Virus record (IMG/VR): IMGVR_UViG_3300042908_000237
Location: 1 to 48,861 of that record
From: a virus
Direction: 5' to 3' (one strand)
Length of the DNA: 48,861 bases
Shown here: positions 1-48,861 of the stretch, one piece after another
Layout: the number at the start of each line of letters is the position of its first letter
Position numbering within the stretch: position 1 is the first letter of the stretch
The notes under the pieces: model-generated
The model's database searches: none
Told to the model about the DNA's origin: nothing
Seen by the model: the letters and a program-made list of their open reading frames with translations, nothing else
Program-made: the position numbers and the translations under genes

Positions 1-351
1 ACCAGTAAGAATCGTATCTGCATTGTGAACAAACGTAGGCAACATCATGTGTTCAATTTGTGTCATGCCTATTGCTGCTGTATGTGCTTGACCTTTTGTG
101 TCGCCAATATAAAGAATGTTTTCACCATTCAAACCTAAAGGTTGAATTGCTTCAATTAGTTGATTGCTGAAATATTTGTCTCTGTTATTTGCTACAAGAA
201 CAGTTTGTCGTGTTGGTCCTAGATTTTTTAGAATTTCATGAATGATAGTTGTGCCGTTCCAAGGCAGCAGATACTTTGGAATATCAAAGCCAACATCATG
301 AAAGCGGGTGTTATAACCCGCCATGCAAATAATAAGATTTACTTCAGCCAT
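1..351 (-). CDS. Sugar-phosphate nucleotidyltransferase, N-terminal part (runs off the window edge)
   Basis: Seen by translating the minus strand from the ATG at 351; the frame stays open for 117 codons to base 1, so the gene is cut by the window. The N-terminus reads MAEVNLIICMAGYNTRF and then a PKYLLPWNG segment. This matches the start of GT-A-fold nucleotidyltransferases that join a sugar 1-phosphate to a nucleotide (glycine-rich loop ending in TRF, then the PK motif). It overlaps the end of the upstream gene by 13 nt, so it is translationally coupled to a glycosyltransferase-like gene. The family is clear; sugar and nucleotide cannot be told from this fragment. It may provide an activated sugar for the neighbouring glycan genes. 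Confidence 0.75.
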   Translation of the reverse strand, partial: MAEVNLIICMAGYNTRFHDVGFDIPKYLLPWNGTTIIHEILKNLGPTRQTVLVANNRDKYFSNQLIEAIQPLGLNGENILYIGDTKGQAHTAAIGMTQIEHMMLPTFVHNADTILTG

Positions 352-1052
352 TCTTCCATATCATTTCGTAAAAGGGAATGCCATGTGCTGTTGTATTCAC
401 CAGGTGAAAATGGATGATTTACATCACAGTAAACAAGATTTTCACCAACAAGTCCATGTCTCTTCCAGTTAGCACTCATAAAATCTTCCATCATGTATTG
501 TACACCAGAATCATAGAACTCGTCAATATGATTATAGGCATCTGCATACTTGTCCATATTTTCTGATGATGAGAACGCAAATTGGTCATTACCAAAATCA
601 CGATTGGGTGTCATACGACAATTCGGAATGTGTAACTTGCTGTTATCAAGTTCTCCAAATGGTATACGAACATTGATTGCAAAGTCAAAACGTGACCGAA
701 TAACCCAATCAAACTTCATGTTATGATATTCTTCGTACTCACGCTTTGTTCGCATACACTCTTTGATTGCATACAATTGTGCAAATGTTGACATACGACC
801 ATCTTTTACTTTCCAGTTTGGTGATGGTGGCGGTGTGTTTGTATACTTTGACAAATCAACTGTAGGATTTGGTGATGTAATGAAACTGTGTGCATTATAC
901 TTTGCAGAAATTTCTTGCATCTGTTCACCAGGCATTTCCCATGAGTGTAGAAACACAGTTACATCATTGTCTCTGATAATGTTTTCGTAGTGATATGCAT
1001 GACCTTTTTCCCACATACGTGGTTGGCCCGAAATACACAGTGCTATTTTCAT
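339..1052 (-). CDS. Putative glycosyltransferase-like protein
   Basis: 237 aa. It begins with MKIALCISGQPR and has a central WVIRSRFDF segment. I associate this combination (a beta strand ending in SGQPR, then an R-R-D block) with uncharacterised, glycosyltransferase-like proteins of phages and polysaccharide loci. No signal peptide or membrane segment is visible, so it should be cytosolic. It overlaps the methyltransferase upstream by 4 nt and the nucleotidyltransferase downstream by 13 nt, so these are probably one operon. Assignment rests on the N-terminal motif and context; donor and acceptor are unknown. Confidence 0.5.
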   Translation of the reverse strand: MKIALCISGQPRMWEKGHAYHYENIIRDNDVTVFLHSWEMPGEQMQEISAKYNAHSFITSPNPTVDLSKYTNTPPPSPNWKVKDGRMSTFAQLYAIKECMRTKREYEEYHNMKFDWVIRSRFDFAINVRIPFGELDNSKLHIPNCRMTPNRDFGNDQFAFSSSENMDKYADAYNHIDEFYDSGVQYMMEDFMSANWKRHGLVGENLVYCDVNHPFSPGEYNSTWHSLLRNDMEEWLK

Positions 1053-1729
1053 AGTTCTCTTCCTACGTTTGCTTTGTTGTCTGTTACACCGAAAGGTTTC
1101 AAATGTTCTTTCTCCATAACAACCATTGAGTTGTAGAATGCAACTGAATAAAGATTGTTATATGTGTTCAGCACATTCCCATCGATTGGTGTACCTTGAA
1201 AGTGTTGTTGATTGAGAATATCAGTTACACGTTTTGAATGCTCTGTAAATGTACCCGCACCACGGAATACGCCACCCCACGGCTGAGGCCAGTAACTAGT
1301 GTGAGTATCTTCACAAACAAATACGCCACCTTCTTTGATGTGTGGAAATACTTTGTTCAATGTTGTAATTTGATGATTCATTACATGTGAGCCATCATCA
1401 ATGACAATATCAAACTTGTTTTGTGTTTTCAGAAATTCATCCCAGAATGCAGGATCACTTTGGTCACCCATCACAATTTTGACATCACCAGTGTATTCAT
1501 ACTTCAAACAATCTTCATTGATATCAAGACCAACAACTGATGTGCCAGGTCCAAAGTATTTCAACCACAGTTCGATTGAACCACCACCAAGAATACCAAT
1601 TTCTAAGATGCGTGGTGCTTTACCAACAAACTTTTTTAGATGTCTTTCATATACATCAAAGTAGCCTGACCACTTGGTAGATGGTTTATCTAATTCCCAA
1701 AATAATTCTTTGATTCTATTTGTCGTCAT
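1049..1729 (-). CDS. Class I SAM-dependent methyltransferase (TylF/MycE/CmcI-like)
   Basis: 226 aa from the ATG at 1729, chosen because a GAGG Shine-Dalgarno lies 6 nt ahead; an in-frame TTG at 1741 is less likely. The SAM-binding motif ILEIGILGGGS is near residue 43, an acidic VGLDIN follows motif I, and DIVIDDGSH sits near residue 110. The DDGSH signature is typical of the metal-dependent macrocin/mycinamicin O-methyltransferase and cephalosporin-hydroxylase-like group, which often methylates sugars. Between two glycosyltransferase-like genes, the likely job is O-methylation of a sugar residue. The family is well supported; the substrate is inferred. Confidence 0.75.
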   Translation of the reverse strand: MTTNRIKELFWELDKPSTKWSGYFDVYERHLKKFVGKAPRILEIGILGGGSIELWLKYFGPGTSVVGLDINEDCLKYEYTGDVKIVMGDQSDPAFWDEFLKTQNKFDIVIDDGSHVMNHQITTLNKVFPHIKEGGVFVCEDTHTSYWPQPWGGVFRGAGTFTEHSKRVTDILNQQHFQGTPIDGNVLNTYNNLYSVAFYNSMVVMEKEHLKPFGVTDNKANVGREL

Positions 1730-2558
1730 ATTTTGCCTCAATCACTTTTCGCCATTCTGGTACACGATCATACTGATGAACTATAGTATACTCTATTCCT
1801 TCTGAAGTTACAACTTTATCACCCTCTAATTTCGGTGATGGTTCAAGTAAATGCGGTCTAAATGATTCAATCTTACTTGGATCGGCAGTTGTGCCTAGCT
1901 GACATGCCCAACCAGATTCTGAATTCGTATACTGACTTGTTTTCAGATATGGATGTCTTGAAATAAGGAAGTTGAAAACTGCTTGATCAACGATTGGTAT
2001 TGGACGATTGATTGAGTTGACAAACAAATTCAACAACAAATCTTTCATTGCGTATGCACGACCAGCAAGAACACCTACATTGAAAATCGTGTTATTCTTG
2101 AAGTCATCATAAATTCCTTGACCAAAACATTGTGTGAGATTTTCTTTACCCCATGGTTCATCTTTATATTTCATACTCTCAGAAGCAAACACCAAATCTT
2201 CTGAGTCTGATAAATTCTCTTCTAGCCACTTAGATGGATTCTTTTGAAAGATTACATCTTTTACATCAGTGGTAATTGCAAATCTGTATTCGTTGGATTT
2301 GAGTAATTTGTAAATGTGGACAAAACGTTCAACATGTACCATCAAATGAGATTGATATGTGAGGTTACCTTCACCATCTTGATTGAATGCTATGATTGAG
2401 AAGCCTGCGTCACTTACTTTCTGTACAGTGTTTTTGTCGCAGTTCATGAGAATCAGAACTTTATCACCCTCAAAGCCTGATTGATTGATTGAATTTACCC
2501 AGTATTTCAAAGTTGACCAAGTGTAATTGGTCGCACAGCCTACGATCACGTCCTTCAT
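1716..2558 (-). CDS. Putative glycosyltransferase (GT-A-like)
   Basis: 280 aa, ATG preceded by GGAG at 2573-2565. Visible features are an N-terminal strand (MKDVIVGCATNYTW), a TTDVKDVIFQKNP segment near residue 95 that looks like the acidic DxD-type metal/nucleotide site, and a later VDQAVFNFLI block. This arrangement is common in glycosyltransferases that use a nucleotide sugar. It overlaps the O-methyltransferase by 14 nt. No membrane segment is seen. The glycosyltransferase class is moderately supported; a specific GT family is not claimed. Confidence 0.6.
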   Translation of the reverse strand: MKDVIVGCATNYTWSTLKYWVNSINQSGFEGDKVLILMNCDKNTVQKVSDAGFSIIAFNQDGEGNLTYQSHLMVHVERFVHIYKLLKSNEYRFAITTDVKDVIFQKNPSKWLEENLSDSEDLVFASESMKYKDEPWGKENLTQCFGQGIYDDFKNNTIFNVGVLAGRAYAMKDLLLNLFVNSINRPIPIVDQAVFNFLISRHPYLKTSQYTNSESGWACQLGTTADPSKIESFRPHLLEPSPKLEGDKVVTSEGIEYTIVHQYDRVPEWRKVIEAKYDDK

Positions 2559-2573
2559 AATATCTCCAATGAT

Positions 2574-2759
2574 TTATTTTCTGTCTGTCAAATTCCAGTT
2601 AGTTGTAAATTTTCTATATTGTTGCTTGCTCTGACCTGGTGTGTCATCAACATATTTAGCAGTCGATTCTGGTCGACCCCATTCACCTGCACCAGCTTGT
2701 GAGACAAACTCTTGTGGTTGAGTCTTATCTACCTTTAGAAAATCTTTGAATGTTTTCAT
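2574..2759 (-). CDS. Small hypothetical protein (61 aa)
   Basis: The start at 2759 is favoured over an upstream in-frame codon because its ATG overlaps the TGA of the Fe-S carrier gene as ATGA, a sign of translational coupling. The product begins MKTFKDFLK and is rich in Gln, Ser, Thr and charged residues, with no membrane segment or recognisable motif. No function is suggested beyond co-expression with the neighbours. Confidence 0.6.
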
Positions 2760-3079
2760 ATCGTGAATGATGAACCACAACCACAAGTTGCAGTTACGTT
2801 AGGATTTTTGATTGTAAATGATGCGCCCATCAAATCTTCTTTATAATCGACTTCCGCTTCTCTCATGTATTGCATACTCATGCTGTCTACTACAACACCA
2901 ATGCCATCTTTTTCAAATGTAAAATCATCGTCTGCTGGTGGCAATTCTTCAAGTGTAAAGCCATATTGAAAGCCAGAACAACCACCACCCTGAACGAACA
3001 CACGCAGTTTCAGTGATGAATCTTCTTCATCAATAATCGATTTGATTTTCTTTGCTGCTGAATCAGATATGGTAATCAT
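2756..3079 (-). CDS. A-type iron-sulfur cluster carrier (IscA/ErpA-like)
   Basis: 107 aa, the usual length of A-type carriers. The three cluster-binding cysteines are present in the family arrangement: Cys34 in GGGCSGFQY and Cys99/Cys101 in the C-terminal CGCGSSF. Such proteins hold and hand over [2Fe-2S] or [4Fe-4S] clusters to apo-enzymes in the cytosol. The downstream gene starts with an ATGA overlap; the upstream gene ends 1 nt before this start. Phage clients could include the radical SAM enzyme encoded at 32951-34471, which is an inference. The family call is firm; the choice between IscA, ErpA and SufA is not possible here. Confidence 0.92.
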
Positions 3080-3352
3080 TTAGCCTCTTGTCAATGTCAG
3101 AATTTTTTGCATCTGTTTCTCAATAGCAGGACCACGATTTGGCCAATGAATGTATGGTTGATTTGCGGTCTTGTAAAGATTCGTCAAAAATGGCATGATG
3201 ATCTTTTCAACTTGCTGTAGTCTTGCTTTGTATTCTTCAACAGTTTCATCTTTCTCTGCAATGACTGCTTGATACTCAACTTCATCTACGGTAGAAAATC
3301 CAAAATCACTATCACCGTATTCTGCCATAATTTTATTGATATCGTATTCCAT
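3080..3352 (-). CDS. Hypothetical protein (90 aa)
   Basis: The start at 3352 is chosen because its ATG overlaps the preceding TAA by one base (TAATG). The product (MEYDINKIM...) is mostly helical and rich in Glu, Lys and Gln, with an HWPNRGP segment near residue 70 ahead of a short C-terminal helix. No catalytic motif or membrane segment is seen. It lies between the ligase-like gene and the Fe-S carrier gene. I do not recognise its function. Confidence 0.6.
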   Translation of the reverse strand: MEYDINKIMAEYGDSDFGFSTVDEVEYQAVIAEKDETVEEYKARLQQVEKIIMPFLTNLYKTANQPYIHWPNRGPAIEKQMQKILTLTRG

Positions 3353-4575
3353 TATTTGTCCCATGCCTTTTGTGCGTTGAAATTTTGTCTGCTGAACTCA
3401 AGTCTGTCTACCAACTTCAGTGCTTTGCCTAAGTGGTCAACTGCTACGAATCCCTCTGGTGCAGTAATACGGAAGCCATCGTCTGTACGAACAAATGTAC
3501 CAATGCTCTTGATCGTTTCTAACTTACGAATGATCATCAGTTTGGCATCAACAATCAAATTCATCAAATCGAATATCAGCTTCAATTGAATGGCATTTGA
3601 ACGGTAGAAACGCATGACTTCATTTTTTTCTTTGATACGTTTTTGTTTTGTTTCTTCTTTCTTGGCTGCAAGAATCTCTTTGTTCAGTTTTGCTTCAACC
3701 CAATTCAACAACTCTTGTGTGTGAATTCTTGTATCAGCAATCTTTTTGCCTTCACGAACTTTTGTATTATTGAATGTTTTGATTTGTGTTAGAAAAACTT
3801 CTGATGCAGCAATACGATTCAATGTCAGTGCTGGTATTGTATTGAACAAACGACCAGCATTAGAAAGAATTGATGTGATAGCGGCAGTTTCTTCTTGTGT
3901 GAATGTTGCTGAACCAGATGCGTCAGTAAATGAAGCATCACGGAACCAAACATCTTTTGTTGTTTTCAAATGACCAATATCAATGTTGAATGACGCTTTC
4001 ATTGTCTCTAATGATTTACCGGAATAGGATGTATGAAACACTACACCAATCTGTGCAGCAAGCATTGTCTGTGCCAGTTTTGATTTTGTTGGCACAGCAT
4101 ACACAATTGTGTTTGGCTGAAATGTGATATACTCTTCACCATCAATCGTTTCTTTTGAGATGTCATCTTTTGAGAACATCATATCACCTTGCAACACACC
4201 TTTGATGCCTAACTTAGGCAAGTATGCAAGTGCAAGTTTAAGTTTTTGATTGAGTCCTTCGCCGGGATGATTCTCATCAATATCTTTATCAGTATAATTC
4301 AACTTTGCATTTTTTGCAAATACTGATTTTGTACCAACAAAAAATTCACCGTTCTCTGGATTTGTACCAGCAAAGATAGCAGGTGCGCCATCCCACTTTG
4401 TTGTTACATTGATTTTGCTGCCAGTATGACCAGCAAGCATATTACGCAAAGAACGTAGAAACTCTATTGCTTCACGTGCGCCAGACACCCCACCGTTCAA
4501 TACATTATCTTCCAAATGCTCCAAATGCACGTTCTTACCTTCTTTACTTTCTTTTATAAATTCTGTGAATTTCAT
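3352..4575 (-). CDS. DUF6267-type protein with ligase-like KWDG motif
   Basis: 407 aa. Residues 60-63 read KWDG inside TTKWDGAPAIF, closely resembling motif I (KxDG) of ATP-dependent DNA/RNA ligases and capping nucleotidyltransferases, where the Lys takes the AMP or GMP. Downstream are an EFFVGTKSVF strand near residue 80 and GVLQGDMMF near 126-134, which resemble the later strands of that fold (motifs IIIa and IV). A clear C-terminal motif V (KxK) is not seen. The C-terminal third is helical with a Lys/Glu-rich stretch. It shares an ATGA overlap with the nuclease gene upstream. I recall this family from marine T4-like phages as DUF6267; nucleotidyltransferase activity is an inference. Confidence 0.6.
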   Translation of the reverse strand: MKFTEFIKESKEGKNVHLEHLEDNVLNGGVSGAREAIEFLRSLRNMLAGHTGSKINVTTKWDGAPAIFAGTNPENGEFFVGTKSVFAKNAKLNYTDKDIDENHPGEGLNQKLKLALAYLPKLGIKGVLQGDMMFSKDDISKETIDGEEYITFQPNTIVYAVPTKSKLAQTMLAAQIGVVFHTSYSGKSLETMKASFNIDIGHLKTTKDVWFRDASFTDASGSATFTQEETAAITSILSNAGRLFNTIPALTLNRIAASEVFLTQIKTFNNTKVREGKKIADTRIHTQELLNWVEAKLNKEILAAKKEETKQKRIKEKNEVMRFYRSNAIQLKLIFDLMNLIVDAKLMIIRKLETIKSIGTFVRTDDGFRITAPEGFVAVDHLGKALKLVDRLEFSRQNFNAQKAWDK

Positions 4576-5300
4576 GCTGAAATACTTAGAAATGGGTTAG
4601 ATTTTTTTGTTCCTGGTGCAACTGAAAATTTGCTGTTCGGCATTTTTTTGATTTTGATTTCGGCTTGAACTTCATAAAATTCAGAACGTGTAGCAACACG
4701 AACTTTGAAATCACCACTACCCGACAGAACAGGAACACCTTTTATCTTTAGAGGATTCTTTTTTGATATCATATAAAAATCATCACCTGCTTGCATGTAA
4801 TATGCTGGTTCTGCTTTACCTATTGTGTAGTGTTCAGTGACAACATCACCTAAGTTATAGTTTTCTTCATTTGCAATATAACGATTGATTCCAGGTTGAT
4901 CAAAGAATGCTTTCATGACATGTAACGGAACAGCACCCTCTTCTTTTAGACCACTTTTTGTAGTGGGTATCTTGATCATTTTTTCAGGAATGCCAGAAAA
5001 CTTAGCAATATCTTTGATAAACTTTTTTGCTTGTGCCGAACGATTCAATATGTCAACAGTATATTTTGCGGCAGGAGTCTTGTATGTTGTATGCCATTTT
5101 CCCTTTTCATAGAAAACACGTGGATTAGATAAGTTGTCTGTATGAGACATCTTCACTTCAATCCAGATTTTCATCTTATTGTATTCCATCAGTACATCAG
5201 AATACTCTGTGCTTACCTTTGGTCTTTTTGCTGTGATTCCAGGAATTTTGTTGATATTCTTGGCTACATCATTTTCAAACTTATCTGAAGCCGCACTCAT
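4572..5300 (-). CDS. PD-(D/E)XK-type nuclease
   Basis: 242 aa with AAGGAG ahead of the ATG. Near the N-terminus, YSDVLMEY carries Asp35, and IWIEVKMSH carries Glu48-Val-Lys50. The D-x12-ExK spacing, with a preceding helix containing Glu9, fits the metal-binding core of the PD-(D/E)XK endonuclease fold. The rest is unrecognised. A TATAAATA late-promoter element lies 28 nt upstream, so this gene and the ligase-like gene coupled to it may be expressed late. Nuclease family is likely from the motif; target (DNA junctions, host DNA, nicks) is unknown. Confidence 0.65.
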   Translation of the reverse strand: MSAASDKFENDVAKNINKIPGITAKRPKVSTEYSDVLMEYNKMKIWIEVKMSHTDNLSNPRVFYEKGKWHTTYKTPAAKYTVDILNRSAQAKKFIKDIAKFSGIPEKMIKIPTTKSGLKEEGAVPLHVMKAFFDQPGINRYIANEENYNLGDVVTEHYTIGKAEPAYYMQAGDDFYMISKKNPLKIKGVPVLSGSGDFKVRVATRSEFYEVQAEIKIKKMPNSKFSVAPGTKKSNPFLSISA

Positions 5301-5327
5301 TGAATACTCCTTTTGACGTTATTAGAG

Positions 5328-5335
5328 TATTTATA
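5328..5335 (-). promoter_or_regulatory. Late promoter element TATAAATA
   Basis: The minus strand reads TATAAATA exactly, matching the T4 late promoter recognised by gp55 with gp45 and gp33. It overlaps the gp41 stop codon and lies 28 nt before the ATG of the PD-(D/E)XK gene, leaving room for a short leader with the AAGGAG ribosome site. Confidence 0.7.
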
Positions 5336-6731
5336 CTTTGAAGCCTCCGAACTTGTTGCCAGAAGTTCTCTCACGATCACCGAATGTATTGAGTGGTTTA
5401 TCATCTACTTGACCAGAATCTACCAAGTCATCTTGAGCTGCCTGTTCAACATCATACAGTTTCATCTTGGCTCTGTCAATACCGATGACAAATCGTTTGT
5501 AGTATGTCGGATCATTGTATCGATTCTTGAGTTGCTTTATCATCAACTGATTCAATTGTTGCAACTCTTCGGTACTTATCAAAGCGAACATAAAGTCGGC
5601 TGTGGCTGGCAGACCGAACGATTCTGACGTATCTTCCAAGCCTGGATCCGAGCTGGTGAAGCCGCTTCTGGTCGTCTGAGTAGCTGAGACTATCGGAACA
5701 TCAAACTCGACGGCCAGACCCCTCAATTCTTCGGCAATCGCCTTGATATAAGAATAACTATTTACATTAGCACCAGGCTTGATTCTGGCGCTTGCACATA
5801 TATTCAAATAGTCAATAAAAATGATGTCAGGTTTGAAACTTTTCTTTAGTTGCAATTCATTCAACAAAGCACGGAAATGCAAGGCCGACGCCGCAGCAGT
5901 CGGATACTCTTTGATGATAAGTTTACCATGTGTGTTCACTTTCAGGGCAGAAAACTTACGATCATAGTCTTGCTTGCTGATTGAGTTCAGATCAGCAATA
6001 TCAATGTTCAACAGATTGGCATCAACACGTTCAGCGATTCGTTCTTCTGCCATCTCCATGGTGATGTACAAAACATTCAGACCTTGTGCCAAACAAGCAC
6101 CCGCAACGTGACACATGAACAAAGATTTACCAACGCCGGTGCCAGCAAGTGCAATGTTCAATGTTTTCTTTGGCAGACCACCTTTTGTAATCCTGTTGAA
6201 CAAATCAAGGTCGAAAGGAATCTTTGTCTCATGTCGATGATAGAAGTCATATCGAGAGTTCGCATCATCCATGTAATCATGACCGACAGATGAATCAAAT
6301 GAAACACCCAGAGCATCACTCAATAATTTTGGAATTGAACCCTTTTCTTCTTTGCTGTTTTTGTCATCAAGAATCTTGACTGATTGCATGATGGCATTAT
6401 ACAAAGCACGATCTTGACAGAATTTTTCTGTTTGATTGATGAGCCAATCAACGTCAGTTGGCTCTTCTTTCTCAGCATTGATTTCACGAATCATTTGAAC
6501 AGAGTCTTGAACCTGTTCTTCAGTGAGTTTCTTTGATTCTGTAAAATTGATTACAAGTGATTCGTAAGTAGGAAGATGTTTGTACTGATGAATGTGTTCG
6601 TTGATTTCATTGAACACAATTTTTTCTACATTGTCTGTGAAATATTCTGTCTTGATAAAAGGAAGTATCTTACGAGCATATTCTTCATTGAATATCAAGT
6701 TCTTCAAAATTGTTGTTTCTAGTCTTTTCAT
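5331..6731 (-). CDS. 41: Replicative DNA helicase (T4 gp41, DnaB family)
   Basis: 466 aa, close to T4 gp41 (about 475 aa). The N-terminal half is the helical DnaB-like domain; the RecA-like domain begins near residue 170 with Walker A AGTGVGKS at 196-203, then YITMEMAEERIAERVDAN (H1a-type) and the Walker B strand IIFIDYLNI. The hexamer unwinds the lagging-strand template 5' to 3' ahead of the gp43 polymerase and carries the primase. The start overlaps the previous small gene by 47 nt. No primase gene (gp61) is in this window. Confidence 0.95.
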   Translation of the reverse strand: MKRLETTILKNLIFNEEYARKILPFIKTEYFTDNVEKIVFNEINEHIHQYKHLPTYESLVINFTESKKLTEEQVQDSVQMIREINAEKEEPTDVDWLINQTEKFCQDRALYNAIMQSVKILDDKNSKEEKGSIPKLLSDALGVSFDSSVGHDYMDDANSRYDFYHRHETKIPFDLDLFNRITKGGLPKKTLNIALAGTGVGKSLFMCHVAGACLAQGLNVLYITMEMAEERIAERVDANLLNIDIADLNSISKQDYDRKFSALKVNTHGKLIIKEYPTAAASALHFRALLNELQLKKSFKPDIIFIDYLNICASARIKPGANVNSYSYIKAIAEELRGLAVEFDVPIVSATQTTRSGFTSSDPGLEDTSESFGLPATADFMFALISTEELQQLNQLMIKQLKNRYNDPTYYKRFVIGIDRAKMKLYDVEQAAQDDLVDSGQVDDKPLNTFGDRERTSGNKFGGFKV

Positions 6732-7050
6732 TCTCTTGCTCAGTTAGTATTTCAGTTAGAATGTCACCTATCATTGTATGAAAATCCTCATCATTTTGCA
6801 AGTCTTGAGAGGTGAACTTTGAAGAATTGAGGATGGTGTATGAAAAAGACAATCGTGCAAACTCACCTTCTTCAATTACTTTTGCGGTGCCATAACGATA
6901 AATGACACCAGCATATTTTCCTCTAAGTATGCTGATGCCAACTATCTTATCTTCTTCGTCGGAGAGATACTGAAAATCTACATTATGCAGATACTTCAGT
7001 TTCTTCTTCGGCGTTATCTTGTCCCATAATGCTGCTATAAGTGATTTCAT
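6685..7050 (-). CDS. Hypothetical protein between uvsX and gp41
   Basis: 121 aa. It overlaps uvsX by 68 nt at its start and gp41 by 47 nt at its end, so about a third of the gene is read in two frames. The middle has a beta-rich segment (IVGISILRGKYAGVIYRYG) and the C-terminus is acidic and helical. No motif is recognised. The position between two core replication genes and the unbroken frame argue that it is real; a shorter start is possible, as the ribosome site ahead of 7050 (AGAAAG) is weak. Confidence 0.6.
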   Translation of the reverse strand: MKSLIAALWDKITPKKKLKYLHNVDFQYLSDEEDKIVGISILRGKYAGVIYRYGTAKVIEEGEFARLSFSYTILNSSKFTSQDLQNDEDFHTMIGDILTEILTEQENEKTRNNNFEELDIQ

Positions 7051-8041
7051 ATTTCTTTCTCACAAACTCTTTGAATCTTTCATCAGCAAGAATATCTTTC
7101 CAGAACTCTTCTGTTTGAGTATCAGCAAAGCGTTTCTTATCTAAAACTTCACCAGTTTCTTGATCGACTTTAGCATACCAACCATTGCTTGGCTTTGCTA
7201 CGAAATTGCCTTCGAGTGCAATATCCAATAGACCAGACCACTTGTTAATGCCACCGTCAAAGGATACAGTAACAGGTATTTTAGATTTTTCTCTGACATA
7301 TCTTGATTTTTCTACATTGATGATAAAGTTATAGCCGACAACCTCTGTGCCATCTTTGTCTTGTTGACGACCAAGAATCCAGATTGTGTCTGCTGAGTAA
7401 TAAGAACCTGTACCGCCACCAACAATGTCTTTAGGAAACATGCCAATCTCTTTGTATGTGTGATTGACAACAACCATTGGAATATCTTTGATTGTCAAAT
7501 GTGGTGTGACCATACGAAACAACGACTTCATCTGTTTTGCACGGCTCATATCAGCAACAGACTTGCCTTCGATTGAATCTTCGACTTCTTTCTTTGATGC
7601 TAAATTACCAATTGAATCAAGGACAATAATTACTTTATCATCTTTATCAATATTTTGCAACTGATTCATGATATCATGTTTCAATTGTTCAACATCAGTA
7701 ATTGGTGTGTGAAGAACACGTTCAGTATCAATACCAAATGCATCAAAGTATGATTGCGGTGTGCCGAACTCTGAATCATAAAACAAAACAACGGCATCTT
7801 CATATTTTTTCATATATGATTTTGCCATCAATAAAGCAAAGGCGGTTTTGAAATGTTTCGATGGTCCCGCAAACATCGTCAGTCCTGGTGTTAATCCACC
7901 ATCTAGATTACCTGATAGTGCCACATTAACGATAGGCACATCAGTTTGAATCATATCTTTATCTGTAAAGAATTTTGATTTAGAAAGTATCGATGTTTCT
8001 TTGATTGTCGATGCTTTCTTTAGTTTATCCATTACGCTCAT
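6983..8041 (-). CDS. uvsX: UvsX RecA-like recombinase
   Basis: 352 aa (T4 UvsX about 391). Walker A is GPSKHFKT at 59-66, the unusual Ser-Lys-rich P-loop shared with T4 UvsX, and Walker B is IIVLDSIGN near residue 140. A KEIGMFPKDIVGGGTG stretch matches the conserved DNA-binding loop 2 area. The acidic C-terminal tail (EEETEVS) fits RecA-type proteins. ATG 8041 has GGAG 6 nt ahead, which decides it over ATG 8032. It forms filaments on ssDNA for strand exchange and recombination-dependent replication with UvsY and UvsW, both in this window. Confidence 0.96.
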   Translation of the reverse strand: MSVMDKLKKASTIKETSILSKSKFFTDKDMIQTDVPIVNVALSGNLDGGLTPGLTMFAGPSKHFKTAFALLMAKSYMKKYEDAVVLFYDSEFGTPQSYFDAFGIDTERVLHTPITDVEQLKHDIMNQLQNIDKDDKVIIVLDSIGNLASKKEVEDSIEGKSVADMSRAKQMKSLFRMVTPHLTIKDIPMVVVNHTYKEIGMFPKDIVGGGTGSYYSADTIWILGRQQDKDGTEVVGYNFIINVEKSRYVREKSKIPVTVSFDGGINKWSGLLDIALEGNFVAKPSNGWYAKVDQETGEVLDKKRFADTQTEEFWKDILADERFKEFVRKKYEITYSSIMGQDNAEEETEVSA

Positions 8042-8933
8042 TTATTTCTCCAATATCTGCGATTTTATCTTTCGGTATTGTGACTTTATCATCAAAGAAT
8101 GACTCTAATGTGTTTGATGGTTTGATGTCAACTTTCTTTTTCTTCAAGAACTTCTTTACAGGAGCAACTTCTTCCTGTTCACCTTTGAGTCTACGATACG
8201 TTTGATTTGATGCTATCAATAATAACACAGCAAGTGGGTCAAATACAATGATGATGATGAAGATTACCAGTCTAACTGCCTTGTCAATCAAATCACGGTC
8301 TTGTGTGCCGTATATTACCTCGGCAACGTACTTGATAGGTCCCAAGTCTGATTCAGCCTTCTTAACTTCCAAGGATAAAGGTAACTTTTCTTCTGTAAGT
8401 TTCTGTATCTCTTTTTGAAGCCTTGCATTCTCTGAAGCAATTCTCTCACGATCTTTCTGTTGGGCTTTGCGTATCTGTGATGCCCTCTCTGCACCCCTTT
8501 CGTCTTTCGATCTGCCCATAATTTGATCGACAGACTCATCATACTGACTAAGGTTCTTGTCATTCCTCTCAATGGTCGCTTGGAGTGCTTCAATCTTTTT
8601 GTCATAGATTTCTACCTTTGCCACTTGTGGTTCGATAGTTGATGAATGCTCAATGTGTGCTTTTGACAGATAGCCAAAGATGCCCATTGAAGTGATTCCC
8701 ATGAGCAATATAACCGCAATCAAAAAATAGAATTTGAGAGCCGAGAATGTTTCTTTCCAATGATTATGTACCCATGATACAGTTACCAGTTTTGCCACCT
8801 CAAGCACAGAACCCATGATGACAATTGGCCAATATGAGCCAGGAAATATCTGTGCAAGACCAATCACTGAATAGTATGCGGCAATACCAGACAGTGCAAT
8901 GGCAGTCAAAAATGGTAGTATAGCGTGTATCAT
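8025..8933 (-). CDS. Membrane protein with central coiled coil
   Basis: 302 aa. Hydrophobic segments lie near residues 5-27, 34-52, 68-88 and 220-242. Between the third and fourth is a charged region (about 100-205) rich in Glu, Lys, Gln and Arg with coiled-coil character; a basic tail (KKFLKKKKVD) follows the last segment. The likely topology is an inner-membrane anchor with a soluble coiled-coil domain. The ATG overlaps the gp43 stop as ATGA, and the gene overlaps uvsX by 17 nt. I recall similar proteins in this position in marine T4-like phages, without a known function; membrane tethering of replication is a guess. Confidence 0.75.
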   Translation of the reverse strand: MIHAILPFLTAIALSGIAAYYSVIGLAQIFPGSYWPIVIMGSVLEVAKLVTVSWVHNHWKETFSALKFYFLIAVILLMGITSMGIFGYLSKAHIEHSSTIEPQVAKVEIYDKKIEALQATIERNDKNLSQYDESVDQIMGRSKDERGAERASQIRKAQQKDRERIASENARLQKEIQKLTEEKLPLSLEVKKAESDLGPIKYVAEVIYGTQDRDLIDKAVRLVIFIIIIVFDPLAVLLLIASNQTYRRLKGEQEEVAPVKKFLKKKKVDIKPSNTLESFFDDKVTIPKDKIADIGEINERNG

Positions 8934-11461
8934 CCGAAGAAAGATTCAAGTGTTGCTTGTTTCTCTGCTTTCCAACCAATAGAATTCAAAATCAAACCAA
9001 TCGGTTCAAGAAAGGTCTTTGAGAACTGTGTATCATAATCAATAAATTCTTGTATCTCAAACTCTTTAGGCATTCTTGTTGGAAAAGAAATGACAGTATC
9101 TTTGATTGGATTTGGTGTTTTCAAATAAGTGAACTTGAGTTTCTCACCCTCTTTGATATATGGATACTTATTTGTCAGATTCTTTTCTTTGAGGTAATGA
9201 TTGTAGAGTAAGGCACCCTTGACGTGAATTGGTGTTCCCTTTTTATATATTGTTTTGGAATCAGAATACTCTGCTAGACCATTGCATCCACGTGGAAATG
9301 ATACATCTTCTACAGGTAATTCTTTGAACTGTTCACGGAAGTTTGCAACAAACTCTTGTACAGTTGCTTCATCGGTATTCACAACCAAATCAACTAATTC
9401 ATACATTTTGTTTCGGACAACGGTAGGTGTTGATGATTTGACCATCTCAAGACCCATGACTTTGAGTTTTGGTTTGGCATACTGAACACCTTCATTGTTA
9501 TACACATTCAGAATATATCTTTTCTTTGCAGTCCAGATACCTTTACTTGAAAGTGCTTCACGTTTCATTTGCATCTTTTGGTCGTATGCATGAACATAAT
9601 CAGCAAGCGTCTGGTAACTCTCATCAATAAACGGTTGGATTTTATCTTCACAAACTTTGTCCATGAAGGCGATAACTTTATCAGGTTCTTGTGCCGATTT
9701 ATGCACCTTGTCCACCAATGGACCAAGATTGAAATAAATCGAATCTGTATCTGAAGCAATAACATAATCTTTATTTGTTTTGAGTACACCATTCATGTAC
9801 TCGTTGAGTTTATTTTCAATCCAACGAATAGACAATTGACCTGCTTGCGTGACTGCAAGTGCCTGACGTAAATCATAGAAACGGAAATACTGTGAACCCA
9901 TTGCACCATAAGCAGAGTTCAATGAGACTTTCTTTGCTAGTTGTAGATTGTTATATCGTGCAATGAGTTTTCCAATTTCATTTCTCTTTGATTCGTCTTT
10001 TTCGTTTTCATATTCTTGCTGAGACTTCAACATCAACTTCTTGAACTTCTTTCGATCTTCATACATCTCAACCATCATCTTAGGCAAAAAGCCTTGTTCA
10101 TCTGTTCTGAAGAACTGGCCGTTTGGTGTAATTGTGACATTCTTCAAAACTGAAGTATCAAGTTTTTGTTCTAGTAAATTTTCTACGGATGCTTCTGTTG
10201 CCAACTTACGCATCTCATCAGTGTAGTTTGAACTTTCTACCAGAGTTTCTGGCGAAATGTTGTATTGCATAATCAAATGCGGATACAGACTGTTCAAGTC
10301 AAATGATGCAACCCAATTGTGTAAACCAATCTGTGGATCTTTGACATAAGCACCTTCAAATGCCTCTGTCTTTTTGGCAACACGGCGTGGTGGTACAACT
10401 ATCTTACGTTCAAGTAGATAATTGTAAATCAGAGCATCCCACATTCTTGTCTGGGCAAAGATATCATCATAATTACACTTCGTATCATAAGCCAGAGTCA
10501 ATGCAAGTTCAATCAGCTTCAACTTATCTTCAAGTGCAAGAACAAGCCGAACGTCTTTGATATTATACTCAATAAACTTTTGATGATCTAATCTGTACAA
10601 TTGATGAAGGCTATCATACTCATCGAATGATAGTTTGCTTTCACCAAGTTCAATGTTCGCAATCGTATCTAATCGAAAGTTTTCTACATTCTTGCCACCT
10701 GGCGCATACCATTGATACAGTTCAAGATAGTCAAGTGCAGAGACACCCACAATCTCATAAACGATTTGCTCTTTGCCTTTGAATGTGGTTTTTCTTTCAG
10801 AATAGACTTTCCACGGTGACAGTTTCTTTACGTCATCTTCGCCAAGTACACGTGTGAAGCGATTGATAATGTAAGGAACATCAAAGAACTTGATATTCCA
10901 ACCAGTAAGAACGTCAGGAGTATCGCTTGACCAATCAGCAAGGAAACGCTCACAAAGGTCGATTTCATCTTTGCATAAAACATAATCTACATTTTCATCA
11001 GAGTTTTTGTATTCACCACAGCCATAAACTTTGGTGCGCCCATTCAATCTATGAATACCAATTGCTGTGATTGGCTCTGTTGCTCTATATGGATCAGGAA
11101 AACCATTTTCAGAACCAACCTCAATGTCTATGAACGCAACATGGAGATGAGAAATATCCCAATCAATGCTGCCTCTAAAAGTATCAGCAATGAAGGCGTA
11201 TTCATACCTTGTATTACCATAGATTTTAAAGTTTGCAACTTCTTCATAACGTTTGACAAAATCACGTGCCTCCCTAATTGTTTCAAACTTCATAGGTTCC
11301 AATGGCTCATTGAACAATGAACGCCATTCGGACTTTTTGTTAGACTGTAAAAACAAAGACGGAGAGTATTTGATCTTGCTTTCTACTCTCCGTCCGTTGT
11401 TTACACCACGAAAAAGAATGTGATTGCCGTGGACGCAAACATTTGTATAATACTTTGACAT
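8930..11461 (-). CDS. 43: Family B DNA polymerase (T4 gp43)
   Basis: 843 aa (T4 gp43 about 898). Exonuclease motif I is IDIEVGSENG with Asp112 and Glu114, the same positions as in T4; exo II is VLTGWNIKFFDVPY near 184-197. Polymerase motif A is DLNSLYP (388-394), motif B KKVSLNSAYG (510-519), motif C SDTDS with Asp571 and Asp573. The C-terminus QATLESFFG looks like a sliding-clamp-binding peptide (Q-x-x-L-x-x-F-F), expected since T4 gp43 binds gp45 through its tail. Full-length with both active sites intact, so a proofreading replicase. Confidence 0.98.
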   Translation of the reverse strand: MSKYYTNVCVHGNHILFRGVNNGRRVESKIKYSPSLFLQSNKKSEWRSLFNEPLEPMKFETIREARDFVKRYEEVANFKIYGNTRYEYAFIADTFRGSIDWDISHLHVAFIDIEVGSENGFPDPYRATEPITAIGIHRLNGRTKVYGCGEYKNSDENVDYVLCKDEIDLCERFLADWSSDTPDVLTGWNIKFFDVPYIINRFTRVLGEDDVKKLSPWKVYSERKTTFKGKEQIVYEIVGVSALDYLELYQWYAPGGKNVENFRLDTIANIELGESKLSFDEYDSLHQLYRLDHQKFIEYNIKDVRLVLALEDKLKLIELALTLAYDTKCNYDDIFAQTRMWDALIYNYLLERKIVVPPRRVAKKTEAFEGAYVKDPQIGLHNWVASFDLNSLYPHLIMQYNISPETLVESSNYTDEMRKLATEASVENLLEQKLDTSVLKNVTITPNGQFFRTDEQGFLPKMMVEMYEDRKKFKKLMLKSQQEYENEKDESKRNEIGKLIARYNNLQLAKKVSLNSAYGAMGSQYFRFYDLRQALAVTQAGQLSIRWIENKLNEYMNGVLKTNKDYVIASDTDSIYFNLGPLVDKVHKSAQEPDKVIAFMDKVCEDKIQPFIDESYQTLADYVHAYDQKMQMKREALSSKGIWTAKKRYILNVYNNEGVQYAKPKLKVMGLEMVKSSTPTVVRNKMYELVDLVVNTDEATVQEFVANFREQFKELPVEDVSFPRGCNGLAEYSDSKTIYKKGTPIHVKGALLYNHYLKEKNLTNKYPYIKEGEKLKFTYLKTPNPIKDTVISFPTRMPKEFEIQEFIDYDTQFSKTFLEPIGLILNSIGWKAEKQATLESFFG

Positions 11462-11766
11462 TAAATTTTTAGTCCTGCTGGTGCTAGTTCAATACGACTA
11501 AACATACGACGATAGTTTTCAAGTAAGTCTGACACAGGAGTGTTGACTGTAAGAACATCATCATTGCTGATAACAATACCTTTATCAAACTCTTCAGTGA
11601 AAGCAAGATATGGTGCAAAGCCAACACCACCAGGATCATTTGCAGAACGTGGAGGCACAGCAATTACTTGCATTGGATTTTTAACTTTGATTCCATCATT
11701 GCGTTCATCCACTAATTCAGCAATAATGGTTTGATGTGTCTTGAAAGTTATACATTTGATTGTCAT
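11461..11766 (-). CDS. Small Sm-like protein (paralogue of 34486-34905)
   Basis: 101 aa. The order TIIAELVDE, then IKVKNPMQV, then DVLTVNTPV and a final YRRMFSRIE resembles the beta-strand order of small Sm/Lsm-like folds, and the same pattern recurs in the protein at 34486-34905. The stop overlaps the gp43 start (TAATG), so it is coupled to the DNA polymerase. Sm-like proteins usually bind RNA or form rings; that role here is an inference from the strand pattern only. Confidence 0.6.
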   Translation of the reverse strand: MTIKCITFKTHQTIIAELVDERNDGIKVKNPMQVIAVPPRSANDPGGVGFAPYLAFTEEFDKGIVISNDDVLTVNTPVSDLLENYRRMFSRIELAPAGLKI

Positions 11767-11993
11767 ACAGTTACCTTAGTTGTTGGTTCAAAAACGTCTA
11801 GTGTTACCCACTTTTTGGGAAACAACATTTCACGACCGCTGAAATCAGCAATGTCATAGGTTGGGTCATCAACAAGACCAATAAGTTCAACTTTATTGTC
11901 AAACTCTCTCATTACAAGATCATACTTGTACGCTTTAGGCAGTTTAGAATTTGATTCTGCCATTTGTTTTGCCACTTTAGCGATTGTACTCAT
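11763..11993 (-). CDS. Hypothetical protein (76 aa)
   Basis: Starts MSTIAKVAKQM with GGAG 7 nt ahead and overlaps the Sm-like gene by 4 nt. A short N-terminal helix is followed by alternating strands (YDLVMREF, VELIGLVD) and a C-terminal KKWVTLDVFEP. No motif is recognised. It is likely part of the gp43 operon. Confidence 0.6.
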   Translation of the reverse strand: MSTIAKVAKQMAESNSKLPKAYKYDLVMREFDNKVELIGLVDDPTYDIADFSGREMLFPKKWVTLDVFEPTTKVTV

Positions 11994-12002
11994 TTTTTAC
12001 TC

Positions 12003-12491
12003 CTATACTTGTTGAACACCGATATTACACTTTTTCAAAAATTCAATACCATCTATAGTTCGGTAGTTATGTCGATAGTAAACCTCCTTGATTGCTGCTT
12101 GATGTATTATTTTAGCACATTCTAGACACGGTGCATGGGTCACAAACAAACTTGCCGACTCACTGCTGTTTGTTGACCGAGAAACTTTGGCGATTGCATT
12201 TGTTTCGGCATGCAATACCTCTTTTTTGGAATGTAATCGACTCCATCCATGGGCAGATTCGGTATAGCCATTATGCATCATGAATTTATCACTTTGTCGG
12301 CATTCTTCTTTGAGAATATATTCAACATCTTCACAGTTATTATCCCAACCAGATGGCATACCGTTATAACCGATGCCGATAATTGTGTTGTCTTTGACGA
12401 TTACGCAGCCAACTTGTAATCTTTTTGCGGTAGAAAGTTCAGCATAGACTTCTGCTGCCTTCATGTGGGCTTGTATAAATTTTTCTTTCAT
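12003..12491 (-). CDS. cd: dCMP deaminase
   Basis: 162 aa from ATG 12491 (an in-frame GTG at 12503 would add 4 residues). Zinc-site motifs of the cytidine/deoxycytidylate deaminase family are present: His94-Ala-Glu96 with the catalytic Glu, and Pro-Cys122-x-x-Cys125 in THAPCLECA. GYNGMPSG near residue 42 is the dCMP deaminase substrate-loop signature. It converts dCMP to dUMP, feeding dTMP synthesis. No thymidylate synthase or ribonucleotide reductase lies in this window. A Cys/His cluster in the insert (residues 53-73) could bind a second zinc, as in T4 Cd. Confidence 0.93.
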   Translation of the reverse strand: MKEKFIQAHMKAAEVYAELSTAKRLQVGCVIVKDNTIIGIGYNGMPSGWDNNCEDVEYILKEECRQSDKFMMHNGYTESAHGWSRLHSKKEVLHAETNAIAKVSRSTNSSESASLFVTHAPCLECAKIIHQAAIKEVYYRHNYRTIDGIEFLKKCNIGVQQV

Positions 12492-12542
12492 AGATGTAAG
12501 CACTCACTTCACTTGTAAGGCACGACGAAAAAATGTATCCGA

Positions 12543-13358
12543 TTACTCTAATATCACAAGTGTTTTTCTAGCCACCGATGCTTGATTAGCATATAAGAAG
12601 AATGGCAAGAATCTTTCACCTAAGAATCCTGGATAACGCCACGGTAATGGCTCTGTTGTTGTCGCTTGTGTTGGATAAACTTGATTTGTGTTCTGCCACA
12701 CATACTCAAGCAGTTCAAATAACTCTGATGCATATTTTCTGAATAGTTGTTTACGCATCACATAACATGTTTCAAAACTTGCTTCATTCTGGTCCCACCA
12801 GTTCAGTGAGTCTCTGTAATCTGGCATCAACTTTTCAATGCCTTCTAGAAACAGATTCAGATACTCTGCTGGTTGTGATTGAAGATATTGATTACGAACA
12901 GAGTATGGCATCGATGTCAGTTTGTTCGTAATCGCATCATGTTCTTTGAGAAGTTCAAGTGCCGCTGCTTTCTGCTCATTTGACACCATGTACTCAGCAT
13001 TCTCTTGTGTCGCTGGTAGACTTGCTTTCACCACATTCTCTTCTATGTCACCTTTGAAGTCAAGATAGCGACGGTATGTGGTGCAGCCGATGTAATCTGC
13101 ACGACCATGCTTCCACAAATAATACTCGGATGCTTGTTGACCCAATGCACGAAGAAACTCATCTTCACTACACATTGTGTAATATTGACGGTATTCATAA
13201 ACACTCTTGTGCATTGATGTATTGATCCAGTTACCTGGACCAGGAGCTTGCCAGCCATATGGACCATGTGAGCCAGCGTATGCTGCCTTCATCCAAGAGC
13301 AATTATGATCGAATGGAAAGTCTTTGTGAAAATGACTTACCATTAACAGATCAGTCAT
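12543..13358 (-). CDS. DUF4422-type glycosyltransferase-like protein
   Basis: 271 aa from ATG 13358 (MTDLLMVSHF), chosen because the ATG overlaps the stop of the small upstream gene as ATGACTGA; a longer frame reaches 13406. IGCTTYRRYLDF near residue 88, ETCYVMRKQLFRKY in the middle and GERFLPFFLY near the C-terminus are the landmarks of the DUF4422 family, found in polysaccharide loci and predicted to be glycosyltransferases. No membrane segment is seen. It stands apart from the other glycan genes, between dCMP deaminase and Hsp20. Confidence 0.7.
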   Translation of the reverse strand: MTDLLMVSHFHKDFPFDHNCSWMKAAYAGSHGPYGWQAPGPGNWINTSMHKSVYEYRQYYTMCSEDEFLRALGQQASEYYLWKHGRADYIGCTTYRRYLDFKGDIEENVVKASLPATQENAEYMVSNEQKAAALELLKEHDAITNKLTSMPYSVRNQYLQSQPAEYLNLFLEGIEKLMPDYRDSLNWWDQNEASFETCYVMRKQLFRKYASELFELLEYVWQNTNQVYPTQATTTEPLPWRYPGFLGERFLPFFLYANQASVARKTLVILE

Positions 13359-13515
13359 TGCTTTGTTCCTCTTTTTTCTTCTTTTTGAATTCGATGCGTG
13401 GAGCAATGATTGCGTTGATCATTTCACGTTTGTAATCGTGTTTTTTCTCACCACTCAATGAAGTCAATAAGACTTTGAGGGACTTGTCCATTTTGAAGTT
13501 TGAGTTAGATTTCAT
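13351..13515 (-). CDS. Small basic protein (54 aa)
   Basis: A short frame from ATG 13515 (MKSNSNFKMDKSLKVL...) to TGA 13351 with AAGGA 9 nt ahead of the start. The C-terminal third is strongly basic (EFKKKKKEE). The stop overlaps the next gene's ATG by 8 nt, indicating coupling. The unbroken frame fills what would otherwise be a 190-nt gap. Function unknown; the lysine run would suit nucleic-acid contact. Confidence 0.6.
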   Translation of the reverse strand: MKSNSNFKMDKSLKVLLTSLSGEKKHDYKREMINAIIAPRIEFKKKKKEEQSND

Positions 13516-13532
13516 TATAAAGTATCCTTCAA

Positions 13533-13550
13533 GTGGGGCTTGCGCCCCAC
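13533..13550 (-). terminator. Hairpin with GCAA loop after Hsp20
   Basis: On the minus strand GTGGGGC-GCAA-GCCCCAC forms a perfect 7-bp GC-rich stem closed by a GNRA tetraloop, 4 nt after the Hsp20 stop codon. No U tract follows (TTGAAGG, then the next ribosome site), so it may be an mRNA-stabilising or processing element rather than a strong terminator. Confidence 0.55.
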
Positions 13551-13553
13551 CCT

Positions 13554-14033
13554 TTACGCTGCCGCCTTTTCTTCTTGTAGAAGTTGAGGCTCAAACGTTT
13601 TTAGTTCATTACCAATTTCAATCTTGCGTGGCTTCTTATGCTCTGGAATGATGTTCTCTAGACCAATGCGTAGAATACCATCTTTGAATTCAGCGCCCTT
13701 CACTTCAATCGTATCAGCAATAGTGATTGCCTTAGTGAAAGAACGTGTGCCAATTCCACGATGTAAATACTGAACGTCAGATGTACCGACTTTCTTATCA
13801 CCTTTGATAGTCAAAGTATTTTCTTGTACTTCAATATCAATTTCATCTTTACTAAAACCAGCAACAGCAAGTTCTACCACATACTTGTTCTCATCTGCTT
13901 TGATGATGTTATGTGGTGGAAAATTGTTTGTTGGTCTAGAATCGTTTAGAATTGCTTCAACATCACGAATAAAGTTTTCAAAGCCCAATGTTTGATTGAG
14001 AACCATTGGACCAAAGCGACCAGTAATAGTCAT
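13554..14033 (-). CDS. hsp20: Small heat shock protein (Hsp20/IbpA family)
   Basis: 159 aa. The alpha-crystallin domain spans about residues 40-135: it starts at PPHNIIKADENKYVVELAVAGF, continues through TLTIKGDKK and the RGIGTRSFTKAI loop, and ends with a GILRIGLEN strand. The C-terminal RKIEIGN carries the I-x-I motif that links oligomers. It should hold unfolding proteins as an ATP-independent chaperone. Strong ribosome site (GGAG 7 nt ahead). Hsp20 is a common accessory gene of marine T4-like phages, where help in capsid assembly has been proposed. Confidence 0.95.
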   Translation of the reverse strand: MTITGRFGPMVLNQTLGFENFIRDVEAILNDSRPTNNFPPHNIIKADENKYVVELAVAGFSKDEIDIEVQENTLTIKGDKKVGTSDVQYLHRGIGTRSFTKAITIADTIEVKGAEFKDGILRIGLENIIPEHKKPRKIEIGNELKTFEPQLLQEEKAAA

Positions 14034-14088
14034 TTTTTTCTCCTTTTATAAGCAAGTTACGATTACGTGACCCCGAAGGCATCACGAC

Positions 14089-14271
14089 TTACTTGGCAAC
14101 CTCAAACGCTGTGCGATTGACAAGATAAGTTCTTTGTGGATTACTTTGATTGTACACTTTGATGAATTCATTCAAACCATCTTTTGTCACATCATTGTAA
14201 TCCCGAGTATACACTTCTTCTTTGGTATACTTGTTGATTAGTCTCACTGGATTTTTTTTCACTTTGTTCAT
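14089..14271 (-). CDS. Hypothetical protein (60 aa)
   Basis: Starts MNKVKKNPVRLINKYTKEEV; basic N-terminus, then a YNDVTKDGLNEFIKVYN helix. No motif recognised. It lies just downstream of regA and upstream of Hsp20 with normal spacing. The 55 nt between it and Hsp20 contain only a weak imperfect hairpin and the Hsp20 ribosome site. Confidence 0.55.
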   Translation of the reverse strand: MNKVKKNPVRLINKYTKEEVYTRDYNDVTKDGLNEFIKVYNQSNPQRTYLVNRTAFEVAK

Positions 14272-14283
14272 AACCAGTCACCA

Positions 14284-14688
14284 TTATTCTAATTTACCTT
14301 TTTTACCTATGTTATATTTAGCAATCAATTCCCAATCGTCTTTTTCTTTGAAAGAGATGATTTTTATCTGATGAATTGGTGCCATATTGTTCTCTACAAT
14401 ATCATAGTTTATAATCTTTATCAAGCCCCATTCCTCTAAAAGATTGGCAATAGCGTTGCGTCTTTGTATATCATTCTCGGTAATAGTCGATAGCTTACCG
14501 TCTAGTGCGAATAGTTCTTTGAAATGTACGATGTAATACTTGCCTTGTTTGTGTAGAATGTGGCAAGATTGATAAAGTACCTTTTCTTTCCTGCTTGAAA
14601 CACCAATTCTTGTAAGTGTCTCACGTACTTTTAGAAAGTCATCCTGTTCTGTCAGTGTGACTTCAACAAATTTAGATAAATCAACCAT
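14284..14688 (-). CDS. regA: RegA translational repressor
   Basis: 134 aa (T4 RegA 122). The DFLKVRETLTRIGV segment, the KVLYQSCHIL core and YYIVHFKELF closely follow T4 RegA, including LLEEWGLI. RegA binds A/U-rich initiation regions of early phage mRNAs and blocks ribosome loading; T4 targets include the clamp and clamp-loader genes next to it. It is placed after gp62 in the order gp45-gp44-gp62-regA, as in T4. Confidence 0.96.
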   Translation of the reverse strand: MVDLSKFVEVTLTEQDDFLKVRETLTRIGVSSRKEKVLYQSCHILHKQGKYYIVHFKELFALDGKLSTITENDIQRRNAIANLLEEWGLIKIINYDIVENNMAPIHQIKIISFKEKDDWELIAKYNIGKKGKLE

Positions 14689-14689
14689 G

Positions 14690-15076
14690 TCATTTTCCTA
14701 ATCCGCCCTTTTGGGATTCTTCTTTTAGTTTTTGGATTTGTTCTTTGCTGAGTAGGCGCAAGACTTCTCTTGCTTTGGAATTGGACAGGCCATAAGCCAG
14801 TTTGATACATTCCAAATCATCGTTTTTTTCTGCCTTAGCCCACTTCGCAAAAGGTCTTTTCATAGACCTTACAGTATTTAGCAAAAAGTCGTTTTGCATC
14901 TTTTTGTCTAAATGATGACGGCGATTCATCTCATTGGCATACATAACACAGTCATTGTGCTGAGACAAGGCACGATTGACCAGAAATGGCTGATATTCCC
15001 GTTCAGTCAAATCGTCAACAATCAGTTGCTTCTTAGTCTGAAGAATGGCTGTGGCATAGTCAAATGGATTGCTCAT
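14690..15076 (-). CDS. 62: Clamp loader small subunit (T4 gp62)
   Basis: 128 aa, shorter than T4 gp62 (187). It is assigned by position between gp44 and RegA and by the YQPFLVNRALSQHNDCVMYANEMN segment, which parallels the [21 protein letters not shown] region of T4, plus a FLLNTVRSMKRPFAKWAK stretch. It joins four gp44 subunits to form the loader of the gp45 clamp. ATGA overlap with gp44 gives coupled synthesis. The shorter C-terminus is a real difference from T4. Confidence 0.92.
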   Translation of the reverse strand: MSNPFDYATAILQTKKQLIVDDLTEREYQPFLVNRALSQHNDCVMYANEMNRRHHLDKKMQNDFLLNTVRSMKRPFAKWAKAEKNDDLECIKLAYGLSNSKAREVLRLLSKEQIQKLKEESQKGGLGK

Positions 15077-16002
15077 TTGAACTCCACATTGGCCATAAGT
15101 TCAGTCAGACAAGCAACAAGATTGATTTCTTGATCGGCAACAAATGCTTGTTTGTATTGATAGTCAGCAATGATAATCACTGCTTGTGGAATACTCTGAG
15201 GCTTTGCAATGTCATACAAAGCATCATAGAGTTTACGAAAGAATGTCGTGTTATCAATGTCAGTTGTCGCTGCCCATTTGCGGACGGACGTAAAGTCTTT
15301 TTCTTTCAGATGTTTGACAATCTGTGAAATAGAAATGTCACCAATCTGAGAGAGGATGCCTACATCAATCTTGCCGAGTTGAGAGTAGCGTTGTAGTTCA
15401 TTGATAGCACGACGAAAATCTGGAAAGTGTTTTTTAATGAGTTCAGCAATTACTTTCTCATCATATTCAACTTTCTCTGTGTCTAGTATGTGTGTAATGC
15501 GTTTGAAAAACGCAGAAGCCATCTTTGCTTTTTCACCATTGACCAAACGAAAATCAATCACAGCACAACGACTGTGAAGTGGTTCAATGATTCTGCTTTT
15601 GAAGTTACATGTAAAAATGAATGAACAGTTTACAGCAAACTCTTCAATGGCATTTCTTAGAATTGCTTGTGCATTTGGTGTTAGATAATCTGCTTCATCA
15701 AGAATAACGACCTTACGGCCGCCAGTAAATGACATTGATGATGCATAGTTCTTTATCTTTACACGAATTGTATCAACACCATTCTCGTCAGAACCATTGA
15801 GAATCATGTAGTCGCAACCGATCTCGTTGCACATCGCTTTGGCGATTGTTGTCTTGCCCACGCCCGCTCCACCAGTCAGAAGGAGGTTTGGCATCTCCTT
15901 CTGATTCACATACTCTTGAAAAGTTGTTTTCAATCGTTCTGGCAGTATGCATTCTTCTACCGTTTGAGGACGATAGCGTTCTACCCACAACAGGTGATCC
16001 AT
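15073..16002 (-). CDS. 44: Clamp loader ATPase (T4 gp44)
   Basis: 309 aa (T4 319). AAA+ motifs are complete: Walker A GGAGVGKTT (44-52), Walker B VVILDEADYL with Asp102-Glu103, and the SRC arginine-finger motif (143-145 in LHSRC). It hydrolyses ATP to open and place the gp45 ring on primer-template DNA with gp62. The start has GAGG 8 nt ahead; 37 nt separate it from gp45. Confidence 0.97.
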   Translation of the reverse strand: MDHLLWVERYRPQTVEECILPERLKTTFQEYVNQKEMPNLLLTGGAGVGKTTIAKAMCNEIGCDYMILNGSDENGVDTIRVKIKNYASSMSFTGGRKVVILDEADYLTPNAQAILRNAIEEFAVNCSFIFTCNFKSRIIEPLHSRCAVIDFRLVNGEKAKMASAFFKRITHILDTEKVEYDEKVIAELIKKHFPDFRRAINELQRYSQLGKIDVGILSQIGDISISQIVKHLKEKDFTSVRKWAATTDIDNTTFFRKLYDALYDIAKPQSIPQAVIIIADYQYKQAFVADQEINLVACLTELMANVEFK

Positions 16003-16039
16003 TTAATTTCCTCACAAAAATCATAATATAAAAAATGTA

Positions 16040-16717
16040 TCAAACAGATTCGTATTTCGAACCAGCTTCAGTTGCAATCCAATACTGAAGATTCAGTGTT
16101 TTATGCTTGAAGTTAGAAATGCCCTTTGACGAAATCTTAACATCATAAGAACCAGAAATCATCTTTAGATTTTCGACTTTGAAAATCATTTTGAACTTCT
16201 TTTTGCTGGTTGTAATTTCAAGTGAGTCTGTGTGTGCTGCATCATTTGTTGGGTCAAATGTAGTGATAGAAAGTTTCTCACCATCAGATTCGACAGAGAT
16301 GCATGGTGAAGAAAGCACTGCTGATGCTTTCATAATCCAATCAAAATCTTCTTGTGTGAGTGTCAAAGAAATTTCTGGCTCAGGCATTGCAATAGGCTTA
16401 TCTGGTGCAGCAACAATCATATGTGGCGCACAGAAACGATACTTGATTTTGCTACGACCCTGTAGACCAGAGATGACCACATTGTTGTCTTGGAAGTCAA
16501 GACTTGGATCATCTTTGTGTAGAGATAGAACAGAAAGAAAATTGTTCAGATCATAAACACCAAAATCAGTTGGAAATTCATCACTGACAGTGGCTTCAGC
16601 CATCACATTCTTTTGAGCAGACACGGTACGCAGTGTTTTGCCTTTCTTGAACATGATACCTTGATTGATTGAAGCAAAGTTCTTCAAAACGGAGAGTGTA
16701 TCTGTAGAAAGTTTCAT
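16040..16717 (-). CDS. 45: Sliding clamp (T4 gp45)
   Basis: 225 aa (T4 228). Opens with MKLSTDTLSVLKNFASINQG and contains DEFPTDFGVYDLNNFLSVL near residue 46-64, both typical of gp45. The two-domain beta-rich layout ends with LNLQYWIAT. The trimeric ring tethers gp43 and, loaded on DNA, activates late transcription through gp55. It heads the clamp/loader/regA block. Confidence 0.96.
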   Translation of the reverse strand: MKLSTDTLSVLKNFASINQGIMFKKGKTLRTVSAQKNVMAEATVSDEFPTDFGVYDLNNFLSVLSLHKDDPSLDFQDNNVVISGLQGRSKIKYRFCAPHMIVAAPDKPIAMPEPEISLTLTQEDFDWIMKASAVLSSPCISVESDGEKLSITTFDPTNDAAHTDSLEITTSKKKFKMIFKVENLKMISGSYDVKISSKGISNFKHKTLNLQYWIATEAGSKYESV

Positions 16718-16720
16718 AAT

Positions 16721-16990
16721 TTATTTCCTCGTCAAATCGTGGTTATGTAAAGCCATTATAGCGTAGTGAACGACTTTTAGCAAGTCATCCCTGTTATAGC
16801 CATTCTTTTTACCATAACGCTGTGCATACTTCATAATATTTCCAATAAAGAATCCTTCACCGTGCCCACAGTCTATGATGAATTCTGATGTTTGGAATTT
16901 ATTGAGTGAGTAGTGTTGACCGTATGTCTTGTCGATGTACTGCTTTAGTTCGGCAAGAATACGATCTTCACTATACTTGTACTCTATCAA
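16721..16990 (-). CDS. DUF3310-family protein
   Basis: 89 aa, read from a TTG at 16990 that overlaps the glycosyltransferase TGA; no ATG occurs before residue 50, so TTG initiation is likely. The FIGNIMKYAQRYGKKNGYNRDDLLKVV region matches the GNxxKYxxR...K...DLxK signature of DUF3310, common in phages and of uncertain function (sometimes labelled nucleotide-kinase-like). It ends 3 nt before the gp45 start, so both are on one message. Confidence 0.8.
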   Translation of the reverse strand: MIEYKYSEDRILAELKQYIDKTYGQHYSLNKFQTSEFIIDCGHGEGFFIGNIMKYAQRYGKKNGYNRDDLLKVVHYAIMALHNHDLTRK

Positions 16991-17802
16991 AGTCTACCAG
17001 TATACTGTGCAACAGCGGGCATGTTGCCAGTAAATGCATATGTACCAATGTGTTGAGTTCTCATCCATGGACACAACCAAACTTGTCCACCAATCTTACG
17101 CCACATTTGACAGAACATATAATCTTCTGATAGATAACGATCAGAACCACCACCAACGCATGAATCAACAGTATCAATCACCGTATCGAAATACGCATGA
17201 ATGTAACGTGAACCATCGAAGTGTGCTTGTCCAACATGATCAGGTTTGTAACGAATGAATGGATATGCTTCTTTGAGTTTATCAAAAACACCACGCTTGA
17301 TCATCATATGACCTGTGCCAATCTCCATAACTTCTAGAGGATCAGATACTTGAAATTGTTGCGTACCCTTGACTACATTGAATACATATTCACCAACAAG
17401 ATTTTCAAGTTCTTTTGGATTCAAGTCTGGATGTTTACGTGCAGTTTCAGCAATATTACCCCAATTGATAGACTTCTTAGGATAAGGACCACCGATAACA
17501 TCTTTGTCGAGTGCAAGGAGAGCAACAACATCATTCGGATCGAAATGAATATCTGAATCGATAAACATCATGTGTGTAAAATCTGTACGTAGAAATTCAT
17601 CTACCAAATAATTTCTTGCACGTGTGATGAGGGATTCGTTGAAGAGAAATGAAAACTTTGTTTCAATACCATAACGAATCATAACAGTTTGAAGATCAAG
17701 GCAAGATTTCATATACAAGCCATGATTCATACCGCCATACATTGGCGTTGCTACGAAAAGTTTGTTTTTTCTTAGTTCTTCAATATTGACTTCTATTTTC
17801 AT
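16987..17802 (-). CDS. Glycosyltransferase (GT-A fold)
   Basis: 271 aa. The N-terminal LFVATPMYGG strand, the ITRARNYLVDEFL helix and HMMFIDSDIHF with the acidic DSD motif near residue 82 identify a GT-A glycosyltransferase of a type frequent in T4-like phages. A metal/nucleotide site (DSD) and later SEDYMFCQMWRKIGG support this. It starts just after a strong terminator with no obvious ribosome site (GGAT only), so it may be weakly or separately expressed. The acceptor could be phage DNA, a virion protein or the host surface; none is shown by sequence. Confidence 0.75.
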   Translation of the reverse strand: MKIEVNIEELRKNKLFVATPMYGGMNHGLYMKSCLDLQTVMIRYGIETKFSFLFNESLITRARNYLVDEFLRTDFTHMMFIDSDIHFDPNDVVALLALDKDVIGGPYPKKSINWGNIAETARKHPDLNPKELENLVGEYVFNVVKGTQQFQVSDPLEVMEIGTGHMMIKRGVFDKLKEAYPFIRYKPDHVGQAHFDGSRYIHAYFDTVIDTVDSCVGGGSDRYLSEDYMFCQMWRKIGGQVWLCPWMRTQHIGTYAFTGNMPAVAQYTGRL

Positions 17803-17813
17803 AATTTATCCAT

Positions 17814-17856
17814 AAAAAAAGAGTAGGAACACATACAAATATATATGCTCCTACTC
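17814..17856 (-). terminator. Rho-independent terminator after the HTH gene
   Basis: On the minus strand GAGTAGGA pairs with TCCTACTC across a 20-nt A/T-rich loop, followed by seven T. It lies 18 nt after the HTH gene stop and ends 11 nt before the glycosyltransferase start, separating the two. Confidence 0.75.
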
Positions 17857-17874
17857 CGCTCGTTTTAGCCTTTT

Positions 17875-18138
17875 TTAGGCAAATGCTTCTGCGCCAAGAA
17901 TAGCGTGTGCTGCGGCGATCATTTTCTTGGTTGGCTTACCAAGTTTGTAGTAAGTGATACGGCGACCATCTTCAAGAGTTTTCTTGTTAGTATAAATGCA
18001 GTGACCTTCGGCACGAAGTTCTTCAATGCGGGCACCAACGTTTACAATACCAAAACGGGCACGTGCTTGTGCGGCTGTCAAAGTGTTGTAAGGACCATCC
18101 TTAGAAAGGAACTTTAGAATTTTCTCTTTAGCAGACAT
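17875..18138 (-). CDS. Winged helix-turn-helix protein
   Basis: 87 aa. A first helix (KEKILKFLSK), a TLTAAQARARFGI helix-turn and the VGARIEELRAEGHCIY recognition-helix region are followed by two strands (YTNKKT, RITYYKLG), the pattern of a small winged helix domain (HTH_39-like in my judgement). It is probably a DNA-binding regulator, or a DNA-binding accessory protein. GGAG 7 nt ahead of the ATG. It has its own near-consensus promoter, a structured leader and its own terminator, so it is a monocistronic unit. Confidence 0.7.
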   Translation of the reverse strand: MSAKEKILKFLSKDGPYNTLTAAQARARFGIVNVGARIEELRAEGHCIYTNKKTLEDGRRITYYKLGKPTKKMIAAAHAILGAEAFA

Positions 18139-18174
18139 TCAATTTACTCCATAAAAATTAGTCGCACGAAAAAT

Positions 18175-18201
18175 AAAAAAGTAGAGGCGACTGTTCTCTA
18201 C
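18175..18201 (-). terminator. Leader hairpin with T tract (possible attenuator)
   Basis: Minus strand: GTAGAG pairs with CTCTAC around a 9-nt loop, directly followed by TTTTTTATTTTT. It begins only a few bases after the predicted start of the HTH transcript. The loop carries AGTCGC (18192-18187), complementary to GCGACT at 18165-18160 beyond the T tract, so two alternative structures can form. Stem is only 6 bp, so strength is uncertain. Confidence 0.5.
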
Positions 18202-18209
18202 ATCTTGTT

Positions 18210-18238
18210 AGTATATAAAAAAAGAGAGAGTGTGTCAA
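18210..18238 (-). promoter_or_regulatory. Sigma70-type promoter of the HTH gene
   Basis: Minus strand TTGACA (18238-18233), 17-nt spacer, TATACT (18215-18210). The -35 sits in the apical part of the CobS terminator hairpin. Predicted start near 18203, about 65 nt before the ATG at 18138. Confidence 0.75.
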
Positions 18239-18245
18239 CACTCTC
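18217..18245 (-). terminator. Rho-independent terminator after the CobS-like gene
   Basis: GAGAGTGT pairs with ACACTCTC (8 bp, loop TGAC) and is followed after TC by seven T on the minus strand, 18 nt past the CobS-like stop. It shares bases with the next promoter: the loop is part of the -35 hexamer. Confidence 0.8.
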
Positions 18246-18262
18246 CCTGGTAAAAGATACGA

Positions 18263-19459
18263 TTAGAAAGGAATTTCTTCTTTATCTACCGTGCTTGCAG
18301 CAGATTCGGAATCTTTAGCAATGGTAGTCTCATCAGCACCACCATCAACTTTGGTATACAAGTCAAGGAATGTTGCAGCAGTATCAGCATCAAAACGATT
18401 CAAGCAGTATTTAATTGCTTTTGTTTTGTCACCGAAGATACCATACGTTTTGACAATGTGAACCAGACGGCGTGTTGAGATAACTTCATCACAGCCACCA
18501 TCAGCAAACGTATTACGAATTACAGTAGCCCAAGTGACAAGTTTTTTGGCAAAGTCATCATCATTCTTACCAACAGAGGACAATTCTTTTTGGATGATTT
18601 TGTTTTCAACTTTCGTTGGTGGCCATTCTTGTTCCATTGTGTTAGGAAAACGTTCAAGAAACGCCTCATTCAACACGTTGGTAAACATATAGCGACCATC
18701 TTCGGAACCCTTACCCTTAGTGTTAGCAGTAGCAAACACAGTAAAGCCAGGCGCTGGTGAAACCAGCTCATTCTTTTTCTTTAGCAAGAATGGCTTACCC
18801 TCAAGTACCCGCTGTAAGCACGACAAGTTTTGTGCGCCGTAATCAATCTCATCAATACAGAGTACAGCACCCTGACGGGCTGCAACAGTCACAGGACCGT
18901 CACGCCATTCCATCTGACCGTTGATCAAAACATAGTTACCAAGCAAATCAGATTCATCGGTATCTGGTGTCATTGATACGCAAACAAACTTACGTTTGGC
19001 TTTAGCACAGGCTTGTTCAATCGACATTGTTTTACCGTTACCAGAATGACCCGTAACGAAAACAGGGAAGAACATATTTGATTGTACAATTGACAACACA
19101 TCTTCAAAGTTGCCAAAAGGTACATAGTTAGCATATTGAGAAGGAATCAGATTCTCAGTCTCAAGATCAGTTGTCACATTGGCAATACGATTGCCAGATT
19201 GATTGGTAGGCTGAGCCAGTGGAATCACTTGTGCAGCCATGTTGATAGCAGCAGCCGCTGCCGGTGCCGCTCTGGATGCAGCAGGAACACGATACACACC
19301 ACGCTTGACTTTGTTTGATTCATCATTGACGAACCATTGTGGGATAGGAATACTTAGCTTTTCAGCAATTGTTACAACATCAACTTTTGTAACTTCAGAT
19401 TTGCCAGTTGCAATAAGAGCATCAATAAACAACTGACGTTTAGCGGCACGACTTGCCAT
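18263..19459 (-). CDS. cobS: CobS-like / MoxR-type AAA+ ATPase
   Basis: 398 aa. Walker A GHSGNGKT (137-144), Walker B VLCIDEIDYG with Asp203-Glu204, sensor-1 ATANTKGKG near residue 260 and an FLERFP motif with the arginine-finger area identify a MoxR/CobS-type AAA+ ATPase. The N-terminal 60 residues are helical and followed by an Ala/Pro-rich linker (59-80). Cellular CobS works with CobT in cobalt chelation for B12; the downstream use in phages is unproven. It is paired with the upstream VWA protein, the usual MoxR/VWA two-gene layout. GAGGAG ribosome site; own sigma70 promoter and terminator. Confidence 0.88.
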   Translation of the reverse strand: MASRAAKRQLFIDALIATGKSEVTKVDVVTIAEKLSIPIPQWFVNDESNKVKRGVYRVPAASRAAPAAAAAINMAAQVIPLAQPTNQSGNRIANVTTDLETENLIPSQYANYVPFGNFEDVLSIVQSNMFFPVFVTGHSGNGKTMSIEQACAKAKRKFVCVSMTPDTDESDLLGNYVLINGQMEWRDGPVTVAARQGAVLCIDEIDYGAQNLSCLQRVLEGKPFLLKKKNELVSPAPGFTVFATANTKGKGSEDGRYMFTNVLNEAFLERFPNTMEQEWPPTKVENKIIQKELSSVGKNDDDFAKKLVTWATVIRNTFADGGCDEVISTRRLVHIVKTYGIFGDKTKAIKYCLNRFDADTAATFLDLYTKVDGGADETTIAKDSESAASTVDKEEIPF

Positions 19460-19490
19460 AATATAAACTCCTCATCACAGTAGAAACTAC

Positions 19491-19519
19491 ATTATAAAGA
19501 GAATCCACCACTTTGTCAA
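19491..19519 (-). promoter_or_regulatory. Perfect consensus sigma70 promoter before cobS
   Basis: Minus strand TTGACA (19519-19514), exactly 17 nt, TATAAT (19496-19491). Both hexamers are perfect. Predicted start near 19484, about 25 nt before the ATG, with GAGGAG in the leader. Confidence 0.85.
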
Positions 19520-19529
19520 GCGGTGGATT
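19502..19529 (-). terminator. Hairpin after the VWA gene, overlapping the cobS promoter
   Basis: AATCCACC pairs with GGTGGATT, with 3 further pairs above an A-C mismatch and a 4-nt loop. It begins 4 nt after the VWA gene stop. The following bases (CTCTTTATAAT) are only partly T-rich, so termination may be weak. TTGACA of the cobS promoter lies in the upper stem and loop. Confidence 0.5.
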
Positions 19530-19533
19530 GTTA

Positions 19534-21804
19534 TCAAACTGCTATCATACCGATGAACTTGCTAACCAGAACACGATTGACTTGGCGGGATTTGTTGTAC
19601 TTACCAAATGCTTTAGTCAATGCTGCCGTTGTTTTGGCTTCTGTTTCAAACTCATCATCTTCAACAGTCAGTGAATCACCAGGCAGAATGAAGAATGATT
19701 CATAGCCAGGATTTTTTGATTCAAGAAACTTTTCCTTGCGTAGAATCTTAACATACTTATTCAATACTTCACCAACAGCCCAATACTGACTTTGATTTAG
19801 TTTCAGTTTCAATGCTTCTGCCATTTCTGGATTATACAAACGGCGGCGTAGTGCCGATTTTGTATTTGTTGAGGGTGCAAGATAGAAACCAATAATCTTT
19901 ACACCAGTTGTTTTCACCAACCATTCAGAAACAGCAACACGAAGGGCATCATCATTCTCAGATGAAAGAGAAACTTGTATTTTACTTTTCTCATCAACAA
20001 GAATAACATTCATGTATCGATTAGAAAAAATGCCCATCTTATCTTCCGATGTTACATAACGAGAACATTGATCGGCATCACCATCATGAACTACGCAAAG
20101 ATTCACAATGTCAAGATTGTTTTGTTTGCGAAACTCATCAATCAGTTTTTTAGTAGCAACCAAAGATTCTGACAATGGTGTATTAGACAGACCCTCAGAC
20201 TGTGGCATGTAAAAGCCAAACTTGCTTTTGCCATAGTAACCATACCGACTTCTGCCAGACCAAGCATCAATCAAGCAAAGAATATTCTTGATTGCTTTTG
20301 TGAACTCGGCATTACCCATCTTAGAGTTTATCATCTCACGTAGGTAAACATTACCAAACGATACTTCACCAACATTTTTGCTGAATGATTCATCATATGA
20401 TGTTCGTGGAAAATCTTTTTCACGTACACCATCAGCATTACCAAAACCATATGCTGTAAATGGAATGTTTACTTTACGGCAGAACATGGCAAGAATCAAT
20501 ATCTGTTCATATGAACCAGCAAGATTATCTGACATTGAACCAGACTTATCAAGCAACAGAACCAGACCGTGTGATTTGCCTTTCGGTACCCGCATCATTT
20601 TCTTGAAGATATTATCGTCAATTTGATACTTGAAAATTTTACTGATATCAATGTCACCAGTCTCTGCGGTTTTAGCCTTAGAAAATTTAGATGCTGCTTT
20701 ACGCATCTCAAATTCTTTTGCCAAGAGTGAAATGTATCGTTCATTCTTTTTACGGAATGCAGCATACAATTCATTAGTTGCAGTTTGATAATTGACACCC
20801 TGTGAACTAAATTCTTCAGTTAGAATTTCCTGCACACGTTTTGCTGGAGTGACAATGTTTTTCAGATTCGGTGTAGGCAATTTCACATACACATAATCAC
20901 GTGCCGATTTGTCAATCAATGATGCTTCATTGCGGCGAAAGTTATCATCGGTTTCACAGAACGGCTCAAAGTCATCACCACGTACGGAACCAGATTCTTT
21001 TTGGCGATTCAATTCTTTAGCATTGTATTCTTCATCACCTTCTTCACCATCTTCTTCTTTGCCAGCAGACTTGAGTTCGCCTTCATTATCAGATTCTTTA
21101 TCGGATGATTTTTGTTTTAGTTTCTTTGAATCTGATTCTTGACCATCTTCAGATTCAGCATCATCATCACCCTCACTGAGTTCATAATCTTCATCACCGT
21201 CACCATCGCCAAACTGATAGTCTTGCGGCAAATTCAATTCTGCTAATTGTTCTTTGGAGTAATCCCAAATTTCATTAGTCAGTTTGAGAACATCTTCCCA
21301 AGTTTCAAGTTCTTTTACCCGCTCAACAAACTCAGTTTCTTTTTCGTTGAAAGCAATTGGTAAAGTGTAACCAGACTTTGAAAAGATATTGAGTCGGTCA
21401 ATGAATGACATATTATTGATGCTGCGGTCTTTGATGCCAAAGAAATCACGTTCCATCAATTCATTGAAGCCGACAACAAACGAACGGCGCAGACCAGGGT
21501 AGCGGCGTTTTTGACGTTTCTCGATACGTGCATCTTCAACTACATTGAGAAAGCCTTTGAAGTTTGCGCCACGGTCGTGAACAGCACCGTGCCAACCATC
21601 GGCAGGTGTGTCAAGGGCGTGACCGACTTCATGACCAACAAGTAAGTCATAAAGTTCGGGTGAAGTTTTGTCCCAGATAGGAACCGTTAGAACACGGCGT
21701 TTAGGATCGAACCATGCCGTTGGTGTTTTGGCGTGTTGAACAGTAAGGTTCTCGGTTGCCATCAATTTGGCAAGCCCAGATTTTTGAGACTGAATGTTGT
21801 TCAT
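19534..21804 (-). CDS. CobT-like VWA protein with HExxH metallopeptidase motif
   Basis: 756 aa. Three parts: an N-terminal domain with HEVGH (58-62) and VEDARIE at 89-95, whose Glu or Asp could be the third zinc ligand; a very acidic low-complexity linker (about 195-275); and a C-terminal von Willebrand A domain with the MIDAS motif DKSGSMS (419-425). CobT-type chelatase subunits share the acidic linker plus VWA layout, while the HExxH block suggests protease ability. Together with the AAA+ gene that follows, it should form an ATP-driven remodelling or chelatase-like complex. GAGG ribosome site and own promoter. Confidence 0.85.
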   Translation of the reverse strand: MNNIQSQKSGLAKLMATENLTVQHAKTPTAWFDPKRRVLTVPIWDKTSPELYDLLVGHEVGHALDTPADGWHGAVHDRGANFKGFLNVVEDARIEKRQKRRYPGLRRSFVVGFNELMERDFFGIKDRSINNMSFIDRLNIFSKSGYTLPIAFNEKETEFVERVKELETWEDVLKLTNEIWDYSKEQLAELNLPQDYQFGDGDGDEDYELSEGDDDAESEDGQESDSKKLKQKSSDKESDNEGELKSAGKEEDGEEGDEEYNAKELNRQKESGSVRGDDFEPFCETDDNFRRNEASLIDKSARDYVYVKLPTPNLKNIVTPAKRVQEILTEEFSSQGVNYQTATNELYAAFRKKNERYISLLAKEFEMRKAASKFSKAKTAETGDIDISKIFKYQIDDNIFKKMMRVPKGKSHGLVLLLDKSGSMSDNLAGSYEQILILAMFCRKVNIPFTAYGFGNADGVREKDFPRTSYDESFSKNVGEVSFGNVYLREMINSKMGNAEFTKAIKNILCLIDAWSGRSRYGYYGKSKFGFYMPQSEGLSNTPLSESLVATKKLIDEFRKQNNLDIVNLCVVHDGDADQCSRYVTSEDKMGIFSNRYMNVILVDEKSKIQVSLSSENDDALRVAVSEWLVKTTGVKIIGFYLAPSTNTKSALRRRLYNPEMAEALKLKLNQSQYWAVGEVLNKYVKILRKEKFLESKNPGYESFFILPGDSLTVEDDEFETEAKTTAALTKAFGKYNKSRQVNRVLVSKFIGMIAV

Positions 21805-21832
21805 TTGATAACCTCTGTACTATCGAAATATA

Positions 21833-21861
21833 ATAGTATCAGGGTTATGTATGTTTGTCAA
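21833..21861 (-). promoter_or_regulatory. Sigma70-type promoter before the VWA gene
   Basis: Minus strand TTGACA (21861-21856), 17-nt spacer, TACTAT (21838-21833). It overlaps the last codons of the glycosyltransferase gene; predicted start is near 21826, about 22 nt before the ATG. Confidence 0.7.
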
Positions 21862-22754
21862 GTCTTGAAATTTGTTACCAATTTCATACCATATTCATCG
21901 TTACTTTTTGGCAACATGATGTCTTTTTTGTAACGAAGTTCATTCTTCTTGAATGGTGAATAGTCCACATAGTGGTGCCAGCGTTTATATCGCCAGACCA
22001 TTCGTGCTACATCAGGGTGCATTCTTACCAGCATCTCAGATTTGTTTCTTGTACCTTCAGCATTCACACCATCAATCCAGATATTCTTTTCTAGACCTTC
22101 TTTGTGGTAAAACTCTTCAGTGTTACCACCCTTGACAGTTTGTGTTGCTGCTTTACCTTGCAAGAATGCATTGAACTGAATCGTGCAATCACCATCTTTC
22201 AAAACACGCAGACAAATATCAGTATCTTCATTGTAACGACCACGCCAACGATGTTTACAATTATTATCTATCAATAATGTGGAATAGATTCGTGTGTTCT
22301 TTACATAAGGTGGATAACTTTGATTTGGTGCAATAAAGAATCGATACTGAAAGCCAGAGATTGGAACATTCTCAAATCGATCAACGAAATCTTCTGCGGC
22401 TTTGAAGATAACACCAGACTCTACACGAATACGATAGTTCTGATGAAGTCTATAGAAGTCAGAGATGTTATCGTCAAGTACCCAATGCTTGTCGGCACCG
22501 ATTGAGATAGAATGATCCCATGCAAAGTTTCTAGCACGACCAGGACCATCACCGTGATTACTGAATGGTGCAACAATCAGTGTTACATAGTCACGAATGT
22601 TGAACTTGTCTAGTGCTTTATCATATGCTTCTTCATCTTGTGGCTCAACCACAATGTAGTGTGGCACTCTCATTCTCGACAATGATTTTGATGTAATCAT
22701 TGTGTCTGAACGACCCTTAGAAACGATATAAACTGGATTCGTTGGATTTGTCAT
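21858..22754 (-). CDS. TET-associated-type glycosyltransferase (TAGT-like)
   Basis: 298 aa. YIVSKGR near residue 10, YIVVEP near 33, GPGRARNFAWDHSI near 70-83 and HWVLDDNISDFYR with the acidic Asp94-Asp95 site match, from memory, the GT-A glycosyltransferases described beside TET/JBP oxygenases in phages (TAGT). A second acidic NEDTD (175-179) follows. These enzymes are thought to glycosylate hydroxymethylated pyrimidines in phage DNA. No TET gene is in this window, so DNA as substrate is an inference. It overlaps the methyltransferase gene by 38 nt. Confidence 0.7.
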   Translation of the reverse strand: MTNPTNPVYIVSKGRSDTMITSKSLSRMRVPHYIVVEPQDEEAYDKALDKFNIRDYVTLIVAPFSNHGDGPGRARNFAWDHSISIGADKHWVLDDNISDFYRLHQNYRIRVESGVIFKAAEDFVDRFENVPISGFQYRFFIAPNQSYPPYVKNTRIYSTLLIDNNCKHRWRGRYNEDTDICLRVLKDGDCTIQFNAFLQGKAATQTVKGGNTEEFYHKEGLEKNIWIDGVNAEGTRNKSEMLVRMHPDVARMVWRYKRWHHYVDYSPFKKNELRYKKDIMLPKSNDEYGMKLVTNFKT

Positions 22755-23517
22755 TTCTTTTCCATATCAAAGGTTTGTTATTCCATATTCCACATTTGAT
22801 GTTTTCATACTGTCTTTTTTTCAGATGTTGATTGAACATCTTACCAATCTTATCTTGATTCACAATCATACCAGCAACATCATAATTTGTAAAGTGACCC
22901 ATTCCCCAAGTGTTGAATGAGTTGGCAATAATCATGTGCTTCGGATTCAAGTTGCTAATGATATCATCGACATGTTCAATTGGATTATAAATGTGTTCAA
23001 AGTATTCTGAAGCAAATAGCATATCAACTGGCTCTCCAATCTCAGTGATAGAACCCACTAAATTGAAGTTCATTCTTTTTGCCATTATTTCACAATAATC
23101 CCACTGCTTTGTGCCTCTTAGATTTATAGCATAAACTTTTGCTTCAGGAAATATTTGCTTCAGTAAACACGTACTATAACTTATACCACAACCAATGTCA
23201 ACAATAACTTTGGATTCTTTGAGTTCTTGGAAGTGAGGTGATTTGATAATTCGTTTGATGTAATCTCTGCTGTATGAAACAAAACAATTGAACACATCAA
23301 TGAAGTAATAGTCATGATTGTACACATCATAAATGTTTCTGGTGTCTTTGTTCTCTAGATCATCATACCACTTATTTGATAATTCCAAAAAAACTTTATC
23401 AGTCTTTCTGATTGCTTTACATTCTTCAGCATCTACTGGAAATAGTTTGCCGTAGTCTCGTAAGAAATATTCAAACAAGACTTGTGGTTTTTCTTTGAGA
23501 AAATCTATCTGACTCAC
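22717..23517 (-). CDS. Class I SAM-dependent methyltransferase
   Basis: 266 aa. SAM motif VIVDIGCGISYST near residue 105, then AKVYAINLRG (acidic residue normally after strand 2 is replaced here by Asn) and ASEYFEHIYNPIEH near 170. It lacks DNA-methyltransferase DPPY/NPPY motifs, so a small-molecule, sugar or base-derivative substrate is more likely. It is fused by overlap to the TAGT-like gene (38 nt), suggesting they act on the same product. Substrate unknown. Confidence 0.7.
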   Translation of the reverse strand: MSQIDFLKEKPQVLFEYFLRDYGKLFPVDAEECKAIRKTDKVFLELSNKWYDDLENKDTRNIYDVYNHDYYFIDVFNCFVSYSRDYIKRIIKSPHFQELKESKVIVDIGCGISYSTCLLKQIFPEAKVYAINLRGTKQWDYCEIMAKRMNFNLVGSITEIGEPVDMLFASEYFEHIYNPIEHVDDIISNLNPKHMIIANSFNTWGMGHFTNYDVAGMIVNQDKIGKMFNQHLKKRQYENIKCGIWNNKPLIWKRNDKSNESSLYRF

Positions 23518-23864
23518 TCTTCAATCCATCTCTTCAAAGAATTCTCATCCCTTTCTAGTTTTGGATACCAGATAGACTTTGTTTTCTCTGTAAGATTCTG
23601 ATCAACTAATTTGGCAAATGCTTCATAATCTTCTTTGTTTCGAAAATGAAGATATAAGGTCTTGTATGTTTTCTTTTCATTTTGCTCAAACGCCGGCATA
23701 CCTACCCAATGTTTTTGCCACTCAGCATTTTGAGTATCTACGCCATCATCTTCATCATCAGATTCACCAAAAAAACGATTGAGAGTTGGTGGTTGATATT
23801 CGTCAGTCAACAACTCCATACAGTTTTCATATGTGGTAGATTCTTTAGCATCAGAAGTTTTCAT
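23514..23864 (-). CDS. Hypothetical protein (116 aa)
   Basis: The N-terminal 45 residues are acidic and unstructured-looking (GESDDEDDGVD); the C-terminal part (HWVGMPAF, then YKTLYLHFRNKEDYEAF and TKSIWYP) looks like a compact alpha/beta domain that I have seen in phage proteins, some linked to ParB-like or modification genes. This is recollection only. It overlaps the deformylase and the methyltransferase genes by 14 and 4 nt. Confidence 0.6.
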   Translation of the reverse strand: MKTSDAKESTTYENCMELLTDEYQPPTLNRFFGESDDEDDGVDTQNAEWQKHWVGMPAFEQNEKKTYKTLYLHFRNKEDYEAFAKLVDQNLTEKTKSIWYPKLERDENSLKRWIEE

Positions 23865-24429
23865 TTTTCTTTCCTCTAATTATTTTCTTTACCAATTTTG
23901 TTGCTTTCTGTCTTGCCATTTTCAAAGCAAGAGGCTTCACATGATCAGTATATCTGATTCCGTTCAAATGATCAAGCTCATGTAGGAAACAACGTGCAGA
24001 TAATCCGTGTAACTTTACCTGATTTACGTTACCATTTTCATCAGTAAATTCTACTTCAATCCATGATGGTCGATCAACATTCAAAAACAATGCTGGATAA
24101 GATAAGCATCCTTCTTTGTCTTTTACCACTGGGCCTTGATCAATTACTTTTGGATTGATACAGACTAGTTGAAACTCTTCTGTACCAATTACAAACATCC
24201 TCTCAGCAACGCCACATTGATTCGCAGAAAGACCAAGACCAGCGTACAACTTCATTGTCATCTTCAATCGTTTTGCTAATGTGACCATTGCGGGTGCTGG
24301 ATATCCACCAGTATATTCTGGTATTCTTTGACCGAGCATAGAGAATTCTTCTCCGTAAACACGAAGAGGTTCAATTCTTTCTGATGTCTGTAAACCAGCA
24401 GTAGTATCAATTGTTAGAATTTCACTCAT
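23851..24429 (-). CDS. def: Peptide deformylase
   Basis: 192 aa. All three family motifs are present: GLGLSANQ (64-71), EGCLS with metal ligand Cys108, and HELDH with His150, Glu151 and His154. The enzyme removes the formyl group from new N-termini in the host cytosol. Cyanophages also carry deformylases. The start overlaps the gp46 stop by 4 nt. A 40-residue N-terminal lead and a basic C-terminal tail (KKIIRGKKN) flank the core. Confidence 0.95.
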   Translation of the reverse strand: MSEILTIDTTAGLQTSERIEPLRVYGEEFSMLGQRIPEYTGGYPAPAMVTLAKRLKMTMKLYAGLGLSANQCGVAERMFVIGTEEFQLVCINPKVIDQGPVVKDKEGCLSYPALFLNVDRPSWIEVEFTDENGNVNQVKLHGLSARCFLHELDHLNGIRYTDHVKPLALKMARQKATKLVKKIIRGKKNENF

Positions 24430-26132
24430 TTTATCATCCTCGAAAAGTTCTTTACTTTCTCAAATCGAATTGTGTTTGCAAATTTATCTTGTAGAATATC
24501 ACCTTTGTGACTGATCACAAACAGATTTACTTCTTCAAGTGAATGCAGAATCTTCATCAACTCTTCTGTTCCATTATTATCTAGGCTTGAATCAAACACT
24601 TCATCAAGTATCAACAAATTGGTATTGATAGAGTTCTTCAGTTTTGCAACTGCTCTCCATGTGAGCATCAGTGCCATATCAATTCTCTGCTTCTCACCCT
24701 CAGAGAAATTATGGTAACTAAAATCATCACGATGTCTGGACTTGATAGACTCTTTGAATGATTCATCAAGATTGAAGTTGACAAAGAAATCCAGACTTGT
24801 CAAATACTTGTTTACCAATTTGTTGATCACAGGCAAATACTGTTTGACAATATTTGTTTTGATGCCAGTGTCTTTGAGTAGTGATGAAGCAGCATCATAA
24901 TATGCCTTATCATCAATTAGTTGCTTGAGTTCTTTCTGTGCGTCTTTGATTTGTGTCTGAAGTGTCACAAGTTCGGTTTGATCAACAATGTCATTATTTG
25001 TTTGTAGATTTTTGATTTCTTTTTCAAGACGAACAATGTTTTCGTTGTAGCCTTTTATCAATGTTTTTGTTGTGGCTAATTCAATACGAACGTTTGATTG
25101 TTCTTTTACATCATTACGAATAACATTCAGTAGAGATTCATGTGCAGATAATTTTACTTGTAATTCTTTAAGTGCCTCATTGAGTTCATGCTCTTTCGAT
25201 GAGAGTTCAGTGCATAGTGTTTCTTTAAACTCCACGGTAATGGCTTGCCTACAAGTTGGACAATCAGCATTGTGTTCATAGAACTGTGTATCGTTTCGAA
25301 CTTTGGATATCTTGCCTTCAATCTGAGACTCAACTTTCTTGTACGAAGCAATCTTGTTCTCAATCTCAGGCGCTTTTGCAACAGTGTCATCCAAACTGGA
25401 CAGTCGTTCGACCAGTATGTTAACCTCATCAGATAAGGTGCTAATGGTTTCTCTATTACTCTGTATCTCACCATCATACTCTTTTACCTTCTCTTCATTA
25501 TTCTGATTGAGTTTGTCTAGATGTTCTTTCTTTAGATCATATCTTTGCTTGAGCAGTTCAATCTCATTCTTCTTTTGAACCATTGAATCTTTGTTCAATG
25601 ACAGTTTGCTTTTTACCAGACTGTTCATTACTGAGAAGATTTGAATGTCTAACAAATCTTCAATGATGGCACGGCGATCAGCAGCAGACAACTGCATGAA
25701 CGGTGTAAAGGATGCTGAACCAAGAATGACGATCTGCGTAAAAGACTTATAGTTTAGTTTGAGAATAAACTTCTCTAAGTAGTCTTGATAGTCTCTAGCA
25801 GCCGCATCTTGATTCAGCAAAACCGAATCTTGATATATCTGAAAGATGTTGGGCTTGATGCCACGAACAATCTTGTACTCACGGTTACCAATAGAGAATT
25901 CTACTTCAACAACACAATCTCTACCGTTTATACTATTTAGAAGATTGGGTTTGTTGATGTTACGAAATGGTTTACCAAACAAAGAGAAACATAAAGCATC
26001 AAGCATCGTTGATTTGCCTGCACCATTTGTGCCTACAATCAAAGTATTTGAAGTGCTGTTTAGTTGTATCTCAGAGAAATGGTTACCAGTTGAAAGAAGA
26101 TTCTTCCATCTTAGTTTTTTGAAGTAAATCAT
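24426..26132 (-). CDS. 46: Recombination nuclease ATPase (T4 gp46, Rad50/SbcC-like)
   Basis: 568 aa (T4 560). Walker A GTNGAGKST (34-42), a long coiled coil with a zinc hook at C291-P-T-C294, the ABC signature NFSEGEKQR near 480 and Walker B LLILDEVFD. With gp47 it resects DNA ends to feed UvsX-driven recombination and degrades host DNA. ATGA overlap with gp47. Confidence 0.97.
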   Translation of the reverse strand: MIYFKKLRWKNLLSTGNHFSEIQLNSTSNTLIVGTNGAGKSTMLDALCFSLFGKPFRNINKPNLLNSINGRDCVVEVEFSIGNREYKIVRGIKPNIFQIYQDSVLLNQDAAARDYQDYLEKFILKLNYKSFTQIVILGSASFTPFMQLSAADRRAIIEDLLDIQIFSVMNSLVKSKLSLNKDSMVQKKNEIELLKQRYDLKKEHLDKLNQNNEEKVKEYDGEIQSNRETISTLSDEVNILVERLSSLDDTVAKAPEIENKIASYKKVESQIEGKISKVRNDTQFYEHNADCPTCRQAITVEFKETLCTELSSKEHELNEALKELQVKLSAHESLLNVIRNDVKEQSNVRIELATTKTLIKGYNENIVRLEKEIKNLQTNNDIVDQTELVTLQTQIKDAQKELKQLIDDKAYYDAASSLLKDTGIKTNIVKQYLPVINKLVNKYLTSLDFFVNFNLDESFKESIKSRHRDDFSYHNFSEGEKQRIDMALMLTWRAVAKLKNSINTNLLILDEVFDSSLDNNGTEELMKILHSLEEVNLFVISHKGDILQDKFANTIRFEKVKNFSRMIK

Positions 26133-27196
26133 TCAGGTTCAGTATTCAGTGCCTCAACATATAATTCACGCATCAATCCTTTCAACTTCTCACTTTCAAC
26201 ATTCAAGGAAAGATTGTCAATATACTTTGAAAGAATTGTCATTGTATCTTCTGCTTGATCAATCACATCATCATTTTCTGTGTCAAGTTCAGTCAAATCT
26301 TCGATCACAGAAATATCTGCCACTCCTGCTTTATACAAATTATCTATCACAACATCAAACAAAAAAGGATTCAGTTTGTTCTTCACTACAACTTTCACAT
26401 AACAACCTTCGTACATTGAATAGTCGAATGTTCTATACTGTTCAGCAAAGTGTTCAAACTCATCATCATAATTGAGTTTATAAAACATATGATAGGTGTT
26501 TTCAATAAACACCATCTCACGGGTATGTGTATCAAAAATATGAAAACCCCTGGGATCTTTGTAATCTGCCCATGTCATTTCATTTGGTGAACCGACATAG
26601 AAGATATGTCCATCATCACTCTTATGATGAAAATGGCCAGACAATACTACATCATACTTGGACAATTCTTTTTTGTCAATACCCTCGTGGGAAATATTGC
26701 CACGATCCATTTCGAAACCGGCAATCTCAAAATGGCCAACACATATCTGAGATTTGGTAGATTTTATTTGAGCAAAGATTTCATCTTGGTTATCGTCACA
26801 TATCCAAGGTATAATGTCAATATCGATCCCATCAAAACTAACTGTACTGAAAGAATTATGTACAGTAATGTTATCATACTCTTTTAGAAGTAACTCTGAG
26901 GAGTTAACCTGAAGGGTGTTTTTGAATGATACATCATGGTTACCCAATAGTGTATGAAGCGTGAGATTGTTTTCTCTAAGTTTATCAAAGAAATACTTGC
27001 GACACAAATAGAGTGAATTGAAGTTGATAAACTTACGGCGGTCGAATAAATCGCCAAGTTGTATAATGGTTGATATACCATTTTCTTTTAGGTAAGGGAA
27101 AAAGATGTTCTCGTAGAACTTCTCTATGTATTTATGAAATTCCAAAGAATCACCACGCATACCAAAATGCGTATCACCAAGTATACAGATTTTCAT
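26129..27196 (-). CDS. 47: Recombination nuclease (T4 gp47, Mre11/SbcD-like)
   Basis: 355 aa (T4 339). Phosphoesterase motifs: GDTHFG (Asp8, His10), LGDLFDRR (Asp49), GNHD (Asn86-His87-Asp88), then GHFEIAG and SGHFHH. Metal-dependent nuclease partner of gp46. Overlaps the cytidylyltransferase gene upstream by 4 nt. Confidence 0.96.
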   Translation of the reverse strand: MKICILGDTHFGMRGDSLEFHKYIEKFYENIFFPYLKENGISTIIQLGDLFDRRKFINFNSLYLCRKYFFDKLRENNLTLHTLLGNHDVSFKNTLQVNSSELLLKEYDNITVHNSFSTVSFDGIDIDIIPWICDDNQDEIFAQIKSTKSQICVGHFEIAGFEMDRGNISHEGIDKKELSKYDVVLSGHFHHKSDDGHIFYVGSPNEMTWADYKDPRGFHIFDTHTREMVFIENTYHMFYKLNYDDEFEHFAEQYRTFDYSMYEGCYVKVVVKNKLNPFLFDVVIDNLYKAGVADISVIEDLTELDTENDDVIDQAEDTMTILSKYIDNLSLNVESEKLKGLMRELYVEALNTEPE

Positions 27197-27645
27197 TTTT
27201 CGATGTGTTTTTGAGCGACTCTAGTTCTGAGTTCAGTCGAACTAAATTTGTGACTTCTGGAATTGTAATAAGTTTTTATTCCTCTGTTGTCACAGATGTC
27301 TAAACCAGTCAAATGTTTGTCTTTATATTCTTCACCACAGATACGAATAGTGATAGGAAGAAACATCAACAAATCTTCCAAATCTTTTTCTGTTTCATAG
27401 ACTACAATCTCATCGACAAATTTGACAGCGGAGAGTTGTACATATCTCTCAACTACAGATTGAACTGGTTTGTTTTTGGTGTCTGGTCTATCAATTGTTG
27501 GATCAGTTTGTAAACCAACGATCAAGTAGTCGCAAATTTGTTTACATTCGGCAAGCATCAAAATGTGACCAGCATGGAGTAAGTCGAAAGTTGAGCAGGT
27601 AAAACCAACAGGTTTTCCAATCATGTTATCAGGTAGTGTCAGCAT
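27193..27645 (-). CDS. Cytidylyltransferase-like nucleotidyltransferase
   Basis: 150 aa. GFTCSTFDLLHAGHILML has the HxGH motif (H24-A-G-H27) of the cytidylyltransferase superfamily and the C-terminal SHKFSSTELRTRV corresponds to the family's second nucleotide site (ISSTxLR). Length and layout resemble glycerol-3-phosphate cytidylyltransferase and the ADP-heptose nucleotidyltransferase domain. It would make a CDP- or ADP-activated polyol or sugar. It lies between gp55 and gp47, likely the last gene of the sugar cassette. Confidence 0.85.
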   Translation of the reverse strand: MLTLPDNMIGKPVGFTCSTFDLLHAGHILMLAECKQICDYLIVGLQTDPTIDRPDTKNKPVQSVVERYVQLSAVKFVDEIVVYETEKDLEDLLMFLPITIRICGEEYKDKHLTGLDICDNRGIKTYYNSRSHKFSSTELRTRVAQKHIEK

Positions 27646-27649
27646 AGTG

Positions 27650-28186
27650 TTATTCTACATCATCCTCTAAGAATTGTTCAAGACCTTCTGACTTCTTTGC
27701 CTTCTTTTTCTTCTTATTTTCCTCGAAGTTGTGGATAAACTCGGAGATATTATCGTACAGTTCGAACTGTCTCATGTTACCATCAATATCTTCATACATT
27801 TCACCTTCATCTAGTAATCCAAATTGTTGTGTTGCTTTGTACTTCACATACAGTTGCTTCTTTTCCCGCATAATTCTACGTAGAAATGCATAGTAAATTA
27901 TCTGTGTAAAGTAAGCAAATGGATTCTTAGATTTGTCTGGATCAAAGTTACGGAAGTATTGAATACAGTTTTCTACACCATCAGATATCATCTCATCACG
28001 GTAAGTATATGAAATGAAGTTAGGCTTGCGTGATAGATGTTCCGCAATCTTCAAAAAACATTCACCAATGTAATCTGGTATCTTTGGCTCTGATGTGTTA
28101 TTTTCTTTTGCTGCTTTACAATCATCACGATACTTGATAAGTGCTGTCAAAAAGTCGGCGTTGTTTACGTAGTGTTTAGTTGCCAT
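27650..28186 (-). CDS. 55: Late-transcription sigma factor (T4 gp55)
   Basis: 178 aa (T4 185). The segment FAYFTQIIYYAFLRRI, preceded by DPDKSKNP, matches the sigma region-2-like core of gp55. The acidic, hydrophobic tail (LEQFLEDDVE) after a lysine-rich stretch fits the C-terminal clamp-binding peptide that lets gp45 activate late promoters. It would recognise the TATAAATA elements reported here. Its stop is 5 nt before the cytidylyltransferase ATG. Confidence 0.95.
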   Translation of the reverse strand: MATKHYVNNADFLTALIKYRDDCKAAKENNTSEPKIPDYIGECFLKIAEHLSRKPNFISYTYRDEMISDGVENCIQYFRNFDPDKSKNPFAYFTQIIYYAFLRRIMREKKQLYVKYKATQQFGLLDEGEMYEDIDGNMRQFELYDNISEFIHNFEENKKKKKAKKSEGLEQFLEDDVE

Positions 28187-29127
28187 TATACATTACCGTA
28201 AATATTATTTTTGAGATATGTATAACCCTTGATAAGTTCTTCAACACCATCATCTAATGTGTGATATGGCACCCAACCAGTTGCTTCTAACTTTTCGTTT
28301 GACACAATGTAGTTACGCTGATCTGGATCTTTCTTGATGTCGCCTTCTACAATCGTAAAGTTTGGCAGTTGTCTCTTGATGATTTCACACAATTCTAACT
28401 TGGAGACATTTGCAGATGAAAGACCAACATTGTAAATTTGTCCTTTCATTTCATCAAACTGATAAATTGCATGTAGAAATGCTTCACATACATCACGAAC
28501 ATGAATGTAGTTGCGTTTGAAGTGTCCTTCAAAGATAACAACATAGCCATCATTGACAGCACGATAAGTCAAATCATTTACTAGCAAATCAGTACGCATA
28601 CGTGGTGACATGCCAAACACTGTAGCAAGACGATAACTAATTGAGTTCTCACGTTCCATCAATACTTTTTCAACAGCAACTTTATCCACAGCATACTTTG
28701 AAATAGGGCGCAGTGGTGAATCTTCAGTGCAGAAATTGTTTTCATCACCTGTGCCATAAGCTGAATTGGTAGTAGGCATGATGATACGCTGTTCTTTTGA
28801 TGTAGCATTGAGCATCCAGAATACAGCATCTTTATTTGTTGTATCTGCACCAACAACATCTTTATTACAGAGTGGCGCACCAACCAAAGCAGCAAGAGGA
28901 ATGATAATGTCTGCTTGTTTGAGGAGAGGTGTAACATGCGCTGGATTACGAATATCTCCATTTACAATTGTTAGATTTTTATTATCGCAAAGATGATTCA
29001 GACCTGACTGACGAAACATAAAGTTATCTAATACCGTAACTTGAAAGTTCATCTGAAGTAGATACTCTACTAGAATACAACCAATGTAACCAGCACCACC
29101 AGTTACTAATACTTTTTGCCGATCCAT
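28186..29127 (-). CDS. NAD-dependent sugar epimerase/dehydratase
   Basis: 313 aa. Rossmann GGAGYIG near residue 10, catalytic Tyr in SKYAVDK (YxxxK), Thr-rich MPTTNSAYG and FKRNYIHVRDV place it in the extended SDR family of UDP- or GDP-sugar epimerases/dehydratases. It starts 2 nt after the dehydratase gene and overlaps gp55 by 1 nt. Substrate unknown; a 4-keto or 4-epi nucleotide sugar is likely from context. Confidence 0.88.
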   Translation of the reverse strand: MDRQKVLVTGGAGYIGCILVEYLLQMNFQVTVLDNFMFRQSGLNHLCDNKNLTIVNGDIRNPAHVTPLLKQADIIIPLAALVGAPLCNKDVVGADTTNKDAVFWMLNATSKEQRIIMPTTNSAYGTGDENNFCTEDSPLRPISKYAVDKVAVEKVLMERENSISYRLATVFGMSPRMRTDLLVNDLTYRAVNDGYVVIFEGHFKRNYIHVRDVCEAFLHAIYQFDEMKGQIYNVGLSSANVSKLELCEIIKRQLPNFTIVEGDIKKDPDQRNYIVSNEKLEATGWVPYHTLDDGVEELIKGYTYLKNNIYGNV

Positions 29128-29128
29128 A

Positions 29129-30304
29129 TTATACCCTATTCAAAATGTTTACGATTTCGTCAATTTGTGATTCTTTAAGTGTTGGATAATTTCCAATATA
29201 GAAACTATAAAAGTGCATATGATCCGTGTTTGGAAAGTTACGATAGTGATCTTTTGGTACAATATTTTCCAAATATGGTTGACGTAATTGATTACCACCA
29301 CCAGCAGAGCCTCTTCTGAACTCAACCTCTTCATCACGCATTTTATTCATCAAACGATTTACAAAATATTCTGTGCAATATTCAGGCTGTAAAACAATGT
29401 TGAACGCATAGTTGCTACAACCAACAAGTTTGAAATCTACTTTGTATTTCTTTTGATCTAGTTTAGATAAAAAGTGAAATAGATTTTTATTTCTTAGATC
29501 AACATTTTTATCCAGATACTTCAACTGATTCTGACCAAGAATGCCACCAATTTCATTGTTACGCATATTGTATGCTGGATATGCAAAGATGAAATCTGGA
29601 TTCAGTGTTGGATATTTCTTTTTATAATCATCAGACATCTTTTCTGAACCACACTCACGAATCATACCATGTGAACGAAGCATACGAACTGTGTGATAAA
29701 CTTCTTCATCGTTTGTACAAACCATACCACCTTCAATTGTAGACATATGATGAGCAAAGTAGAATGAGAAGTTTGACATCCAACCATAACTACCTAACAA
29801 TCTACCATTATGCATAGCGCCATGTGATTCGCAAACATCTTCAATCAAAGGAATGTTACGATGACGAAGAACTTCCAACACTCTGTCAGATAAACAATCA
29901 AAGCCTTGTGCATAGGTAATAAACACAGCACGTGTTTTATCTGTGATAGCATTCAGTATGCCACCTTCATTCATACCAAGAGTGTCTAAGTCGATGTCAA
30001 CAAACACTGGCGTAAATCCACATTGAATGATTGATGCGATATCAGATACCCATGTAAATGGTGGTACAATCACTTCACCACCTTCTGGATGTTTGATCTT
30101 CAACATTGTCATTGACAATAGATTTGCCGAAGCACCAGAGTTGACAAAGACTGAATACTTTACGCCCAACCATTTAGACCATGCTTCTTCAAAAGCACGA
30201 CACTCTGGTCCATTTGTAAGTTTTGGATTATCTTTTTTGAGATGTTCTATTACCAAATCTAAATCTTCTCTAGTAATATTGTCAGACATTAGCGGATACT
30301 TCAT
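29129..30304 (-). CDS. PLP-dependent 3-dehydratase-like protein (DegT/ColD family, His in place of Lys)
   Basis: 391 aa from ATG 30304 (GGAG 5 nt ahead); upstream ATG/GTG codons are in frame. It has the DegT/DnrJ/EryC1 fold: NSGASANL near 57, PPFTWVSD near 83, IEDVCESHGA (PLP-ring Asp). Where aminotransferases have the PLP-binding Lys, it has His185 in YFAHHMSTIEGG. The same HH occurs in ColD and RfbH/E1, which remove the 3-hydroxyl of keto-sugars instead of transaminating. So 3-deoxygenation of a nucleotide sugar is the best call. The family is firm; the reaction is an inference from the substitution. Confidence 0.85.
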   Translation of the reverse strand: MKYPLMSDNITREDLDLVIEHLKKDNPKLTNGPECRAFEEAWSKWLGVKYSVFVNSGASANLLSMTMLKIKHPEGGEVIVPPFTWVSDIASIIQCGFTPVFVDIDLDTLGMNEGGILNAITDKTRAVFITYAQGFDCLSDRVLEVLRHRNIPLIEDVCESHGAMHNGRLLGSYGWMSNFSFYFAHHMSTIEGGMVCTNDEEVYHTVRMLRSHGMIRECGSEKMSDDYKKKYPTLNPDFIFAYPAYNMRNNEIGGILGQNQLKYLDKNVDLRNKNLFHFLSKLDQKKYKVDFKLVGCSNYAFNIVLQPEYCTEYFVNRLMNKMRDEEVEFRRGSAGGGNQLRQPYLENIVPKDHYRNFPNTDHMHFYSFYIGNYPTLKESQIDEIVNILNRV

Positions 30305-30306
30305 CA

Positions 30307-31290
30307 TCACTCCATAATTATTTTACTACCAGTGTAATCAAATTTGAACGGCACCCATATATTGATTTCGGGTATTGCTTGTCTTATTATATCATGTTTT
30401 TCTGGAGATGCAAGAAACATAAAGAAACCACCACCACCTGCACCCATAAGTTTACCGCCATAAGCACCAGCACTCACTGCTTTATCATATATGTTATCTA
30501 TATACCTTGTTGTAACATCATCCGTCAATTTTCTTTTGTAATTCCATTGCATATCAAGTAAAGCTCCAATATCTTTCATTGGTGCTTCCTGCATAAACAA
30601 TGCCAAAGCATCATCGGAAATTTTAGATATTGTCTTTAGATATTCCTTTGACTTGCCCGTTTTGATATTATCGACTTGTTGTTTAGCATGAACATCTGCT
30701 AATCGATCTATACCAGAAAAGCCTAACATAATATGACTTTCTAAAACATCCAAATAACTTGTAGACACTTTTAGTGGTGAGACTTTGATATTGCCACCAG
30801 AAAGTTCAATCACATTTACTCCACCATGTGCAGCAGAGATTTGATCTTGAACGCCAACAGATTCGCCTATGTAATTCTGTTCAATGTTTATCGCATCGAT
30901 TGCCAATTCATAAGGCGAATATGTTCGTCGCTGATATCGTGCAATAGCATGTATCAGTCCAACAGTAAATGCAGAAGATGATCCAATGCCCGAACGAGCA
31001 GGTAAATCACCATCATGACTAATAGAAATTCCGTTAGATATATCATAATACTTCAGACACTCCCTTACAGATGGATGGTCTATTTCTGAGATATCATTGA
31101 CGCTTTCTATCTTTGAATAGATAATCCGGTTAGCGTGTTCAAAATACGGCGGCAACTTCTTCAAACTTATATAGCAATAATGTGCCATGGCAGCAGTGAT
31201 TACTTTAGTTGAATGGCTGTTGAACCAATCAGGGTAATCTGTGCCACCTCCAAACAATGACAGACGATATGGTGTCTTAGAAATTATCAT
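30307..31290 (-). CDS. GHMP-family sugar kinase (heptose-phosphate-kinase-like)
   Basis: 327 aa. N-terminal TPYRLSLFGGGTDYPDW, the ATP loop PARSGIGSSSAFTVG near residue 98 and the C-terminal GKLMGAGGGGFF are the three GHMP motifs; the N-terminal GGGTDYP form is that of D-glycero-D-manno-heptose 7-phosphate kinases (HddA) and fucokinase-like proteins. It phosphorylates a sugar at the anomeric carbon for later nucleotidylation. Overlaps the transketolase C-half by 14 nt. Confidence 0.85.
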   Translation of the reverse strand: MIISKTPYRLSLFGGGTDYPDWFNSHSTKVITAAMAHYCYISLKKLPPYFEHANRIIYSKIESVNDISEIDHPSVRECLKYYDISNGISISHDGDLPARSGIGSSSAFTVGLIHAIARYQRRTYSPYELAIDAINIEQNYIGESVGVQDQISAAHGGVNVIELSGGNIKVSPLKVSTSYLDVLESHIMLGFSGIDRLADVHAKQQVDNIKTGKSKEYLKTISKISDDALALFMQEAPMKDIGALLDMQWNYKRKLTDDVTTRYIDNIYDKAVSAGAYGGKLMGAGGGGFFMFLASPEKHDIIRQAIPEINIWVPFKFDYTGSKIIME

Positions 31291-32194
31291 TCAGAGTTTT
31301 CAGAATATTGTCTTTGTTCAAACCTAATTTATTCAATAGGTATTCTCTTCCACCATTTTCAAAGACATACATTTCAGGAATAGTAATTTGTTTTACTTTC
31401 TTGAGTATGTCACTATCTGACATTGCTTCCATGACTGCCGCACCAAGAGAGCCTGATGGTGTTTGCTCATCGATAACAATAACACCCGCACTCACATCGA
31501 TTGCATTCAGCAAAGTTTTAGGAAATGGCTTTGACTGAATTAGATCAACACCGAAAATTCTATTTGGCTGTTCATCATATGCTTGCTTGACAATGTGAGC
31601 CATTTTACCAGAACCAATTACAACAACTTTGTCTTGATTTACTATATCACCCATTGCACGATACTGCAAATCAGTTTTGAAGTTGGTCACATCAAGTTCT
31701 GGTTGTTCATGTCTATCAAGTCTTACATAACAAAACTCTGGCTTATCTAAAAGTTTTTTTGCCAATCGTCTTGATGTTTCCGAATCGGCTGTAGTGTAAA
31801 TGTTCACGTTCATAATTGAACGCAGACACGCAAAATCTTCTGTGATGTAATGAGTGGGACCAGCATCAGCATAACCAATGCCAATACCGACAGACATAAT
31901 ACAGATTGGTAAATCCATCATACTAGGACCGCATTTGATTTGCTCAATCGCACGAAGAGAGATAAATGGTGCCATTGCATAACAGAATACTTTCTTTCCT
32001 TCAAGTGCAAGACCCGTGGCAATGTCAATCATTGCTTGTTCAGAGATGCCGCAGTGAATAAAGTTTTCTGGATACTTCTCACGAAGTTCATCAAGTGCAG
32101 CAGCACCAAAATCAGCAGACAAAAAGTAAATGTCTTTGTCTGTTTTCAGTCTTTCGTTTATCTCTTCAATAAAAGCATCACGCTGTAGCATCAT
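31277..32194 (-). CDS. Transketolase, C-terminal (Pyr and C) half
   Basis: 305 aa. FIHCGISEQAMIDIATGLAL near residue 41-60 is the pyrimidine-binding domain signature with the catalytic Glu, followed by GPTHYITED and the C-terminal domain. It pairs with the N-half gene just upstream, an arrangement common in archaeal and polysaccharide-locus transketolases. ATG 32194 with GGAG 4 nt ahead (ATG 32191 also possible). Confidence 0.88.
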   Translation of the reverse strand: MMLQRDAFIEEINERLKTDKDIYFLSADFGAAALDELREKYPENFIHCGISEQAMIDIATGLALEGKKVFCYAMAPFISLRAIEQIKCGPSMMDLPICIMSVGIGIGYADAGPTHYITEDFACLRSIMNVNIYTTADSETSRRLAKKLLDKPEFCYVRLDRHEQPELDVTNFKTDLQYRAMGDIVNQDKVVVIGSGKMAHIVKQAYDEQPNRIFGVDLIQSKPFPKTLLNAIDVSAGVIVIDEQTPSGSLGAAVMEAMSDSDILKKVKQITIPEMYVFENGGREYLLNKLGLNKDNILKTLNDNF

Positions 32195-32948
32195 TTATCT
32201 CCTTGCGGCATTGTTCAATCTGTTCTGGTGTAATTGGTTGCATGTAGTGCCATTCTGGTTTGTTCTCCATCAAACTGAAACCTTTACCCTTGACTGTGTT
32301 TGCAATAATAATTTTTGGTTTTGTTGATGAAGCATCCAGTGCTGCTTCGATAGCGTTTGTATCATGTCCATCAATAGAAAAAATATCAAATTCAAAACCA
32401 GATAACTTTTGATGAATTGAATTGAGTTTCAAACAATCATCTGTCTGACCAAGAATAATCAGATTATTGACATCAATAAAGATTGTCATGTTTGGTATCT
32501 GACGATGTGCAACAAACAACAATGCTTCCCATGTTGAGCCTTCGTATAGTTCGCCCTCCGAGATAATCACATAAACATGTTTGTTTGGATCAGCAAGTGC
32601 CATACCAGCACCGACTCCAACACCATGGCCAAGAGAACCAGATGTCATATCAATACCTGGAATTGATACATTACCAAACACACGCAGACATGTATCTTTG
32701 TTCTTACCCCAATTCTCCCAATCTTCTTTTGGTAGAATATGCAAGTCTTTTAGAATAGGATACAATGCAACTGTTGCATGACCTTTACTAATCAAAACTT
32801 TATCTTCTAGACCTACATAACCAGCATGATAAAGTGTAGTGACAATCTCTAACATTGAGAATGTAGAACCAGGATGACCTTGTTTTACTTCTACAAATTT
32901 CTCAAATAATTCTTTGCGATATAAGTTTGCTTTACGTTGCAAATCCAT
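32178..32948 (-). CDS. Transketolase, N-terminal (TPP-binding) half
   Basis: 256 aa from ATG 32948 with GGAG 7 nt ahead. Landmarks: GHPGS near residue 25, SKGHA near 55, GSLGHGVGVGAGMAL near 104-118 and EGELYEGSTWEA near 130. The metal-binding GDG of the TPP motif reads SEG here. It should form, with the C-half, a TPP enzyme that moves a two-carbon ketol unit between sugars. Overlaps the radical SAM stop by none and the C-half start by 17 nt. Confidence 0.87.
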   Translation of the reverse strand: MDLQRKANLYRKELFEKFVEVKQGHPGSTFSMLEIVTTLYHAGYVGLEDKVLISKGHATVALYPILKDLHILPKEDWENWGKNKDTCLRVFGNVSIPGIDMTSGSLGHGVGVGAGMALADPNKHVYVIISEGELYEGSTWEALLFVAHRQIPNMTIFIDVNNLIILGQTDDCLKLNSIHQKLSGFEFDIFSIDGHDTNAIEAALDASSTKPKIIIANTVKGKGFSLMENKPEWHYMQPITPEQIEQCRKEINDATA

Positions 32949-32950
32949 AA

Positions 32951-34471
32951 TCAATCTCCAAGTATTTTTCGTTTCAGTTTTATTTTCGACATCTCTTCAA
33001 GATTTTGGCGTGAATCTGCACCAAACTTTGTTTCTACAAGATTCAGGAATGGCTCATGTGAAAAGTATTTGTGCCATGCTTCATCACGGAACTTCAACAC
33101 TTCTGCACCAGTCAATGTTTTTGTACGCAGAGGTTTGCAGTCATATGATAAGAACGCAAACTCTTCAAATCTTTCTGGCAAATCCCATCCGTTATTCTTG
33201 GCGTACATGTACAATGGACTACCAGGCAATGCCATTGCAGCATAGAAGTTTGCATGTTCGGTGTTCAATTCAAGTGACAAATCAAGTGTCTCTTGCATTG
33301 TCTCCATCGTATCTTCGGGGAAACCAAACATGTAATTACCAAGAATGTTGATGTCTGCTGCCTTGACATCAGCAACAACACGACGAATATCTACATCTTC
33401 AAACTTGCCCTTCTCAATTTCAAGGCGTACATTTTGGTTTGCTGCTTCGATGCCAAGACACAACCAATTCACACCTGCTTCTTTGAATAGTTCAAGTTGA
33501 TCTTTGCGGACAGAATCAACACGTGCATATGCCCAGAAGTTGAAATCCATACCACGTTGTTTGATGCCTTCTAGAATTGGTATATAATATTTTTTATTCA
33601 GAAAGAACATCTCATCTGTTAGACGAACAGTACGAACACCATTCTCATACAGATATTCAAACTCTTTGAGCATTAGTTCTGGTGACCAGAAACGCATACC
33701 ACGTGAATCGGATGATACTGTGCCTTGTTCATATGATGTACGATTCACAATGTTGATCATACAGAAATTACATCCAAATGAACAACCTAGTGATGTAGAG
33801 ATAGCAGCAAACGGTGTGCGATTCTCATCATCTTTGAAATAGTTGTGCCAGTAGTGGGCACGATATTTGTCTAACAGTTTTTTATCTTTTGGCAACAAGT
33901 CCCATGCGTAGCCTGGCATTACATTGTCCATATCTTTCGTTTGAACAATTTGACCAGGCGCACCAGTTGCAGCAAAGCCGTGTTTTTTGTATACCAAACC
34001 ACGAACTTTTTCTAAATCATCAACATAGTTTGTTTGTAGCAAATCTAACAAACCATACACACCTTCATTGATGAAAACAAAATCAACATAAGGTAAACCA
34101 ATTACATCATATGGCAATGCAGATGCATGTGAGCCAACGAATACAGTCTTGATGTTTGGATGTGATTGTTTGAGTTGTGTTGCTAACTTTGATGCACCAA
34201 TCATCATCGTGGTGCCTGAATTTGGATTTTGTCCATAAAGAACAAAGACTGCTATATCAGTTTTTGTCTTAGCAATTCTTTCTGCTGCTTCTTCAACGTC
34301 TGTTGGCTCAGCATCGAAATCTAAAATGCAAGGATCGTGGCCTGCAACACGAACGGCGTTAGCAAGAAGCAATGCCCATGTTGGAGGTTCAATAGCAGAA
34401 TACTTATTCGCCAGTGCCTGATATGCTTGAGCAGCACTGCTCGGTATTACAAATGTCACCACTTTTGACAT
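32951..34471 (-). CDS. B12-binding-domain radical SAM enzyme
   Basis: 506 aa. An N-terminal cobalamin-binding-like Rossmann domain (about 1-150) precedes a radical SAM core with Cys230-x3-Cys234-x2-Cys237 in LGCSFGCNFC, a GIEAAN strand and GFPEDTMETM in the TIM barrel. The family does methyl transfer to unreactive carbons, ring contraction and other radical steps. A [4Fe-4S] cluster is needed; the phage carries an A-type Fe-S carrier at 2756. It heads the sugar cassette. Substrate unknown. Confidence 0.85.
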   Translation of the reverse strand: MSKVVTFVIPSSAAQAYQALANKYSAIEPPTWALLLANAVRVAGHDPCILDFDAEPTDVEEAAERIAKTKTDIAVFVLYGQNPNSGTTMMIGASKLATQLKQSHPNIKTVFVGSHASALPYDVIGLPYVDFVFINEGVYGLLDLLQTNYVDDLEKVRGLVYKKHGFAATGAPGQIVQTKDMDNVMPGYAWDLLPKDKKLLDKYRAHYWHNYFKDDENRTPFAAISTSLGCSFGCNFCMINIVNRTSYEQGTVSSDSRGMRFWSPELMLKEFEYLYENGVRTVRLTDEMFFLNKKYYIPILEGIKQRGMDFNFWAYARVDSVRKDQLELFKEAGVNWLCLGIEAANQNVRLEIEKGKFEDVDIRRVVADVKAADINILGNYMFGFPEDTMETMQETLDLSLELNTEHANFYAAMALPGSPLYMYAKNNGWDLPERFEEFAFLSYDCKPLRTKTLTGAEVLKFRDEAWHKYFSHEPFLNLVETKFGADSRQNLEEMSKIKLKRKILGD

Positions 34472-34485
34472 AACAAAAAATTCCT

Positions 34486-34905
34486 TTAGTGTAGTTTACT
34501 TGTCTTTACGCTCTTGAGAAGTTGGTCAAATTGTTCTTCTGACAAAGCACCATCATCTTCTTCATAATCTAGTTCTTCATCATCAAGAAGTCTTTGAAGA
34601 TTCGCATCCGATTCTTTCAAATCTTCACTGAGTCTTGCAACTAGTCTACCATAATATTGAATCATCTCTTCTTTCGGTTCAACGACGGTAATGATATCTG
34701 TTGCATAAACGTTTGCGCTATTTACCTTGATAAGTTCAATTGGTAACCAGGGCATCATCATCATCATTGTTTGACCTGTTGGCATACGACGGAATACTAA
34801 TCGCATTGGTTCATCCAGCTGGATCATATCTGAGTTTTCTTCTTCATACATAGATGCCACAATATCTTCACCAGTCTGCATTCTTATTAGTTTTATGTTA
34901 TGCAT
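34486..34905 (-). CDS. Small Sm-like protein (paralogue of 11461-11766)
   Basis: 139 aa. The TGEDIVASMYEE, MIQLDEPMRL, DIITVVEP and YYGRLVARL elements occur in the same order as in the 101-aa protein at 11461-11766. An acidic helical tail (about residues 95-139) is extra. A run of five Met (from a CAT repeat) sits at residues 53-57. GAGG ribosome site; overlaps the uvsW stop by 8 nt. RNA binding or ring formation is only an inference. Confidence 0.6.
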   Translation of the reverse strand: MHNIKLIRMQTGEDIVASMYEEENSDMIQLDEPMRLVFRRMPTGQTMMMMMPWLPIELIKVNSANVYATDIITVVEPKEEMIQYYGRLVARLSEDLKESDANLQRLLDDEELDYEEDDGALSEEQFDQLLKSVKTSKLH

Positions 34906-36379
34906 TTTTGACCTCTATAGTGTAAAACTTGTATTTGAATTTTTCCTCATCATATATTCTAACACGGTCAGTAAAATGTTTCAATGTAAAATTCACATGT
35001 TTACCTAAACGAAAATCATCGGCAATGTCATATAACACTGCTTCAGTTTTATTATCTCCCAATCTAAGCCCACGACCGATAGACTGCAAGTTACGTACTC
35101 TGGACTTACTTGGTGATGCAAATATGACATTGTGGAGATTTCTGATGTTGACACCAGTGCTAAAAGTACCGTAAGATGCAACAATAATCGCATTGTTTTC
35201 CTTTTCTGTTATGGCACGAACTTGCTCACGAACTTGAACATCTGTACCGCCATAAACAAAGAAAACGTGTCTACCGGTAGCTTTTTCTTTGATGAGTTTG
35301 TGAAGTTGTTTACCATGTTTCTCAACTAGATTGAACAACACCAATGAGTTGCCTTCTAGTGATACAACAAGATTTCTTATGAACTCATTCCGATACTTAC
35401 TACTCACTATGTATTCTATCTCATTTTGATAGTCCCACGAACGTGACTGTTTGCAAACTTCTTCTGGATATTTCAATATCAAACACTTGATTCTAAAGTC
35501 TGCCAATTGTTTGTTTTTGATAAGTTCGGATGTTGTTGTGGATTGGTATATTGGCCCAAACAAACCTTCTAGCACCAGCTTATGTGTTTGTGTACCGTCA
35601 ATGGTACCTGTACAGCCGATACGATAAGATGCATTCTTCAGACCAGTCATAATGGTAGTCAATGACTTTGCTTTGAACTGGTGTGCTTCGTCGCCAAGAA
35701 CAAAGTCAAACTGTTCAAAGTATTCTGGTGGATTCTTGTAGATTGATTGCCAAGTGGTAATTGTAAGAAACTTTTCTGTATGTTTGTCTTTGCCTGAATA
35801 CTGACGATGACAATACTTCTCTGAATCATAACCGTAGGAAGCAAAGTCGGAATACATTTGTTCTACAAGTGATGTTGTTGGAACAATCAATAAACCTTTC
35901 TTGTAATTTTTACTTTGCAGATATCTCAATATCATATACTGAATCAAAGACTTGCCAGATCCAGTCGGTGATAATAACAACATTCGCTTGTTTCTAACGG
36001 CAGAAATGAATGATTTGACTTGATATTCTCTTGCACCTTCTTGTATAATGTTTTTGGGAAGTTGAAGATGATCAATAAACTCTTTAGCTTCTGCTACTGA
36101 AAAGCTCTCTGTAACACTGATTGGTGTATCAATTGCTAGTTTGTAATTTCTCTCTTCACAAAACTTCTGAATGTAAGGCACAAGACCGTGATAGATAGTA
36201 AATGAACGCAGATCAGCCAAGCGTATCTTACCATCCCAAAGACGATTCTTGTACGCCGGCATAAATTGATAGCCTGGAACATGAAATGTAAAATAGTCTG
36301 CTAACTCCTGAGCAACACTTTTTTCACATGCAAATCGCAGAAAGACCTCATTCTGCTTATATAAAGTTAGATCATACAC
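34898..36379 (-). CDS. uvsW: UvsW helicase
   Basis: 493 aa from GTG 36379, chosen because the N-terminus then aligns in length with T4 UvsW (VYDLTLYKQNEVFLRF...ADYFTF against the T4 start); TTG 36403 would add 8 residues. SF2 motifs: Walker A LLSPTGSGKS near 143, DEAH in LGDEAHQF, GTIDG (motif III area) and ASPSKSRVRNLQSIGRGLR (motif VI). UvsW unwinds R-loops and branched DNA and helps switch from origin- to recombination-dependent replication. It overlaps uvsY by 8 nt. Confidence 0.95.
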   Translation of the reverse strand: MYDLTLYKQNEVFLRFACEKSVAQELADYFTFHVPGYQFMPAYKNRLWDGKIRLADLRSFTIYHGLVPYIQKFCEERNYKLAIDTPISVTESFSVAEAKEFIDHLQLPKNIIQEGAREYQVKSFISAVRNKRMLLLSPTGSGKSLIQYMILRYLQSKNYKKGLLIVPTTSLVEQMYSDFASYGYDSEKYCHRQYSGKDKHTEKFLTITTWQSIYKNPPEYFEQFDFVLGDEAHQFKAKSLTTIMTGLKNASYRIGCTGTIDGTQTHKLVLEGLFGPIYQSTTTSELIKNKQLADFRIKCLILKYPEEVCKQSRSWDYQNEIEYIVSSKYRNEFIRNLVVSLEGNSLVLFNLVEKHGKQLHKLIKEKATGRHVFFVYGGTDVQVREQVRAITEKENNAIIVASYGTFSTGVNIRNLHNVIFASPSKSRVRNLQSIGRGLRLGDNKTEAVLYDIADDFRLGKHVNFTLKHFTDRVRIYDEEKFKYKFYTIEVKNA

Positions 36380-36806
36380 CTTGAATAAATTTTTCCCAGT
36401 CAATGAACGAACGGAGTTCCCATGTTCGATTGTTTAGTTCTTTGAGTATTGCTTGACAGACTTCCACAATTTCTTCATGTAATAATTTCTTGGCAAGATA
36501 CTTATTGATATCTTCGTCTGCTTCTAGATATGTATTGATCTCAGATTTGAGTGTGTATGGAAATGGCTGCCAACCATATTTGCTCAAATCATCTTCATCA
36601 AGTTTACCAGTGTAGTATTCCCATTTGAGTTTACGCCACTTATTGTAATTGAACTCGGCTTCTTTTGCCAACAGCCGATGTGAAGAAAGAATGTTTAGAT
36701 ACTTGCTGTGAAGTTTCGGAATGTCAATCAGTGCTTTACCTGGTTCAGTCCTGTCGATGACAGAATCAGCAGTCCACATTTGTAATACATCATCAAGTTT
36801 GCTCAT
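36372..36806 (-). CDS. uvsY: UvsY recombination mediator
   Basis: 144 aa (T4 137). DDVLQMWTADSVID and DIPKLHSKYLNILSSHRLL near the N-terminus and the YYTGKLDEDDL segment parallel T4 UvsY. It loads UvsX on gp32-coated ssDNA. The ribosome site AGGAGG is strong but lies in a small hairpin (see 36814-36826). Positioned directly before uvsW as in T4. Confidence 0.95.
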   Translation of the reverse strand: MSKLDDVLQMWTADSVIDRTEPGKALIDIPKLHSKYLNILSSHRLLAKEAEFNYNKWRKLKWEYYTGKLDEDDLSKYGWQPFPYTLKSEINTYLEADEDINKYLAKKLLHEEIVEVCQAILKELNNRTWELRSFIDWEKFIQGV

Positions 36807-36813
36807 AGTATAC

Positions 36814-36826
36814 CTCCTATTAGGAG
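36814..36826 (-). promoter_or_regulatory. Hairpin covering the uvsY ribosome site
   Basis: Minus strand CTCCT-AAT-AGGAG: a perfect 5-bp stem whose 3' arm is the Shine-Dalgarno of uvsY (AGGAGG, 8 nt before ATG 36806). It could hold the site closed, but with 5 bp it is only marginally stable. Confidence 0.35.
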
Positions 36827-36836
36827 TTTATCACAT

Positions 36837-37376
36837 TCAAAATAATTTTTCTACGTTATAATAGGTAAATCTGAAAGTAGCGTCTGCGGTGATAATAGTG
36901 TCTGGAGTATCTGTAGCACTCATAACAAAACCAGACAATGCAATTGGAAATAAATCTTTGAAGTTGAAACGGTAATATGGTTTATTTGATGCTGATAAAA
37001 TAGTTACCGCACCATCAGTGTATTGTGGAGTTTTCGTTGGCTGTGCGGAGTTGAATTTGTTTAGTGTGCCCAAACTTTGGTATTCTTCATACTCTGTTGG
37101 AAATGTCATTGCACGAAGCCAATCATGTATTTCTAACCAACTCAACATCTCGGCATCAACAATAAAAGTGACATTCAATATGTCATAAATTGTTTTTTCA
37201 CCAGGTGCGTAGAGTTCCACAAATGGGTTTGTCACTGGAATTTCTGATGTTGAAAGACCAGGTAATGAAACTGTTTGACAAAAGTATTGCAAATTCGGTG
37301 TACGAGCCATGTTCAGAGTGAACTTGTTCGGCTGTAACGAATTTGGATTAGATGGATTACGTGTGAGAACTGTCAT
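36837..37376 (-). CDS. Tail-tube-fold structural protein (gp19/gp54-like)
   Basis: 179 aa. NKFTLNMARTPNLQYF, then QTVSLPGLS near residue 38, VTFIVDAEMLSWLEIHDWLRAM in the middle and a final TFRFTYYNVEKLF give the strand-strand-helix-strand order of tail tube and baseplate tube-initiator proteins; compare LPGATL and ERWMNGI in gp19 at 44091. Late expression is implied by TATAAATA just ahead. Which of the T4 tube-fold proteins (gp19, gp54, gp48) it equals is unclear. No ribosome site is visible. Confidence 0.55.
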   Translation of the reverse strand: MTVLTRNPSNPNSLQPNKFTLNMARTPNLQYFCQTVSLPGLSTSEIPVTNPFVELYAPGEKTIYDILNVTFIVDAEMLSWLEIHDWLRAMTFPTEYEEYQSLGTLNKFNSAQPTKTPQYTDGAVTILSASNKPYYRFNFKDLFPIALSGFVMSATDTPDTIITADATFRFTYYNVEKLF

Positions 37377-37381
37377 ACGTT

Positions 37382-37389
37382 TATTTATA
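37382..37389 (-). promoter_or_regulatory. Late promoter element TATAAATA before the tube-fold gene
   Basis: Exact TATAAATA on the minus strand, 6 nt ahead of ATG 37376 and 4 nt after the gp23 terminator T run. T4 late transcripts begin about 6 nt past this box, which would be at the start codon. Confidence 0.65.
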
Positions 37390-37393
37390 AGAT

Positions 37394-37420
37394 AAAAAAA
37401 GAGACACCCGAAGGTGTCTC
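37394..37420 (-). terminator. Rho-independent terminator after gp23
   Basis: Minus strand GAGACACC-TTCG-GGTGTCTC, a perfect 8-bp stem with a very stable UUCG loop, followed by seven T. It lies 32 nt after the gp23 stop codon and protects the gp23 message end from downstream reading. Confidence 0.9.
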
Positions 37421-37452
37421 TTCAAACCCACTCTTAACGGTGGTTTTATAAC

Positions 37453-38796
37453 TCACATGAGGTTGGCAATTCTAAATCCTCTGTAGTAGTTGTTTGTTTG
37501 TGAATCCAAACGACCCAGACCCTGATCAGTACCTTCAGCAAATGGATTAGCAACTAGACCGTAACGAGTCTTGAAGCCAATCTTTGGCTGGAATGTACCA
37601 GTATCAACTGCACGAACCATTTGCAGAGGAACGTATGGGCAGTAGAACATACCAGCATCGTATGCGTTAGTACCCTTGTAACCTACAACCGCAAACTCTG
37701 ATGTTGAGCCTGTTGGGAAGTATGGATCGATGTAGACTTTGATACGACCGAAGATTGTACCAGCAAATGTATTACCAGTATCGTCAACTGTCAGTGATAC
37801 TTGACCAGCAAGTGCTGAGTTATAGTCAAGAATACCAGACATCGCCAAAGCGGATGCTACGTCTGAGGAACAGATAACGATGTTACCTTTACCACGACGG
37901 GTTGTCTTAGCGATTTGATTAGCTTCACGCTCAATCTGGAATGCAAGACCTTTGATCTTTTCAACCATCCAACGACCGTTTGAGTCTGTGTCAAGGTTGA
38001 ATGCACCACGTGTTGTTGTACCCGCTTGGCAGCCTGGCTTAGCAACTTTGTAGATTGTGCGGATAACTTCACGGTTGATTTCAGCAAGAATTTCTGCGGA
38101 CAGAATGTTAGCCAATTCTGTTTCAGCGTCAAGACCATGAACTGCTTTCAAGTCTTGTGCCAGTTCCATTGAGTATTCTGCTTTCAATGCACGTGTACGA
38201 GCAGTTACAGTAACTTTCTCAATTGAGAATGCCATTTCTTGGAATGTGTTACCTGCTGCACCGTCACCCAATGCTTCAGCCGAACCTGTTGTCATAGCGC
38301 CAGTAGGAGCAGCGTTACCTGTAAACAGATAGTCTGTTGTGTTACCAGCGATTGTCATTGAGGATGCAACGATAGCACCGTTAGCACCAGCAAATGCTGT
38401 GTTAGCTTCGTTGTAGAATGCTTCTGTACCATTCTGTGCGCCATACTTAGTACGCATTGCGAAAATCAGACCTGTAGGACCTGTCATTGGCTGAACGCCG
38501 CAAACGTCATACGCAATCAGATTAGGCAATGAACGACGAACCAGGCTGATCAGAATTGGATCGAAACCAGCAACTGGACCAGCAGCAGCAGCAGAACCAC
38601 CAAAACCGCCTGTACCAGCAAAGTTAGTTGGTGAACCTGTCTCTTGCAGAATACCAGATTCTTTGATCATTTCCTGGGCTTGGTTTTCCAGGATAACTGC
38701 CGTAACTGCTTTACGATATGGATCAGCAATTGCTGGCAGGTCTGGGTGGTTTAGAACACCATCCCATTTGCTTTGTAGTTGTTCAGACAAATACAT
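37453..38796 (-). CDS. 23: Major capsid protein (T4 gp23)
   Basis: 447 aa (T4 521). The N-terminus QLQSKWDGVLNHPDLPAI with PYRKAVTAVILENQ, FDPILISLVRRSLPNLIAYDVCGVQPM and the YCPYVPLQMVRAVD segment are gp23 hallmarks. A gp21-type cleavage site may be after L50-Q-E52. AAGGAGATA ribosome site. No exact late promoter directly precedes it; the nearest is ahead of gp22 at 39937. A UUCG terminator ends the message. Confidence 0.97.
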   Translation of the reverse strand: MYLSEQLQSKWDGVLNHPDLPAIADPYRKAVTAVILENQAQEMIKESGILQETGSPTNFAGTGGFGGSAAAAGPVAGFDPILISLVRRSLPNLIAYDVCGVQPMTGPTGLIFAMRTKYGAQNGTEAFYNEANTAFAGANGAIVASSMTIAGNTTDYLFTGNAAPTGAMTTGSAEALGDGAAGNTFQEMAFSIEKVTVTARTRALKAEYSMELAQDLKAVHGLDAETELANILSAEILAEINREVIRTIYKVAKPGCQAGTTTRGAFNLDTDSNGRWMVEKIKGLAFQIEREANQIAKTTRRGKGNIVICSSDVASALAMSGILDYNSALAGQVSLTVDDTGNTFAGTIFGRIKVYIDPYFPTGSTSEFAVVGYKGTNAYDAGMFYCPYVPLQMVRAVDTGTFQPKIGFKTRYGLVANPFAEGTDQGLGRLDSQTNNYYRGFRIANLM

Positions 38797-38819
38797 CTTT
38801 GTATCTCCTTTGTTTATTA

Positions 38820-39914
38820 TTAAATTTTTGTTTTCGAAATTGCTTGCATGACTGATGCAACGTATGGATCTGAAACGACCTTCTTCTCGTTGCTATCTTC
38901 GTCATCAACTGTTTCGTGAAGTTGTGCTACATCGGCTTTTTTCATGCCTGATGGGAAGTAGTTCTCACGGATTGTTTCAAGTTTATCTTTGAATTCTTCC
39001 TCTGTGGAAAATTCAACACTCTCTGCAAGTGACTTGATTTTTTCTACTTGAGTTGCTGTGAGTCCTTCACATACTTCATTTACAAGTTGTACTTTAACCG
39101 CTTCAGTAAGTTGTTTCTTATACTGAACGTTGGTTTCAATTTCTTCGTTTAGTTTGTTTTCCAGATCTTCGACTTTGGAAGCAAGTTCTTCTACCAAGTC
39201 AACTTTATCTTCTGGAACATTGATGTAGTTTTCAGCAAACAGATTGCGTAGACCAGCAATGAAATCTTCAGTAATTTCTGAACGCAGACCGCTTTCAATA
39301 GCAATCTCGTTTTCATCCATCCACTGCTCAACAACATAGTTGAGGTAGTCATCTACTTTTTCTGTCAATTCTGCTTTGATTGTGTCAACTGCTTCGGCAA
39401 GTTGGCCAGCATATTCTGTTTCCAGTTGCTCTTGAATTTGTGTCACACGGTCAAATACACGTGCTTCAAAAATTGTTGCTGCTCTTGATTTGAAGTCATC
39501 AGAGATTGATGAATCATCTGCAAACAGAGAAGCAACATCTTCTTTGATCTGTGCTTTGATTTCTTCAACTGCTGAATTATCGTCGAGAATTTCTTCTTCA
39601 ACATCAGTATCTTCAGGCATCATTGCTGTACCTGTACCTGCTTTCATGTTCTTGTCGCCAAGTTGAACATCGCTTGATGCTGCTGAAGGTTTTGCTGTAG
39701 GTGCTGTTGCACTCTTAGCAGTACCTTTGCTTGCCAACTTGTTAGAATCATCAGTCGGTTTGTTGTTTTGTGGGGTTGGTCCACCTAAATCTTCAGGTGT
39801 TCCAGAGTTGCCTGGAGTGTCGTAGTGTGACTTAGGCATTGGCATACCAGGAGCGGAAGACTTGCTTGATGCAAGAATTTCTGCTGCGGCTTCCATTAGT
39901 TTATTTGTTGCCAT
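38820..39914 (-). CDS. 22: Prohead core scaffold (T4 gp22)
   Basis: 364 aa (T4 269). A Pro/Ser/Thr/Ala-rich N-terminal third is followed by an acidic, almost wholly helical region (about 105-320). Order gp21-gp22-gp23 fixes identity. It forms the internal scaffold and is removed by gp21. It ends with a basic SKTKI. AAGGAG ribosome site after a TATAAATA promoter. Confidence 0.9.
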   Translation of the reverse strand: MATNKLMEAAAEILASSKSSAPGMPMPKSHYDTPGNSGTPEDLGGPTPQNNKPTDDSNKLASKGTAKSATAPTAKPSAASSDVQLGDKNMKAGTGTAMMPEDTDVEEEILDDNSAVEEIKAQIKEDVASLFADDSSISDDFKSRAATIFEARVFDRVTQIQEQLETEYAGQLAEAVDTIKAELTEKVDDYLNYVVEQWMDENEIAIESGLRSEITEDFIAGLRNLFAENYINVPEDKVDLVEELASKVEDLENKLNEEIETNVQYKKQLTEAVKVQLVNEVCEGLTATQVEKIKSLAESVEFSTEEEFKDKLETIRENYFPSGMKKADVAQLHETVDDEDSNEKKVVSDPYVASVMQAISKTKI

Positions 39915-39936
39915 TGGATATCTCCTTATGATTTCT

Positions 39937-39944
39937 TATTTATA
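39937..39944 (-). promoter_or_regulatory. Late promoter element TATAAATA before gp22
   Basis: Exact match on the minus strand, 22 nt ahead of the gp22 ATG, with the AAGGAG ribosome site between. It lies just past the gp21 stop and would drive gp22-gp23. Confidence 0.8.
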
Positions 39945-39948
39945 AAAT

Positions 39949-40599
39949 TTAGAGTTTTCGTAGGAAGTTTTCGAAAAGTTGAAGTCCAACGGACTCAATA
40001 TCTTTACGAGATGCTTGACGAATCTGTTTTTTAGCGTAGTCAATATGTGACTCAACAAAACGACCCTCAACATACATCCATTCTTTGTTTTCCATGATGC
40101 CTTGAACAAATGCACCTGGTGCTGAAGGGTCAGCAACAATGTCTGCTGCTGTGGCAAGACGCAAATCATCTTGAACCAAATTGTAACCTTCTTTTGTCAT
40201 TACGACTGAGCCAAGGGCACGTGAAGAAACACCTAGATTCACACCAGAATCAATCAGATTCTTAGCAATCTGTCCATATGGTGTTTCCATAATGAGTGCT
40301 TTACCGATAAATGTATTACCGTTTTCTTTGAGGCTAACAATCTTATGTGACACACGTTCAAGATTGAGTGATGGTGTATCAGGATGTCCTAGTTCGCCAA
40401 GCGCACGGTTTGACTCAATGAGTTCTTTGTTATAACGTGCAACTTCATTACGCAATGTATCCATTTTGTACATACGATTGTTGCGATTGACTGCATCGCC
40501 AACAAGAAAGATTCCTTCGATGTACATTTGTTTTTTACCATCTTCTGTTTTTTCGGTAAGATAGCGAACTTCTTCAATATGTTCTTTGATGAGTTTCAT
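39949..40599 (-). CDS. 21: Prohead protease (T4 gp21)
   Basis: 216 aa (T4 212). LGELGHP with His72 and VNLGVSSRALGS with Ser125-126 match the catalytic His/Ser segments of the herpes-assemblin-like prohead proteases. It cleaves scaffold and gp23 at L/I-x-E sites during head maturation. The start codon shares one base with the stop of the upstream gene. Confidence 0.95.
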   Translation of the reverse strand: MKLIKEHIEEVRYLTEKTEDGKKQMYIEGIFLVGDAVNRNNRMYKMDTLRNEVARYNKELIESNRALGELGHPDTPSLNLERVSHKIVSLKENGNTFIGKALIMETPYGQIAKNLIDSGVNLGVSSRALGSVVMTKEGYNLVQDDLRLATAADIVADPSAPGAFVQGIMENKEWMYVEGRFVESHIDYAKKQIRQASRKDIESVGLQLFENFLRKL

Positions 40600-40961
40600 T
40601 AGATAGTTACTCCTGTGTATGGATCGACATTATATGTCGCTATTTTGGATACTTCCATAATAAAAGAACCACCTGTGTTGATCGTTGCAACAATACTTTG
40701 AGTATTATTGTTTGCTATTGAGTGGGAGAAGTCAGCAAAGTCCATTACACCACCAGTATGCAGTGCAAGAATAGGCACACCACCCCGAGTAATTGTAATG
40801 CTACCGTTTGTTGACCACATGATTCGTTTGATGTCGGCACCAGTAACATTTTCAATAGTTGTATTTGCTCTCATATCATTGAGAGTGAATGTATATGTGC
40901 CAGCATCAACAGCACGAATAACTGACAGACCTCTTAGTGTGTTGGTAATTTCAAATGGCAT
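40599..40961 (-). CDS. Hypothetical, probably structural, beta-rich protein
   Basis: 120 aa. Rich in short strands and Thr/Asn/Gly (TYTFTLND, GSITITRGGV, GGSFIMEVSKI), no motif recognised. It sits between two head-assembly genes and is single-base coupled to gp21, so a virion or assembly role is suggested by position only. Confidence 0.55.
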   Translation of the reverse strand: MPFEITNTLRGLSVIRAVDAGTYTFTLNDMRANTTIENVTGADIKRIMWSTNGSITITRGGVPILALHTGGVMDFADFSHSIANNNTQSIVATINTGGSFIMEVSKIATYNVDPYTGVTI

Positions 40962-40962
40962 T

Positions 40963-41424
40963 TTATTTTAGTCCCATAGATTTGCGACGGCGCATTGACA
41001 TCTTTCTTTTTAGCAATGTGCGTCTAAGTTTTGCTCTTCTTGTTGTTTTCCATGCTCGTTTTAACAAACGTGCTTTACGTAATCTTTCTGTTGCTGGTAT
41101 ACGTTTGATTGTATTGCCAGACAAACGATAACCTTTTATTGCCGATTTGCGTACATTCTTCTGTACGATAATTCTACCTTTTTTATTACGACGAATACGG
41201 CGACGAATCTTTTGCACTCTGCCCATCTTTACAACGTTTGGATTGCGTTTCTTGGCCGCTTCTTCCAATACTTCTTCGTCAACTTCAATCTCTTCAAACA
41301 TCTCATCGACGACGAATGGTTTTGCTTCTTCCATTTTGATAGAAGCAATGTCATCTAAACGATCAAAGATTAGTTTCTTTGCTTCGTCTAATTTATTTTG
41401 AAGAATTAGTTCTACAAAATTCAT
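40963..41424 (-). CDS. 68: Prohead core protein (gp68-like), highly basic
   Basis: 153 aa from ATG 41424 (a TTG at 41436 is in frame). The N-terminal 50 residues are helical and acidic, starting MNFVELILQNKLDEAKKLI; the rest is extraordinarily basic (IRRRIRRNKKGR, LRRTLLKRKMSMRRR). T4 gp68, a basic prohead core protein, is in the same place. The basic tail may hold DNA or the acidic scaffold. The gp68 call rests on position and charge. Confidence 0.6.
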   Translation of the reverse strand: MNFVELILQNKLDEAKKLIFDRLDDIASIKMEEAKPFVVDEMFEEIEVDEEVLEEAAKKRNPNVVKMGRVQKIRRRIRRNKKGRIIVQKNVRKSAIKGYRLSGNTIKRIPATERLRKARLLKRAWKTTRRAKLRRTLLKRKMSMRRRKSMGLK

Positions 41425-42163
41425 TGAGTTGACCAAATGTTGTTATTGATTCTGTCAATTGTTGCCAGAATACTTGTTTATTTTCTTCGTCTAATTGACT
41501 ATAAGTGTCAATCAAAAATTGTTTGTTTTCTTCACTCAATATAATTGAGTTGCCATCATTGAGTAATAGTTGTTCAGATTCAACAAGTTCTTTTATGTAT
41601 TCTTCTGCCTGAACAACAGCATCAACAGTGGGACCATATGGCAAACTAAACACTCTTTTGAGTTTGTCGCTGTAATACAAAGCAACACGTGTGCCGTCTG
41701 GATATAAACGAACTGCTTTACGCTTGATTACCAAAACAACCGGTGGATCTGGTACCACTGGATAAGCACTTCCAACGCTGTCTCCTTTGGCTTCTTTCAT
41801 ATCGTAGCCAACATCACCAACTTTCAGTTTTGAACGACGGTATTTTTTACCTTCAATGTTTGTTTTGAAATCTGCGGTAGCGATCATACCTTCATTCAAA
41901 TCTTCACGGACTGCTTGTCTTGCTTTGGTATAAATTTGCTTATTACTGGTAATCAAATCAGCCATACGATTGAAAAGACTACGCATGATTTCACGATCAG
42001 CATTATTGAACACTGGTCGCTCTTCACTCATCTTATCCATTATTTTATGGATACGTTGCAACTGTGCTTTATTGGCCAAACCAGCACGAACAAGAGCGTC
42101 TAACTTTGAGTAATCAGACTTCTCTTCTTCAACAATGTGTTTGAACTCTAGTAAAGACTTCAT
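41393..42163 (-). CDS. Hypothetical protein in head gene cluster (256 aa)
   Basis: Helical N-terminus (MKSLLEFKHIVEEEKSDYSKLDALVRAG), then a central beta segment with PPVVLVIKRKAVRLYPDGTRVALYYSDKLKRVF and an acidic helical end. No known motif is seen. It overlaps the gp68-like gene by 32 nt and gp67 by 4 nt. I recall uncharacterised proteins in this position of marine T4-like phages; a prohead role is inferred. Confidence 0.6.
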   Translation of the reverse strand: MKSLLEFKHIVEEEKSDYSKLDALVRAGLANKAQLQRIHKIMDKMSEERPVFNNADREIMRSLFNRMADLITSNKQIYTKARQAVREDLNEGMIATADFKTNIEGKKYRRSKLKVGDVGYDMKEAKGDSVGSAYPVVPDPPVVLVIKRKAVRLYPDGTRVALYYSDKLKRVFSLPYGPTVDAVVQAEEYIKELVESEQLLLNDGNSIILSEENKQFLIDTYSQLDEENKQVFWQQLTESITTFGQLNEFCRTNSSK

Positions 42164-42357
42164 TCTTCTACGGCTTCTTCGTTATCTGTAACTTCTTCAG
42201 ACTCTTGGTTTTTCCCGCCAAAAAGAGTAGAAGCGATTTCTTGCTTGCGGCCTTGGAGCGCATCGAACGCTTTCGCTGATAATGCATTTTCTATGCTTTC
42301 TTTTGCTGCTACGTTTTCGCCAGCAGCAATGTTGTTGATAATGTCTTGAATATCCAT
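42160..42357 (-). CDS. 67: Prohead core protein (T4 gp67-like)
   Basis: 65 aa (T4 80). An N-terminal helix (MDIQDIINNIAAGENVAAKESIENALS) and ALQGRKQEIAS are followed by an acidic tail (EESEEVTDNEE-like), as in T4 gp67 between gp20 and gp21. AAGG ribosome site. A TATAAATA box 26 nt upstream suggests its own late promoter. Confidence 0.8.
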   Translation of the reverse strand: MDIQDIINNIAAGENVAAKESIENALSAKAFDALQGRKQEIASTLFGGKNQESEEVTDNEEAVEE

Positions 42358-42368
42358 AATAACCTTTC

Positions 42369-44036
42369 TTATCTGCGTCTATTATTTATACTGATAACCG
42401 ACTTGTTTACTTCATCATCTAGACCAGGTGTTAGCGACTCAGTTTCTTCGGTATTTTCAATTGTGTTATCTTCTTGTGGTACATCAGGTGCTGGTGCACC
42501 ACCGCCGCTCATTACAGGACCTTGCATGTCATCAGGCAGTGTATCTTTTTCTTCAGCAATCTGTTCATCCATCTGATCAATTTCTTCTTCAGTCATCATG
42601 AGAATCTTCTCTTTGACATACTTGTTTGAGAAATAACGACCGACGAATGGATCAACCAATTGTACCATTTGCAGACGGTTCTGTAACAGTTCTGCCTCAC
42701 GAAGTTCTGTGAAGTTATTATCTTTACGGAAGTCATAGTAAATATTCTCTTTGAATTCATCCCACTCTTCACGTGTACAAACACCCTTGAGTACCAATTG
42801 TGTACGCAGAAGATCATCAAACAACTGAGAAAATTTATTACGCAGACGAACGACAAATTTGGCAAACTTGAGTTCGTCACGTGTAACTTCTTGTGAACGA
42901 CCTATGCCAGCAAGACCACCTTCTTGTGATTCTAAACGTGAGTATGGTACATTCAATGACTGCAATAATTTCTTCTGAAAGTATTTTACATCTTCCAGTT
43001 CACCAAGATTCTGACCGGCTGGCAATGTTGTAATCTCTGTGCCTTTACCACCTTCACGGCGTGGTAACCAGAAATCTTCAAGCATTGACATATGCTTACG
43101 CTCGTCACGCAATTCACCAGTGTTGGCATCATAAACAAGTTTGTTACGATACTTGATCATAATGTCACGCAGATATTGTTCTGCTTTACCACGTGGCAAG
43201 TTACCAACGTCGATGTAGAAAACACGGCGTTCTGGCGCACGTGAAATACGATAGATAACAATCGCATCTTCAATCATTCTCAACTGATTGAGTGGCTTGA
43301 TTGCTTTGTGTAGATATGAAATAACAAATGTATTCTTAGCATCCATCAAACCAGAATTGATATTGACAATTGAATCTGGTGCAATACGGAGACCTTGGCC
43401 TACATTTGCTGTGAATGTTTGTGTTGTTGTACCACGATCATTGAACACATAGTATTCAGCAGTCGATACAATGACCATTGCACCCGTTCTTGGATCACGG
43501 TCTTTTTTGATTTCACGTACTTTACGAATCTTACGTGGATCAATGTAACGAAGTTCTTTGATACCTTCTTTTGGATTTTCATCATTGACAACGATGTGAT
43601 AAAACATACGACCGTCAATGTACCAACGCTTGAATAGATCGTCGGCAAGATTTGAAAAGTTCAACAGTCTAACGATTGTATTGAACTCTTCAATGATTTT
43701 CTTTTTGATTGATTCTGGTTGCTTGAGATTGTTTAGAACGATATCAACAACTCTACCAGATTCGTCATGTGTAATAGCTTCATTGACGATTTCATCAATC
43801 GCCATCTGACATTCTGGATGATTTGACATCTCACGATATCGTGTGATAAGTTCAATCTCATTACGGACTGAACCTTCTAGATCAACATAAGTACCGTAAT
43901 ACGCATTTTGCGTAACGGTAACTGCACCATCATCTAATTGTGCAGCAGACGGCAGAGTAAAGGATGCCTGTTCAGGTTTTTCTTTCTGAACGACATCCCT
44001 TGCTCCGATTGTGAAGCCAAACAGTTTGATTGCCAC
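42369..44036 (-). CDS. 20: Portal protein (T4 gp20)
   Basis: 555 aa (T4 524). GTG start at 44036 (MAIKLFGF) with AGAGGA ahead. Hallmarks: REMSNHPECQMAIDEIVNEAI, LLNFSNLADDLFKRWYIDGR, YLHKAIKPLNQLRMIEDAIVIYRISRAPERRVFYIDVGNLP-type stem (seen near residues 245-290) and LEDFWLPRREGG. The dodecamer is the DNA entry vertex and docks gp17. It follows the gp19 terminator. Confidence 0.97.
   Translation of the reverse strand: MAIKLFGFTIGARDVVQKEKPEQASFTLPSAAQLDDGAVTVTQNAYYGTYVDLEGSVRNEIELITRYREMSNHPECQMAIDEIVNEAITHDESGRVVDIVLNNLKQPESIKKKIIEEFNTIVRLLNFSNLADDLFKRWYIDGRMFYHIVVNDENPKEGIKELRYIDPRKIRKVREIKKDRDPRTGAMVIVSTAEYYVFNDRGTTTQTFTANVGQGLRIAPDSIVNINSGLMDAKNTFVISYLHKAIKPLNQLRMIEDAIVIYRISRAPERRVFYIDVGNLPRGKAEQYLRDIMIKYRNKLVYDANTGELRDERKHMSMLEDFWLPRREGGKGTEITTLPAGQNLGELEDVKYFQKKLLQSLNVPYSRLESQEGGLAGIGRSQEVTRDELKFAKFVVRLRNKFSQLFDDLLRTQLVLKGVCTREEWDEFKENIYYDFRKDNNFTELREAELLQNRLQMVQLVDPFVGRYFSNKYVKEKILMMTEEEIDQMDEQIAEEKDTLPDDMQGPVMSGGGAPAPDVPQEDNTIENTEETESLTPGLDDEVNKSVISINNRRR
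42383..42390 (-). promoter_or_regulatory. Late promoter element TATAAATA before gp67
   Basis: Exact match on the minus strand inside the last codons of gp20, 26 nt ahead of the gp67 ATG, with AAGG ribosome site between. Confidence 0.7.
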
Positions 44037-44056
44037 GCTGAGTTATCCTCTCATTT

Positions 44057-44089
44057 CAAAAGTAAAAGTAAGGGTAAAACACCCTTACT
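44057..44089 (-). terminator. Rho-independent terminator after gp19
   Basis: Minus strand AGTAAGGGT-GTTTT-ACCCTTACT, a perfect 9-bp stem, then TTTACTTTT. It starts 2 nt after the gp19 stop codon and separates tail from portal/head genes. Confidence 0.8.
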
Positions 44090-44090
44090 C

Positions 44091-44636
44091 TTAGACCACA
44101 CCGTCTGCAACTGCTTCCCACCACTGATAGGTAAGCGTTACAGAAAACTCTTCAATGGTATCATTTGAACCCCAATCAACATCGATTGGAGTAATGTCAG
44201 TTGGGAACATACCAACAAACTTATATTTTTTGATTGCATTACCAGCTTTTGCAAACTGAGTAACTTCACCATCAACTGAGTAACCCAACGGCGTACTTGC
44301 AAGAGGGTTACGAACGTTTAGATTGTGGCTATTGATGCCATTCATCCAACGTTCAAATGCATTACGGATAATAAAATCTTCATCGTTGATGATTGTTACT
44401 GTCCAATCAGCAAATGTACGGTTGCCAACAAACTTTAGTTCACGACCAAAGTATTGAACAGGCACAACGCCCAGAGTTGCTCCTGGAAGTTGTGCTGTCT
44501 TACACATGAACGTTGTTTTTGTTTGTGCGTTTCCTGGTGCTGAGAACGCAGGAAACGGCAAACTTACCTCAAATAGATTTGGGCGGGCACCGTCACCTTG
44601 TAATTGTGAACGGAACTGATTTACGTTAAATGCCAT
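44091..44636 (-). CDS. 19: Tail tube protein (T4 gp19)
   Basis: 181 aa (T4 163). MAFNVNQFRSQLQGDGARPN at the start, FMCKTAQLPGATLG near 45-58, the DWTVTIINDEDF strand and FERWMNGINSH near 100 are tail tube signatures; ends with SVTLTYQWWE. It polymerises into the tube inside the gp18 sheath. Ribosome site GGAG. Ends just before a strong terminator. Confidence 0.96.
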   Translation of the reverse strand: MAFNVNQFRSQLQGDGARPNLFEVSLPFPAFSAPGNAQTKTTFMCKTAQLPGATLGVVPVQYFGRELKFVGNRTFADWTVTIINDEDFIIRNAFERWMNGINSHNLNVRNPLASTPLGYSVDGEVTQFAKAGNAIKKYKFVGMFPTDITPIDVDWGSNDTIEEFSVTLTYQWWEAVADGVV

Positions 44637-44661
44637 TTATTATTCTCCTGTTTCTCTTTAT

Positions 44662-46353
44662 TTAGGCTGCACCAACAACTTCATTGAAACTTACGCCTGT
44701 ACGAACGGCAACAAAGTTCAACTGAATGAAGTTGATAGAACGAGCAGGTTTGATGTAAATGTCACCAACAAATTCATTACGGTCGATAATTTCCGCTGTG
44801 TTATTTGTATCATCGCAGACAACACGGAAGTCTGTGATACCACGACGACCTTGAACATCACGCAGGAATGGTTCAACTAATGCAACAAACTGGGCACGTG
44901 TGAACTGATCGTTATATTCAAATAGTGAGAAACGTGCTGCACGTGAAATTGCTTTTTCAAGAACGATGAACAGACGGCGTACATTGATACGATCAAATGC
45001 ACTTGGCTTGCTCAACAGTGTCTTGTCGCCAAACAGAACGGTACCTTCACCTGGGAACGAAACAACTGGGTTTACGCCAACTTGATACAAGTCATCACGA
45101 TTTGTTTTTGTTGGATTCCATGAAAGTTTGATTACGTTCTTGATTACACCACGATTCATACCACCAGGTGAGAACCATGGATCACGTTCGTTATCGGTAC
45201 GTACACATAGACCAGCAATGTCACCGTTTAGTGGTACCCAACGATAAACATCCGAGTATTTGTCGTACTGATATTTGTAACCAGAATCGAGAACTGCATA
45301 TGAAGATGATGTCAATCCATTACGGAATGCTTTGACATCAGTTACTTCATTTCCTGCATTGTCAACAACGTCTGCTTTTTCTGGTGAAATAAATGCAACG
45401 CAATCTTTACGTGTTTCTGCAATATTGCTGATAACGTATGTAGCGATTGTGCTGTTACCTTGACCGGTAACAAGCAGTGATATATCAACAGATTCAGCAT
45501 TTCTAAAGTTATCCCAACCACTTACAACGTTTGCAGTGCTAACTGTACCAACAACACCGCCAGAAAGTGAGTTTGAAGAGTTACTTGAAAGTAGTTTGAA
45601 TGCGCTAACGTTAGCAGTCGAGCCCCATGCTGTACCTGTTCCTAGGTTCGTTGGATGTGACAACCACCAGATGTATTGTGAACGATTCTGAATAACATCT
45701 TTATAGTAGTTTGAATTACCGCTGTCATCTTTAGCATCAGATGCTTTCGATACAAACGAATATTTTTCCAGAACTGTGCCTGCGGCGCCTGTCCACAATC
45801 CATCTTCGTCAACAACAACAATATGAACTTCATCGTTTGCACCGCCACGACTTGCAACATATGATGATGTGTTAGGAACTGCGCTGAATTGTGAAGCATA
45901 TGCCCAAACATTGTATGTGTTTGCATCTGCCATTGAAACGAGAATGCTGTTACCTAAAGAACCAGCGTAACGTGCGCCCCATCCACCAGTGTTACCGTAT
46001 GAACCTGCTGCATAGCCTGTGTGATTATCTACATAATCATCGTCGTTTTTGATAAGTACGCCTGTGCCATTTGCTGTAGCATTCAAGGCACCAAGGCCTT
46101 GGGCACGAACAATCTTTAGATTATTGCCATATGCTAGAAAGTTCGCTGCCGAGAACCAATATTCATAATTATCGCTATCTGGTTTGCCGAATGAATTTAC
46201 CAAACGAACTTCATCCGAAATAGTTGTTACTGCACCGATTGGTCCCCAATTAAAAGGTCCTACAAAAGCGCCAGTAGAAGTGGCAACTGAAGGAATAACT
46301 GTAGTCAGATCAATCTCTGATACATTCACTCCAGGTGATAATTGAAATGCCAT
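44662..46353 (-). CDS. 18: Contractile tail sheath protein (T4 gp18)
   Basis: 563 aa (T4 659). MAFQLSPGVNVSEIDLTTVIP at the start with TGAFVGPFNWGPIG is typical of sheath proteins; the conserved C-terminal part has INVRRLFIVLEKAISRAARF near residue 450 and FIQLNFVAVRTGVSF at the end. It contracts to drive the tube. GGAG ribosome site 6 nt before the ATG. Confidence 0.97.
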   Translation of the reverse strand: MAFQLSPGVNVSEIDLTTVIPSVATSTGAFVGPFNWGPIGAVTTISDEVRLVNSFGKPDSDNYEYWFSAANFLAYGNNLKIVRAQGLGALNATANGTGVLIKNDDDYVDNHTGYAAGSYGNTGGWGARYAGSLGNSILVSMADANTYNVWAYASQFSAVPNTSSYVASRGGANDEVHIVVVDEDGLWTGAAGTVLEKYSFVSKASDAKDDSGNSNYYKDVIQNRSQYIWWLSHPTNLGTGTAWGSTANVSAFKLLSSNSSNSLSGGVVGTVSTANVVSGWDNFRNAESVDISLLVTGQGNSTIATYVISNIAETRKDCVAFISPEKADVVDNAGNEVTDVKAFRNGLTSSSYAVLDSGYKYQYDKYSDVYRWVPLNGDIAGLCVRTDNERDPWFSPGGMNRGVIKNVIKLSWNPTKTNRDDLYQVGVNPVVSFPGEGTVLFGDKTLLSKPSAFDRINVRRLFIVLEKAISRAARFSLFEYNDQFTRAQFVALVEPFLRDVQGRRGITDFRVVCDDTNNTAEIIDRNEFVGDIYIKPARSINFIQLNFVAVRTGVSFNEVVGAA

Positions 46354-46408
46354 TGGATTTCTCCTTTTATTGTTGGGTCAATATTCTTTTTATAGTCTAT
46401 TTAGTTTT

Positions 46409-48040
46409 TTACAACCTTGATGATAAATAACCCGTTGGTGCTTCCCAGACATCTCCATCTTCGGCCATGGCTTCTTGTGTAACACCATCGTCGATAAAGC
46501 CAAAAGGCACCATACTTTCATCTACGAGCATATTCTGCTCTTCCAACATAATCTTACGAATATCAATTCTAGTCTCATCTTTGAAGAATGCTTGGGCTGT
46601 CAACCACGCATAAAGTACCAAACCCATTACAATATCGTCGTTATTACCCTCTTCGGCAGCAAATGTGTCTTTTGTTCTGACAAAAGTGTTTAGTTCAGCA
46701 ATGGTGTCAAAGTCATTGATAATTAGTTTGTCATTCTCAATTAGAGTCTTGAGGTTAGCACAACCAATTTTCTTGACTGATTTAGTTGTTTTTACACCAA
46801 AAGCCACTGAGCGTTTGAAGCCAGAAGAAATGCTCTGACCTTTGATGTGATGATGCTCCAGTTTGTAAATATGCTCATACTCTAAGTCGTAATGAAGAAT
46901 ATCAACAACTTGCTGGCCAATATTATTTGTTTCAATCAGTACGTAGGCTTCATTATATCTACGGGCTAATGAGTAAACAATTGTTGGGAAGAATAGCAGC
47001 GGCAACTTATTATTACGATATCTTGCCACTTGTTTATAGGGCGCTTCGGTGGCATCAAGAATATTGATTGTTGAATAGTCTAGATTGACACCTTCAGCGC
47101 AGTCTACCGTAGCAATGTATATTCTACCTGGTCGAGCATCTTCATAAATGAATAGGTTACCATCATCTTCAATACGTGCTGGATCACGGAATGCCATTGA
47201 ACGTAGTTTTGCACCAGAGATGAGCGTAGCCGCAGAACCAATAAACTCAGTCTCAAATTCTTGTCGAAACTGTTCTTCAGAAGTGTTTCGTATTGTTTCT
47301 TCTTTCCACTTCTCATCACGGCCTGGTACCATTGACCAGTGAACTTCAAGTGTTTTATATAACGAACGGCCCTCTAAAGCATCCATCCACATCTTGTAGA
47401 ATAGATTTAGACCGTTCGGCGTAGAAACAATAATTACTTTTGATGTTTTACCAGATGAGATAACGGGATAAGTAGAAGTAAAAAATTCTACTGCCAGATT
47501 ATGTGGTACGAACGCAAATTCATCAAGAAAGATTAGATTATATGTACCACCTCGAACACCCGCCGCTGATGTGGCATAAGCATAAATTTTTGAACCGTTC
47601 TCTAATTCAATCGAGCGTTTGTTCCAGTTGATAATACCTTGTTGTAACCAAACTGGAAGATACTCATATGCTTTTTGAATCTTCGCAAGAATGTCTTGAG
47701 CTAATTGAAGTTTGTTAGCAAGAATACCAATAACATAATCTTCATTGAACAAAGCAGACCATAACATATAACCGACAGTAGTTGTTGTCTTACCAACTTG
47801 TCGAGGCATCTTAGCAATGCAGAAACGATTCTCATGAAACGTTCTGACCATATCTTTTTGAAAGTCCCACATATCAAATGGAACAAGACCACGGTCAACG
47901 TTGACAATCTTTACATAGTTTGCTATAAAGTATACTGGATCTTCAGCACACTTTACATACTCTTTGACTTCTTCTTCTGTAAGGGATAATTCAACACCGA
48001 CTTTTTTGAGCCTAGCATTACCAAGGTATCCAACTTCCAT
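46409..48040 (-). CDS. 17: Terminase large subunit (T4 gp17)
   Basis: 543 aa (T4 610). Walker A PRQVGKT (79-85) of the gp17 type, Walker B LIFLDEFAFV with Asp173-Glu174, coupling VSTPNG near 206, and the RNase H-like nuclease with Asp313 (VDCAEG), VLIETN and NDDIVMG. It pumps DNA into the prohead through gp20 and makes headful cuts. Starts 3 nt after the Dps-like gene stop. Confidence 0.97.
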   Translation of the reverse strand: MEVGYLGNARLKKVGVELSLTEEEVKEYVKCAEDPVYFIANYVKIVNVDRGLVPFDMWDFQKDMVRTFHENRFCIAKMPRQVGKTTTTVGYMLWSALFNEDYVIGILANKLQLAQDILAKIQKAYEYLPVWLQQGIINWNKRSIELENGSKIYAYATSAAGVRGGTYNLIFLDEFAFVPHNLAVEFFTSTYPVISSGKTSKVIIVSTPNGLNLFYKMWMDALEGRSLYKTLEVHWSMVPGRDEKWKEETIRNTSEEQFRQEFETEFIGSAATLISGAKLRSMAFRDPARIEDDGNLFIYEDARPGRIYIATVDCAEGVNLDYSTINILDATEAPYKQVARYRNNKLPLLFFPTIVYSLARRYNEAYVLIETNNIGQQVVDILHYDLEYEHIYKLEHHHIKGQSISSGFKRSVAFGVKTTKSVKKIGCANLKTLIENDKLIINDFDTIAELNTFVRTKDTFAAEEGNNDDIVMGLVLYAWLTAQAFFKDETRIDIRKIMLEEQNMLVDESMVPFGFIDDGVTQEAMAEDGDVWEAPTGYLSSRL

Positions 48041-48043
48041 GTT

Positions 48044-48478
48044 TTATCGAGTAAAACTCTTTAGCATCCAACCATGTTTTTGATGAGCGTCAAGAATGTC
48101 TTGAAGAAAATTACCTACTGCTGGTTCATCAGCAGCATCAGCAAGAGCAATGCCTGTACGAAGTTCGAGAATGTACTTGTTGTTATCATTTACAAGTTCA
48201 CTCATCATAACCAATGGTGATGGTATTGCTACCAAGTCATTTACTTTAGAAAGTTCCATCATTCGTGCTAATGTGGTAGGTGCATATGAACCTAAAGCAC
48301 GAATATGTTCTGCAATAGAATCTGTCTGGTCAAACACAGATTCATAAAAGTCACCTAAGAAGCCGTGATATTGTGCAAAATCTGGACCTTCTACATTCCA
48401 GTGAAATGTATGTGCCTTGAAATACAAACCGAAGTTTGTGCCAAGGATAATTTTCATTTGTTCGATTAGTTGTTCCAT
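48044..48478 (-). CDS. dps: Dps-like ferritin (DNA-binding protein from starved cells family)
   Basis: 144 aa. HWNVEGPDFAQYHGFL and the following DQTDSIAEHIRALG match the Dps helix pair. Ferroxidase ligands His26, His38, Asp53 and Glu57 keep the exact spacing of the Dps inter-subunit site (as His31, His43, Asp58, Glu62 in Listeria Dps). Such dodecamers oxidise and store iron with H2O2, protecting DNA. No long basic N-terminal tail, so direct DNA binding is uncertain. Its place between gp16 and gp17 is unusual. Confidence 0.88.
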   Translation of the reverse strand: MEQLIEQMKIILGTNFGLYFKAHTFHWNVEGPDFAQYHGFLGDFYESVFDQTDSIAEHIRALGSYAPTTLARMMELSKVNDLVAIPSPLVMMSELVNDNNKYILELRTGIALADAADEPAVGNFLQDILDAHQKHGWMLKSFTR

Positions 48479-48482
48479 AGTC

Positions 48483-48861
48483 TTATTTGTTAGATTTGAT
48501 CATTTTTAGAAGTTCAGTGGTGGAGCCAACAAAGACTGCTTTATCTATGTTGACTCCCTTTGCGACTTCAGATTGGGGTGCAAGCTCTCTTTTTGTTTTC
48601 TGAAGTTGAAGCAAATCTTTGTTCATCTCGGTTAGATTTTTCATCATATTAGCCAAGACTTCGTATGCTCTCGGTGATTCTGATTGATTGGCAACATAAG
48701 CCAGATCATTCAATGCTTTGTTGCCCGTATCAATAAGTGTTTTGATATTTTCACGGGCATAATTTGAATCTGTTTCAACAATGTCTGATGTTTCTACAAC
48801 AACGGGCATAGTCTGAACTGGCGGTATTTCTTCTACCGGTTCAATGTCAAAGATTTCAGAC
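48483..48861 (-). CDS. 16: Terminase small subunit (T4 gp16), 5' end off the window
   Basis: At least 125 codons. ATG 48809 is not the likely start: the frame stays open upstream to the edge, giving SEIFDIEPVEEIPPVQT. SPRAYEVLANMMKNLTEMNKDLLQL near the middle and VNIDKAVFVGSTTELLKMI near the end parallel T4 gp16 (SPRHMEVFATLM, MNIQNATVFMGSPTEL). It binds the genome end and regulates gp17. The downstream Dps gene starts 4 nt after its stop. Confidence 0.92.
   Translation of the reverse strand, partial: SEIFDIEPVEEIPPVQTMPVVVETSDIVETDSNYARENIKTLIDTGNKALNDLAYVANQSESPRAYEVLANMMKNLTEMNKDLLQLQKTKRELAPQSEVAKGVNIDKAVFVGSTTELLKMIKSNK

Follow-up and report, generated by a model that had tools for sequence, protein, structure and literature searches.

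Proteins of bacteriophage T4 are directed into the head by a capsid-targeting sequence of about 10 N-terminal residues, which has key positions 4, 7, 8 and 10 and is cut after L/I-x-E (PMC9026906). Many of the tagged internal proteins of T4 enter the cell by injection and work against its defences (PMC3012670). Since 2010 the literature has described T4-like cyanophages as having no recognisable gene for a DNA ligase or for RNase H. Homologues of g30 were reported absent from cyanomyoviruses, 'distant homologues ... not yet identified' being one possibility named (PMC2984593). The subgroup 2.1 jumbo phages have no known DNA ligase, but encode a standalone ligase DNA-binding domain (PMC7824862).

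The window analysed here is the whole 48,861-nt stretch of virus record IMGVR_UViG_3300042908_000237. It belongs to a T4-like aquatic phage, and its main genes all lie on the minus strand. The locus under study comprises a nuclease gene and a gene of the Pfam family DUF6267, for which no mention was found in the papers searched (Table 1). The reading preferred here, at a probability of about one half, is that a late operon supplies an exchangeable nuclease together with a virion-borne DUF6267 protein of ligase fold, which would act in the next cell. The family assignment of DUF6267, its capsid tag and the exchangeable nuclease are new.

Table 1. Positions in the window of the genes, signals and protein motifs discussed in the text
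Feature	Position	Strand	Remarks
uvsX	6983-8041	minus	before the gp41 helicase gene
gp41 helicase gene	5331-6731	minus	nuclease and DUF6267 genes come after uvsX and gp41
T4-type late promoter TATAAATA	5328..5335	minus	28 nt 5' of the nuclease start codon
Shine-Dalgarno AAGGAG	5307..5312	minus	read from the sequence, 5' of the nuclease gene
Nuclease gene, 242 aa	4572..5300 (5300->4572)	minus	
Glu9 codon (invariant helix glutamate)	5274..5276	minus	47/47 homologues
Nuclease core D35-x12-E48-V-K50	5151..5198	minus	D35, E48 and K50 each 47/47
ATGA stop/start overlap of nuclease and DUF6267 genes	4572..4575	minus	
DUF6267 gene, 407 aa	3352..4575 (4575->3352)	minus	
Capsid-targeting-like N-terminus MKFTEFIKE	4549..4575	minus	predicted gp21 cut after Glu9 (I-K-E, then S)
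Motif I K60-W-D-G63 (predicted nucleotidyl-lysine)	4387..4398	minus	K60, D62 and G63 100% in 83 sequences
Motif III-like Q129-G-D131	4183..4191	minus	Q 97%, G and D 100%
Helical insertion, residues 227-352, between motifs IIIa and IV	3520..3897	minus	DSSP of the model
Motif IV-like E374-G-F-V377	3445..3456	minus	E, G and V 100%
Motif V-like K387-L-V-D-R391	3403..3417	minus	K and R 100%
gp55-type late sigma factor (would read the late promoter)	27650..28186	minus	phrog_234, E 1e-62
gp21-type prohead protease (would cleave the N-terminal tag)	39949..40599	minus	phrog_207, E 3e-74

The nuclease and DUF6267 genes very probably form a late operon. The ATGA overlap and the late promoter that the sequence-only reading had pointed out are both in place, the promoter standing upstream as it does in T4 late genes. 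Of 84 distinct regions 5' of the nuclease gene in IMG/VR relatives, 54 contain TATAAATA no more than 110 nt from the start codon, about 1 being expected; the usual distance is about 29 or 35 nt. The element is also present 5' of unrelated partners that occupy the slot (50/100) and is rare at the start of DUF6267 itself (4/175). The promoter is therefore a property of the slot, and drives both genes. Within the window alone the motif is not enriched (4 seen, 2.1 expected); all four copies are on the coding strand. Since the window encodes a sliding clamp as well as the gp55-type sigma factor and the gp21-type protease, the machinery required by such a promoter and tag is present.

Other genes of the window were noted in passing. 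An Fe-S biogenesis protein of the HesB/IscA type (PF01521, E 5e-21; 2756-3079, minus) is encoded directly after the operon, and a Dps/ferritin-like DNA-binding protein (48044-48478, minus) adjoins the terminase gene. A cluster resembling sugar metabolism (28186-34471, minus) was read from the translations as an epimerase, a DegT-type aminotransferase, a GHMP-type kinase, a split transketolase and a B12-binding radical SAM protein.

The first gene of the operon very probably encodes a PD-(D/E)XK nuclease. The D-x12-ExK core, already remarked on in the sequence-only reading, is unchanged in 47 homologues spanning down to 18% identity, in which W69 is likewise invariant. In the predicted structure (pLDDT 93.7) the core lies on adjacent strands (E36-40 and E43-50), with the acidic residue of the preceding helix that is expected of this superfamily. 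The best solved relative was HhaI (6uke; Z 11.1 over 175 of 242 residues, rmsd 3.7), and the overall fold is HhaI-like; the archaeal Hjc and RecU resolvases followed as the next structural group (Z about 7). The nuclease (P0002) has no relative among named phages and carries no capsid tag. GCGC, the site of HhaI, shows no depletion in the window (35 copies against 35.1 expected), and no specificity was inferred for that reason; the phage DNA may carry modifications, and the enzyme may differ in specificity. Of other short sites, CGCG is absent from the 48861 bases (25.5 expected), TTAA (25 against 179) and AGCT (26 against 122) are strongly depleted, and GATC is also under-represented; the scarcity of these four is not specific evidence.

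The position occupied by the nuclease gene is hypervariable. In 138 of 158 distinct cases the gene just 5' of DUF6267 ends within 12 nt of the DUF6267 start, and 92 of the 158 distinct partners overlap or abut it. These partners fall into 26 families with no BLAST similarity between them. Among pairs of DUF6267 proteins at 95-100% identity the partners were unrelated in 59%, a pair count that ignores shared ancestry; one relative (L082) has a DUF6267 99% identical to that of the window and a different partner. The partner in phage DLP6 matched a type II restriction enzyme model (E 2e-12), as did that of L083 (1e-6), and cores of the form D...(S/E)xK can be made out by eye in several others. 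By this motif alone, most of the other partner families are candidate nucleases. Few families were linked by hhalign, so the partners are not presented as one superfamily. A strict capsid tag is found on the partner protein itself in 17 cases. That unrelated restriction-like nucleases are exchanged next to a ligase-like gene that hardly changes is a sign of strong diversifying selection of the sort seen in conflict systems, here at a single fixed locus in aquatic phages that are very abundant.

This exchange bears on a different role for the nuclease, that of a Holliday-junction or branch resolvase which acts at packaging in place of T4 gp49, with DUF6267 sealing the resulting nicks. Late expression, the Hjc and RecU matches and the presence of endonuclease VII (PF02945) in just 2 of 15 records would suit such a role. 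Against it, HhaI is a far better match and extends over the whole chain, and a housekeeping resolvase would not be expected to swap among 26 unrelated families between near-identical phages. A resolvase is thus considered very unlikely.

The second gene product was matched by DUF6267 (PF19782) over residues 15-403 with an E-value of 6e-116 (388 bits against a curated cut-off of 27), in keeping with the family name given in the sequence-only reading. Residues K60, D62, G63, P65, K83, G130, D131, P154-N-T156, E374, G375, V377, K387 and R391 are invariant in 83 of 83 diverse homologues, which reach down to 29% identity, and the KxDG lysine is also kept in 12 annotated phages and in S-CREM2. The later motifs of the nucleotidyltransferase superfamily follow in order: Ia (K83), III (G130-D131), IIIa (P154-N-T-x-x-Y159), IV (E374-G-x-V) and V (K387), as assigned by order and conservation and not by coordinate superposition. 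The motifs persist in the marine cyanophage forms, some of which are about 300 aa long with much of the insertion missing. A scan of genome contigs gave 38 matches, mostly in metagenome-assembled marine genomes and with no sign of a cellular family; they look like phage contigs in bins.

An AlphaFold2 model of DUF6267 (pLDDT 85.2) was compared with the PDB using VIA-align, and all 50 of the 50 matches listed were RNA or DNA ligases. The best among them was NgrRnl (Z 9.2 over 185 residues), and REL1 (8.4), T4 Rnl1 and Rnl2 (both 7.8) and human LIG1 (about 7) were also listed. Foldseek likewise returned ligases among the best PDB matches, with E-values not significant by themselves, and no ligase was matched when the DUF6267 profile was run against PDB sequences using HMMER. 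The relationship to ligases is for these reasons one of fold and motif. Sequence-only searches of the two window proteins (P0001 and P0002) against PDB sequences found nothing relevant, and profile searches gave the same result. DUF6267 thus combines the KxDG lysine, the nucleotidyltransferase fold and the ordered motifs of the covalent nucleotidyltransferase superfamily. It has no match to PF09414 (Rnl2-type RNA ligases), nor the PF01068 match and OB domain of an ATP-dependent DNA ligase, since only 16 residues, modelled as a single helix, follow R391 of motif V. The missing OB domain and the helical insertion mark DUF6267 as a new, divergent branch. Judged from the model, a ligase-superfamily fold is likely.

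The sequence-only reading had proposed a late-expressed cut-and-seal pair, which could serve packaging-time repair among other uses, and had named a fold unlike that of ligases or a variable Lys60 as grounds for giving up its ligase; neither was found. Its ligase-like fold, nuclease and late promoter are supported, while the ligase and nuclease roles are predicted from sequence and model. The capsid tag, the hypervariable nuclease slot and the link to the missing cyanophage ligase go beyond it.

DUF6267 might instead be another covalent or non-covalent nucleotidyltransferase (protein AMPylation or capping-like), or a structural internal protein whose pocket has decayed. The chain has no OB or end-binding domain, and its motif V reads K-x-V rather than K-x-K, the second lysine being absent. 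In three relatives (L077, L281 and L297) and in S-PM2 (A0A0M6VVW4), the DUF6267 C-terminus also carries a fused HxGH nucleotidyltransferase domain, of the NMNAT/cytidylyltransferase type. All motif residues are strictly invariant, contrary to decay, and RNA ligases without an OB domain exist within the covalent nucleotidyltransferase superfamily; this alternative is held to be quite unlikely.

HxGH nucleotidyltransferases of either type also recur beside DUF6267, often tagged or fused (L052:9032-11827, L047:8945-10492, L281:4739-7027, L158:7631-9583). In the S-PM2 record NC_006820 (L160:5992-7771) DUF6267 is split over two ORFs, with the C-terminal part annotated as a cytidyltransferase, and it is a single piece in record LN828717; a sequencing or strain difference is the probable cause.

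The N-terminus of DUF6267 has the features of a T4-type targeting sequence, ending in L/I-x-E, and DUF6267 is the sole genuine gene of the window to bear the pattern. The pattern was found within the first 30 or so residues of 159 of 184 distinct DUF6267 proteins (at their own start in 137), and in 40 of 1160 background ORFs, many of them neighbours of DUF6267. It is common to most non-cyanophage relatives; the marine cyanophage forms are without it. Two tagged proteins that occur in virions support the view that these tags function in this virus family. The cytidylyltransferase ORF154 of S-CREM2, with the N-terminus MKNFSSFLTEA, is a virion protein by mass spectrometry, and the T4-GC190 cytidylyltransferase was detected in S-SM1 virions (PMC3037559). 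In Syn33 T4-GC190 lies directly downstream of DUF6267 and starts MKKFSAFLTEA. NMNAT-like proteins are also found in S-SCSM1 virions (PMC9602691). The DUF6267 homologue of S-CREM2 has no tag in its reading frame and is absent from the virion protein list. For the clade of the window, capsid targeting of DUF6267 is predicted from the sequence and is probable. The protein would therefore probably be packaged and injected, which makes the next cell the likely place where it acts.

A short ORF of the window (2574-2786, minus) also has a capsid-tag-like start, and stands where close relatives have a tagged HAD phosphatase gene (MKTFQEFLTERKEGAGLTIFDIDDTL; L006 2978-3769, L107 3229-4020). P-loop kinase (Zeta/AAA_33) and NT5C-like HAD phosphatase genes are found downstream of DUF6267 in some relatives (L214:3818-4537 and 4544-5074; L159:7724-8386). 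Both of the L214 proteins have capsid-tag N-termini, and the kinase and phosphatase genes possibly form an end-healing set.

A genome-delivered DUF6267 could also be an RNA ligase that repairs tRNA or other RNA cut by host defences, alongside the tagged kinases and phosphatases. The structural matches with the highest scores are RNA ligases, tagged HAD phosphatases and P-loop kinases adjoin DUF6267 in some relatives, and tagged T4 internal proteins are known to counter host defences. However, the differences in Z are small, HAD genes occur at just 7 of 110 loci and kinases at 3 of 110, and the partner nucleases (HhaI-like and type II restriction enzymes) look specific for DNA. A dedicated RNA-repair function is accordingly rated as unlikely.

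DUF6267 may be the DNA ligase believed to be missing from T4-like cyanophages, and it offers a concrete, directly testable candidate. It is widespread in these phages and was found in 14 of 14 records tested, among which PF01068 was present in 3 and PF09414 in 1; PF01653 was found in 0 of 15 records. In many genomes its gene adjoins uvsX and gp41. PF04675 missed the published standalone DNA-binding domain above its cut-off, and the P-SSM2 protein then served as query. Relatives of the domain were found in 475 phage records against 461-465 for DUF6267, with a nearly identical spread of hosts. Both are core genes, and this confounded co-occurrence is at most consistent with a joint role. A purely replicative or repair ligase, encoded in a uvsX-gp41-DUF6267 cluster and possibly working with the standalone domain also encoded in these phages, would be what T4-like cyanophages and their relatives are missing, in line with the reported gaps in cyanomyoviruses and in the subgroup 2.1 jumbo phages. 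In the clade of the window, however, the gene has a late promoter and its product a capsid tag, a gp30-type ligase coexists in DLP6 and in two further genomes (G003 and G007, PF01068 in all three), and a host ligase could serve. DUF6267 as a simple replacement of gp30 is weakened by the same promoter, tag and coexisting ligases, and the replicative role is regarded as possible but doubtful.

In the preferred reading, a gp55-type late sigma factor would read the TATAAATA promoter, giving an exchangeable restriction-type nuclease and then the translationally coupled DUF6267. In this phage clade the latter would be drawn into the prohead core by its capsid-targeting sequence, trimmed after I-K-E9 by the gp21 protease, and carried into the next cell as the genome is ejected. 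Lys60 would there take AMP from donor ATP or NAD+, and DUF6267 would close breaks, either in the entering phage DNA or in RNA; the nuclease would cut competing or host nucleic acid. A bolder version makes the pair a cut-and-seal weapon, in which the fast-exchanged restriction nuclease would hit host or rival DNA and the constant virion-borne ligase would restore the phage genome. Its AMP donor NAD+ would be replenished by the NMNAT-like HxGH domain, whether fused to it or encoded alongside, and DUF6267 would at the same time be the missing ligase of the T4-like cyanophages. Taken as a whole this version is rather improbable.

Compared with known systems, DUF6267 shares with the nucleotidyltransferase domains of NgrRnl and of T4 Rnl1 and Rnl2 the predicted adenylyltransferase fold, the KxDG lysine and motifs Ia, III, IIIa, IV and V in order. 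It differs from them in having no detectable sequence similarity, in the helices inserted between motifs IIIa and IV, in the lack of an OB or other C-terminal domain, and in its capsid-targeting N-terminus. With T4 gp30 and other PF01068 DNA ligases it has the superfamily core in common by fold, as the match to human LIG1 indicates; unlike them, it is without a PF01068 match or an OB fold after motif V, and it occurs together with a gp30-type ligase in DLP6. The nuclease resembles HhaI over its whole chain, but at 13% identity, with no cognate methyltransferase gene seen beside it and with GCGC not depleted in the window. The fusions of Rnl2 to HNH in jumbo phages also pair a ligase with a nuclease, and attack plus repair was proposed for them (PMC7824862). 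Here, in contrast, the genes are separate, the nuclease is PD-(D/E)XK and not HNH, the partner is drawn from 26 families, and a capsid tag is present. With T4 IPI-III and Alt, DUF6267 shares a tag that has hydrophobic residues at the targeting spacing and an L/I-x-E cleavage motif. It is set apart from them by its cargo, a ligase-fold enzyme encoded with a nuclease, and by a tag that is dissociable, marine cyanophage DUF6267 being untagged. If packaged, DUF6267 would join the few T4-type enzymes that are injected, as one that seals nucleic acids.
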